In this document: piece by piece, positions 1-64,000 of the stretch
Layout of the letters: every line of letters begins with the position of its first letter
How positions within the stretch are numbered: position 1 is the stretch's first letter
DNA from: Cyathus striatus
Taxonomy: Eukaryota; Basidiomycota; Agaricomycetes; Agaricales; Nidulariaceae
Assembly (NCBI GenBank): GCA_025738555.1
Contig: JAOVFP010000006.1
Coordinates: 868,001-932,000, forward strand
Reading direction: 5' to 3'
DNA length: 64,000 nt
Notes under the pieces: model-generated
The model's input: the letters and a program-made list of their open reading frames with translations, nothing else
Told to the model about the DNA's origin: nothing
Database searches by the model: none
Position numbers and translations under genes: made by a program

Positions 1-1769
1 AGCGCTGCGCGGACAACTTGCTGATCCAGGACGAAGTTGTCGCCTTCGTACCTATTAGGTTTTCATGATCAGCATTCACATTGACAAGTGTAGGAGAATT
101 AGGGCATACGTAACGCTAGGAAGATAGTCCGCATACAGCCGTCCCAGACCTGAAAATGCGCTGTAGCCATGTCCACCCATGCTTCGCCGAGCTAACTCCA
201 GATCTCGCACACCAGTGCTAGAAGCGAGCACCTTCAAGCCACTAGTAGTTGCGTGCATTTCGGCAAGGAGAGACGTGTCGCCTTCTTTGAGTCGGGCGGA
301 TAACGCGTCAAATGCTTGCGCCTATCGTTACAGGTAAGTGGGTGTTGACTTATAAATTCAAAAGGAAGAAGGAACGAACCAAAGCCTCTCCAAGTTGAAT
401 AAACACATACGCGTGCGACAGAATAGGAAGTAGACGATAGTACAGCGAAGGGTATGTGATAACCTGCCTCTCGAGACCATCGGGACCTTTTTCACCCTGT
501 CGGCGAACGGTGGCATACCGTATGGAGACTGTCGCTGCTTTAGCCATGCGCCAACCTGCGTCAGCTATCATGCTGTAGTGAAGTGTTATAAGTAGCTATG
601 ACATGAAAGGCAGAAAACAGCATACTTTGCTCGAATGTAAAGCATCTGAGATGGATACACGGTGAGTTTTATGAAAGACAACGTAAGTTCAAGGAACATA
701 CTCCACCATAGCTTAGCTTCGCGTGTGGTGGTTGAACGTACTTCCCATCGTCGGTAACACTCGCGAACTGGGAGAGCATGTTCTCTTTTGGAATTCTAAC
801 ATGATCAAACCTCGCGAATCCATTGTCAGTAGGCGCGAATCCTGCCATAGATTTTGGTCCAATATCGCCGATGGTGATACCTGGAAGAACCTTATGATCC
901 TCTACGCGTCCGTCAAACCAGTACTCTCCGCCTATAACCAAGAGACTCACTAAGAGACCTCAGCTGCACGAAGAACAAGTGCGGCCCGACATCTACACCA
1001 TCAGGCAAGATCAATTTAGCCTGGACGACACCATGAGTAGCAGTCTTTCCCAGAGCACCAATCCACCACTTGCTGCTCGTCAGGCTGGGAGAATGGATCT
1101 CAAATTCCTTCGTCTGTGGTATGTAGGTCGCGGTGGTTTCCAATCGAGAAACATTAGAGCCATGTCCGAGTTCAGTTTGAAGATAGCATCCAAAGATAGC
1201 TCGGTGAGCTATGAGAGAACCGTATTTCTTTACGAGAGTAGAACCGCCCTGAGAGAGGAAAACCGGTTCGAATGCTAAATATAAACAATTTGTGTCAAGT
1301 GAAAAGAGTAAAAAGGGGGGAACGCGCACCAATGCTGTGGAGGTTTATAGGAAGTTGTTCATCAATTAAGGCGAAAGCGGAACTCGTTTCTTGTTGCGAC
1401 CAGCCGTGAATCTCCTGTAACTCGCAGATACGATTGATCATAGCCAGGCCACGGGTATATCGTTCTGTTCGATTCATAAAGTCCCTAACAGACACTATGA
1501 ACATCAGCTGTCGAACCAGTGGTGATACATGCACACCTTCGCGACTTGTCGAACACAGGATCGTTTTGCAACACTTGTAGAATCCGCTGCTTCTTGACCC
1601 ATTTTTCCTGTCCACCTACACCACATATATCAGTAGCATGTCTTGAATTCCTTCTAAGATACTCGCCATACAAGAAATCCCTCAAACCGCTGACATTGTA
1701 GGCGGCATTTCGTCGTGCATTGTTCATGTCCAGAGCAGTTTGAGCGTTGACATCGTGTTTGTTGGACAT
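1..1769 (-). CDS. Acyl-CoA oxidase (peroxisomal), 5' part; runs off the left edge
   Basis: Catalyses the first, FAD-dependent, H2O2-producing step of peroxisomal fatty-acid beta-oxidation. The minus-strand exons read in order as an acyl-CoA oxidase: N-terminal domain with DFLYGEYLRRN and NDPVFDKSRR (start ATG at 1767-1769), then RTERYTRGLAMINRI and DEQLPINLHSI, the FAD/substrate region GCYLQTELGHGSNVSRLET and SSKWWIGALGKTATHGVVQ, then GDIGPKSMAGFAPTDNGFARFDHVRIPKENML, and near the edge RRSMGGHGYSAFSGLGRLYADYLP. Short introns are visible, for example about 1498-1547 and 1275-1332, and near 910-965. The C-terminal part lies outside the window. I see no frame break in the visible exons. The family call is secure; exact splice sites are inferred. 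Confidence 0.92.
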
Positions 1770-2375
1770 TGAGAAAGGGGGATGAAGTTATTCAAAATCC
1801 CTAAATATCCGGTAGTCTTATAAGCCAGGATACAGAGGGGGGGGAAGATGCGGGCGCCAGTAACTTCCTGGCATCATGGGACCTTACAACATCATGGGAC
1901 TTTGTCAGTCGGCCACTATGTTGGTTGTTTTGCTTCCGATTGCCAGTTATTTGTTATGTAAGCTGAAGGTAATCAAACTCATACTTCAAGTTAGTTGTTG
2001 AACTTCGAAGTCTGTTCAACATCAATTTTTTCATGAGCTCAACTTGAATTTTTTTAAAAAAAATTAGGTAGTGTTTGTCGAATTTTATAGCACATTCAAA
2101 ATATTGTCTCGCTTATTAGATAGCTGCTTGGTGATTGCCACCACTTTAGGGCCAACTTGGCTTCTCCAGATCCATCTTACTGGTCAAATATCGGTTTCAA
2201 TCGACGTGAATCTGACTATAATTTCCAGCAGCGTGCACTATTTAACTCTGAAAACCAGAATCGTAAGTATATGCATTAATTATTATACAGACCTCGCTAT
2301 TCCAACAACTTCATCGCGAACTGGTTAATGGTGTACCCGGAATAGAATACACAACTGTTTCCGGAATAAAACTAT
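1770..2375. other. Intergenic, no gene seen
   Basis: Lies between the acyl-CoA oxidase start and the 3' end of the first RlpA-like gene. Contains a run of G near 1835 and an A/T-rich palindromic stretch near 2050. No coding pattern or repeat I can name. Confidence 0.5.
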
Positions 2376-2893
2376 TTAAACATAATTCCAGTCAACTTGA
2401 ATCCTTCCAGCATCGAGGGGAGCGAGAGCCGAGAATGCAGCAGGAGAGAGATCAATGCTGTATTGGCTGCATCCGGGGCATGAATCGACAACTGTGGCGT
2501 CGATGGTTTTCCCTTGGTCTGATGAGTGCGTAAGTTTAATGTGACCCCTCCCGTAATTAAAGTTGAACTTACAGTGAACTTGAATGTGCTGCCAGCAATG
2601 AGCGCCATTGTTGTACTCTGCAGTAGAGAGAGCCACAATAAAATCGCTGTCCTGGCTCCAAGCGCCGCAATTTCCAAGCTGTAAAGGGGACCTTTAGTTA
2701 TGGGTTGAATAGCCTTGAACAAAAATACTTACACCAGTATAATAGTAGGTGGCTACATTTTAAAGAATTAGAACAGACTCAGTTGTAAATGATATATCGT
2801 GGTTTGTTACTTACCGTCTCCGCTGAAAGCGTTGGCGACACCGCTAAGCATCAAAGTAGCAAAAGCAACAGAAGAAGCAAGGGATTTGAACAT
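2376..2893 (-). CDS. Small secreted RlpA-like / expansin-like double-psi beta-barrel protein, copy 1
   Basis: The start ATG (2891-2893) opens a signal peptide (MFKSLASSVAFATLMLSGVANA) followed by a mature domain beginning FSGDATYY and continuing GNCGAWSQDSDFIVALS, EYNNGAHCWQ, then GKTIDATVVDSCPGCSQYSIDLSP and ending RIQVDWNYV before TAA at 2376. This is the compact fungal RlpA-like/barwin-like fold with paired cysteines and the VVDSCPGC motif. About three short introns are needed; one donor lies just after the GGAGAC codons near 2815. The likely role is an apoplastic or cell-wall-associated protein; members include expansin-like and protease-inhibitor-like proteins, and I cannot choose between them. 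It is head-to-head with a close paralog at 5133-5641. Confidence 0.85.
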
Positions 2894-5132
2894 TTCGAAA
2901 GTTAGTAGTGAAGATAGATATAAAGCCTGAATGTTCAACAGAAGATGATCACTGCAATCTGACTTCAGCTTAAATATCTTCACAAGCGTCTAAGTTATTG
3001 CAGTACGATATTGCTCTCCGATAACCACGAGATATTCGATGAGTTCGCAGCGCTCGCAACCACCGAGTACGTACTAGCAGCGCTCAGCAAGTTTGACCAT
3101 TATCACAAAACTTCGCAAAAATGGAATAGGTCAACTGCTGAAGTTTCAAATCCGTGTGCCACATACCTCAGGTTTTCCGCGACATATGCTATGAGCCATA
3201 TCCCGACAGTCAAGATATAGGAGGCTGTAGTGCAAAACAGTGTCTAATCCTTACTTGAACGATAAAACTCCGGGATTAGTGATTGTTTCCTTGTTATCAG
3301 TAGGCTAGCTAGAAGAGGTTGTCAAGCAAGGATTTACATAGTTCGATCCAGACATATGAATTTTGAAAATCTGAAAGCCGGGGATCTCGTAAAATATTTA
3401 AATTGGGTAGCGCGTGAGTGTTGCGCGGGCGACTATGTAGAACTCGGGAGGCCTTGTCGCGGCCACGCACGGATATATCTATATTGTATTTTTTTCCGAG
3501 CTTGAACATAAGAAGATGCTTACAGAGAAAGATATGTTGACGGAGATGAAAGGAATATGTATACACAGCCAGATACCAACAATATGAAATTAAATCTTCG
3601 TTTTATTATTCCATGTAACGGTTAAAGTTTGTCCGCGATTCTTGACTCGGTTTATCTTTCAGTTCGACGTGAACCATACTAATGCATAGTTGCATAGTAT
3701 TACGGATGTCGTAACATATGCACCGCAAATTGACCAGAAATAAAGGAAAGGGAATTTTAAGGAAAAACGTGCGATATGTTATGTACTTTGAGTCCTAGAC
3801 TCCTATTGCCATAGTATAGCAGCGAATAGGCAGCGAATGTTTTCCCTATCCCCGTATTGGAAATAAGGGTAGCCCAGTTGGAACTTGGAGGGAAGCAGAG
3901 GTAACAGGAGTTGACAGGAGATGTCAAGTTGGAAGTAACAAAAACAACAGGCTGGCAGGCCAGGGGCCTGGCCGAACCCCGATGCACACATTTGTTTGTA
4001 TTAAACGCCGATAAAGCTAAAATGCAAACAAAACCAACTGAACAAGACCGTCATCAGCGCAAGGCTTCAGGGCAATATCATGTACTTCCAAGTTCTAATT
4101 CCACGTTATCACCCCCTCGTTCTTGAGCACCGGTTCCCCACATCGGCCATTCAAAGGTTGGAAGATAAAAGAATAGCTATGTAAGCATGATTTGATAGGT
4201 CCTAAGGCTGTCGCACTTCAATGGCGATGAGCTGCTGGCACGCATGCTAACTTTAAGGAGCGGGACATACTTGGGACACACTATCCAATTATCAATGCTT
4301 ACGCTCTTCTTTGTTCCGTGCGTAGCCGAGTCATAGATTCTCCTAACCCACATCCAAACGGTATGCACTACGATATTTATGAACTTGCAGAGGAAATGGG
4401 ATAGCAATTTCAATGTTGTTTCTATTTTTGCCAATGTTCATCAAGGTGAAGTTTTGACTTTATTTCATCGTAAACCTTGGTATGGAATTTACAGCAAATT
4501 TACAGTCGATAACAACACATATTGCCGGATCTTTACCACGGAAAAACCCGTCGTAGATTGTGCACTCTGTTCGACAGTTGCGCAAAGCTGTTATTCCTAC
4601 TAGGTAAGTACGTGGATGAAGGTTACACTTGCATATTATGCATATGGACTGGAACGTATGTGCCACAGGAAAACTGACACTGGCTACGAAATATGACACA
4701 ACAAGAGCAAATAACGGAGTTCCGTCGATTATACAAGGTTAAATCTTTGTCTACGCACCGACTAGCTTGGAGGATGATGTATGTCTTTGCGTCGTGAAAC
4801 AATTGAAGCTAGGATATGGTTAGTATGTAACCTTTTTTTACAATATCCAGACATGACCGCATAGGGGTCAACATGAAACTGCATCTTATCTGAGCGATCT
4901 ATACGTTTTCCTCTATGTTCAGGTCTGTTTTGATGAATACGAAAGTATTGTAGTTGCATTCGGTGTTGCGACTGCACCGTAAATTCGTGACTTGTGGATA
5001 TCGGGGGGCACTTCCTCCCGTTAAGGCGTCTTTGTTCAAGTATTTAAGCAAGACTCAAACAGTAGAGCAAATATCATTCTCAACAAGCTCATTACATCGT
5101 TCGAACACAAACCCACTCTTACCAAATTCACC
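2894..5132. other. Divergent intergenic region between the two RlpA-like genes
   Basis: About 2.2 kb separates the two divergent start codons and must hold both promoters. Several short open frames occur but none has family resemblance or a splice pattern. No TIR or LTR ends were recognised. Confidence 0.5.
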
Positions 5133-5641
5133 ATGTTCAAATCTCTTGCTTCCTCGGTTGCATTTGCTACTGTAATGCTTAATGGCATGGTAAATGCTTT
5201 TAGCGGAGATGGTGAGTGGCCACTTCCCTCACAACTCAGCGTTCTAATTATTTTCAAAATAGCCACCTACTATAACACCGGTGTATGTATTTTTCATTAA
5301 AGCTATTTTCTTTCTCTTAACGAAGGATTCATAAACGTAGCTTGGAAATTGCGGTGCCTGGAGCCAGGATAGCGATTTCATTGTTGCTTTATCAACTCCC
5401 GAGTACAACAATGGTGCTCACTGCTGGCAACACATTCAAGTTCATTGTAGGTCTTTCCATAATAGAATCGAGGTCGCATCCACTTACACATTCTTAAGAT
5501 CAAGGGAAAACAATCGACGCTACAGTTGTCGATTCTTGCCCGGGATGTAGCCAATACAGCATTGATCTCTCTCCTGCCGCATTCTCGGCTCTTGCCCCTC
5601 TCGATGCTGGAAGGATTCAAGTTGACTGGAACTACGTCTGA
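5133..5641 (+). CDS. Small secreted RlpA-like / expansin-like double-psi beta-barrel protein, copy 2
   Basis: Paralog of 2376-2893 in opposite orientation. The ATG at 5133 starts a near-identical signal peptide (MFKSLASSVAFATVMLNGMVNA), then FSGD and a donor at GATG/gtgagt. Further exons give CCACCTACTATAACACC, then TTGGAAATTGCGGTGCCTGGAGCC (GNCGAW), EYNNGAHCWQ, and KTIDATVVDSCPGCSQYSIDLSP, ending VDWNYV with TGA at 5639-5641. Introns fall at about 5212-5262, 5283-5339 and 5449-5498. The reading frame appears intact after splicing. Secretion is inferred from the signal peptide; the molecular role is unresolved, as for copy 1. Confidence 0.85.
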
Positions 5642-5739
5642 TAACTGAAGACAGTAATGATGTACTACTATGTACTAGAATGATTTTAATACAGTACGGG
5701 TGATATTTTTTTAAAAACTTTTAATCAACATCCACACTT

Positions 5740-8200
5740 GTGAGGTGCACTGAGGAGAGTCGAACTCCCTCGAAGTTCCAATTTCACAGTATGTTTCTAT
5801 GCATAGCCTGTACAGCATATTCCCATGCTCAGTTGTGTAGTTAGAGGAACTTAGTAGCATGGTTTTTGAGATAGTTTTGTTTTAAAAAGGAAGCTTTTTC
5901 TTAAGGATCGACTATAGTGCAGAATGGTAACAGCGTTAGCACAGATTTGCACACAACCGTTCGGGCCCACTGCCTTGTAAGTATCTATGAATGATAATTT
6001 GATAAAGTGCAACGATAAACGAGGGAGCCTATTATATGTATAATGTGATAGATCAAAAGTAGATCAAGTCATTAACCGTCTAAATAACGTTAGTCAATTT
6101 ACCAGAAAATTCACACTGATAGTTGAGTTTGTGCTAAGAGCTAGTCCAGCGGAGCATATTAGCATCACCACTGAATTGTGTGTAGTTACATAGATAAAAA
6201 AATGCACATGTACTCTTGGATATTTGGATATGTGCGGTATTCAAAAAAATATTAGAAGGATATTGTAGATGACACAATGCACTAAGGGTGATCGAACCCC
6301 TTCTAGCTTCGTAGCGTGTTTCCGCGCATAGTAACCGGTACAGTACATTCCTGTGCTTGATTGTGCGGTGGATATGTGTTAGTGTGGTTGTGGAGAAGTA
6401 TCGTAAGTATATAAAAACATGCACTTCCAAAGTTAAAATCATTTAACGAACTCAAAGGCGCGGACAACCAATCCAGCATCAGGTCCTGTTGAAGGTCCAG
6501 TAAGCTTGTACAAATGGTCACAAAATGATCAGCGCGAGCGCCTGGTATAGTTTAGTACGTATCGAGAAAGAAAACGGTTGTCGGGTTATATCTTAATATT
6601 CACTGAAATAAAATATTGCTAATTTAGACGAAAGCCGATTACGACTCGGAATCGAACAGTTGCGCAATAATCTCAGAGTTACACCAACCAATCCAGCATC
6701 CGGTCTGACAAGCATATTCAAATGGAGTCCCGATAAGGTGCACGAGCGCTTGGTTGACGCCTGATATAATTTACTACATCTCTAGCAATCGAGAAAGAAT
6801 AAGGCTGCCGGGTTGTATCTTGACAATTATATTAAAAATATCACGCGCACTATCAATGACTCGGAATCGAACTTGCGCAATAATTTCAGAGTTGCGTACA
6901 ACCAGTCCAGCATCCGGTCTGGTAAGCATATTCAAATGAAGCCTAGATAAGGTGTAATGGTATATAATTCTAGTAATACAGTATCTAAGCACTTGAGAAA
7001 GAAAAACTTGGTTGTCCGGTTATATCATAATTCTGAAAAAAAAATACAGGCTGAGCATTGAATGACTAGGACTCGGAATCGAACTTGCGTAATGATTTGA
7101 GAGTTGCACATAACCAATCCAGCATCCGGTCTGGTAGGCATATGCAAATGAAGTCCTGATAAGGTGATCTTATTTCAGCACCTGAGAAGACATATGGGAT
7201 AGGGTGTGTATGCTTCGTCTTGAATATTAGAATATGAGTCGACTAGTACTTAGTGGTATTTAAAAATTTGCAACATGACAGTGAGTGCAAGTACTTGAGT
7301 TATCGTAACGAGTTAAAAAATGATTACTTGTCTGCTCTGATTTTCATGCACAGCCTGAGAGTCGAACTTGCTTAACTTAAGCTCAGAATCGCGCGCGACC
7401 TCTCCAGCATCCGGTCTTGTAACATGGTTGTATGAAATATAGTAAGGCGCAATGATAAGTGCAGGTAACATTTGAGAAGGGAAGAATATATACTACTCGT
7501 AATTGAGATCTAGGAAGAGTTGAGGAAGAGATCAAAAAATAACAATACCCGGCTACTTATTTAAAACTTTTACTGTTTACTACAACGCACGCTGGGAGCC
7601 AAGCTTCAGGCTCAGGTTCAGCAGTACATACTAACCAGTCCAGCATTCAGCCTTGTCTATGCGTAGTTGAATACATGAAGTGTACAGTGTACTCTTGAGG
7701 AATTCAGTGGCCTTGAAAAAGATCAAGCGGGAGTTAGAACTTAGACCTGAGGGGGACCATGAGATCCAAAAATTTGGGACATATTTTTCAAATCTATTAA
7801 GAACCTTACAAGAACAATGGTTGCACAATCGAACGTTCAGAGTCGGGCATAACCATTCTAGCATTCGGTCTTGTAAGGGTGTAGTTGAAATGAATGAAAG
7901 TTTGGTAAGGTGCAGGTAAGCGAATAATTTGAAGTGTTGTTGTTGAGATGTATTGTAAGCATGTTAAAAGACACCTGCACGGGTTAGAACCTAACGCGGA
8001 ATGGTGGTAACAGACTCGTGCATAACCAATCCAGCATCGGGTGTTGTAGGCATGTGCGAATGAAAGGTTGATAAAGTACAGCGGTGAGTGCGAGCGCCTG
8101 TTATAGTTTGATACGTATCTAGGGACTTAAGAAGGAAAAACATACGGATCATATATCATAGATCGACGGTGAAAATCATGACAAGCCGAGGTACTACATA
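5740..8200. repeat. Degenerate tandem array of about 210-bp units with tRNA-like motifs
   Basis: A core resembling AACCAATCCAGCATCCGGTC recurs at about 6467, 6688, 6899, 7109, 7399, 7632, 7850 and 8027, with a weaker relative near 5965. The best units start about 210-220 bp apart. They share a following stretch (AAGCATATTCAAATGAAG then GATAAGGTG) and often a GAGAAAGAA tail. About 40 nt before the core many units carry GACTCGGAATCGAACTTGC, whose reverse complement matches the Pol III B-box consensus GGTTCGANTCC at about 10 of 11 positions. Two more diverged tRNA-like units (5746-5830 and 6279-6359) end TGCACTRAGG with TCGAAC. This fits minus-strand pseudo-tRNAs or a tRNA-derived SINE that became tandem. 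The repeat is secure; the tRNA origin is inference. Confidence 0.7.
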
Positions 8201-8372
8201 CTACTCGACTTCTTCAAAACCCATTCGAAGTGTAAGCGCTGGTATCGTTTGCGCAGCTTCTACCGCCGCAGACATGCAGAATGAAGTGAGTGGACCGCCG
8301 TACGAGTGCCGTACGCGTAGAGTTTAATTCCGTCATAGATTACATTTGTTGTTGGTTACCAATGCCCTGTGC

Positions 8373-8730
8373 TATAAATAAACATGTTATTTCCGTCCAC
8401 CCCCGTGCAGACTGAGTTCCCCTCTGTGTGCTCTTCGAAAAGGAGGGAATAAGGGATAGGAGAGGAATACAGGCTGGATATTAGCAAGACAGAGAAATCG
8501 AATAGAAAAGAAACGGAAAGAATGGGCGGGTATTAGTTGGAGGTGTGTCTATTTATAGTACAGTTTACAACAAGGGCATGTGTGATGAGAAAAGCGCAGA
8601 CGGCCGCCCCATCGGATGCCAGCTGCTCTTCTCTCTTCTCCAACGCCTTTTTCATTGTTCATACCCCTCACTCACTCTCCCCTCTTTCCTTCCTTTCCCT
8701 CTTTTCTTTCTTTCTTTCTTCAATCCGTTG
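8373..8730 (+). promoter_or_regulatory. Putative promoter / leader of the GH79 gene
   Basis: A TATAAATA box lies at 8373-8380 with ACCAATG about 15 bp upstream. A strongly CT-rich tract at about 8625-8725, of the kind that often precedes fungal transcription starts, ends about 60 bp before the ATG. Positions are suggestive only. Confidence 0.3.
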
Positions 8731-8785
8731 AAAAGACGCCCACAGGGATCTACAATCAGTCCCAAGCGTCTTGGCGCCAGCCACC

Positions 8786-11099
8786 ATGCTCCTTCGCACA
8801 CTTGCACTTGGCATTTTCCCCGCCCTCCTCACCCATGCATCCATAACCGTCTACTACCAAGCCGGCCAATCCCCACTTGGTACCTCCACCAGCACCATCA
8901 CAGCCGCTGCAGCCAACTACACCGGCGCAGCCGCATACAACCCCACCGTCCTCGAGGCCCCGCCCGTCCCCAACCCTGCAATAACCACTGCATTCGATGT
9001 CCAGCTCGTAGCGAATGGCGCTGCACCAGCGGGGACCTTCATGAGTATCACCCAAGAGGGCAACTTCTTCGGCTTCAGCGTAGAAATGTCCGTTGCCAAT
9101 CAAGTTTGTGAGTAGTCTCTATCCTAAGCCTATCGAGCACCTGCTAATCACTGTACTTTAGTCGGAACGAATGCGTACGTCTTTTGACCGAATCAGTGAT
9201 GATAATGCTGACTGACAGAAACACAGATCCGTCCTCCAGGTCCCCTTCCTCAACCTCATGGCAAACCTCCAACAACGCGGTGGGAAGGTGCAGGTTCGAG
9301 TGGGAGGAAATACACAGGAAACAGCCGTATTGGTCGACAGCACTCCCGACGGCAAAATCCTCGAAAAGGATTTATCGGGAGTTACCAACCCTGTACGTAC
9401 CTCCCTCTCCTATCAACCCGCATTCATACTGATGCCATCTGATGCCAGACACAAACTCCCCCGCTAGTATTCACCCGCGAATTGCTGTACATGCTTTCCA
9501 ACATCTCCGCCCTGGTCAACGTCGACTGGCACCTCGGTATCCCTTTCAACGACACCACCAACCTCCGCCTGGGAATCGTCGAAGCAGGCGAAGCAATCCT
9601 CGGGAACCATCTTATCGGCCTCCAGGCGGGCAACGAGCCGGATCTGTACGCTGACCATCAACATCGGCCATCAACGTACAGCCCGTTCGATTATTTTGGC
9701 GAAGTTGGGGTGCTGATAGATGCTATGGCGAGCGATTCGAGTATTCCGAATAAGAATCTGCTTGCGGGGCCGAATGTTGCTACGGGTGATTGGACACCTG
9801 AGATGGTGTGGGATACCGGGTTCGTCGATTCATACAGTGAGCAGCTCGCGTGGTTGGGTGTTGAGCAGTACGTCATTTTCGCTTTCTTCTTTCTTCTTCC
9901 ACTTTCTGACAATGGTACAGCTACCCAACAGATAACTGCTTCGTCCAATTTGGTACTGGCACTTTTAGAGATCCACAACTCACCTTCCCCAACTACCTCA
10001 ACCACTCAAGCGGGCAGTCCATTGTCGCGCCCTACTTGAACAGCACGAACTTTGCCCAGACAAAAAATAAGAAACTGATCATGTTCGAGACGAACACGGC
10101 TAGTTGTGGTGGATTCGCTGGAATCAGTGATAGTTTCGGCGCTGCACTGTGGGGGTTGGATTATGGTATGCAGATGGCGTACTCGAATTTCTCGGCAGGG
10201 CTGTTCCACGTTGGTGGACAGAGCGTTTTCTACAATGTTAGTTTCCCCCTTCTTCCGTTCTAGTCTTCATTGCTTATATCCTACAGCCATTCACACCTCC
10301 CCCAACGAACCAATCGACATTCAACCAATGGACAATCGGACCCATCTACTACTCTGCCCTCGTCATGGCGGAAGCGATTGGGGCCACGGGCACGGCACAA
10401 GTCCAGGACCTCAACGCCAACGACAACAGCATTTACACCCCTGCCTATGTCATTTACGAGAACAACGTCCCGAAAAGGGTGATGGTATTCAATTATGTCA
10501 CAGATAGCTCGGGAGCGAGCGATGTTACTGTCAGTCTTGCCATTGGGGGCGGACAGACGGGAGAAAATGGTAGTACACCTGGGAGTGTGAAAGTCAAGTG
10601 CGTTTTCTTTTTCTTCGACGTGTAAGACAGGTGCTAATTTGAAATAATTAGATACCTCCAAGCCGCATCGGTGTCGCAAAAAGGCAATATAACATGGGCT
10701 GGACAGACCTTTGGTGAAAACTTCGGCTCCGATGGACGTCTCCAAGGCAGCGAAGACATCACCACGGTGCAATGTGACTCGTCGTCCAACACTTGCTCTA
10801 TCAAAGTCCCCGCCCCATCCGTTGCCCTCATCTTCCTCACGGACAGCGATAACGGCGAAGAAGGTGCATCGCAAACGACATTTGCGACGACGGTCCTGAC
10901 GAAGACGGCTAATACTGCTACCATTGACCCGAGTATTCTTGCGACGAGCAATGGGCATACGGATATGGAACATCATATTGGCGGGACGAGTAAGGGGAAG
11001 GCGCCGAGTCATGCGAGGAGGCAGGCGGGTATTGGTTTAGGTGTTGTTGTTGGGGCTGTTGGCGTTGGTGTTGGTGTTGTCATTGGACGGTGGTGGTAG
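8786..11099 (+). CDS. GH79 beta-glucuronidase-type glycoside hydrolase, membrane-anchored, copy A (intact)
   Basis: Predicted extracellular glycosidase of family GH79, acting on glucuronides of proteoglycan-like glycans. The ATG at 8786 sits in a strong context (GCCACCATG) and opens a signal peptide (MLLRTLALGIFPALLTHASI). GTFMSITQEGNFFGFSVEMSVANQV is followed by a 13-nt exon (about 9163-9175), then PFLNLMANLQQRGGKVQVRVGGNTQE. LQAGNEPDLYA carries the presumed acid/base Glu (NEP) and LIMFETNTASCGG the presumed nucleophile Glu. The GH79 C-terminal beta domain follows (IYYSALVMAEAIGA, YVIYENNVPKRVMVFNY). The end is a Gly/Val-rich hydrophobic segment and RWW before TAG (11097-11099), fitting a C-terminal anchor. 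Introns of about 50-65 nt join in frame at all junctions I checked, near 9109, 9176, 9392, 9869, 10237 and 10597. Confidence 0.88.
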
Positions 11100-11851
11100 G
11101 GTGTTCGCTGGGCTTGGGGTTGTGGTGAGATGAAGGGGAGAGGGATAATGATATATAGATACACACTTTATACCGATGGACTACACTTGCATTTCATTTT
11201 ATTTTCTACGCTTTGCCATTTTTCTGTTCTGTGCGAGTACGTAGAACAGGGACTTTTTTTTGTGCATGTTCATGGTAGGGGTAATATAATAGATTGAGCC
11301 GCAGTGGTTCGGAAGATGAAGGAAAGATTAGCGATGCAGAGGAGCGCAGAGGCCGTTTGGATTTATGGCGTTTCGAGGTTGAAGAAACGGTTATTTTTGA
11401 CCGGGGTCGGAAGTGTCAATTGGCGTGTGTTCCCACACGTGTTCGAGACACTACGGAGTATTAGCGGTGACTTACATAGCACTGGACCACATTCCATTCA
11501 CTATGATCCCAAAATTTGTTTCCTCCCCTTCTCTGCTCAAACATGTAACAAAGTAATTAAACTGAGTCCGTTTTCGCGATTTATATGATTACATATTTTA
11601 TAAATAACATCCAATAGAATTTAAGATAGGAAAAACCAGTTGGCAGGATGGAACTTGGAAGGAACGATGTTGGCATTCATGACTCGTGGCAAACTTGTGG
11701 TTTTCCGCGTTGCATTGTATAGCAATTTAATTGTACAGGACCTCCCGCAGCGTTTCCGAGCATGGTACTTAAAGAAACAAGACGGGAACGATGCTAGCTT
11801 TCGTGGTTTTCTGCATAACTGTGGTCTGAAGCCTTCATTTTCATCGTCATC
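11100..11851. other. Intergenic between GH79 A and GTPase A; duplicated at 41056-41957
   Basis: 3' flank and spacer with no gene. Its sequence (for example the TAATGATATATAGATACACAC stretch near 11148) recurs in module B, showing that the duplicated block includes non-coding sequence. Module B has an extra segment near 41340-41460 that is absent here. Confidence 0.6.
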
Positions 11852-14103
11852 ATGGATCCGATTAATGCAGACCTACCTTCAAAAGTCGAAGAAAGCTTAG
11901 CTGTATGTCCACGGTACGCCTTTTGCAGTTGATCATCCCTTGATCTCAGGGACTTACGATTTTTATGTCTTGTAGATTCCGCATCCTTGTTGTTGGAAAT
12001 GTTAGGAATCTTGCTCTTAGAAGTATCAACCTCTTGCGGCTAACATCAGCATATTTATTCAGACTGGTGTTGGAAAGTCGTCACTCGTTAGTAGTTTGTT
12101 TAACATTAGTTTAAACGTGAGTATTTCTTGCCATCTTACTACGGTTCTAACTGACAACTTTCAAGGATACCGACATCGCGCATAGCCGCGAAGGAAGAGC
12201 TAACATTGAATTTGGATATACCTCGAATGATAATCCACGCTTCATTCTCCATGATAGCCAGGGCTTTGCCCCCGGATCCGCAGCTAATTGGGATATTGTA
12301 GAACGGTTCATTCGCAACAGAAACTCAGCCGCGGAACTGAAGGATCGCATTCACGCAATCTGGTACTGCATTATTTTACTCATGCACTATCCTATTCCTA
12401 GGCCTAATTCTTGGTGACAGGCTATGTATCGAAACTCCACGAACTGGGTCCAGGCTGCTGCAGACCGGAGATGAGAAATTGCTATCACTTGCGAAAGAAT
12501 GTAAGTCGTGGAGAACACATGTCCTGGATAATTGGTGATGCCTTCCTGCGGCAGTAAACATCCAGATACTCGCTATTTTCACCAAGTTCGATATGCTTGT
12601 TAATGAACATATTAGGAGGGCTCGCAGGGCTAGAGTCCCAGATTCTGCTGCTAGAGAGATGGCTGAAAAGGAATTTGAAAATCGCATTCAAAATTTTAAA
12701 ACATCAGCGCAAGTAGACTGTGTTTGGATATCGACGAAACCAAGTTTGCCTTTCGTTGGTCCAGTTATTAGACAATGCCTACGAGCTTACCATATATAGA
12801 GTACTTGTATTTGATTAGCCTTCAAAGGCTGGCAAAGGTTTCCCGGAGAGGATTGCATGAGATGGAAGGGGAACTATGGCTTCCATGGGCGGCTGCCCAG
12901 AAAATTAGTGCATACCAAAAGTCGACGAATCTATTCGGTATGTTCTGGAGTAATAAGTAACAAAGGTACATACAACTCACACTGAAACATCTACATTAGG
13001 GAAGGCTGTAAAAGCACGTGCTTCGCTATCTGATAACTCCATATTTAATGACCTTTTCTTGCCTTTTTCCAACCCTTTTTTACAGAGTACTGGATCAACT
13101 TGGGACAGAGCACTGCATTCCAGGGAAAGCCTTTGATAGATCGCCTGTCCCGAATCCATGACAACATTACTAAATCCTGGGATTTCCATGATCCCAGCCA
13201 GGTTCGTAGGTTTCCTGCATAAACCCTTTTAGCGATCCAGTTATACATTAACATGATCAGTTATAGTTACTATCGGAAGGTTATCTCTTGAGCAATGTTA
13301 TTGAGATGATCCAAGACTTTTCACCTGATTCCGAACCACAGACAGAAATGTAAGTAACTTATCAGACTACTGTAGTCAGTTTGGTGCATGCCATATGAAC
13401 ATATATTTGCTAACTGTAATCTTATTAGAGATGATTGGCTTTCTCAATACTCTGATGTAATGACTCTTGCAAGCGCTATTGGAGCATCCGTAGCGCAAAC
13501 ACTAGGTGGCTTCGGCATCACCGTTCGAGCACTCAAATATCTATATCAAACTTACCGGGCCGTGTACGTTGATTCCTCCTCATTGTTCAGCTAATAAACA
13601 GTGCCAACTTAGAGAACCCACTGCTCGTTATATGGGAGTTTTCATCATCGATCTTACCGTGATTTTCTACAGAATCTTTGAGACTACGTTACCGAAGGAT
13701 CCTCCAAGACCAGTGACAAAGGAACTTATCGAAGATACTATGAAACAATATATAAGACTTTAGAGTGTGCCCGGATCCACAGAGGCATCCGTAAGATGAC
13801 GCCAGTGTAGAATTATATTAGCTATTCAAATGTCACAATGATTATCATTCCATGCCGCCTCCACATATGCTTTTAGATAGTTTACTATACCTTTTATGTA
13901 TTCTACAGACAATGTGCTCCGCTTTCTATGTATTTAAGTAGTATACTATGTACTGTATTTACTTATCCATTTGCCTCATGCTCTCCTCCCCCTGCATGCT
14001 TTGAGGTCAAATGTAATGCTGTTGTTGTTGATGCGTTGTTTATTTCAACAGCCAGATCATTTTGATGATCAAATAGTGCACTTAATTAAAAAAATCCTTC
14101 CAA
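11852..14103 (+). pseudogene. P-loop GTPase (G-domain protein) copy A, broken
   Basis: The ATG at 11852 begins MDPINADLPSKVEESLAVCPR. After splicing it reads FRILVVGN-TGVGKSSLVSSLF, with an intron inside the P-loop, then GYTSNDNPRFILHDSQGF (G3, DSQG), ERFIRNRNSAAELKDRIHAIW, and ILAIFTKFDML (G4, TKFD). Downstream exons include LWLPWAAAQKISA, INLGQSTAFQGKPL and DDWLSQYSDVMTLASAIG with an Ala/Gly-rich hydrophobic helix. Compared with copy B it has one missing base near 12920 (CAAAAGTCG against CAAAAGGTCG), a 2-nt loss near 13590, extra bases near 13750, and a 245-bp solo LTR in the last exon (13806-14050). The family is a fungal AIG1/septin-like G-domain family of unknown role. Calling it a pseudogene rests on these breaks. 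Confidence 0.75.
13806..14050. mobile_element. Solo LTR, 245 bp, inside GTPase copy A
   Basis: The sequence begins TGTAGAATTATATTAGC and ends TTTATTTCAACA, so it has TG...CA ends, and is flanked by the 5-bp direct repeat GCCAG (13801-13805 and 14051-14055). Copy B at the homologous position (near 43899) has one uninterrupted GCCAG. This is therefore a clean insertion with target-site duplication. No internal coding sequence remains. Confidence 0.85.
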
Positions 14104-14857
14104 TGGGTTTGGATATTCTTCGCAAAATACAGGCAATGGATATCCTTCTTCCCAAGATATGGATGATGAACATTCATCTTTATATGCACCTGGTGACAAT
14201 TCTATTTCACCCACTTATAAATGGTCATATATAGAAAATATTATTTCTGGGAACTTTGATGGATCAACTGGATTATTCATGAATGCTCATCAATTTGGCA
14301 TTTATGATTCGTTATTCATAGATCACTCAATGATTACACAGGGTATGCGATGTGTATTTGTGCAATGAATACTACTCATTACTCAAGTGCAGTGACTGAG
14401 ATAAATGTGGGTAGTGGGTACCCACTGATGGCCAGAGGAATGCTTGCATACATGAGGCACTCTGCATTCCAACAGTTCTGGTTTACAGCGCTTTGCATAT
14501 TGATATAGACTTAAAATTTCATTAGTATACATCGGAGTTATATGGCCATCATTGCCGGATCCACAGCCAAACCATTGGATCTTGGCTGCCCCACTGCTCT
14601 CCACTGCGCTACTGTGTTGCAGTGTCCCAACCACTGCTATGTTTCTTCACCCATCCTGCACCTATTCGCCCTACTGTCACAATGCCTGGACCACATCGAC
14701 ATATCCATCAGGAGATCAAGAAGCTGGTCATTTCACATGTACCGTGAGGGACTTTCTGACAGTGATATCCAATGGTTGACAGGATTGGCAAGATTGACAC
14801 AGAAACAAAGGTATCATCTATGTTGATGTCTATGAGAGAGCAGTGAATGGAAGGACC
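14104..14857 (+). pseudogene. Tc1-type transposase remnant, 5' part (continues at 23062) and unassigned sequence
   Basis: The last about 55 nt (about 14803-14857) read GIIYVDVYERAVNGRT, a DDE_3 (Tc1/mariner) transposase stretch. It continues in frame at 23062 once the copia element and one TSD copy are removed. The sequence before it (14104-14800) has short open stretches, for example one starting MDDEHSSLYAPGDNS at 14159, but I cannot assign them to a family. The N-terminal helix-turn-helix and first catalytic Asp were not found. Confidence 0.5.
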
Positions 14858-15322
14858 TGTAGAAAACCTAGAGTGTATCACTCAGTATCGTGAACAATGG
14901 CTAGTATATTAAATAAGTACCTAGAGTGTATCACTAGGTAATTGTAAGTAAACATTACAGTATGTACAAGTAAGAGACTCACCTCAGCATCGTGAACAAC
15001 GGCTGAGGTGTACTAGCTAAAGTACATCAGTATATATACACTACGAGTTCTTTACTCCAGGTTTGTGGAGTAAACTACATACAGGGGAAAGCTTGTGGCC
15101 AAGAGTGCACTGTGCAATGCAGTAGCAGTACAGTACAAAAATGTGTTAGTATATAACAAAAGAGCGGCATAGTGAAACTCATAGAATACAATAAGTACAA
15201 TATATTACCTAGCCGCACAAGGAGCTTATGACCTTGGTGGCTGCTGAATGAATATGAGCGAGCACATTCTAATGGAAAACGGGAGTGTGAGTCGGACCAA
15301 GAGGCATTTGCATAATCCAACA
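14858..15322 (-). repeat. Copia LTR (left; 3' LTR of the minus-strand element)
   Basis: 465 bp with TG...CA ends, directly repeated at 22592-23056 with only about 16 differences noted by eye. Followed by the polypurine tract. Confidence 0.92.
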
Positions 15323-15329
15323 CTCCCCC

Positions 15330-15980
15330 TCAAACCCTAACGAGTCCGAGTTTGTTAGCGAAATGCTTGACCTTCATGGAGGGTAGTGCCTTCATGAATA
15401 TGTCAGCTACCATGTCATCAGTCAGGCAGTAAATGAGTCGGATTGATCCTTCTTCAATGATCCAACGAATGAAGTGGTAACACACGTCAATATGCTTCGT
15501 GCATGTGTGGTATTGGTGATCTTTGGTGAGTGTAATTGCGGACTGATTGTTACAAAAGAGGGTGGTGGGGGTGAGGTTGAAACTGAAGATTTGAGTAATG
15601 AGAGAATGAAGCCAAAGGGCTTCCTTTGAGGCATGTGTTGCTGCAATGTACTCACTTTCAGTTGTCGAAAGCGAAATGATTTCCTGTCGTTTAGAGGACC
15701 ATGAAATGGCACCACCATTGAGAATAAAAGTGTACCCTGATATAGCATGTCTGTCCTCAGACATGTTCCCATCCACGTCAGAGTACCCTGCTAACTCTGT
15801 AGAATCTCCTCCAAATCCTAACCACAAGTCCCTAGTTCCTTTCAAGTAGTGCAAAATGCATTGGACAGCTTCCCAATGTGCAGGACCAGGAGTAGACATA
15901 AAACGAGAGACAGTTTGAAGAGGAAATGCGAGGTCTGGGTGAGTTCTTAAGATGGCATAATTGATAGAGCCTACTGCTTC
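15330..15980 (-). pseudogene. Copia Pol: RNase H domain fragment
   Basis: Minus-strand reading gives GSINYAILRTHPDLAF, then MSTPGPAHWEAVQCILHYLKGT, GYSDVDGNMSEDRHAISGYTF, ISWSSKRQEIISLSTTESEYIA and CNNQSAITLTKDHQYHTCTKHID, ending just before the polypurine tract with KALPSMKVKHFANKLGL. This is the copia RT-RNase H C-terminus (SD/YSDVD, SSKRQ, ESEY, DNQSAI-like with CNN). It is separated from the RT fragment (17106 onward) by the hAT MITE. Confidence 0.88.
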
Positions 15981-17196
15981 TAGGCAACGTCACAGGTAAC
16001 CCACGGGTGCCTTGAGCTCAACCCGTACCCGTATCCATGCCAACCCATACCCATTCCCATGGGTATGGGTGCCCACGGGTATCACAACCCATGGGTTTAC
16101 TAATACTTACATATTTCAGAATTTGAATACATATAAAATGAATTAATTCGTATCACTTGAAGCAGATGTACGATAATCTTGTGTAATAGCACATTTTGTT
16201 TGTAGTTGGGACTAGTATTTGTACGCTAGCACATGCAATATTTGAGTGAGTGCAGCTGATTTTATTGTGCTATTTCCTGAATATAGGAAATATGGAATGC
16301 TTATATCATAGTGCATGAACCAAATGCGCGAACATCCTGTATAATAACTCATTTTGTACATATAATACACGGGTATTCATACGCAAATATTTGAGAGTCG
16401 AGTGAATACTGCTGCGTATATCGTACTATCTCCAGAATATAAGAGATACAGAATGCCTATTTCATAGCGCTTGAATCAGATGTGTTAATGTTATGTATAA
16501 TAGCTCATTTTGTACATAGGAAATATGGGTATATGTACGCGAAACAAAGAAGGACTCGAGTAATAACTGCTGGTTGTATAATACCATCTTCAGAATCTAG
16601 GAAATTCTACAAAATATAGAAGAATATTAAATAAACATATATCATGTACAATACACAGTGATATAGAGCAGGGAATACAGTGCATATAACTAGTATATCA
16701 CAATGCAATGTGTCTGTAGAAATACAAAAGGAATGAGTGTGATATAGAGAAGGAATACCAATTTCTGTGTACTAGGGAAGAGGCAGACATTATTATTTAT
16801 AGAATCTAAACAAGACGGCCATAAAATATGAATGTAGAGTCATTATGACTGTGAAGAAATGCGCTATCCATATCTATAATATCAAAGAAATGTGAAATGA
16901 ATTGGAGTAGTACTGTTAATTTGAATGAATTGCATATGGGTATATCACCAAAGCTCAACCCCACGAGCTGAACAAAATGCAAAACCGAGGTTTTGCTTTT
17001 AACACAATCATCAAACTATGATAATATACACTATAAACTTATTCAAGACTATTACTGTTGCAAAATATCATTTTATTCAATGAACCCCCTACAGGTGCCT
17101 GCGGGTTACGGGTCTTCAAGACCTGACCCATACCCGTACCCGCCAGTACCCATACCCGTGACCTGTGCGGGTATGGTGTACCCGTGCCATTGCCTA
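15981..17196. mobile_element. hAT-type non-autonomous element (MITE), 1216 bp
   Basis: Inserted in the copia RNase H region. The 8-bp direct repeat ACTGCTTC at 15973-15980 and 17197-17204 is a hAT-length TSD. Terminal inverted repeats start TAGGCAACGTCACAGGTA on the left; the right end inverted reads TAGGCAATGGCACGGGTA (15 of 18 identical). Just inside both ends lie many copies of CCCGTA/CCCATA and their complements, typical of hAT subterminal binding repeats. The interior is AT-rich with no transposase. Removing it restores the copia frame. Confidence 0.88.
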
Positions 17197-17921
17197 ACTG
17201 CTTCAGAGTAGGGAATGTTGCACATAAATGCGAAATTGCATGTCGAAGACGGAGATTGGGTGGAGGTGAGATGGACACTCAGGTCCATAGGAATGGAGAG
17301 GGGCTTTGCATCTTGCAAATTGAAATGACAAAGGATGGAGTTGATGTATGAACGTTGAGAGAGGTAGAGGGCACGACGTTCACGAATGTGGCGGACTTTG
17401 ATTCTGAGTAGCCAATGCAACTCACCCAAATCGGTAATGTCCACATGACCGGCAATTCAGATTTTGAACTGGTTGATCAACGAAAGGCTCATTGCTGCCA
17501 GCGTGCAATCGTCTACATGCATGAGTACAACTGTCAATTCCTTCTCTCCCTCCTCCTTGTTGATAAATACACTCTGGTCTACCTCACAATGCTCGAATCC
17601 CATGGAATCTATCAAGATCTCACAGAGTCTCTGGTACCATCACCTACCAGACTGCTTCAAGCCATAGAGGGTTTTATGGAGGAAACACATCTTGCCAGAG
17701 GAATTGGGGGCCATATAGCCAGGGGGCTGGCACATATAGATTTTTTCATTATCAGTAAGCTTTCTGTTTAAATATGCGCCCTTTATATTGATCTGGTGAA
17801 GCTTCAGGTCCATAGCTGCCGCAATTGCAAGCACTGCACATATCGACGTGAGTCGTGCTACTGGCACAAATGTGTTGAAGTAATCGACACCCGGTATCTG
17901 CGAGAACCCCTGCACAACCAA
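17106..17921 (-). pseudogene. Copia Pol: reverse transcriptase fragments
   Basis: 17640-17921 reads MVVQGFSQIPGVDYFNTFVPVARL, then MDLKLHQINIKGAYLNRKL and CFLHKTLYGLKQSGR, the classic copia RT (VKGAYLNG-like, LYGLKQ). 17205-17444 reads MDITDLGELHWLLRIKV, YLSQRSYINSIL and IPYSEAV, the distal RT/connection. The YxDD region between these (about 17450-17640) is frame-broken, and stops interrupt the chain. The part from 17106 to 17196 belongs to the MITE. Confidence 0.87.
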
Positions 17922-18068
17922 ATGCGCCTTGTATCATACGATGCTTCCGTCAGCATCCTTCTTGGCTCTGAAGACCCATTTCGAGCCAATGACATTCGCA
18001 TCTTCTGGAGGATCAACAAGCTCCCAAGTCCCCATTTCCCCCAGAGTCGCCAACTCTTCCTCAATCAC

Positions 18069-20025
18069 TCATTCCCAGAGAGGCCAATCTGGCCTGGACT
18101 TTGCCTTAGTGAGGTGCTGAGGCTCCAGCGCTTCTGCCTTGCTGATTTCGGCCGCCATCATGTACTCTTCAATGTAATCCACTGCCATAATCCAGTCTGC
18201 GGATCCCTCCTCCTCAAACACCATAGGCTCATGTTTGGCCACTGGTTCTGGCTCAGGGCGCGACATTTGGACACTGACTGGTACGATAGGCACATTATGA
18301 CGGTTTGTATACACCGCTGTTCCATCCAACAACTCCTGTATGCATGTGGATGGTTTCAACGTTTGACGTGGGTGTCCTTGGAGCTCGGGAGGCACAATAT
18401 CTGGAGGATTAGCACTGGGAGGGTCGACACTATGCAGTGGGGAAGGCTTTGCTGGAGTAAAAGGGACAGGGGAGGATGGATTTTTGGGTTTTGCACTATC
18501 AGAGGCTGGAGAGGGCATCGTTTTGCTTGATTTCGAGGCAGGTAAGTCAGCAGGAGTCTCGATAGTGAACTCCCAATCCTCCCCCTCGAGACGACTGGCT
18601 GACACACCCGTTTTATCGAAATAGATATTTCTTTCGACACTAACTGTGTGTGTATCAGGCCAATATATGTGTACGCCCTTCAATTGCTCGTCAATACCCA
18701 TCCAGCGTCCCTCACGGATGCATCCCCCCCAACTTATTTCCCTTTTCAACATGCACCCACACTTTCTCGCCCCACTCTCGCACGTCACGCAAGTTGGGCT
18801 TCTTGTTAAAAGTAGCCTCGTACGGTGTCATCTCTGAAAGCGTGCGAGTTGTTGTGCAGTTCATCAACCACACTATGTGTTGCGCCGCCTCACCCCAAAG
18901 GGATTTTGGTAGTCTGCTGGCATGCAACAATGCTCAAATGCACTCGACGATGGTCTGATTTCGACGTTCTGCAACTCCGTTCTGCGAAGGAGTATCATGC
19001 ACAGTCAATTTCTGCTGTGTACCTTTGCTCTTTAGATGGCCGACGAAGTCCTTCCCCATGTACTCTCCCCCTCGATCCGAGTGCAAGGTCCTGATCTTGG
19101 CATTCACATTCGTGTCTGCCCAGGCCTCATACTCCTTGTAGGCTTCAAAAGCCTCATCTTTGGATTTAAGGAGGTACAAGTGGGTTAAACATGTCTTATC
19201 GTCAATGAAGGTGATATAATACTTTTTCCCGGCTTTTGTCACAACAGGGGCTGGTCCCCAGAGGTCAGAGTGGACCTCTCCACCAAAAATGGTCGCATGG
19301 TCACCCTTGCGCTGCGGCAGGACCGATTTCCATGTCGCCTTCACATACACACAAGACTCACAAAAGAATGGATCACCTGAGGACAGGTTTTCAAGCTGTA
19401 TTCTGGTTACAAAGCCTTTCTCGACAAGGTGCTTTGCGGTTTCAGGAGAAATGTGGCCCATGCAATGGTGGAATTTGTTCAGCGTCACTGTCTTGTTGGC
19501 TGCATTTGCTGTATCTGGCTCATGTACCATATGGTACAGCCCCTTCCCTCACTTGGGAATCTGTGCTACTACAGCACCGTCAACACCTCAAATTACACAT
19601 TTGCCGCCAGCAAATGTGACTGCAAATCCAGCATCATCGAGCATGCCTACTGAAATTAAGGTGTACCCCACCTCTGGAGAGTACAAGACCTCCATGAGGT
19701 GTAGCTGCGAGATATCGATACTGTTTGGTACATTGATTATCATCTTGCCCTGCCCTATTGCACTGAATTTGTGCTTACTGGCAGCCTTAAAAATGCGTGG
19801 GGGGATTTCTTGAAGACTTGTAAATGTGTTGTGGTATGGTGAAATGTGCCACATGCACCTGGAGTCGACTATCTCCATGTGTGGAGATTCTGTGGACACA
19901 CTGTCAATTACAGCATTAGTGGCAGAGATTTCCTCTGAGTCTGAGGCTGATTCCTGGGATATATTATCCCACTCACTTTCAGATTCCCCCAGTGACTCCC
20001 AACTTGCTGCTGTTTCATCACCCAC
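18069..20025 (-). pseudogene. Copia Pol: protease, pre-integrase zinc finger, integrase and linker
   Basis: Minus-strand order: DSRCMWHISPYHNTF (protease, DSG motif degraded to DSR) with YSPEVGYTLISVGML; then KFHHCMGHIS...FCESCVYVKAT (GAG-pre-integrase HHCC finger); then SDLWGPAPVVTKAGKKYYITFIDD and LHSDRGGEYMGKDF with NGVAERRNQTIVE (integrase D,D,E); then MLHASRLPKSLWGEAAQ and the GKP/GKA-type shape motif VEGRWMGID with a Pro/Ser-rich linker to about 18069. Frame breaks occur near 18720 and 18930. Confidence 0.88.
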
Positions 20026-20092
20026 CTCTGAGAAACTGTTGTCACTACCTAAGGGCTTGTCATCTTCGCTCGCAAAAGTTGAAGACTCATAC

Positions 20093-21480
20093 AGGCTTTT
20101 TCAAGTGTGTATTCACCTATTATTACTACTAATGATTTTCAAGGTGATCATAGGTGATCATAGGTCATTTCAAGTGTGTATTCACCTATTATTACTACTA
20201 ATGATTTTCAAGGTGATCATAGGTGATCATAGGTCATTTCAAGTGTGTATTCACCTATTATTACTACTAATGATTTTCAAGGTGATCATAGGTGATCATA
20301 GGTCATTTCAAGTGTGTATTCACCTATTATTACTACTAATGATTTTCAAGGTGATCATAGGTGATCATAGGTCATTTCAAGTGCATATTCACCTATTATT
20401 ACTACTAATGATTTTCAAGGTGATCATAGGTGATTATAGGTCATTTCAAGTGCATATTCACCTATTATTACTACTAATGATTTCCAAGGTGATCATAGGT
20501 GATCATAGGTCATTTCAAGTGTGCATTCACCTATTATTACTACTAATGATTTCCAAGGTGATCATAGGTGATCATAGGTCATTTCAAGTGTGCATTCACA
20601 TATTATTACTACTAATGATTTCACAGGTGATCATAGGTGATCATAGGTCTCATATATATTAGCAAATGTCACATTGGTCACATATATTCGCACGCGTCAC
20701 ATCTGTCACGTATATTCGCACGCGTCACATCTGTCACGTATATTCGCACGCGTCACATCTGTCACATATGTTCGCACGCGTCACATCTGTCACGTATATT
20801 CGCACGCGTCACATCTGTCACATATGTTCGCACGCGTCACATCTGTCACGTATATTCGCACGCGTCACATCTGTCACATATATTCGCACGTGTCACATCT
20901 GTGCGCGTGAAAAGCGTGACAAATGTGTGACAACTGTGATGCGTGCGAATATATGTGACAGCTGTGACGCGTGCGAATATACGTGACAGATGTGACACGT
21001 GCGAATATATGTGACAGATGTGACGCGTGCGAATATACGTGACAGATGTGACGCGTGCGAATATATGTGACCAATGTGACATTTGCTAATATATATGAGA
21101 CCTATGATCATCTATGATCACCTGTGAAATCATTAGTAGTAATAATATGTGAATGCACACTTGAAATGACCTATGATCACCTATGATCACCTTGGAAATC
21201 ATTAGTAGTAATAATAGGTGAATATGCACTTGAAATGACCTATAATCACCTATGATCACCTTGGAAATCATTAGTAGTAATAATAGGTGAATATGCACTT
21301 GAAATGACCTATAATCACCTATGATCACCTTGAAAATCATTAGTAGTAATAATAGGTGAATACACACTTGAAATGACCTATGATCACCTATGATCACCTT
21401 GAAAATCATTAGTAGTAATAATAGGTGAATACACACTTGAAAAAGCCTATGATCACCTATGATCACCACTACATTCATTA
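20093..21480. repeat. Foldback element: 1.4-kb near-perfect palindrome of two tandem-repeat blocks
   Basis: From 20101 a 69-bp unit (AAGTGTGTATTCACCTATTA... GGTGATCATAGGTCA) repeats about 8 times, then a 28-bp unit (CACATCTGTCACGTATATTC...) repeats about 8 times to about 20905. After a short centre (about 20905-20935, GCGTGAAAAGCGTGAC) the 28-mers and then the 69-mers follow in reverse complement to about 21480. Both outer ends carry CACTTGAAAAAGCCT / AGGCTTTTTCAAGTG. Open frames through it exist only because the repeat length is a multiple of three. It sits in copia gag between Gag proper and the protease region. Confidence 0.9.
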
Positions 21481-21685
21481 GTAACCCATAGATTCATTAG
21501 TAGTAACAAAATATGAATACACACTTGAAATGGCCTATGATCACCTATGATCACCACTACATTCATTAAGTAACCCATAGATTCATTAGTAAATATATAA
21601 TAGTAGAGGCACTCATAAAAAGCCCTGGTTTTATGATTGCGGCACTCATAAATCCTGGGCTTTTTATGATCACAATTGGCTGACA
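21481..21685. repeat. Short repeats flanking the foldback, disrupting copia gag
   Basis: Contains repeated CACTACATTCATTAGTAACCCATAGATTCATTAGTA-like stretches, a further diverged half-unit of the 69-bp repeat, and the inverted pair AAAAAGCCC / GGGCTTTTT around 21616-21666. This is probably the outer part of the same insertion. The zinc-knuckle part of Gag that should lie here is missing. Confidence 0.6.
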
Positions 21686-22523
21686 CTAATGCTTTTCTGA
21701 CCCCTTTCCTCCACTCAAGGTAGCCGCGAGCGCAACATCTGTTTCGCTCTCTTGTGTTTTCTTATAACACATCCGCTGCCTCGAATCCCTGGAGTATTCT
21801 TCTGAGATCACAGAAATCAAATCATCTGGCTTCACTGGTCTGCCCCACATTTTTGTGGTAGCCAGCAAACTTGAAGCAAACTTGGACAGATGAATAGGTA
21901 AGCTCGAAATGATTGTAGAACGATAATCATTTTCACTGATGTCCACCCCTAGCGAGAGCAACTCAATACAACGTTTCTGCAAATTGTCCAAGAATTCTTT
22001 CATGTTGCCTTTCAGTGGGCAATGCGAATCGAGGAAACCCTGTCATAAGTCTGTTTGCTCAAATGCTCTCTTGTCGGTATACTCCCTAACAATTGTTTCC
22101 CAGTACTCCTGCACCGTCACCTTATCTTTGATCAACATCAAAGCTGAGTCAGGGATTTTCTGGGTGAGTAAAGACTTTGCTGAGCACTCGTCTTTGTCCC
22201 ACTGAACAATATCCCCAGGTGTGACTGTCCAATGGTGGACTAGTGGCAGAAGCGTCTCCCTCTGAAGGCTGGCTTGGTGCAGCAGCACCCTTGGTACCCT
22301 TGGCAGGAGGAGGACTGGAAACAGTGGCAGCAGTAGCAGTGGCTGCCAGTGCACAAGTCAACACAGGGTGTGGGGTCAAGCCATCAAAATGACCCCAGTA
22401 CCCTTTCGCCTCCACAGCATCCTGGAAACAAAATGAGAAAATGGTCCAGTTTAAACTGTTTGCATCCAATTTCAGCACAGAACCCGGGAGCATGTCAGAG
22501 AGTGATGTAGATTGGGTAGACAT
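21686..22523 (-). pseudogene. Copia Gag (UBN2-type) fragment
   Basis: The ATG at 22521-22523 starts MSTQSTSLSDMLPGSVLKLDANSLNWTIF, a copia Gag N-terminus. It continues after a frame break near 22200 as QWDKDECSAKSLLTQKIPDS, KDKVTVQEYWETIVREY and MKEFLDNLQKRCIELLSLG with SIISSLPIHLSKFASSLLA. This matches the gag-polypeptide UBN2 domain. The reading ends at the foldback insertion; no CX2CX4HX4C knuckle is present. Confidence 0.85.
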
Positions 22524-22591
22524 GATAAAAGTAAGTTCAATGCATTGTAAAATTTGTTTCTTTGAGTTAACAGCAGGCAGGGCCCATAACC

Positions 22592-23056
22592 TGTAGAAAA
22601 CCTAGAGTGTATCACTCAGTGTCATGAACAACGGCTAGTATATTAAATAAGTACCTAGAGTGTATCACTAGGTAATTGTAAGTAAACATTACAGTATGTA
22701 CAAGTAAGAGACTCACCTCAGCATCGTGAACAATAGCTGAGGTGTACTAGCTAAAGTACATCAGTATATATACACTACGAGTCCTTTACTCCAGGTTTGT
22801 GGAGTAAACTACATACAGGGGAAAGCTTGTGGCCAAGAGTGCACTGTGCAATGCAGTAGCAGTACAGTACAAAAATGTGTTAGTATATAACAAAAGAGCG
22901 GCATAGTGAAACTCATAGAATACAATAAGTACAATATATTACCTAGCCGCACAAGGAGCTTATGACCTTGGTGGCTGCTGAATGAATACAAGTGAGCGTG
23001 TTCTAACAGAAAACGGGAGTGCGAGTCGGACCGAGAGGCATTTGCATAATCCAACA
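22592..23056 (-). repeat. Copia LTR (right; 5' LTR of the minus-strand element)
   Basis: 465 bp, partner of 14858-15322, ending CCAACA directly before the second GGACC. Confidence 0.92.
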
Positions 23057-23061
23057 GGACC

Positions 23062-23462
23062 TTCTATGTGTTTGTAGAAGGTCTTCTCAATCATATGAAT
23101 CCTTTTCCACAGCTGAACTCTGTAATTATTATGGACAACACTAGCATTCACAAATGTGAGGGTCTCTGCAAGATGATTCAAGAATGGTATGTTATAGTTA
23201 TTGCTTACTTCGCTGTATCTTATTATTGTTGGCTAGTGGTATGAGGCTTGAGCATCTCCCACCTCACCCGCTGGACTTCGATTCAATTGAAGAAGCTTTC
23301 TCATGCATCAAGTCATTGCTGTGCTCCAATCGTGATTATGTCCTTGGGGAAATGATGGGGGAAGAATATGATAATCCATACGATGTGATATGGAATGCGA
23401 TTTACAATTTTATTCCTGGTAGAGCAGAGGGGTGGTTTCGACACAGTGGCTATATTATGTAG
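23062..23462 (+). pseudogene. Tc1-type (DDE_3) transposase, 3' part
   Basis: Continues the fragment ending at 14857: FYVFVEGLLNHMNPFPQLNS, then VIIMDNTSIHKCEG carrying the second catalytic Asp. After a short GT-AG intron (about 23188-23239) it reads GMRLEHLPPHPLDFDSIEEAF with the third acidic residue (Glu), then SNRDYVLGEMM and a C-terminal tail to the stop at 23460. This is the DDE_3 superfamily-endonuclease layout of basidiomycete Tc1-like transposases. Split by the copia insertion and lacking a recognisable N-terminus, it is inactive. Confidence 0.82.
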
Positions 23463-23700
23463 GTAGCTACATAGTGTTTATATATTATTACTCGTTGTCA
23501 TTGTCCCTTGGTGCTCATTGTCTCCAATGACTAAGGGACATCCTCGCTGTATATTGCTTGAGACCGCTGCAGATAGTTGAGAACTGGCGTGTCGAGTGTC
23601 ATAACCCTTTTAAGGAATAGCCTGTGAATCCTACCAGCAGACTGGCTTGGATCATGCTGCCGGTGGAACTCAGATATGTACTAAGAAAATTGTAGGTCTA
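23463..23700. other. Flank of the transposase remnant, no gene
   Basis: Short spacer between the transposase stop and MITE A. Nothing further recognised. Confidence 0.4.
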
Positions 23701-24606
23701 CTATCACCCATCAGTAGTTTGTATTGATCACTGGTTCATATTGTTACAGGTGTGACCATGTGTGACTGTTGCCAGAATTCAAACTCCATTGATCATTTTG
23801 ATGGCACCTGTTCATGCTTCGCATAGCCAAGCATTGGCCAAGTGGCCAATTGGTTAGGTTATGAGCTATGTAGTAACTTTAAGTATTGTATTCAATATAG
23901 AACTATGTACTGTAGGATTATATACATGGCAATGTACAGAGAATATACATGAGTAAGGTACTTTACACATGAAATATATAATATATGCATTATGTAAATT
24001 ATGAGGTTAGCATGTTAGTACATGCTGGAGGTATTAGTATATGGCACTATGGCCTTGGAGTGTGATCATGATGAGAGCTGTAATGCAGGGGTTGAATATA
24101 GTGGTCTTGGTGGTAACCTGTATAGTGAGTTCCATTCTAATGTCCATGTGAGTTGGTGGGTAATATAGCAGGATGTACCTGATAATAATTTGAGTGTGCA
24201 CCATGAAAAGTTGCTGGAAATGTCTCTGAACCTTCTATTGTAGGTGAGTAGTGTTGAATATGTAAAGAATTATATAAAGAATTTAAAGGCTTCACGTGCT
24301 GTTAACATGCCAAGAAGAATAAACAAGCAGCAGCTCACTTAACATGACTCATGTGGAGTGCTCCATCAAAATCATCAAAACAATCACAAATTTCAGAATC
24401 CGCTGTGCTGATACATGGCTAGTGTGACATTCTTCCAAAAACATCCATTTGAATTTTGAGCAATTCTGAACAAAAAAAGTGATATTTGTGTATAGTAATA
24501 TAAGTAGAAGACAGATTTAAAATTTTGAAGCAGGAGAAGCCTGAGAAAAGAGAGATATTTGCCCAATATGAACCAGTGATCAATATGAACTACTGATGGG
24601 TGATAG
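23701..24606 (+). mobile_element. TA-MITE copy A, 906 bp (Tc1/mariner-type)
   Basis: Begins CTATCACCCATCAGTAGTTT and ends with the inverse AACTACTGATGGGTGATAG. The TIR is about 43 bp, continuing into ATTGATCACTGGTTCATATTG, and is flanked by TA (23699-23700 and 24607-24608). It has no transposase. It is nearly identical to copy B in opposite orientation, so the two form a long inverted pair. Confidence 0.88.
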
Positions 24607-24608
24607 TA

Positions 24609-25390
24609 TATCAATATGCAAAGCACTGTAACTGTGCAAATCAAACTGAAACCATTGAATCAGACAAAAAATGGCAGGTTGATCTATTGAGTGACGGTGG
24701 CGCATCACTTGCTGTAACATACCATTCCAAAACACATTGTACAGTTGAGCATCAGAGAGGTCCCAGATGCGCTGTATCAACAGATAAATCAGTTCACAGT
24801 GAACTGCAGTTGTGATTGTTGGCAATGTATTCCAGAACCTGGCATCACCAAAGTCTTTGGCATTGTGGGGAATTATTGTTACTGCCCTTATGCATCAAGG
24901 TCTCAGTTTCAGTGGATCTTGGAACACATAGCTTTCACACTACCTAATATTCATAGGCCAACAGACAATAGTTACTGGATAATTTTGACCAACTGTTCAG
25001 TCATGTGTCACACAGGGCCATGAACAGAACAGATTTAGCTGTTGGTCACACATCACAAAGACTCATGAACACAGGTACAAGGAAAACAAAAAACTGTGAA
25101 AAATCATTAATAATAAAATAAAATGAGTAGTAATATTTAAAACAGTGTTGATACCAATATATACCTCCTGAAGTGTGTAATAAGTATAATAACTACAGTT
25201 GAAAGCCATTCAAATCTATTCCAGCTTAAATTTCACTCACCCAATGGCTTAGGCTGCGAACAGTTCACTTCAGGTGTCACACATTCTATAGGGCTGCAAA
25301 CAGAGGTTTGGACCATCACACCTAAAAGGGTCCAAACACTTGGTTGAAATTATCCAGTATTGTGATCATCTAGTAATCACCATCCTGTTA
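24609..25390. other. Spacer between the two MITEs
   Basis: About 780 bp, AT-rich. A minus-strand stretch (24825-24580, with LIYLLIQRIWDLSDAQLYNV) might be a decayed helix-turn-helix of a Tc1-type transposase, but I cannot support that. Confidence 0.35.
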
Positions 25391-26028
25391 TACTATCACC
25401 CATCAGTAGTTCATATTGATCACTGGTTCATATTGGGCAAATATCTCTCTTTTCTCAGGCTTCTCCTGCTTCAAAATTTTAAATCTGTCTTCTACTTATA
25501 TTACTATACACAAATATCACTTTTTTTGTTCAGAATTGCTCAAAATTCAAATGGATGTTTTTGGAAGAATGTCACACTAGCCATGTATCAGCACAGCAGA
25601 TTCTGAAATTTGTGATTGTTTTGATGATTTTGATGGAGCACTCCACATGAGTCATGTTAAGCGAGCTGCTGCTTGTTTATTCTTCTTGGCATGTTAACAG
25701 CACGTGAAGCCTTTAAATTCTTTATATAATTCTTTACATATTCAACACTACTCACCTACAATAGAAGGTTCAGAGACATTTCCAGCAACTTTTCATGGTG
25801 CACACTCAAATTATTATCAGGTACATCCTGCTATATTACCCACCAACTCACATGGACATTAGAATGGAACTCACTATACAGGTTACTACCAAGACCACTA
25901 TATTCAACCCCTGCATTACAGCTCTCATCATGATCACACTCCAAGGCCATAGTGCCATATACTAATACCTCCAGCATGTACTAACATGCTAACCTCATAA
26001 TTTACATAATGCATATATTATATATTTC

Positions 26029-26691
26029 TGTCATATCCCATATCACCTACCTCTGGACCCCTATGCTCTTACTCCACCTTTCCCTTTGTTTACTCTGGAC
26101 TTTGATTATGCTTTTAATATTACTTATTGATTACTGTACATAGATTACTCTCATTTCCTTTCTTCCGTTCTACTGAGCTATCCCCTCAGTATTGTAGTAT
26201 ACATCTCATAGTGAGTCACTTATCATTCTTAAGTGCACCACTATCAGTTTTACTTTACACCACCATATGTGCTCACTTCTCTGACACGTTTTATTATGTT
26301 TAATTAGTTAGTCTTCATTCTATGTATGCCTACCCTGACCGTACTTCTCTGCTGGCCTTGGCCAGCGGCCTTTACTTACTCCGAGTCTCCAGTATTTAAG
26401 TAGTACTTGATTTGTACTTTAGTCTTCAGTTTCGTATTGAACTACGTCCTCACCCTTCAGTCTGACTTGAGTTACATCTCTCGTCTCCTTGTCTCTCATC
26501 TTCTCTGAAGGGCTTGCTCTTACTCTGAAATACAGGACCAGGAATCCCAGGGGCGCAGCACATAAGCTGAAGCCGAAGTCCTACCCCCTGAGTTCTCATT
26601 CTCCACTTTCGTCTCATACTCACCCCTTGTTTCTCCGCAGTCACCCTCTCGTACTCCACTGCCAAGTCAGGCTAGGGGCACGGTCATGACA
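26029..26691 (+). repeat. Gypsy 5' LTR
   Basis: 663 bp with TG...CA ends. Repeated at 35160-35809, and in inverse at 36303-36966 as a solo LTR. Confidence 0.93.
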
Positions 26692-26742
26692 GTATACGAA
26701 ACTACCACCTTGGATTCCTCACACAACACTTTTCTTTCCCTC

Positions 26743-28538
26743 ATGGCTACCCACATGCAGACTCAGACTGCACACACCAGGAGCCATGAACAGCAGCAAA
26801 ACAAAGTGCATCGTAGCAGTTGTCTAGCTGCTCAACAAGCTCGTGAAAACAACACCAGCACACCTCATTGTGTTGACTCTGCTCCGCCTCACTCTCAGCG
26901 GAATGCCCCACCTTCAGCGAGCACTCTAGTATCTGGAGGAATTGCCTCCACCCATCGTGCAGCTCGTGAACTTCAGCCGGTTCACAGCAATCAATTGCAT
27001 GCACCTCAACCAATTCCGTTGAGCATTCCGTTCGACCCCACCCTCATCCCCAATGCATCCATTGAACTGGTGGATACTCAGCTTTCTCCGGAAGTTGCAG
27101 CTGCATGCCAGCAGCAAGCACCCACAGCCCTTTCACCACCCACTCAACAGCTTGTAGCCTCAGGCAGTGGAGGAGTTCCTCCACCTCCACCCCCTTCTGG
27201 TGGTAATTCTGCTGGAGTTGGAAACAACGACCCTCCAGATGACAATGGAGACGATGGTGACCAACCCAGAGATGATGGTGACGATGGAGATGGATCTGGA
27301 GATGACGGCAACAAGCCAGGAGATGATGATAATGAGCCAGGGGATGATGATGAGCAGGCAGGTGCCAGTGGCAATGGTCCTGGTGGACCAATCGCCCCGG
27401 AGGTCCTCCCTCTGACCCCTCTGAGCCTCCTTCAAGGCCTCCCTCCAGGGACGCCTATTGCGACCCTCATCACCCAACTGCAAGATGCCACTACAATTTT
27501 ACCAGGGATGAAATCCTGGAAATGGTGGCTTCTGTGGCGGGTTACTTTGCCCCGCCACCACCACCTCCACCACCTCCTCCTCCCATTCGGGAGAAAAAAG
27601 TTAACCAGCCAGACAATTTCGATGGCTCCAACACCTTGAAGTTGGAACCCTTCATCACACAAGTCCGCTTGGTGTTCTGGAACAACCCCCAGTTGTACCC
27701 GGACGACTCCTCAAAGGTCAATTATGTGTTGACTTTTCTCCGTGGCTCGGCAAGCAACTTGTTTGCCACTCATCTAGACAATGACATCTATGAGCCATGG
27801 ATGGATTCATGGGGTTATTTCATCCAGCTCCTCCGTACTCACTTCGGCCATACCAACCCTGTTGGTGAGGCTGAAATCTGCATATTCTCCCTCCACATGA
27901 AGGATAATCAGTGTCTCACCACCTATGAAATCAAATTTAATGAATATGCTGCACTCTTGCCTTGGGATGATGCTGCCCTCAACTCGGCATATTACCATGG
28001 CCTTTGTCCTTGTTTAAAGGACGCTCTCTCTCATCGAGAGCAAGGCCGGCCTACGACCCTTGCTGGGACTAAGAAGGTAGCCCAGGGCTATGATCAGAGG
28101 CATTGGGAGCGCAACACTGAGTGCAATATTGAGGAGAAGCGCAGCAAATCTGCTGCCAAGTCTTTGGAGAAGCCCAAGGGCAATCAGAATTCGAAGTCAG
28201 CTTCGAATTCTTCCTCCTCCTCCAAGACTCCATCCTCCTCTACCTCCTCCTCCACCTCTTCTACCTCTGCTTTGTCCTCGGGGAAACCCAAGAACAAACA
28301 AAAGCAGAACCAGTCCAAGGCGCCAGACTTGACTGGGAAACTTGGTTCTGATGGGAAACTCACCCCGGAGGAACGTAAACGTTGCCTAGACCAGAAGCTT
28401 TGCCTATTCTGTGGCAATGCCAGTCATCAGGCCAAGGACTGTCGCAAGGCAGCCTCTGCCGCCAAAGCCTGTGCAGCCACTGCCACCTCTACCAAGGCAA
28501 CTCCCTTGGCGAACTTGGCTGAGAGTTCGAAAAAATAG
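26743..28538 (+). pseudogene. Gypsy Gag with zinc knuckle; one frame break
   Basis: From the ATG at 26743 an N-terminal region rich in Gln, Pro and Ser leads to an Asp/Gly-rich tract (about 27225-27365) and LLQGLPPGTPIATLI. Around 27500 the frame changes; downstream it reads EILEMVASVAGYFA, poly-Pro, VNQPDNFDGSNTLKLEPFI and FLRGSASNLFATHLD (retrotransposon gag domain). A Ser-rich stretch and CLFCGNASHQAKDC (CX2CX4HX4C) follow, with the stop TAG at 28536-28538 after six A residues. Gag packages the element RNA. The frame change is probably a single indel. Confidence 0.88.
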
Positions 28539-31500
28539 AGAGCGGCTCCAGTGACTCCACACAGGCTGAGGGCCGTGTTAATCTTTCCTGTGCACCTAAG
28601 GAGATAAGACTAAATGCATCCGCTCTTTATGATCCCCAAGCTGTAAATATTCCTTTGACTTCGTTTTCTCCAGCTGCGCCGGATATGCCTCTTTCCTTCC
28701 TTTTGCTCATCAATTCTGGTTCAACCCATTGTTTTGCTGACTCATCGTTTGTGAGGGAGCACAACCTTCCCACAACTCTGGTCCCTCCCATTGCACTGAA
28801 ACTATTTGATGGTACCTCTAACTCCATACTTACAGAGAGTATTTTATTATCTGTAACGTTTCCTACTGGTGAATACATGGATATTTCTTTCTATATAACT
28901 CCACTCAATTCTTCCTGCTCCATGGTATTAGGATTTAACTGGCTCTCCCAACACAATCCATTGATTGACTGGACTGAGAGATGTATACTTGGCTTCCAAA
29001 CCCCAGTCCTAGGAGAATCTTCTCTGTCTTTGTTGACACCTGCACTGAAGGCATCTGCCTCCTTGCAAACCCCTCCATCACCAGCTTCATCTTCTGTTCC
29101 TCCGTCAGACAATAGTCCACCCAGTATCTCACTCATTAACGCTGCAGCTTTTCTCTGGGCTAGTAAGCTCGCAGGCTCGCAGATGTTTAGGATACAAGTC
29201 GGTGCCATAGTTTCAGCTTCTGCCGCTGCCATGGCTGCAGAAGCAGTGGACCTTTCTAGTATTCCTCTGGAATACCATGAGTTCGCTGACATCTTCAGCA
29301 AAACATGAGCAGACACTCTTGCTCCACATCACCCTTACGATCTCCAGATCAACTTGGAGGAAGGTATGTCTCCTCCAGTCGGTACTGTATATTCACTCTC
29401 ACAGTCCAAGTTGGCCTCTCTATGAGAGTTCGTCGACAAACATCTCTGGATTGGCTTCATCCATCCTTCTTGTTCTCCACACGGAGCACCAGTGCTCTTT
29501 GTCCAGAAGAAAGATGGATCCCTTCGACTCTGTGTCGATTTCCGTGGGCTTAATGCAATCTCCAAAAAGGATCGATATTCCCTTCCCCTTATTTCCGACC
29601 TCCTTGACTCTCCTCGCAAGGCTAGAATCTACACCAAGATTGATCTCTGCCATGCTTACCACTTAGTCTGCATTGCTGATGGAGATGAATGGAAGACTGC
29701 TTTTCACACTTGCTATGACTCGTTTGAATGGCTAGTTATGCTGTTTGGACTCACTAATGCACCTGCAGCTTTCCAATGTTTCATGAATGACATCTTCAAG
29801 GACATGCTCGATGTGTGTGTTACAGTCTACCTTGACGATATACTAATCTACTCTGATAGTCTCGAGGAGCATAAACGGCACATTAAAGAAGTCCTCAAGC
29901 GTTTATGCCAACATGGGCTCTATGCCTGGGTGGACAAGTGTGAATTTCACACTGAATCTGTTGAGTATCTAGGTTATGTCCTTTCTCTGGGCAGCCTCAC
30001 TATGTCCCAGGATAAAGTCCAAACTATTAGGGATTGGCCCGAGCCTAAGAAGGTAAAAGACGTTCAGTCTTTCCTTGGGTTTGCCAATTTCTATAGGCAC
30101 TTTATTCAGTACTACTCCGATATAGTAGTGCCTCTCACTCATCTTACCTGCAAGGGTTTGAAATGGGACTTTTCTCCAGCTTGCCGTTCGGCATTCAAGA
30201 AACTTAAGGACACCTTCACTAAAGCCCCTGTACTCACTCATTGGGTCCCTGACGCCCAGATCATTGTAGAGACTGATGCCTCCAACTATGCTCTCGGAGC
30301 AATCCTCTCCATTGTTGCTGACGATGGCGATATTCACCCCATTGCGTTCCATTCCCATACCTTCACTGCTCCTGAACTGAATTACAACACCCACAACAAG
30401 GAACTCCTGGCTATTTTTGAAGCTTTTCGTGTCTGGCAACACTACTTGGAGGGCTCTGGTACTCCAGTTGATGTGGTTACTGACCATAAAAACTTAGGGT
30501 ATTTCTCCACCACCAAGATCCTCACTCACTGCCAGGCTTGTTGGTCAGAGTACCTATCGCAGTTCAATCTGGTTATTCGTTTCCGCCCAGGGAAACTTGG
30601 TGCGAAACCTGACACTTTAACTAGATGATGGGATGTCTACCCTAAAGGGGGGAATAATGACTATGCCAAAGTTAATCTGCACAATTTTCGCCCTGTTTTT
30701 ACTCAAGAACAGCTCATTGCCTCTATCCATGCCACCACACTCCTTCATCCTGTTCTCTGTGCTAGCATCATTATGGATGTTGAGCAACTCCACCACAACA
30801 TCCTCACTGCCCAACCCCTAGACACTGTCGCATCCATCCACCTTCGCAATCCTACCAATCATTGGTCTGTCAGTTCAGATGGCTTACTTCGCCTCGACAA
30901 CCGGATTTATGTCCCAGATGACGATTCTCTCTGCCTTCGCATTGTCCAGTACAAACATGATCATTTACTCGCCAGACATCCTGGTCAAAACAAGACTTTG
31001 GATAATATTCGACGGGAATATACTTGGCCTGGACTCCGTACTTATGTCAAGGACTATTGTAAGTCTTGCACCATCTGCTTATGGTCTAAACCACAGCATC
31101 ACTGTCCCTATGGTACATTGAAGCAACTCCCTATTCTGGAGCACCCATGGAACTCTATATCTATGGACTTCATTGAAACACATCCAATCTCTGGATTTGA
31201 TAAGTACAATTCAATCCTAGTTATTGTTGACTGCCTTAGCAAGCAAGCTATCTTCATCCCTTGTCATAACACCATTACCTCCACCCAGCTCGCTAAGCTC
31301 TTTGTCATGCACATATTCTCTAAGCATGGTGTTCCCAGCCACATTACCTCCGATTGTGGTTCGGAGTTCGTCTCCCACTTCTTCCGGTCTCTTGGTAAGG
31401 TTCTCGACATTAACCTACACTTTACCTCTGGATACCATCCAGAAGGTGACGGACAAACTGAACACATTAACCAAGTCTTAGAGCAGTACCTCCGCATCTA

Positions 31501-32254
31501 CTGCAATTACCAGCAGGACAACTGGGCTGATCTCCTCCCCATCACTGAGTTCGCGTATAACAATACACCGAGCTTGACCACTAATACTACTCCTTTCTTT
31601 GCCAATAAGGGTTATCATCCACAGATTTCAGTCTACCCCGAACATGACGTTACCTCTGTTCATGCCAGGGACTACACCATGGACCTCCAGGAACTTCATG
31701 AAAACCTCAAGGCCAAAATAGCACTTGCTCAGAAGCACTATCAGGTCAGAGCAGACAACTGTCGCTTGCCTGCCCCAGAGTTCAAAGTTGGAACTAAAGC
31801 CTTCATCCATGCTAAGTTCTTCAACACCACTCGCCCTTCCAAGAAATTGGCTGAAAAGTATTATGGTCCTTTTGAGATCATTGCCGAAACTGGTACCCAC
31901 TCCCACACCCTTAGACTCCCTTCCAATTTCCGAGCTGTACACCCTGTATTCCATGTTTCTATGCTTGAGCCCACAGTTGAAAACACTATTCCTAGTCAAG
32001 AGATACCTCTGCCTCCCCCTGTGGAAATTGACGGAGATATTGAGTTCAAGATCAGTGAGATCTGCGACTCCAAGCTAGATCGCCAGTTCAAGAAATGTCC
32101 TCTTCGTTACTTAGTCCGATGGACTGGTTATGAAGGAACCGACAAAGAACTCACTTGGTTGGCTGCCACCGAAGTAGAACATGCTACAGAGCTCATAGAG
32201 GAATTTCACGCTCGTTATCCTGATAAGCCTAATCCTTCTACTCCTGTTACATAG
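28535..32254 (+). pseudogene. Gypsy Pol: protease, RT, RNase H, integrase, chromodomain; three TGA stops
   Basis: One frame throughout, in the -1 frame relative to Gag. Protease LLINSGSTHCFADS has Asn where DSG is expected. RT has LFVQKKDGSLRLCVDFRGLN, LCHAYHLVCIADGDEWKTAF and VTVYLDDILIYS (YxDD); RNase H has IVETDASNYALGAIL and VVTDHKNL. Integrase has the HHCC finger (HDHLLARHPG...CKSCTIC), D,D,E with SMDFIETHP, TSDCGSEFVS and the Glu after GDGQTEHIN, then VHPVFHVSMLEP. The chromodomain is YLVRWTGYEGTDKELTWLAA. In-frame stops are TGA at 29306, 29422 and 30626, each where the family usually has Arg. Confidence 0.93.
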
Positions 32255-35159
32255 ACTTTCTCTGCTCACATCTCTGTTCTCCACTATAGTTTATTGTATA
32301 TCCATATTCGCCTTCTTGACCAAAGGTTGAAGGTTGACACTTCTCCGGACACTGCTTGCATGATGACCACTACATTTAATAAGCATAGCTGATTCGTCAC
32401 TTTGCATACTTAATGAGGTGGGCTGAGAGTGGAAGTACGGAGTTGTATTGGTTTTCTCCTAAGGTGTTTCTCTTTACTCCATGTTCCTGTTTACTCTTAC
32501 TGTTCATTCTCCTCGCGCCAAAAAAATCATAAACTCCACAAAAAACAAGTATATACAAATTTTCCCTGCCTACTGTACACTACTTGTCTTCATCTTCTTC
32601 TTCCTCTTCATTACTCCCGGACTCATTAGCCTCCACCAGAGTACCCTCCTCTGCCACCTGTGTGGTCGTCATCAACCTATTCAATGTCCCCATCAACTCC
32701 GTGTGCATGTTGACATTCCTCCCCAAGGCCTCCATCAGCATGTCTGATAAGGGGCTTCCAGAGTTGAGCTGCATTGCCAACTTGTTGCGCTCATTCTCCG
32801 CTAGGAACAGCTGGTCCCTCAGGATCTTGCACTCAGCATCAAACATCTTCCCCTTGGTCCACAATTCATCTGCTTGCTTCTCCGAGACCTCCAACTTCAA
32901 CCTCGCCACCGCCAGTTGCATCTGCAACTCCTCCACCAGTTTCTCCTGGCCCACACTACTGGTCTGCATCTTCTCCAGACCCTTTCTCCACTCCTCTGCA
33001 TTCCCCGGGACTACAGTCCCCCACATTATTCCTTCGCTGTCGCATCTCCCCTTCTTCGTCTGACATGCCTCGCATGCCTTGTGGTTCATCTTTTTTCCCC
33101 TAGGAGCAAGTCAGAACAACTCCGAAAAAGAAATGAACAACTTACTCAAGGTCCAGCAAACACTCCCTACTGAACTTGCTGCACATATTGCAAGGGACCT
33201 TGGACAAGATGTAGGCCTCTTTCTCTTTCTTCTCCGCAGCCGTCTTGGTCTTCTCCACAGCTTTACCCTTCTTCTCCACTTCCTCTTAGAGCCACCCTCA
33301 TTCTCCGACTGCTGGACGCTCTTCCCCACCTCTTCCTCCAGAGTTATGGTGTGGCCCTCGGCCTCCAGCTGCTGAACAGTGAATTCGTGGTCAGCAATCT
33401 GCTCTGCGCTCATGTAGGTACCTACCTGTGGAGTAGTTGTTACCATCGACTCTACTACAGGAGTTGAAACTCCTACCCTCATAGGCCCTACCTCTGCCAA
33501 TGCTTGCTCTACCACTTTCTCCACCAGAGTTGAGTTGTCCACCATCATCACCAAGCTGTCAGCCTCCCTGTGGTAATGTAAGAACCTTTCCAACCACTCT
33601 GGACTAAACAACATTATTCCCAACCTTGCTACTGTTGTCTCGTACTCCGGATGCGAGGCTGGTCTAACTTCCCCCTCTGTCGTTTCCTCCGCTGGGCGAC
33701 CAGTCAGTCTTGCCATGGTCTGCGCAACCCTAGTCTTGACCACAGCCTGCTCACACGTTTTTGCCCTTATCACTCCTAGTCTTCCTCCCTTGTCCACTTC
33801 CATTGCATCTTCCTTCTCTGCCTCACCCTCTGTCCCTTTGTGGCCAAAATTCTCGACGTACTCATGAATATCGGCCGTAGCTGGATCTGATGAGAGAAGC
33901 CTTCTCCAGGCCCACCAAATTCGAGATGGAGAAGGATAGCTGGATGGCGCTTACTAATTGTTTTTCTTGATAGATCTTGCCAAATGCCCAAATTGGGGTT
34001 GCTTGAGGGAAGAAGCGCGTTGGCGCGAGTTTCAAGGGAGCTGTCTGGCTCCTGTCAAGGACTTTCGATCAAGAGGGATATCGGTACGGGGTTAGAAGTA
34101 GCCAGCCAATAGTGGCTTTGTTTTTCTTTTTTTTCTCCGCTTTTATTTGATTTTACTTACATTTTTTTCGTTACTTAATTAAAGGTGTTAGGAATTGCTG
34201 GAGTAGGAGGGTTGGGCTAGGTGCTTTTCGGAGCTGCGACTGAGCCATTCGGGGACTGCTCTGTGCAGGAGGAGCAGATGCGATCACAAATAGTCCCCAA
34301 GCCTCGGGACTGCGCCCGAGAACACCAAGTCCGAGTTTTCCTGTTTTGGTAATTTTTGACATCTTCTCCTTCTTGTTGCTTGACAAGGACTCTTAGACAT
34401 GATGTAGAATAGTTTTGTAGCTAAAAATTGGGGTCTGTGACGCAAGAGAACGCGTTGCACAGACCATCTCTCATTTGTACATAAACCACTCCCCGCTGAG
34501 GGAGAAATACATCTTCTGTTCACTTGGTATTTTTCTGCGAGACTGTGCTTTGAGCTCAGATTGACTTCTGGTTTTATTCTCTTTGTTCTGTGTGCTTTGT
34601 ACCCTACTAGCTAAGTCCCATCTTCATTCGTCCTCTTCCCTTTTCCCTCCGTATTCCGCTCCCGCGACGTATAAACGCGTCGCATTTGTTTCCGCGTGTG
34701 GATTACATAATCCGTTGAACGCGTCACTCATGTGGTCTAACGGACCGCATTTCGCTTGCCAGAGCTTCGTTTACTCGTACTCTAACGCACAGGTACCCGC
34801 CAACGGACTCCCATGTCTCCTCCCCTCTACCTCACCTTCCTTCTCAGCTCCCTGCTTCTCCACCTTCTCGCCCCTCAACTCCTTCTCGAGAGCTTCTAGC
34901 TCCGCTCGTTTGTGTAGGAGTAACCTAAGTTTCTCTTCACAAGTAGGGTCTTCATTCAAGTGTACAGAGGAAGGCATGTTTAAAGCAGTCACGTGCTAAG
35001 GAGTTATTGCAATGGGGTAAAAGATGGGTTTGATTTTCTCCACCACGGCTGACCTTTATATATCTGGACCTGATGTCAAAACACTGATCAAAATTTCGAA
35101 AGCCTATTGTTTCAATCACGTGCTCAGGCCTCGAGGGCTCGGCCTTAAGGGGGGAATAC
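32255..35159 (-). other. Gypsy 3' internal region with antisense coiled-coil / Zn-cluster-like reading
   Basis: The 2.9 kb between pol and the 3' LTR codes better on the minus strand. 34992-34771 reads MTALNMPSSVHLNEDPTCEEKLRLLLHKRAELEALEKELR. 33803-33300 reads MEVDKGGRLGVIRAKTCEQAV..., PEYETTVARLGIMLFSPEWLERFLHYH. 33089-32580 reads MNHKACEACQTKKGRCD (Cys pattern like a Zn2Cys6 cluster), a long coiled coil with EKLVEELQMQLAVARLKLEV, and an acidic tail ending EEEEEDEDK. These are probably exons of one antisense gene joined by introns. The role is unknown; similar antisense reading frames may be a feature of fungal gypsy elements, which I cannot confirm here. Confidence 0.5.
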
Positions 35160-35809
35160 TGTTATATCCCATATCACCTACCTCCGGACCCCTATGCTCT
35201 TACTCTGCCTTTCCCTTTGTTTACTCCAGACTTTGATTATGCTTTTAATATTACTTATTGATTACTGTACATAGATTACTCTCATTTCCTTTCTTCTGTT
35301 CTACTGAGCTATCCCCTCAGTATTGTAGTATACATCTCATAGTGAGTCACTTATCATTCTTAAGTATGCCACTATCAGTTTTACTTTACACTGCCATACG
35401 CGCTCACTTCTCTGACACATTTTATTATGTTTAATTAGTTAGTCTTCATTCTACGTACACCTACCCTGACCGTACTTCTCCACTGGCCTTTACTTACTCC
35501 AAGTCTCCAGTATTTAAGTAGTACTTGATTTGTACTTTAGTCTTCGGTTTCGTATTGAACTACATCCTCACCCTTCAGTCTGACTTGAGTTACATCTCTC
35601 ATCTCCTCATCTCTTGTCTTCTCCGAAGGGCTTGCTCTTACTCCGAAATACAGGACCAGGAATCCCAGGGGCGCAGCACATAAGCTGAAGCTGAAGTCCT
35701 ACCCCCTGAGTTTTCGTTCTCCACTTTTGTCTCATACTCACCCCTCGTTTCTCTGCAGTCACCCTCTCATACTCTGCCACCAAGTCAGGCTAGGGGCACA
35801 GTCGTGACA
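35160..35809 (+). repeat. Gypsy 3' LTR
   Basis: 650 bp, directly after the polypurine tract. Most differences from the 5' LTR that I see are C/T or G/A. Confidence 0.93.
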
Positions 35810-36086
35810 ATTTCATGTGTAAAGTACCTTACTCATGTATATTCTCTGTACATTGCCATGTATATAATCCTACAGTACATAGTTCTATATTGAATACAAT
35901 ACTTAAAGTTACTACATAGCTCATAACCTAACCGATTGGCCACTTGGCCAATGCTTGGCTACGCGAAGCATGAACAGGTGCCATCAAAACAATCAATGGA
36001 GTTTGAATTCTGGCAACAGTCACACATGGTCACACCTGTAACAATACGAACCAGTGATCAATACAAACTACTGATGGGTGATAGTA

Positions 36087-36297
36087 CTACTTACATTTGT
36101 GCTAGTTCAAATATCTGTCACATTGATTCTTCAGACCTACATAAACATTACTGGTACTTACCACTGATCCTACTAACAGGACAACTATCATCTCGATATT
36201 CATCAGGCTATAACATAGAATATATATTTTATCTGTGGTATGTTATGTACAGTCATCCTGCCCCTTTTAAATACCTTCTGAAATCCAGATTTGTGGG
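36087..36297. other. Short unique spacer
   Basis: AT-rich, no feature recognised. Ends at the AGCAG target site of the solo LTR. Confidence 0.3.
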
Positions 36298-36302
36298 AGC
36301 AG

Positions 36303-36966
36303 TGTCACGACCGTGCCCCTAGCCTGACTTGGCGGTGGAGTACGAGAGAGTGACTGCGGAGAAGCGAGGGGTGAGTGTAAGATGAAAGCGGAGAACGATA
36401 ACTCAGGGGGTAGGACTTCGGCTTCAGCTTATGTGCTGCGCCCCTGGGATTCCCGGTCCTGGATTTCGGAGTAAGGGCAAGCCCTTCGGAGAAGACGAGA
36501 GATGGAAGACGAGAGGTGTAACTCAAGTCAGACGAAAGGGTGAGGACGTAGTTCAATACGAAACTGAAGACTAAAGTACAAATCAAGTACTACTTAAATA
36601 CTGGAGACTTGGAGTAAGTAAAGGCCGCTGGCCAAGGCCAGCGGAGAAGTACGGTCAGGGTAGGCGTACGTAGAATGAAGACTATAACTAATTAAACATA
36701 ATAAAACGTGTCGGAGAAGTGAGCGCGTATGGCGGTGTAAAGTAAAACAGATAGTGGCGCACTTAAGAATGATAAGTGACTCACTATGAGATGTATACTA
36801 CAATACTGAGGGGATAGCTCAGTAGAACGGAAGAAAGGAAACAAGAGTAATCTATGTACAGTAATCAATAAGTAATATTAAGAACGTAATCAAAGTCCGG
36901 AGTAACAAAGGGAAAAGGCGGAGTAAGAACATAGGGGTCCGGAGGTAGGCGATACGGGATATGACA
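36303..36966 (-). mobile_element. Solo gypsy LTR, inverted
   Basis: Reverse complement of the gypsy LTR (TGTCACGACCGTGCCCCTAG... to GGGATATGACA), 664 bp, flanked by the 5-bp duplication AGCAG (36298-36302 and 36967-36971). It keeps more CG dinucleotides than the LTRs at 26029 and 35160, so it is probably younger or less mutated. Confidence 0.92.
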
Positions 36967-37081
36967 AGCAGAAGCTCAGATCAGATCAGTAACCAAGTCC
37001 ATTGCCTGAACCATAGGCTGTAAGTATCATTTTTCGTCACACTTAGAGTTTGCAATTTATTATTACCCTCCACTTCAGCTA

Positions 37082-38560
37082 CAGTTTGCGACAGGCAAAC
37101 CCCGCTAATTTTTTGAGTGAACTTGAGTGATTTTTTCAGCAATGACAAATAAGTTTTAGACTCTGAAAACTGTCGGAATAGCGTAGTTACGATGTATTAA
37201 TTAAGATTCCACGAGCCAATTTTTGAATTTCCGATTTTTTCATTTTTTGACTCAAAAATTTGGCACTCTGCCATAAAAAATAGTAAAATTCATGAAAAAT
37301 GTGTTTTTGGCATCCTTACATCAATAGCAATATGATCCCATAAAAATATCAGTCCCTGAACTGCCTAATTTGGCGCCAAAAATCGTCTTTCTAAATACTA
37401 TGACTGAGGATTTACCCAAGAAAAGAGCTGAAATACCAGCTGACTTTGCAATAATTCATCAAAAACTGATTTTCAGCAATCAGAACTATCCTCACTACTG
37501 CTTAGAGCCCAGTACAAATACTAAAAATGTGATCACTAGGGTATCTAAGCCACAAGCTATAACTAATTAAATATTAATCACCAATGAAGAACATCTTTTT
37601 AAGCTTCTGCCAAAATATCATTGTGAATTGAATCCAGTAGAAATGACTGATACAAAGAAAGATACATAGAGAGCTTCTGAACAATGCAGAACTGTTTCAA
37701 ATATTATGTTGTAGAGGTAAAGAATGTGTTGAGGCCTAAACAAAGAAATTAATTAGTGAGTTGGTGAACATTTGTTCAGCTTTGGGTGTTCTAAGGTGTC
37801 GAGAAAGGGGGACCAATTTCACTTGATTGGGAGGAAGTAGATACATAGTATATTTATTGGAAGAAAAAGGAAAGGTTTGAAACATGGAGCATATCGATGA
37901 ATTGAAAGAAAATTATGAAGAAAAGACTAGGGGAGGGAGACTTGAGCAATGACACGGCCTTTAGTAATGCTAATTGCAGTATTTATTGGGACTAGGTAAA
38001 GCAGGATACTGACGATCTTGAGTCCCGTTGAGTAATAGTGGCGTTGACTCAGCGATACAGGAGTGTCAGAGAAAGTAAGAGAAAGCGTGAACAACATGAA
38101 TGAACACATCAACATGTGCATCACTTGATTATGTAATTGGAATTGTAATATATCGATTTTTGTAGTGCAGGCAAAACACCTGCTCTACAATGTAAAACAT
38201 ATGTGTAATATATCACTCTTGTATCACTTTCTGTTCTTGTATAATTACATAATGTGCATGCAATAAAATTTGCACTTAAAATTAGGAAAAGGTATACTGT
38301 TATGCACCCAATATACACTAGTGTCAGGTCCCATGAGACCTATAAGGCCTTCAGAGTTGGCCTGACCCGTGCATTACCCTAGTAACATGTTGATTTTTTT
38401 GTCAAAAAAATTGGCACACCCATTTTCTCGTGGGAATTTCTCAAAAACATCGTTTTTGTATGTATTTTGACTTTCTGAATCTGAATCTGTAATTAGTTTT
38501 ACCTAAAAAATTCATTTTCCTATCGTAATAAAATTGGCGGGGTTTGCCTGTCGCAAACTG
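37082..38560. mobile_element. TIR DNA element, 1479 bp, CAGTTTGCG ends, TA target site (Pogo/Fot1 or Tc1/mariner-like)
   Basis: The left end CAGTTTGCGACAGGCAAACC is matched in inverse at the right end (GGTTTGCCTGTCGCAAACTG), with TA on each side (37080-37081 and 38561-38562). The interior is AT-rich. The longest open stretch (37370-37570) has no transposase motif, so this is probably a non-autonomous or gutted copy. It lies just upstream of the broken GH79 copy B. Confidence 0.85.
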
Positions 38561-38712
38561 TAGATTCTGGTGGAGTGGTCGGAAATATACTATTAAAGGG
38601 GCGATCGCACTCACTGGTCAAATACCAAATTTCACTTGTTGTGCCGAAGCGATGAAAACAACAGAAGCTTAATCTAGATGTATTCCTGCTCAGTCTCCAC
38701 AGTACTCAAGAG

Positions 38713-41055
38713 AACGCACGCACTTGGCACTTTCCCCGCCTCACTTATGTATGCATCCATAGTGGTCTGCTACCAACTACACCGGCGCAACCGCCTACAA
38801 TTCCACCGTCCTTGACGGCCCGCCTGTTCCCAGCCCCACAATCACCACTGTATTCGACATCCAGCTCGTGGCGAACAGTGCCGCCCCAGTGGGGACATTC
38901 ATGAGCATCACCCAGGAGGGCAACTTCTTCGGCTTCAGCGTCGAAATGTCCGTTGCTAATCAAGCTTGTGAGTAGTCTCCATCGAGCACCTGTTGATCAC
39001 TATGCCCTAGTCGGAACGAATGCGTACGTCTTTGACCGAATCAGTGATGATAATGCTGACTGACAGAAACACAGATCCGTCCTCCAGGTCCCCTTCCTCA
39101 ACAACGCGGTGGGAAGGTGCAGGTTCGAGTGGGAGGAAATACATAGGAAACGGCCGTATTGGTCGACAGCACTCCCGACGGCAAAATCATCGAAAAGGAT
39201 TTATCGGGGATTACCAATCCTGTACGTACCTCCCTCTCCTATCAGACCGCAGTCGCACTCACGCCATCTGATGCCAGACACAAACTCCCCCGCTAGTATT
39301 CACCCGCGAATTGCTGTACATGCTCTCCAACATCCCCGCTCTGGTCAACGTCGACTGGCACCTCGGTATCCCCTTCAACCACTCCTCCAACTTCCACCTG
39401 GGAATCGTCGAAGCAGGCGAAGCCATCCTCGGCGACCATCTCATCGGCCTCCAGGCGGACAACGAGCCGGATCTGTACGCTAGCAGACAACTACCCCACC
39501 TACACACGCGGCAAGGAACTCGACATTTACCTCAAATCCGCCAACGGAAGCGACGAGATAGGTCTCGTCTGGTCCGGTGTAACTATGTATCTACACCGAC
39601 TGTTCAATCCTTCCACTGGCCATCAACATCTGCCACAAGGATACGGCCCGTTCGATTATTTCGGCGAAGTTGGGCAGCTGATAGATGCTATGGGGAACGA
39701 TTCGAGTATTACGAATAAGAATCTACTTGCGGGGCCGGATGTTGCTACAGGCGATTGGACACCTGAGATGGTGTGGGATACTGGGTTCATCGATTCGTAC
39801 AGTGAGCAGCTCGCATGGTTGGGTGTTGAGCAGTACGTCATTTCCCCTTTCTTCTTTCTTCCACTTTCTGACAATGGTACAGCTACCCAACGGATAACTG
39901 CTTCGTCCAATTCGGTACTGGCACGTTTAGAGATCCACAACTCACCTTCCCCAACTACCTCAAACACTCAAGCGGGCAGTCCATCGTCGCGCCCTACTTG
40001 AACAGCACGAACTTTGCCCAGACAAAAAATAAGAAACTGATCATGTTTGAGACTAACACGGCTAGTTGTGGTGGGTTCGCTGGAATCAGTGATAGTTTCG
40101 GCGCTGCACTGTGGGGGTTGGATTATGGCATGCAGATGGCGTACTCGAATTTCTCGGCGGGGCTGTTCCATGTTGGTGGACAGAGTGTTTTCTACAATGT
40201 TTGTTTCCCCCTTCTTCCGTTCTAGTCTTCGTTGCTGATATCCTACAGCCATTCACACCTCCCCCAACGAACCAATCGACATTCAACCAATGGACAATCG
40301 GACCCATCTACTACTCCGCCCTGGTCATGGCGGAAGCGATTGGCGCCACGGGCACGGCACAAGTCCAGGACCTCAACGCCAACGGCGGACACCCCTACCT
40401 ATGTTATTTACGAGAACAACGTCCCGAAAAGGGTGATGGTATTCAATTATGTCACAGATAGCTCGGGAGCGAGCGATGTTACTGTCAGTCTTGCCATTGG
40501 GGGCGGGCAGACGGGTGAGGATGGGAGTACACCTGGGAGTGTGAAAGTCAAGTGCGTTTCCTTTTTCTTCGACGTGTAAGAGAGGTGTTGATTTGAAATA
40601 ATTAGGTACCTCCAAGCTGCATCGGTGTCGCAAAAAGGCAATATAACTTGGGCTGGACAGACCTTTGGTGAAAACTTCGGCTCCGACGGACGTCTCCAAG
40701 GCAGCGAAGACATCACCACGGTGCAATGTGACTCCAATACAATTATACATGCTCTATCAAAGTCCCCGCTCCGTCCGTTGCCCTCATCTTCCTCACGGAC
40801 AGCGATAATGGCGAAGAAGGCGCATCGCAAACGACATTCGCGACGACGGTCCTGACGAAGACGGCTAATACTGCTACTATTGACCCGAGTATTCTTGCAA
40901 CGAGCAATGGGCATACAGATATGGAACATCATATTGGCGGGACGAGTAAGGGGAAGGCTCCGAGTCATGCTAGGAGGCAGGCGGGTATTGGTTTAGGTGT
41001 TGTTGTTGGGGCTGTTGGTGTTGGTGTTGGTGTTGTCATTGGACGGTGGTGGTAG
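38713..41055 (+). pseudogene. GH79 beta-glucuronidase-type gene, copy B, broken
   Basis: Highly similar to 8786-11099 along its whole length, keeping NFFGFSVEMSV, DNEPDLYA (Gly to Asp before NEP), MFETNTASCGG and the C-terminal GIGLGVVVGAVGVGVGVVIGRWW segment. It lacks a usable start: the signal-peptide region is altered and about 57 nt after the SIVVCYQ stretch are missing. A 19-nt deletion near 39093, an 8-nt difference near 40385 and a 2-nt difference near 40735 shift the frame. It has an extra roughly 150-nt segment at about 39483-39635 after the NEPDLYA motif. Flanked upstream by the CAGTTTGCG element. Confidence 0.85.
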
Positions 41056-41957
41056 GCTGTTCACTGTGCTTGGGGTTGTGGTTGAGGTGAGGTGAAGGGG
41101 AGAGGGGTAATGATATATAGATACACACTTTATACCGATGGACTTATACTTGCATTTCATTTTATTTTCTACGCTTTGCCATTTTTCTGTTCTGTGCGAA
41201 TACGTAGAACAGGGACTTTTTTTTGTGCATGTTCATGATAAGGATGTTATAGTTTGAGCTGTGGTGGTTTGGAAGATGAAGGAAGGATTGGTGATGCAGA
41301 GGAGTGCAGAGGCCGTTTGGATTTATGGGTTTCGACTGTTTCTGGTCTCGATCCAAAAACGTCCTCGCTACGTTTCGTGGTCGGTCTATATCCGGAATAG
41401 ACCACGTGAAATCGTGGGAGGGGATTTGATGATCACGACTGTTTCGACTTTCGAGTCGAGACCGTTGAAGGAACGGTTATTTTTGACCGGGGGTCTGATG
41501 GCGTGTGTTCAGACTTCCCACGCGTGTTCGAGACGGTGACTTAGCACTGGACCCAAAACATTCATATCCACTCAACATTCACCATAATTTCAAAGTTAAC
41601 GTTCAAACCTCCTTTCTCAAACAATTTCAAGTAATTAAACTAGGTGCGTCTTCGCGATATGCGTGACTCTATATTATAAATAACAGCCAATAGAATTTAG
41701 GACAGTCACAGCGCTTACCTTAATAGCGACGTTAGCATTGGTGGCAAATTCGTGGTTTTCCGCATTGCATTATACAAATACATAAATTGGGATTGGGGGT
41801 TTCCCTCATACTATAAATAACATCCAATGGAATTTAGAGAGGTTCATAATTCATTTCCGAGCATGGTAAAGGAATGAGATAGGAACAATGCTAGCGTCTG
41901 TGGTTCTCTGGATGACCGTGACTGTGTTCGATTGAAAACTTCGTTTTCATCGTCATC

Positions 41958-43960
41958 ATGAACTCGATCCACGCAGATCTACCTTCAAAAGTTGAAGAAA
42001 GCTTAGCTGTATGTCCACGGTACGCCTTTTGCAGTTGATCATCCCTTGATCCCACTGGAGACTTACGATCTCTATATCTTGTAGATTCCGCATCCTTGTT
42101 GTTGGAAATGTTAGAAATCTAGCTCTTAGAAGTATCAACCTCTTGCAGCTAACATCAGTATATTTATTCAGACTGGTGTTGGAAAGTCGTCACTCGTTAG
42201 TAGTGTGTTCAACATTAGTTTAAACGTGAGTATTTCGTGCCATCTCACCTATCTTTGCGACGGTTCTAACTGACAATCAAGGCTATCGACGTTGCGCATG
42301 ACCGTGAGGGGAGAGCCAACATTGATTTTGGATACACCTCGAATGATAATCCACGCTTCATTCTCCATGATAGCCAGGGCTTTGCGCCCGGCTCCACAGC
42401 TAATTGGGGTATTGTAGAACGGTTCATTCGTGACAGAAGCTCAGCCGCGGAACTGAAGGATCGCATTCACGCAATCTGGTACTGCATTATTTTACTCATG
42501 CACCATCCTATTCCTAGGTCTAATTCTTGGTGGCAGGCTATGTATTGAAACTCCACGAACTGGGTCCAGGATGCAACAGACTGGAGATGAGAAATTGTTA
42601 TCACTTGCGAAAGAGTGTAAGTCTTGAGGAACACCTGTCGCGGATAACTGATGATGCCTTCCTGCGGCAGTAAACATTCAGATACTCGCTGTTTTCACCA
42701 AGTTCGATATGCTTGTTAATGAATATATTAGGAAGGCTCGCAAAGCAGGAAACCCGGATTCCGGTGCTAAACCGATGGCTGAAACGGAATTTGAAAATTC
42801 CATTCAAAGTTTTAAAACATCATCGCAAGTAGACTGTGTTTGGATATCGACGAAACCAAGTTTGTCTTTCGTTGGTCCAGTTATTAGACGCCTGCGAGCT
42901 TACCACATACAGAGTACTTGACTAGCCTTCGAAGGCTGGCAGAGGTTTCCCGGAGAGATTTGCATGAGAAGGAAGTGGATCTATGGCTCCCATGGGCGGC
43001 TGCCCAGCAAATTAGTGCACGTCAAAAGGTCGACGAATCTATTCGGTATGTTCTGGAGTAATAAGTAGCGAAGGTACATGCAACTCACGTTGAAACTTCT
43101 ACATTAGGGAAGGCTGTAAAAGCACGTGCTCCGCCACCTGATAACTCCGTATAAGTTAATGACCTTTTCTCGCCTTTTTCCAACCTTTTTTACAGAGTAT
43201 TGGATCAACTTGGGACAAAGCGCTGCATTTCAGGGAAAGCCTTTGATAGATTGCCTGTCCCGAATTCATGACGACATCACCAAAGTCTGGAATTTCCATG
43301 ATCCCAACCAGGTTTGTAGGTTTCCTGCGTAAACCCTTAGCGATCCAGTTATACATTAACATGATCGATTATAGTTACTATCGGGAGGTTATCTCTTGAC
43401 CAATGTTATTGAGATGGTCCAAGATTTTTTACCTAATTCCGAACCACAGACAGAAAGGTAAGTATAACTCCTCAGGCTAGTGCATGCCATTTGAATATAT
43501 ACTTGCTAACTGTAATCTTATTAGAGATGATTGGCTTTCTCAATACTCTGATGTAATGACTCTTGCAAGCGCTATTGGAACAGTTGTAGCGCAAGCACTA
43601 GGTGGCCTCGGCATCGCCGTTCTGGCACTTAAATTTTTATATCGAACTTACCGAGCTGTGTACGTTGATTTCTCTTCATATTGTTCAGCTAATAAACACT
43701 GCCAACTTAGAGAACCCACTGCTCGTTATATGGGAGTTTTCATCATCGATCTTACCGTGATTCTCTACAGAATCTTTGAGACTACGTTACCGACGGAACC
43801 TCCAAGACCGGTGACAAAGGAGCTTATCGATGAAACTGTGGAACAATATAAGACTTTAGAGCGTGTCCGGATCCACAGTGGCATCCGTAAGATGACGCCA
43901 GATCATTTTGAGGGTCAAATAGTGCACTTACTTAAAGAAATCCTTCCTGAATATAAATGA
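41958..43960 (+). CDS. P-loop GTPase (G-domain protein), copy B, largely open
   Basis: The ATG at 41958 starts MNSIHADLPSKVEESLAVCPR. Exons read FRILVVGN / TGVGKSSLVSS (G1, split by an intron), GYTSNDNPRFILHDSQGFAP (G3), RSSAAELKDRIHAIW, ILAVFTKFDMLVNEYI (G4), then SLPHTEYLTSLRRLAEVSRR, LWLPWAAAQQISARQ, INLGQSAAFQGKPLIDCLSR and DDWLSQYSDVMTLASAIGTVVAQ. A Gly/Ala-rich helix follows, then YMGVFIIDLTVILYRIF and LKEILPEYK before TGA (43958-43960). GTP binding and hydrolysis is predicted; the cellular role is unknown. A 60-nt intron (GTAGACTG...TTATTAG, about 42832-42890) keeps the frame. One junction near 43040-43190 is unresolved, so intactness is likely but not proven. Confidence 0.65.
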
Positions 43961-44117
43961 AGTGTAGTACTATGTATTAAGTAGTAGTATGAGGCATACG
44001 TAAATGATCACTAGTCTGTTTTACTTGAATGTAAGTACATGCAATAGTAGTGTGACTCTGATTATGTATTAGAGGCGGACCAGGCTCCTAAAACCAGCAC
44101 GCTCGTATCTCGCTACA

Positions 44118-44175
44118 ACCTCCTTAGGTAAACAGAGTCAAATATTTGCTTAAGGCAAATAAACCTAAGGGAGGT
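44118..44175. other. Two-tier inverted repeat (hairpin)
   Basis: AACCTCCTTAGGT pairs with ACCTAAGGGAGGTT (one bulge), enclosing a second stem TATTTGC-TTAAG-GCAAATA. The function is unknown; it lies in a CG-containing patch (about 44070-44300) unlike its AT-rich surroundings. Confidence 0.55.
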
Positions 44176-45429
44176 TCTGCTCGATAGAGCGGCTGGCACA
44201 AGTCGCTGCCGACGTTTCCCCGCAGACCCTTTCCATCAACAGGGAAATCGACGGCAGCACATTCCGCTTTCCCACCTCTTACCTACTCGCGCTCACGAAC
44301 ACAATACTTAATCTACAATTATCTGAGCCTCATACTTTCTACCTACTTACGCTCATGCACACAGATAATTTAAATTTGGTCTTGATTGAGCTATTGTACT
44401 AAATATTCAATTTGGCAGTAACACATAACGCACCTGCCAGGTATGCCGAAATTTAAGGGCAAGTAACACATCTGAAAGAGAAATGCCAAATATTTTGTAC
44501 ATTTTTGTTTTGTTCGAAAAATATTGTTTTCAAGGTCTGTATTGTATCTAAACTACCTTACAAACTATTGTAGAACATTAGCATAGTTTGATGTATCGGT
44601 AGCAATATGGAGTGTGCTATGGTTGGAATAGACTGCACATTGTACTGCACTGCCATTGTTGAGCAGGTAGTAGGTCAAGAATTGCACGGCCCTTGTCGAT
44701 CACACTGCGTACAACCAGGTATATACAGGCTACCAGTTCCATCACAATAAGATGACGTTGTATAATCATCAAGTCTTGTTGGGGACACTTCATAATTATA
44801 TAAAGTATTCAGTGGTTGTAATGGCTGAAGACTACGTGATACAAAGATATAAAGCAACTGCGCATCTAGAAAATTGAACGATAGCTCTCACGATATATCA
44901 TATGATTATGCCATGTTTATTGAAGTAAGACCGCTACTTATCCACCAGAATACAAGACTTCGTAATTAAAGGTACATGTTACACTAAAATTACTTGACCT
45001 GCCGAAATTTTGATATGTAATGCTAAAAATCTTGAGGTGCCGAATGTATCTATTGGTTGGGCATGTAATACACTACCAGGGGTGCTGAATTGAATATGTT
45101 AGTACAGTATTCTGATTATCTACACAGTTAAATATATTGTAAGTCTTTCTTCACAGATTTACAAGTGTGATTACTTTTTAGATATATAGTATGGAGCCCG
45201 GGCCTGAGCCATTCAGGCAATTATCATTCAGTTATTTGACTTCTTAATTGTCTGTAGACTATGGAACATCAGGAGTATAGACCTACTTACATCTTCAAAC
45301 CAGTCATTTTCGCACACACAAGTTCAGCTAGCACCATTCTAGGAGAACCCTTGTACGGCAACCTAACAACACTAGCGTGGGAGTCACCATCAGATTCCGC
45401 GGCCCGTTTACGCTTGCCGTCGGTCTAGA
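44176..45429. other. Intergenic, no gene seen
   Basis: 3' flank of GTPase B, mostly AT-rich. The patch around 44180-44290 is richer in G and C but shows no coding pattern. No repeat ends recognised. Confidence 0.4.
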
Positions 45430-46500
45430 TGCTCATCGCCATTCGCTCTTTGTCCCTGCTTGAATGGAAGAGTTCGTCAACGTCGACCGGTAGCCTAAGC
45501 TTCTGCCTCAGCATCGTCAGGGTTACAACTGGTTACAAGTACATAGATCAAGTGATCGTCTATGACTTCCTCATCGATCTCCAAACCAAGCGCCGACGGG
45601 TAGCTAACGGTAACTTATACGCTGACAAGATGCATCATGCAAGTATATTGAGCTCGAGGTGTATTGCAATAGGAAACCGCTGGCAACCCCGGATGTTGCT
45701 ATAGGGGATTGCTTTTCCTCCTCCGGACCAGTCCAGTCCTTCCACAACTGCTTCGCCAATCCGGCATCGGGTCCCTCAACGTCAACGAACAAACCTTCCC
45801 GAACTTTCTGAACAACATCAACGGCCATGCCACTCCTTGAACAGAACGAACTAGCCCCGTCCAATAGCAAGAAACTGGTCACGACCGAGACGAACGCGCT
45901 GGCAAGCGGTGGGCTCGCAGGGACAAGTGATAGCTTTCGTGCTGTGTCGTGAAGGTTGGATTATGCATAATCGAAGATTCGCATGTTGGTGGATAGGGTA
46001 TACTATGATGTGCGTTTCCTCCGTCCCTTCCCGTTTCTTCGTTCGAGCACTAGCTAACGATGCAGTTTGGACGCAGTGGCCATTCGCACCACGCCCAACA
46101 ACTTACCAATCCACATTCCACCATCATCCACGGACAAGTCACAATAGGGCCAATTTACCACTATCCCTCACTCGTCATGGTCCAATGGCAATAGCTACAT
46201 CCCCGTTATATCATTTACAAGAGAAACATGTTGAAGAGGGGAGCGATGTTACTAAAGAATGGAAGTATTTACACCCAATTTACACCTAGAGGCGCTGAAG
46301 TCGGGTACGTCTTTATTCGTTGTTCTTTCTATAAGGACAATAGACTGAGTCAATTAAAAGGCAACATAACATGAGTGAGACATGGGCGAGACACTTCAGT
46401 GAAATCTCCCATCCCTGCAGCCCGCACGCATGTACCTTGCATGTACCATCAAAGTTCCCGGTCTGTCTGTTACTTTAACCACAGACGTTTACGATGACGT
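45430..46500 (+). pseudogene. GH79 gene, copy C, heavily decayed relic
   Basis: Ordered fragments match copies A and B: GTCAACGTCGAC near 45477, CCGGATGTTGCTATAGGGGA near 45690, NCFANPASG near 45750, KKLVTTETNALASGGLAGTSDSF near 45867-45940 (corresponding to the nucleophile region), TIGPIYHYPSLVM near 46142, KGNIT near 46360 and CTIKVPGLSVTL near 46438. Many indels and stops remove any long frame. It marks a third GH79-GTPase module upstream of the GTPase at 48052. Confidence 0.75.
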
Positions 46501-48051
46501 GGAGCAGAATTACAATCTTACAAAGGATGGGAGCGAGTCTACTAGGGCGGGTATCACTGTAGGAAATTCCCTCAGGATTACCGCTAGCTTTAGGGTTCAA
46601 TCGTTCACAAATCCTCTGGGGCACTTTACGTTCTTGGTGCACGATCGGACCACGTCTATGAGGGAGGAGTAGCGTCCAATATGGGTCTATGGGAGGTATG
46701 TACTATATCAACTATGTCGTCCTCTTAAAGACCTGTTATTGATGCTTAGTAGACTGCAACGGACGGTTCTTCGGAGGAAAGCTATGACATCACTGATTCC
46801 TGCAGCGTCGAGCAGTATTGTCCCAGCTGCTGACTCCTCGCTCTCGTTAATGATACCCCAAGATACCACGTTTTCATGTGTGCCTCCTTTTCTACTGCTC
46901 GCCTCAATGTGCTTGGATAAACTCGCTAGGCTTCACCCGTGTTTGCTGTGAATCTGTACTACGAAGTGCCTGGTTCGCCCTACAGCTAGCATCGAAAGGA
47001 AGAGAGTCATCGGCGTATGTTGCTCAGATTGACGTGTACGCACTCTTGACCGCGGTATCTACCAGCTTGGTCCTGAGTCATCTTCTGGGATCGTAACGAA
47101 AACGAACGCGATCGCCGCCCATCGCAAAGTCTCGTACAATATCTAGTTCGCAGCGTATACGCATCCATTCTGAAACCAAACTTCTACTCTAGCGCGGGAA
47201 ACCACTATCTATTACGCGCAACGTCTGCAGGTCTACCAATCGCCAATCTATTCATCTCACAAAGCACTCTTAATATTATGCATGCGGTCCCTTTAAGTAT
47301 CAATCTACGGGACTCACTGGCTGCTGTAGCCTGTGCATGATGACGAGAAGTTGAAAGTGAGCGGGTACCAGTGTTGGTTTGGTAAGTAGACCTCGGTTCC
47401 AGTTGGTCCGTGGATGAATTTAGGCAGGTCACTCTAATGATTAATCTTTGATTGTGGTCGAAGCTAGGACTGATGCTTGCTGTGATGGATCGTTCCTCAA
47501 CACGAGACTATGGGAAAGCAACCTGTGCGATCGTACTGCCCAATTACAACATGATGAAAGCTTACGCACGCCTATTCCGGATACTTCATACAGCCTTTGG
47601 CCACCTCAGTGAGCCTTTGAATCCATAGGGCGTATCAAATGCGGGAGATTACTGGAAATCGGGTGTTGGTAGGAGAGTTGCTGTCGAGCAGTTGAGTCCT
47701 TTATAGTGTATGGACATGAAGGCATGAGTGAGTCGAAAGTCGACAGCATTCTGGTTTGACTCCAATACGCACGCCGACTTGGGCCTACACAAGGCTCTCA
47801 GAGACCGTGTATGGTTCGTTGATATCCACATGTTGTAGGGAGTTGAGGTGGGAGGCGTCGAAGCAGCACTTGCCATATATGTGGCACTCTTGTATCATGT
47901 GGTTCATGTAAGAATAGCGATAGGATATAAAAAGACATTTGTTTGTAATTGGCTGTGATGGTGTCCACAGGGATAAATGAAGTTGATCGATCTCATTGCC
48001 CACCTGTTCCCTACCATCCTTCAACTGATACACTGAATTGAACTCAACATT
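46501..48051. other. Intergenic between GH79 relic C and GTPase C
   Basis: 1.5 kb of mixed composition with several CG dinucleotides and no recognisable gene. It presumably contains the promoter of the GTPase at 48052. Confidence 0.4.
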
Positions 48052-51000
48052 ATGGACGACGAAAGATCCTTCAAACGTGCCGATAATGCAGCCAAATGGC
48101 ATTATGGACGTTTTCGTATACTCGTTATCGGCCGGGCCAATGCTGGCAAGACAACCCTGTTGAAACGAGTCTGTAACACAACGGAGGACCCTTGTATCTT
48201 CGATAAAAACGGAAAGTTGGTAAGTCCCATTGCCGATCTGCAAGGAGACAGCATCTTGAAAATACTTATAGCAGCTCGAACCAACTTCTGAGGTTTTTTC
48301 CCTTTAACTTATCGTATTCCATCAACAGTCTGCTGAGCGACTCTTTACTAGCGCGGAGTGCATGATATCAACCGTGCATTTTCTTTCAAGAGCAACCCGA
48401 GGTTCATCTTCCACGACTCTGCAGGATTCGAATCAGGAGGTGACAGGGAGCTGAAAGAAGTTCAAGACTTCATTGCAGAACGGTCTAAATCCACTAGAAC
48501 CACTGATCAGTTACATGCCATTTGGTATATTTCCTCAATATTTCCTCTAATTACCCAGCAATGTTAAAACACAACCTTGAATTGCAGGTTTTGTTTTAAA
48601 CCAGAAATATCGAGGCCTCTTCTCGAATTGGAAGAGAGGTTCTTTAACACAGCAAGAGCAGGAAAGAGTATGTGTAATGAATTTTTCTCATGCATATTTA
48701 ATAACCACATCAGTTCCTGTTATTGCAATTATAATGAAGTTTGATGATCTCATAGCTCAGATCTATGATGAGGATGTAGATGATGAAGAAAACTGTCAAA
48801 ATGCTGAAAAAGCAATGCAAGACAAGTTTGAACATCCATTATGCCTTTATAGTTATCCTCCCAAAGCATATACATTTATGGAAGGTATGTAGCAGTTATT
48901 CCTACTATCATAATACCATTAGCTGATTATTTGCAATTAATTTCCCAACATGTTCTTTACAGATTTACATGATAATGATAGCAATCATCAAAATCAGGTG
49001 AAAGACTTAATTGAAAAAACAGCAGAATCATTGGATGATATTGCACTTAAAATGCTGTTTATATCAGTTCAGCAGAATAATTTGGAATTATGCATAAAAT
49101 ATTCCTTAAAATAGTAAGTATCATAACATTATCAAATAGTATATGTGACTCAAAGCCAATGTAGTGGAAATATGAAAGATTTAAAAAAATATTTTAATAG
49201 TTATAAATCCATAACAATGGTAAATGAAATTATATTAAGATTCTTGTATATAACTAACATTATAAAGAAAATGCTTATAAGGTTCTGCTTTGCATGGTTT
49301 CCTCATATATATGTAGGCACAGTTGTTGCTTAATTACTCATCTAATCTATGTAATAGTTTAAGGTAAAGCACCTCAACAATATTTCAGGTAATGTAGCAC
49401 TCTAAAATTTCTTGCTATTTGACTAAATAACTTAATAGAATATTTGATACATTATACAACAGGGCTATGAAGTATGTAACACAAAAAATTTTGCTGATTT
49501 GATTAATTGAATTTATTTATAGTATGTGAGTTAAACTAATTTGTTATTAATTGGCACTTCAAAAGTTGAAGTTAATCATGTAGAATGTAAGTTTTTCTTT
49601 CATGTATGTAAAATACATGTATTCAATTTATACAGGGTGTAAGTTTTTCTTTCATGTGTGTAAAATACATATACTCATTTCATACAGTATGTAAGTTTTT
49701 TGATTTTGAATATAAACAATTATCTGATTTATCTTGATTTTGAACTTGACTCATCATCCAATCATTCTGTATTTAGATAGTAAGTGTTTTGCTTTCTGAA
49801 CTTGATCCATCATCTGATCATTCTATATTTAGAGAGTAAGTATCTTGCCTTCTGAACTTGACTCATTATCTGATTATTCTGTATTTAGTTGGTAAGTGTC
49901 TTGTCTTCTGAGCTTGATCCATCATCTAATCATTCTGTATTTAGAAAGTAAGTGTCTTGCTTTCTGAGATCCATGATCTGATCATTCTGTATTTAGAATG
50001 TAAGTGTCTTGCTTTCTGAATTTGACACATCATCTGATCATTCTGTATTTAGTTAGTAAGTGTCTTACTTTCTGAACTTGACACATCATCTGATCATTCT
50101 GTATTTAGGCTGTAAGTGTCTTGCTTTCTGAACTTGACACATCATCTGATCATTCTGTATTTAGTTGGTAAGTGTCTTGCTTTCTGAACTTGACACATCA
50201 TCTGATCATTCTGTATTTAGAGAGTAAGTGTCTTGCTTTCTGACTTTGATGCATGATCTGATCATTCTGTATTTAGGCTGTAAGTGTCAAGCTGTCTGAG
50301 TTTGATGCATGATCTGATCATTCTGTATTTAGGTGGTAAGTGTCTTGCTTTCTGAGCTTGACCTATGATCTGATCATACTGTATTTAGAATGTAAGTGTC
50401 TTGCTTTCTGATCTTAACCTATGATTTGATCATTCTGTATTTAGCCCGTAAGTGTCTTGCTTTCTGAGCTTGATTCATCATCTGATCACTCTGTATTTAG
50501 GATGTAAGTGTCTTGCTTTCTGAGATTGATTCATCATTTGATCATTCTGTATTTAGAATGTAAGTGTCTTGCTGTCTGAGCTTGACCCATCACCTGATCA
50601 TTCTATATTTAGTTGGTAAGCTCTTGCTTTCTGAGCTTGACCCATCATCTGATCATTCTGTATTTAGACTGTAAGCATTTTGCTTTCTGAGTTTGACTCA
50701 TCATCCAATCATTCTGTATTTAGATGGTAAGTGTCTTGCTTTCTGAGCTTGATCTGCAATCTGATCATTTTGTCTTTAGGCTGTAAGTGTCTTGCTTTCT
50801 GAGTTTGACTCATGATCTGATTATTCTGCATTTAGGCTGTAAGTGTCTTGCTTTCTGAACTTGACCTATGATCTGATTATTCTGTATTTAGAAAGTAAGT
50901 GTCTTGCTTCCTGAGCTTGACTCATGATCTGATTATTCTGTATTTAGAGAGTAAGTGTCTTGCTTTCTGAGCTTGACCTATGATCTGATCATTCTGTATT

Positions 51001-53261
51001 TAGAGAGTAAGTGTCTTGCTTTTTGAGCTTGACCCATGAGCTGATCATTTGTATTTAGTTGGTAAGTGTCTTGCTTTCTGAGTTTGACCCATAATCTGAT
51101 CATTCTGTATTTAGACTGTAAGTATCTTGTTTTTTGAGCTTGATTCATCATCTGATTATTCTGTATTTAGGATGTAAGTGTCTTGCTTTCTAAAATTGAT
51201 CTTTCTGAGCTTGATCCATGATCTGATCATTCTATATTTAGTCTGTAAGTGTCTTGCTTTCTGAACTTGACTCATAATCTGAATATTCTATATTTAGACT
51301 GTAAGTATCTTGCTTTCTGAGTTTGATGCATCATCTGATCATTCTGTATTTAGGCTGTAAGTGTCTTGCTTTCTGAGCTTGACCTATGATCTGATCATTC
51401 TGTATTTAGGATGTAAGTGTCTCGCTTTGTGGGCTTGACCCATGATCTGATCATTCTATATTTAGCTTGTAAGTGTCCTGCTTTCTGAACTTGACCCACG
51501 ATCTGATCATTCTATATTTAGCCTGTAAGTGTCTTGCTTTCAGAACTTGATTTATTATCTGATTATTCTTTATTTAGCTGGTAAGTGTCTTGCATTTGAA
51601 CTTGATTCATCATCTGATTATTCTGTATTCAGATTGTAAGTGTCTTGCTTTCTAAAGTTGATCTTTCTGAGCTTGACTCATGATCTGATCATTCTATATT
51701 TAGCCTGTAAGTGTCTTGCTTTCTGAACTTGATTCATCATCTGATCATTTTATATTTAGGATGTAAGTGTCTTGCTTTCTGAATTTGATTCATCATCTGA
51801 TTATTCTGTATTTAGCCAGTAAGTGTCTTGTTTTTGAACTTGATTCATTATCTGATCATTCTGTATTTAGATTGTAAGTGTCTTGCTTTCTAAAATTGAT
51901 CTTTCTGAGCTTGATTCATGATATGATCATTCTGTATTTAGGGTGTAAGTGTCTTGCTTTCTGAACTTGACCCATGATCTGATCATTCTATATTTAGCCT
52001 GTAAGTGTCCTGCTTTCTGAACTTGATTCATTATCTGATCATTCTGTATTTAGCTGGTAAGTGTCTTGCTTTTGAACTTGATTCATCATCTGATTATTTT
52101 GTATTTAGAATGTAAGTATCTTGCTTTTTAAAATTGATCTTTCTGTGCTTGACTCATGATCTAATAATTCTGTATTTAGGCTGTAAGTGTCTTGCTTTCT
52201 GAACTTGACCCATGATCTGATCATCCTATATTTAGGCTGTAAGTGTCTTGCTTTTGAACTTGATTCATTATCTAATCATTTTGTATTTAGGATGTAAGTG
52301 TCTTGCTTTCTGAGATTCATGATCTGATCATTCTGTATTTAGGCTGTAAGTATCTTGCTTTCTAAAATTGATTCATTATTTGATCATTTTGTATTTAGAA
52401 TGTAAGTGTCTTTATTTTGAATTTGATGCATCATCTGATTATTCTGTATTTAGATTGTAAGCATCTTGCTTTCTGAGCTTGATCTATGATCTGATCATTC
52501 TGTATTTAGATTGTAAGTGTCTTGCTTTCTGAACATGACTCATTATCTGGTCATTTTGTATTTAGAATGTAAGTGTTTTGCTTTTTGAGTTTGATCCATC
52601 ATCTGATCATTCTGTATTTAGAATGTAAGTATCTTGCTTTCTGAGCTTGACTCATCATCTGATTATTCTGTATTTAGATTGTAAGTGTTTGAGTTTGAAC
52701 TTGAGCCATCATCTGATCATTTGTGTTTAGATTGCAAGTGGTATACTATTACTATTAATTTTTTTTAAACAATATACATTTAGAGTGAAATTGCCATGGA
52801 ATTTAAACAAATTTTGGGCTTTGAGGTGAGTGTTAGTTTTAATTATTTACATTATTTAATGAATGTTCATTATTTTATTCAGAAACCAACACTTGTAGCT
52901 TTCTCTAGTTTGTCATATATTTACTTTTAATATTCATATTCTGACATATTTGTTTTAATCTTCAGGCATTATTATATGTGCAAAGTTTACATTCTGGAGA
53001 GACAATCCAGAATCAAACTTAATTGATTCCTTCAAGGAAGCATTTCAATATTATATAAGTACTGGATTAAAAGAAAAAGTGGAGAAAGATCTTCAGCAAT
53101 ATGATCAATTTCCATATTCATATTCTGATTGGGAGAATATGTTTCCTAGTATTTATAATATTGTTCTTAAACATCAACTTGGTATGTTTGACATTTCTTA
53201 TAATATATTTTCTTTTATTCTAACTGATTATTTTAAAGTTCATCAAAATAAAAATAACTAA
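48052..53261 (+). CDS. P-loop GTPase (G-domain protein), copy C, carrying the one-codon exon array
   Basis: The ATG at 48052 starts MDDERSFKRADNAAKWHYGR. Exon 1 (48052-48219) has FRILVIGRANAGKTTLLKRV (G1, GxxxxGKT). Exon 2 (48352-48524) has INRAFSFKSNPRFIFHDSAGFE (G3, DSAG). Then come 48588-48667, 48714-48884 (VIAIIMKFDDLIAQIYDED, G4-like KFD) and 48963-49113 (LHDNDSNHQNQVKDLIEK... ISVQQNNLELCIKYSL). After an intron of up to 349 nt follow exon GGCTATGAA (49463-49471), 57 three-nt exons (49523-52733) and exon 52784-52825 (SEIAMEFKQILGFE). A later exon from about 52986 reads FTFWRDNPESNLIDSFKEAF and LKHQL. The 52826-52985 intron needs an AAG acceptor to keep frame. The end near 53261 and region 49114-49462 are uncertain. 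Diverged from copies A and B. Confidence 0.75.
49472..52783 (+). repeat. Array of mini-introns alternating with 57 three-nucleotide exons
   Basis: Consensus unit: GTAAGTGTCTTGCTTTCTGA, a variable middle, CATCTGATCATTCTGTATTTAG, then three variable bases. Intron length is mostly 52-53 nt (period 55-56), with 68-nt versions at 51174, 51636, 51874 and 52112. Exon starts: 49523, 49584, 49636, 49688, 49777, 49833, 49889, 49945, 49997, 50053, 50109, 50165, 50221, 50277, 50333, 50389, 50445, 50501, 50557, 50613, 50668, 50724, 50780, 50836, 50892, 50948, 51004, 51059, 51115, 51171, 51242, 51298, 51354, 51410, 51466, 51522, 51578, 51633, 51704, 51760, 51816, 51871, 51942, 51998, 52054, 52109, 52180, 52236, 52291, 52343, 52399, 52454, 52510, 52566, 52622, 52678, 52731. 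Every spacer is exactly 3 nt. Splicing is inferred, not observed. Confidence 0.9.
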
Positions 53262-53900
53262 AATTAGTTGCTTATATAACACTATATATTTTGATATGGT
53301 TTCAATTTTTTATGCTTTCTTTTGCTGTTTTTTCTATTTTTACTTATTACTACTCAAAATTGTTTCAATTCTGAATTGCTATTGCTTCATTTTACTACTA
53401 TTATTTTGTGCATTTGTGCAGCATATACCTGCACCACTGACTTGTTATGTTAAGTGTATGGACATCATTTTTATATTTCTCCACATTATTATAGTCTTAT
53501 CTTTAGCACATTTAACTTGTTACATTAAATGTACAGACTCTTACATTAAAGTTTGCAGTGATACACTCATAAGGTTCATTCATAAACAACTAACATCATG
53601 TAATGAGTGTGACACATCTGAAAATGGTAATTTTTGTGGTAGCCATCCCAATAAGTTGAATAACTTTACAACTGGATATGTTTTTGTGAAAGTGGCTTCA
53701 GGAAATGGTGACCAGCATACTAGTTCACACATGTATCTTTTTTTTTTTTGATTAAAATGTATTTGTGGTGACAAGTGGCACATTTTATGCTACAGCTGGA
53801 GTTTGGCATGGGAATGGTGAAGTGAACTTGCATTTGTCACATCCTGTTCTATTCCACTAGGGACAAGAACCTTAGAGGAGATAGTCTAAGTGGCAGAGTA
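53262..53900. other. AT-rich sequence after GTPase C
   Basis: A long open stretch on the plus strand from 53296 is Phe/Leu/Ile-rich and looks like AT-rich background. A short internal duplication (ACTTGTTATGTTAAGTGTATGGAC near 53440 and a diverged copy near 53515) is visible. It might hold further exons of the GTPase gene, but I could not place them. Confidence 0.4.
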
Positions 53901-54440
53901 ACTTGTACATGTTAGTAGGGTGTGTGAAAGTAGTGAACAAGTATAGGGGTGGTGGAACATTAGCTTCAACTTGTGTGTTGTGCCTCTTGGACTTCCAGTT
54001 CCATATTTAGAACAAAGCACAGTAAGTAGCAAAATAGTGGAGTTGGCTCAAGGCCCAAGTGGGAGAAGAGTGTAAACATAGTCAATTCAAAACTGAAGTC
54101 TATCTACATTACAGGAGTAGTTTATATAGTAAACTACTTTATTTGAATGCATATGGAGTAATGCCCATGGGTATGTAACATTCTAAGGGTAAGTAAACTC
54201 CATAGAATGTAGACCATAGTAAACTGGTAGTACACCTCTAGATTATAGTCATAGGTAAAATGGCCATGGCTAGAGAACAAGATAGAAATATTAAAGGGAA
54301 GGAACAAGTAAACAATTACAAGTAAATATTAGTAAGGAAAAGTTCAATATATAATAAGTATACATAGTCTGGAGAAAACATACAAAATGCAGAGTAAACC
54401 TGGAGTTAGCTCCAATAGTTTGGAACAATTGCCATGAATA
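53900..54440 (-). repeat. Decayed gypsy-type LTR, minus orientation
   Basis: Aligns by eye with the inverted gypsy LTR at 36303-36966: AGCTTCAACTTGTGTGTTGTGCC here against GGCTTCAGCTTATGTGCTGCGCC there, followed by a matching TTCCAGTTCCATATTTAGAA. The differences I see are mostly C to T or G to A. Ends were not resolved. Confidence 0.6.
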
Positions 54441-55430
54441 TGACAGCATTGCATAATGCTCATCCACAAATGTAAGCCTAATATGCCTCTAGGGAAAGGG
54501 TTGCTTTAAATAATGTTTAGAAATTTTACCAAAATACAGCTGAGAATGCATCAAAGAAGAAAAATATGTTGAAATTCTGTAGGCACTGCAAGGATAAGAG
54601 AAAAAACTTGAAGTGTACTATATCAATGCACACTTATCTCAGTAATAATGCAATTGTGAATTAACCAGATAAGACCCAGTAATTATAACAAGGAATTTTG
54701 ACTGAAATAGATAGGTTATGTAGTAACTAGTCAAAGTTTCAGTACTTAGTAGCAATGACCATGCATAGAAGGTGAATGCAATTGGAATGCAGGCAATTAC
54801 ACTGTTACACATGAGTTTATTGAATTTGACCTGAGATTATACATGATATATTTAAGTAAAGGTTTAGATAGTAAAGGTTTAGATATAAATCATCAACTGA
54901 GATAGTTTCTTTGTGATACCTGAGTGATTGTCCAAGCCTCTGAGACTAATGTGGAATAAATACTAAAAATACCTCTTCTCAGCAAGTATGCACCCAAAAA
55001 TTACAAAGCTTGGTAGATATGTTCTATTCACTTATATGTATATTTCTCTCAAGCAATTTGCCATATAAAGTATCATATTGTTGTCCTATTATGATTTCAA
55101 AGAAAAATTTCCATTTTTAGACAGATTGTCACAGTAAAGTAACACACACATAACATTAGTTGTTTATGAATGTCATCTACCTTAGCTACATTAAAATAAA
55201 TTTATTATATAATTTCTTATAATATAACTGGGTATAGGGTAAATATCATATAGTGAACTCACTGTTATATCCATATCCAGTTAGTGCTGACATTACTGAA
55301 GGCATTCATGTGATCTTCTAACATACCCAGTCCATTCCTGGAACATACCCACTATGGGTTTATACTTTCTGACATTTCCACCTGGGTTTATACCCAGAAC
55401 CCACCAGGTTTTCCTTCAGGTATCTCAGAT
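54441..55430. other. AT-rich, CpG-free intergenic sequence
   Basis: No coding pattern, TIR or LTR end recognised. Confidence 0.4.
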
Positions 55431-55439
55431 ACATACTTT

Positions 55440-56640
55440 CTCTTATGACAGCCTTACTGCATCATTGTAGTATTACTTCTCTCTTCCATTCTTACTTATA
55501 CATTTCATTATAGTCAATGTAGTTTAGTTTATGCCACCATCTTTATTCTTTATTCTGAACATGTCATTTGTGCTCCTACTCCACTTTTCCCAGTCTTTAT
55601 CTTTTACCTATGTTCCTTGCTTCCACATTCATACTTATAGGTTTATACTTAGTATATATAGTCTTTCAGATGTACTATTAGTCTGTAGTATTCATATCAA
55701 CTTTGTACAATTACTTCCTACTCTTGAGTCTGAAACTCACTCCAGGTTTTCCTTTGGGTTTCTCTCCCACTGCTTAGTGTAGTGACAAAGCCCCTCTCTA
55801 TACTCTGGAACATTCTCTTCCATTGAATATCATTTGTTGTGAAATATGAACCATTTCCAGAAGATATCCAGGCAGCACAGCATATAAGCTGAAGCCACAG
55901 TTCATTCCTGCACTCCCACTCTATGTTTCTGCATCTGTACTCACTTCAGGTTTTCATTACAGTTCTCCTGTGCCTTCCAGGCATCTTCATATTTGTTCCT
56001 AGTAGGAAGGAATTGGTATGTAACAGATATATACTTTCTCCTATAACTGTCTTACCTTGTCACTGTAGCATTACTCCTCACTTCCATTCTTACCTATACA
56101 TTTTATTATGGCCAATATAGTTTAGTTTATGCCAACATCATTTATCTTCATTCTGAATACATCATTTGTGCCCCTACTCTGCTTTGCCCAGACTTCATCT
56201 CTTACCTATCCCTTCAACTTATCCTTAGCTTCTTGCTTCTGCATTCATATCTACTGCTTCCTAGTACATATATATAGTCTTCCAGATGTATTAGTAGTCT
56301 TCAGTATTTGTATCAACTCTGTACAACTACTTCCTTCTCTTAAGTCTGAAACCCACTCTGGGTTTTCCTTTGGGTTTCTCTCCTGCTGCCTAGTGTAGTA
56401 GTGAAGCCTTTCTCTATACTCTGGAATGTTTCCTGCTATTGAATATCATTTGTTGTGAAATAAAAACCATCCCTGGAAGATATCCAGGTGGTGCAGCACA
56501 TACACTGAAGCCATGGTTCATTCCCACACTCCCACTCTATGTTTCCATACCCATACTCATATTGGGTTTTCATTATAGTTCTCCTGTGCCTTCTGGGCAT
56601 CTTTGCATTTGTTTCCAGTAGGAAGTAATCAGTATGTAAT
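55440..56640 (+). repeat. Two tandem decayed gypsy-type LTRs in direct orientation
   Basis: 55440-55995 and 56030-56640 share, in order, ACTTTCTCYTATRAC, TTCCATTCTTACYTATACATT, TAGTTTAGTTTATGCCA, TCATTTGTGCYCCTACTC, CCAGATGTAYTA, GGTTTTCCTTTGGGTTTCTCTC and a segment AGCAYATAMRCTGAAGCC that matches the plus-strand gypsy LTR near 26560. A and T have replaced most C and G of the younger LTRs. No element body lies between them. Confidence 0.7.
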
Positions 56641-57990
56641 ACTCACATGATAGTACTTCAATGCAAAATATTTTTAAATATCTTTGAAATATTCAGACTC
56701 CAAACCAGTCACTCCACATGTTCAAGTTGGACTAAAGACATTATATTCAAGTAAGTGAAACTTGAATGTGCTACAGGTAACTGGCAAAATATGTAGAGTT
56801 AGTTGCAGGAATAAAAATTTCTCATAGTATATGTGGCAGTAGAAGCCTTCTGACCATGGCAGGTGAAACTGCTGGAAGTGTTATGATTAAGTTCTGATCA
56901 AGATGTTAATCATAAAAGTCCAATAGTCATGTGGCTAACAATTTCAAAGAATAAGTTAATCAGTATTGAAGTAAAGTTTTTATTCACAATTACTTAAGTT
57001 GATTAGACTTAAGATCAAGAGTGTGAATAATCAAGTAGAAGTCAAGTTTGATTTAAGCTGAAGCTTGAGCTCTACACCCCAAGTTCCTACTGTTTAAATA
57101 CAAACTAACTTGTACTAATAATAAGTTAGGGTAAAGAGATTGTAGGTATAAATAAAGTAAAATATTGTGCATTGACTGTGCATTACTGCAGTGCAGTTAA
57201 GAACTGTAAAAATAAACTAAGTATAGTATGGAAAGTCTAACAACCATGCTGAATGTTATTAAGTAAAATTGATTTCAACATCCAGCATCATGGCTTTCTC
57301 AGTTAGAATTCACTATTTTGTAATGCTCACATAAGAACAGAATTTCATACCTACTATCTATAAATCAAAAATAAAATATACAAATATGTATTCAAGAGTT
57401 TAAAAATGTAGTACAGGCAATGAAACTTAAATTATTCAACAAACCAAGATGTTGAAGATTGTACTATGTAATCAGTAAGATCATATTTGTGTGACATGTC
57501 TGAATGTGTTCAACTTGCATACTTATCAACTCAGTCTCTCCACTCAGTCTCTCTTTTTCTCCAAAATATATGTCTTTGTGGACCTTCCCAGCAATCAATC
57601 TTGAGGAACATCACAACATGAACATCACAACACATGAAAATCTTCTCAGAACTGCCAACAGAGATTAATCAAAGTTGGGTATGGCTATGCAGTTTGGAGT
57701 AAAGTTATATGTGTTACACTTTTCTCTTCTCAACCCCACCAGACCTCTTTATTTTCACATGACCATCTATTTATAGTACTGATACATGTTTCATCTTCAT
57801 TACCCCTTACCTCTGACCTCTTACCCCTTGCTGATACCCACCACCCTGGTTTGTCATACTACTGGCATGGACCTTGCTTACTGATACATCTCATCTTATG
57901 TTGTACACATTTCACTTCTTCTTTTAGACCTCTGTCAAGTCATGACAAGTCATGGACCTATTTATAGATAGCATAGCCTTCTGTGAACAG
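56641..57990. other. AT-rich intergenic sequence
   Basis: No gene or element ends recognised; no CG dinucleotide seen. Confidence 0.4.
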
Positions 57991-58265
57991 ACCTGTATGT
58001 GTCACTCCCACACACATCTCAACTGACTATCAACTAACTATCAACTGACTCTCATATAAGTATCAATAGTCTCACCTGACTCTCATCTGACTCTCAACTA
58101 AGTTTCAGAAGTCAGGTTAGACTCTCATCTGACTGTTATTTGACTCTCAACTGAGTTTCAAAAGTAAACTGAGAGTCTCATTAGAGTCAGTTGAGAGTTA
58201 GTTGAGACCTGAAAATAGTATTGGGCTTAGCTTGGATTCTTACCTGACTCTTACCTGACTCTTAC
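57991..58265. repeat. ACTGACTCTCA-type short repeats (block 1)
   Basis: Many copies of ACTGACTCTCA / ACTGACTATCA occur on the plus strand, followed near 58165-58215 by complementary GAGAGTCAGTTGAG forms, so the block can fold back. Related block at 60925-61215. Confidence 0.75.
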
Positions 58266-58850
58266 TTAACTCCATGTGTGACATGTTGGAAAATATTGGA
58301 AAAAGTGTGACATGTTGGAAAATGTTGGAAAAGCATGGGAAAAATGTAACATGTTGGAACACTGTTACATATCATAACCATCACACTTGCCACACTTTTC
58401 CAACATGTCACACTTTTCCCATGCATGTCACACATGTCACGCTTTTCCAACATTTTCCAGCATGTCACACTTTCACACATGTGTGACAATAGAGTCTAGG
58501 TACAGCTTAGTTTCCCAGCATATCATACTTTTTCAACATTTTCCAGCATGTCACACATTTTTCAACATGTCACACACGTCACACTTTTTCCAGCTTTTTC
58601 CAACATTTTCCAGCATGTCATGCTTTTCCCAACATTTTCCAACATGTCACGCTTTTTCCAGCATGTTACACATATCACACATTGTGACATGTGTGATATG
58701 TGTGAGGACTGTGGGAAACTATAGTCTAGGTAAGGGTGATGACTGTGCACACTTGTACTAGTGTATCCATTCAGGAAGTCCACTTTTTTCAACATGTCAC
58801 ACATGTCACACATTGTGACATGTGTAATGACTGTGGGAAACTATAGTGAT
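58266..58850. repeat. Foldback made of TGTGACATGTTGGAAAA-type repeats
   Basis: TGTGACATGTTGGAAAA occurs several times at 58275-58360; its complement TTTTCCAACATGTCACA then repeats through 58395-58680. TGTGAC and GTCACA face each other around 58680-58690 and 58810-58820. It shares the GTCACA/TGTGAC core with the palindrome at 20670-21080. Confidence 0.8.
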
Positions 58851-60740
58851 CAGGTGGAATCTATATGGAGTCTATTTTACACCAATAACTCATACTCGGA
58901 ATGGTCAACTACATCAACAGAAACCTTGCTTGCAATAAAAAAATAACATAAAACAATAATAAAGGAAGAAAAAAAAACCCCTGATAAAAGAAATAATAAA
59001 AGTAGTGGTGGAACAACTAAGGTTAATAAGCGGTGCAGTGATGTCTGGTTAATTGTAGAGGTACAGGAGGGTCTAGCTTATGTAGGACATTTAGTTCATG
59101 AGGGGTGATTTTATTACATGGAGGAGGAAGTAAAGTATGGATTTCAAGTAAATGTGCAGAGTATGAAGTATGAGCAGGGTTACTAGCATCTGCAGGAAGT
59201 GGTGTAGAGCAGGTGTTCGGCCTGCACTATGGAACGTATGATTCTACAAGTCCTGCGAACACGTTCAGTCATGTGACGTGTTCACGTCATCAAGCTTGAA
59301 ACAGCACGTCTATGCTATCGTCTCTGCCACCTCAACACGCTCCCTGACGCTCTCCGCCTCCACCCCCTTCGCCACAATGCTAACCATATATTCAACACCA
59401 AGACCACCACAAGAATGGTTGTAACACAGACTCAAGTAACCAAGAGACCGCTCAACAGCGGCACCTCAAAGTCTAATCATCTCCATATCGACATCTCAAT
59501 ATATTCTCTTTCTCCCTTATCTTTTAATTCAATTTCTACATTCTATTCCAAACAAACTCGTGTTTCGGCTCCTGGAAACAATTATTCAATTCCTATCTTA
59601 TCCTTGGCCTTACTTACACTCTTTTCGCTCTTTTAGGTATATTTCTATCTCTTTTACTATATAAACTGTATATGTTGGTATCGAGCAATCCAGTGAAGTT
59701 CACCCCCTTGAGCTCTCGTCTTAAGCGTCCCAAATTGTTCTCTGTCGCTGTCTGTAACGTACTGCACTGCTATATTCGTCCAAACTCGTCGAAGAAACTT
59801 CGTTCACTCAATTTTCATCCCAGAACTTCAACTCGAAGTTCTCATCTGTTTCGTTCGTATTCGTCACTGATTATTGTGTTTTATTACCTTAGAACCTTAA
59901 TGCTGGATGGACGTGCCAGTGACTCGCATTTCTTTGCGTAGGAACCTTCAACCTCGAGTTTCCCTCTTCAGTGGGCAATAAGTGAGTTCAAAAACAAGCT
60001 CGACAGTTGCATTAAGTAAGCAGTTTCAATATAAGTTTGGTCAGATAAGATAACCATGTGTATCATACGCAGGAGGTCGAATGATTCGATGAGTGTTTGA
60101 CAAAAGAGATAGTGAGCTTGACAGAGCCTTGTTGTTAACCAGCCAAAAGGGAATAGTAGACCAATCTATGTGAATCCATTAAGAGTGGGTAAGGGTGGTA
60201 GGATCAGGGGGCAGGGTGGAGAGAGAAGGAGGCAAGGGGGGTGGTCGGAGTGAGGGGCTACAGACCTCAGCAACACAATGATTGCATTATGTTAGGGGAG
60301 GGGCCGGAGAGAGAACGAGCTGCAGACCTCAGTAACACTTGCGCTTATGGGAGAAGGCAACAGAGAGAGGAGGAGGAGCAATGTACGCAACTCCCACAAA
60401 TGATTGCATTGACAAGGGGTGCAGATGGAGGGAAGAAGAGCGCGAAGGCAGGCTCCAAAAACAATTACATTAATTAGGCAAGGGGATGGTCAGGAGAGGA
60501 GCCGCAGGCCCCACCAGCCTTCCCAGAGAGGAGTAGTGGGACTGCGACACATTTCCCAACTCTTCAAATAGTTTCCCATCCACAATTTTACCAGGCCAAT
60601 CCACAAGGAGACAGGAAACAGATATCTCGACAAGAGAACTGCAAAAGAAAGGCTGATCGAACCAATGAAATCAGGCCACTGTCAATTATCAACAATGAGA
60701 AGATTGAAAGGAAACATCGGTTTATGGCAACAGAAAAGAG
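58851..60740. other. Intergenic; GC-richer patch without a recognised gene
   Basis: 59210-60110 contains many CG dinucleotides again and short open stretches (for example 59672-59941) without family resemblance. 60230-60480 is purine-rich (GGAGAGAG-type). Confidence 0.4.
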
Positions 60741-60747
60741 GAAAAAT

Positions 60748-60770
60748 GAGAGAGAGAGAGAGAGAGAGAG
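60748..60770. repeat. (GA)n microsatellite
   Basis: About 11 uninterrupted GA dinucleotides, followed by TGTGTGC. Confidence 0.9.
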
Positions 60771-60924
60771 TGTGTGCAAGAGCAAGAGCAAGAGACTCAG
60801 ACAGGGAGTAAGAGAAGAGAGAAAGAGAGGCGCAAACGTGACTGTGAGAGAATGCACGTGAATGACGAAAAGTGCAACCCATTTTCACCTGGGAGATACC
60901 TTGGCAAGCAAGGTAATAAATTTA

Positions 60925-61215
60925 ATTGATAGTCAGATGATAGTCAGGTGAAATTGTATCAATCAACTTTCAGATTAGTATCTGATACCAGATTGAATAA
61001 GAGTAAGCTAATAGTAAGGTGAGAGTAAGGTGAGACTAGCAATATTCTAATTTTGTACATAATTATAATCTGACTATCAACTGACTCTCACCTGACTCTC
61101 AAAACTCTCATCTGACTCTCACCTGACTCTCAACTAAGTCTCATCTTACTATCAATCTACTCTCTGATACTATCAACTGACTCTCAACTGACTCTCTGAT
61201 AGTCAATTGAAACAT
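60925..61215. repeat. ACTGACTCTCA-type short repeats (block 2)
   Basis: Inverted and direct copies of GACTCTCA and GATAGTCA, as in 57991-58265. Followed by a TATAAATAG box at 61258-61266 and a CT-rich stretch, so the block may sit in the U3 part of an LTR or upstream of a promoter. Confidence 0.65.
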
Positions 61216-61666
61216 GTGGCTAAGTGTATTGACCTTGAACAGACCATGCTTCTTTTGTATAAATAGCTCATGTATTCCAATCAAGCTTCTTCAGCTTGAT
61301 CTAAGTTTAGCTATCATCCAATATAGCTAGTCTCTCCTCTCTACCTCCACTTGCCTAGAACACTACTACTTCTTTTGCTTCTCAAGTGCTTATGTGAGAA
61401 TGCTGTCAAGTCCATTAGTGTGCAACTCCACATTGTAACTGTTTAGATTTCAACTTTGTCATATGACTTACAAGTGTAGTGACAAGTCATATGATTAGAA
61501 TATCACAAGATCAGACATCATGAGACCAGCTTGGATTGTAACAAAAGATCAAGCTGATTAAACTGGCAATGATTACTCAATCAATTTGCCTCACTGATAC
61601 ACAGGCTATTTTATTGTAACGTACCATTTAAATTTCACGTTCCTCATTAATGGAACTTCAGGCTGA

Positions 61667-62640
61667 GTGTGTCAGAGTGGGCACACAAGAGGGGGAGCTG
61701 AGATCCCAGTGGACTCCTAAAAATAAACAAGGGATAAAAATAATGACATAAAACTAAAAAACATATTACTCCGCCTCAGTCTTGAACTTAAAGCTCTTAA
61801 TAAATACCTACCTTTTCATTTCTATTTTACTTTACGATACAATAGCTTGGGTTGAAGTAATAAAACCCTTTACAAAGAGACTGAAAGAACTTAGTACATC
61901 AATGAAAAAGCCAGAATATGATGACTTGCCAGTACACCTATAATAACGGACTATTTGATGATAAAGGCATGTATGATTGAGTGAGTACTGCTTTTGTAAA
62001 CAGAACGAGAGAAAGACTAGAACAAGTGCAGTGATGAAGCGTTGTCAAAGAGAAGCGGAGATGCATCATGCATCAATGCCATGGTTTCCGAATTAGGAAG
62101 GTGCTGATGGAAGCGCCTGTGTGTGCATGCACTATTGCAATAATGCAATAGATAAGGACCATGTGAGTGCTGTATGATTGGCTGCATATGCATGGGCCGA
62201 TGCTCTGTGCTGATTCACCATGGACCTAGAATAAAGATGCCATATGGTTAGAAAATCCTGTAGATAGAGAACTGTAAATAAGCACATGAGTAATTGTATA
62301 TAGAGGAGCGAGGGGGGAAGAAAAAGGCAGGAACTGCATGGGCATTCTTCCCCCCCACAGACAGGGCGGTGTATCAGACAGAACAGTACAGAACTAGAAT
62401 ATAATTTTGATGTACTGATTTGAAACTGAACTTGTTTTGAATTAACATCTGAACCGCTGATCATTAAATTGTCAAAGTCCTGCTGTGTATTAAAAATAGA
62501 CTGATCATATTTTATATTTGGTTTGACTTTGAATAGAATTGAAATCTTGTGCCCTTGAACTTATAAAATCTTTGTGCACGGGAAACTTAGAATATAAAAT
62601 TGCTGGAATAAGTAAAACTATTCTAAGTATAAATAAAGTA
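61667..62640 (+). repeat. Possible LTR / leader of the terminal gypsy element
   Basis: Upstream of the Gag at 62683. TGTGTCAGAGTGGGCACACAAG starts a stretch with a purine-rich tract (AAGAGGGGGAGCTGAGATCC) and CCCCCC/GGGGGG-rich leader features near 62305-62360. The partner LTR lies outside the window, so ends cannot be tested. Confidence 0.35.
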
Positions 62641-62682
62641 TTTTAAACTCGCACGCTAAGTACATCATCACCAACCACCAAT

Positions 62683-64000
62683 ATGTCTTGCAGAGAATCA
62701 GACCCAGGAACTGATTCATCCCATGAAGAAGAATATACTGTTGGAAGACCCTTACAAGAAACTGAATTACCCAGAAGCCCAGGCACCCCACCACCCAATA
62801 CACTATTACCTTCTACTTCACCAATCTTCAAAAGCCTCATCTTCCCTGCATTCAATGAACCATTCAGTGCCATATTCAGAATCTTCCCTTTTCATTTAGA
62901 AGAAAGCAAACCACTCAATGTACCCTGAGAATCACCAGAAGATCTCATCAGCAACCCCAGACAACCACAAACACCACTCTTTCAAAACAGATTAGAATGA
63001 GCAGCACTGTTTATATGCCAAAGAAATAGAACCATATTTACAAACACCAATGGAAAGACTGAAGCCAAGTTCAAAACCCCATCTCCCTTCTCTGGAGACC
63101 AAACCCAATTCCAGAGTTGGATTCAAGATGTTGAACTCTATATTTTAGGAAATAATATTACAGAAGACAAACTCAAAATACTCCTCATATTATCTTACAT
63201 GAACAGAGGATCTGCTGGAGCATGGAAAAGTACTGCATTCAATACCTACACCAAGACAGGAGGATCATTCCCCACTTGGGCAACATTCAAGAAAGAACTA
63301 ACAGAAGCCTTTCAAGAAGGAGACTCTGCTGACATTGCACACAGACAACTTGAACTTGTTCAAGGAAATAGCACTGTGGAGAATTACACAGTAATATTTG
63401 AGACCCTTTGGCCCAAAATAGGCCTTGAAGCAGAATTTGAAAAGATCTGCAAATACAAGAAAGGATTGAACCAACCCCTTAGAGAGAAAATTGAAACCCA
63501 GAAAGAAGTACCCACCACTTATACTGCCTATAAAGAAGCAGCCATCAAATTTGACTGAAATTATCTCAGATTCAAAGAAACAGAAGCTGCTGGAAATGCT
63601 CAAAAGATCTTCCTGATCAAGTTTGCCACCAAACTCACTCCCTTCACCCAATACCTCAGAACCTGACCCTCTTCTGGTCAATACATGGACTCTTACCACC
63701 CTTCCATATCCAACCAAATAGATACCCACCTCAATGCAATCAATAAACCTCTCTCCCAAGCAGAGATGAATTGCCTCAGGAGTAAAGGGAAATGCTTCCA
63801 CTGCAAGAAGACTGGTCATATCTCTCATGACTGCCTTCTCAAGAAGGGAAGATTTGCCTGAAACCCTGAATTCAATTGAAACTCTGGAAATTGCCACAAA
63901 ATCTCAGTCAGAGCTACTTATGAAGAAATCAGAGATATCTATTGATCCCTTAGCAGGGAAGATTAGAATGAAGTTGCCAAATTGGCAAATGAACAGAGTT
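62683..64000 (+). pseudogene. Ty3/gypsy Gag, decayed by TGA stops; cut by the right edge
   Basis: A single frame from the ATG at 62683 (MSCRESDPGTDSSHEEEYTV) through FSGDQTQFQSWIQDVELYIL, MNRGSAGAWKSTAFNTYTK, FKKELTEAFQEGDSADIAHR and FETLWPKIGLEAEFEKICKYK (retrotransposon gag domain), then the knuckle CFHCKKTGHISHDC near 63793-63834. In-frame stops are TGA codons (62926, 62998, 63556, about 63664, 63859 and 63877), several where Arg would fit. It forms the capsid of the element RNA-protein particle; this copy is dead. Pol presumably follows beyond 64000. Confidence 0.85.

Follow-up and report, generated by a model that had tools for sequence, protein, structure and literature searches.

The closest described system to the locus reported here comes from the truffle Tuber melanosporum, in which genes of the NACHT-ANK (nank) family are described, in the passages available from four papers that all cite Iotti et al. 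2012 (PMC9815663, PMC3689799, PMC4986451, PMC10197012), as containing "dozens of 3 bp mini-exons" or "tens of codon-sized microexons". In those passages the mini-exons are proposed to diversify the recognition part of the protein by splicing, as we propose here. The first-pass annotation knew of no described gene with dozens of one-codon exons, a view that the truffle genes, as so described, overturn. According to the available part of PMC4986451, Podospora HNWD (NACHT-WD) genes share with our locus near-identical repeats, concerted evolution and diversification at a few residues, but they translate the constant part of each repeat, which here would be an intron, with one residue per unit left. 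The excerpt of PMC7392893 describes single 3-bp exons in the animal genes homothorax, troponin T and NCAM, also one codon long but present once per gene. Schistosome micro-exon genes likewise have many tiny exons, although these range from 3 to 81 bp, with introns of up to 5 kb, in the available account (PMC10526429), whereas here the exons are uniformly 3 nt and the introns about 53 nt. Immunity-related GTPases (Irga6, Irgb6, Irgb10, GM4951), in which a G domain comes with an IRG helical domain, are a further system to which the gene was compared.

The locus lies in a window of 64,000 nucleotides, the whole stretch of Cyathus striatus DNA analysed. Like the truffle genes, it is predicted to have dozens of codon-sized exons (57 here, and 27 and 34 in two paralogues) and belongs to an expanded fungal gene family. 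Unlike the nank genes, as far as the available passages describe them, it encodes a P-loop GTPase in which Pfam finds neither NACHT nor ANK domains, its array would code for an internal linker, its closest named protein matches are agaricomycete, and codon-level diversification has been measured. What is new is the phylum, the gene family and the codon-level evidence, the device of codon-sized exons itself having precedent. We found no reports of such arrays in Agaricomycetes in open-access full texts. Fungi also contain families of near-identical short introns, namely introner-like elements and stwintrons; unlike introner-like elements, which are dispersed over many genes, the copies found here lie in tandem and at three loci only.

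The predicted gene has 71 exons, a spliced frame that is open for 452 codons plus a stop, and introns of 45 to 99 nt. Its parts are as follows.

48052-48219, 48275-48292, 48352-48524, 48588-48667, 48714-48884 and 48963-49113, forward strand: exons E1-E6, with an open spliced frame.
49165-49219, 49268-49312, 49358-49363 (6 nt) and 49463-49471 (9 nt), forward strand: exons E7-E10, with lengths and frame as in the paralogues C2 and C15.
49472..52783, forward strand: array of 57 triplets, the first TAT at 49523 and the last ATT at 52731.
52784..52831, forward strand: exon T1 (SEIAMEFKQILGFEVS), which begins and ends in phase 0 and has the donor GTTAGT, with length and donor equal in C2 and C15.
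52883-52907, 52966-53181 and 53239-53261 (stop TAA), forward strand: exons T2-T4, with an open frame and lengths equal in the paralogues.

E1-E6 (48052..49113) encode the G domain and the first helices, where homologues align, and E6 ends in phase 2. E8 codes for ..FAWFPHIY and E10 for GYE, and the WF.H motif is found in homologues too. T2-T4 (52883..53261) encode the C-terminal helical part (KPTLVAFSSIIICAKFTFW..), which matches the homologues' C-terminus; the predicted linker sits between this half and the GTPase half. All junctions from the end of E7 through the end of T1 are in phase 0, including all 58 donors and 58 acceptors between E10 and T1, so that any choice of donor and acceptor in the array preserves the frame. 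Two boundaries of the first-pass annotation had to be moved: exon 48963-49113, which had been taken to adjoin the array, is separated from it by the four exons E7-E10, and the downstream exon ends at 52831 rather than 52825, since its GTTAGT donor is common to all three paralogues and the GTGAGT at 52826 is not. Joining E6 straight to the 9-nt exon creates a TAG stop, and the model with E7-E10 was therefore preferred. The surroundings are AT-rich, with a GC content of 30-35% at 48-58 kb.

The best Pfam match of the protein without its array is MMR_HSR1 (E 2e-5). The other matches fall under their cut-offs, and at E up to 0.1 Pfam found no NACHT or ANK domain, only GTPase/P-loop families. Homologues (n=1279 at E <= 0.001, the top one, from Cyathus striatus, being 79% identical across 62% of the query) share sequence over both halves, the G domain and the C-terminal part. 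By these matches the gene belongs to an agaricomycete G-domain family (P-loop GTPase, MMR_HSR1-like), and GTP binding is predicted.

The array itself (triplets 49523-52733) consists of 57 framed triplets with near-clonal short introns, upholding the tandem 3-nt array first noted at this locus. AG precedes every triplet (57/57) and a donor follows each, GT in 56/57 and GC in the last. The 56 introns between triplets are 49-86 nt long, exactly 53 nt in 38 cases; the array is flanked by an intron at 49472-49522 upstream and by a 50-nt GC-AG intron at 52734-52783 downstream. Its predicted product is YNGYIRLKNLALRAVNPDNLTMAAKRRLTDSTADLPLIPDPIGPLNAADANIINNII. The spacer had been said to be always 3 and never 2 or 4, and this too was confirmed: in this genome's three arrays, wherever a GTRARY-type donor follows TTTAG at a distance of up to 12 nt, the gap was 3 in 51/51 instances in the window, 25/25 in C2 and 30/30 in C15, and no GTAAGY without a preceding AGNNN was found inside the arrays among 55, 22 and 29, respectively. 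Across the 38 window introns of 53 nt, off-consensus cells numbered 0/266 in GTAAG plus AG and 170/1748 in the other intron columns. Stronger conservation of the splice signals than of the remaining columns shows clearly in the window array (P 5e-5), weakly in C15 (P 0.03) and not at all in C2 (P 0.31), the introns of which hardly vary. The donor is GTAAGT in 52/57 array introns versus 2/13 of the gene's other introns (Fisher 1.3e-7); weaker donors (GTAAAT, GTAATT, GTAGGT) occur at some C2 and C15 units. One 95-nt intron of C15 resembles two fused units that have lost the triplet and both splice sites.

The two paralogues, C2 and C15, lie elsewhere in the genome and have the same layout with arrays of their own; comparing them with the window copy (C6) places the array within one gene. 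Ten non-array exons (E5-E10 and T1-T4) have equal lengths in all three copies. The flanking-exon dN/dS is 0.21 between C2 and C15, which indicates purifying selection on the flanking frame, and 0.54 between C6 and C2, a sign of mild constraint only. The flanking introns of C2 and C15 diverge by 9%, and their interior array codons align no better than shuffles (P 0.32). A genome scan for two tandem units (TTAG acceptor plus GTAAGT donors), the counts of which are lower bounds, gave 83 matches, 83/83 at the three loci (45 in the window, 18 in C2 and 20 in C15); the reversed-pattern control gave 0 matches. The exact array-intron pattern has at least 22 matches genome-wide, at the window locus only, and the genome may contain further arrays built on other consensus letters.

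Variation is not confined to the three bases of each triplet, as had been supposed: in the window array the mean pairwise difference between intron interiors is 15.6%, and among its 38 introns with a length of 53 nt, columns 28 and 32 come close to the triplet in variability. Triplet positions 2 and 1 are the most variable of the 56 columns in the window, with position 3 ranking 6th, and codon positions 1 and 2 fall within the top three columns in each of the three arrays.

Related fungal ORFs carry a hypervariable in-frame linker of 18-35 residues at the position of the array (n=9 parsed). These nine come from 15 sequences hand-picked from 41 read, of 145 listed; the structure alignment took in 50 hand-picked proteins of these 145. 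Of those that yielded no linker, P0135 had the left match only (linker by eye), P0021 and P0010 were off the left anchor, and P0125, P0132 and P0133 end early. Omitted despite a WF.H motif were P0019 and P0088, P0082 (another short stretch) and, ending soon after the motif, P0005, P0007, P0024, P0036, P0085, P0134, P0141 and others. P0121 and P0135 have both flanks nearly fully in common, but not the linker. In P0125 the same left flank is followed by DG and a peptide fitting a retained GTAAGT..ACTGAT..TAG intron, and P0129 reads through what appear to be two tandem units; in some related ORFs the end of the frame looks like a retained array intron. Given their long intron-free frames and short contigs, the related ORFs are probably cDNA. 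Among public gene models, those of Cyathus striatus stop before the array (P0001, P0002) or seem to jump it (P0005), and those of Laccaria (P0019) and Lactarius (P0088) show hardly any linker, or none. P0005 was rejected as an annotated array product: judged by eye against C2, its end looks like exon T3 plus the next intron translated out of frame.

The original reading of the triplets as consecutive one-codon exons is thus partly supported, having gained an open phase, paralogue arrays, intact splice signals, codon-wise diversification and linkers in related ORFs, with the splicing still a prediction. We consider it probable that the 57 consecutive 3-nt exons are spliced singly, in phase 0, into a hypervariable linker of a GTPase. 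It is unlikely that the array is spliced yet mostly skipped, for example from E10 to T1, with the internal sites serving as decoys or acting on splicing to slow or tune it. By exon length an E10-to-T1 join keeps the frame, and P0005, P0088 and P0019 would suit such skipping, but decoys need no codon diversity, whereas codon positions 1 and 2 rank within the top three columns for variability in each array, and linkers are present in the nine related ORFs.

The introns provide a yardstick beside each codon and thereby make the array a natural experiment. In C2, 72/210 unit pairs have 53-base introns that are identical or differ at a single base (1.3% per site); in these pairs, matched by downstream intron, triplet positions 1, 2 and 3 differ at frequencies of 0.74, 0.67 and 0.17, and in near-identical pairs matched by upstream intron at 0.79, 0.68 and 0.11. 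Positions 1 and 2 near saturation beside near-identical introns are a signature of diversifying selection on residues. The third base is T in 39/57 window triplets and 98/118 over the three arrays; every C2 and C15 triplet that departs from this is TGG (W) or CAA (Q), for residues beyond NNT coding. Position 3 of the window array varies also (0.50 pairwise), in synonymous-type choices such as Leu TTG, TTA and CTG. That last variation, and the tandem-repeat nature of the array, would suit a minisatellite in which the triplets are locally hypermutated or unconstrained and the introns homogenised, with no selection on protein. So would two null results: the 118 triplets contain no stop codons where 1.05 are expected (P = 0.32; with only the window array counted, 0.84 are expected and P = 0.40), and the similarity of neighbouring triplets falls short of significance (P 0.14 in C6, 0.15 in C2 and 0.19 in C15). 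We nevertheless regard a minisatellite as quite unlikely, because unconstrained drift would not yield about 0.7 differences per site beside such low intron divergence, C2 and C15 spare the third base, the spacing never departs from 3 nt and the flanking frame is conserved. Stop avoidance, not being significant, was dropped as proof of translation. Neighbouring introns are slightly alike at lag 1; neighbour similarity was dropped as a trace of tandem duplication, the triplets not being significant. A pseudogene reading, with all copies in decay and the array left as a relic, is most unlikely, since, for all the AT-rich surroundings, some weak donors and the higher C6-C2 dN/dS, the frames are open, exon lengths are equal in the three copies and the C2-C15 dN/dS is low.

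For singly spliced one-codon exons, we propose that each short intron would be recognised by intron definition and that the order of intron removal would let a 3-nt exon, likely too short for two simultaneous splice complexes, join a neighbour first. Unequal exchange would gain, lose and reshuffle units, keeping the frame because each unit is one whole codon. Selection would favour units with a differing codon, so that the locus would come to resemble a repeat protein that keeps its variable residue alone, the constant part of the repeat being discarded as intron. As all sites from E10 to T1 are in phase 0, skipping units would keep the frame, and the array could in this way yield isoforms. 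Fungal recognition genes offer an analogy that makes recognition the likely function of the linker, and so do the sister genes that carry their own, differently coded runs. A combinatorial generator, in which each hypha or transcript of an immune-type GTPase draws an in-frame subset of the 57 exons, giving up to 2^57 linkers for nonself recognition, is a more tentative idea that we hold to be doubtful.

If spliced as predicted, the gene would represent an extreme for the spliceosome, with 57 exons of 3 nt, and would place the truffle device in a second fungal phylum and another gene family. Gene finders easily miss such genes, as the Cyathus striatus models that stop at the array or seem to skip it illustrate, and the class may therefore be larger.

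The window, bases 868001-932000 of contig C6 in an assembly of 107 Mb, carries an array of 57 consecutive triplets, each preceded by AG and followed by a donor, as the first-pass annotation had proposed. A six-frame search of the genome with the neighbouring exons as query located two paralogues, on contigs C2 and C15, that represent the same gene with arrays of their own at the same position (27 and 34 triplets, respectively), and the full gene model was built by comparing the three copies:

48052-49471, 49472-52783 and 52784-53261, + strand: predicted GTPase gene, with ten exons (E1-E10) in the first interval, 57 triplets in the second and four exons (T1-T4) in the third
49472-52783: triplet array, 57 triplets, each with AG before and a donor after

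The joined frame is open for 452 codons up to a TAA stop. E5-E10 and T1-T4 (the ten exons compared) have identical lengths in the three copies, with dN/dS of 0.21 for C2-C15, 0.40 for C6-C15 and 0.54 for C6-C2. The predicted protein matches agaricomycete proteins; the top match, from the bird's nest fungus Cyathus striatus, covers 62% of the query at 79% identity. Judged by exon lengths, all junctions are in phase 0 from the 3' end of exon 49165-49219 through to that of exon 52784-52831, so that any donor joined to any later acceptor keeps the frame. The gene model and the phase of its junctions are well supported. In the 99-nt intron 49364-49462, which precedes a 9-nt exon, all three paralogues have TTTCAG abutting GTAATG (GTAATT in C15), possibly a zero-length (recursive) splice point.

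The 56 introns between the window triplets are 49-86 nt long, and 38 of them are 53 nt, with the consensus GTAAGTGTCTTGCTTTCTGAGCTTGACCCATCATCTGATCATTCTGTATTTAG. The donors comprise 52 GTAAGT, 3 GTAAGC, 1 GTGAGT and a final GCAAGT; they are better than those elsewhere in the gene, where GTAAGT occurs at 2 of 13. The 3-nt spacing noted at first pass held in all three arrays (106 of 106 counted gaps from TTTAG to the donor), within which no unpartnered GTAAGY or TTTAG was found. Among the window introns, the 38 with a length of 53 nt never depart from the consensus at GTAAG or AG (0 of 266 cells, against 170 of 1748 in other intron columns); seven randomly chosen columns matched this conservation with P of 5e-5 in the window array, 0.03 in C15 and 0.31 in C2. 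When the genome was scanned with one consensus for the two-unit tandem pattern, all 83 matches fell at the three array loci, and the control gave 0. A 95-nt array intron in the C15 sequence (L018, ~2243-2341) resembles two fused units that have lost the triplet and both its splice sites. We infer that the triplets are spliced, and that their splicing could be variable.

A plain minisatellite is expected to show equal divergence of triplets and introns. In C2, 72 of the 210 unit pairs are close, with introns that differ at no more than 1 of 53 bases. In these pairs, triplet positions 1, 2 and 3 differed in 0.74, 0.67 and 0.17 when the downstream intron was used, and in 0.79, 0.68 and 0.11 for the upstream one. 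The corresponding values were 0.30, 0.60 and 0.00 (upstream 0.50, 0.90 and 0.00) in C15, from only 10 close pairs, and 0.67, 0.89 and 0.78 (upstream 0.78, 0.67 and 0.67) in the window array, from only 9. Ranked by variability among 56 columns in units with a 53-nt intron (n = 21, 38 and 24 for C2, C6 and C15), positions 1 and 2 were 1st and 2nd in C2, 2nd and 1st in C6, and 3rd and 1st in C15, and position 3 was 12th, 6th and 34th. The third base is T in 26 of 27 C2 triplets and 33 of 34 in C15, the sole exceptions being TGG and CAA, for residues that have no NNT codon; in the window it is T in 39 of 57, and this variation counts against a simple proof of selection on residues. Between C2 and C15, flanking introns differ by 9% (44/487) and the array intron consensus at 1 of 53 positions, and the order of interior triplets aligned no better than shuffles (P = 0.32). 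Taken together, we read the pattern as pointing to diversifying selection on residues, in addition to homogenising exchange among units. The 118 triplets of the three arrays contain no stop codon; with an expectation of just 1.05 (P = 0.32), the absence alone is no evidence.

Homologous proteins share a G domain, WF.H, a variable stretch (the linker) at the place of the array, a KPSLT.FAALLICLENSFW-type motif and a helical tail. Several JGI homologues are probably cDNA, since each is a long frame uninterrupted by introns on a contig of 0.9-1.6 kb. Linkers parsed in nine homologues have 18-35 residues; in that of P0093, EGGLGGGRLGGRLGHLRLGLGGRGGGLGHLRLL, 32 of 33 residues can be written NNT, and its G, R, L and H are also dominant in C15. 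P0121 and P0135 are nearly alike over the ~55 residues that lead up to the linker, and both have LHQNIKEV.TFMQLKITD on its far side; the linker itself differs. P0125 has the same left flank, followed by DG-VSCSLLFLQNWMTDEAT and the end of the protein, a tail that, judged at the protein level, would fit an unspliced intron GTAAGT..ACTGAT..TAG. In P0132 and P0133, 15 residues past KTE are followed by VSVFPRKLDD, perhaps another retained intron, and ..ATQ-H-VSCSLPF..-Q-VSCSL.. in P0129 (14-kb NCBI contig) would fit two tandem units; both readings are likewise made at the protein level. The P0019 and P0088 models have no comparable linker.

The array-bearing gene opens an AT-rich block (48001-58000; 30-35% GC, against 43-47% in the preceding 8 kb). 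Adjacent direct copies of ~600 bases, 79% identical, lie at 55426-56023 and 56024-56639, and short tandem repeat clusters of the CTGACTCTCAA and CACACTTTTCCAACATGT types at 58017-58678 and 61070-61196. Further upstream, 20099-21591 is a large inverted tandem-repeat array of 69-bp units (8 copies) and 28-bp units, followed by similar 28-bp and 69-bp units reversed. At 42327-42512 and 12208-12393 lie exons from two GTPase relatives that are more distant (45% identity to protein P0003); the genome pattern scan found no tandem-triplet pattern at either.

The first-pass annotation knew of no described gene with dozens of one-codon exons. That claim falls, since in Tuber melanosporum, a truffle, NACHT-ANK genes have dozens of 3-bp mini-exons, according to the passages of later articles that cite Iotti et al. 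2012 (PMC9815663, PMC3689799, PMC4986451, PMC10197012). A search of open-access full texts found no report of triplet-exon arrays in Agaricomycetes. In the NACHT-WD repeats of Podospora, as described in the relevant passage of PMC4986451, the units are near-identical and diversifying selection acts on a few of their residues. As far as these passages describe them, both systems work like the window gene, yet it is a member of neither, being a GTPase gene of an agaricomycete-like fungus. By analogy, our guess is that the gene may have a role in recognition.
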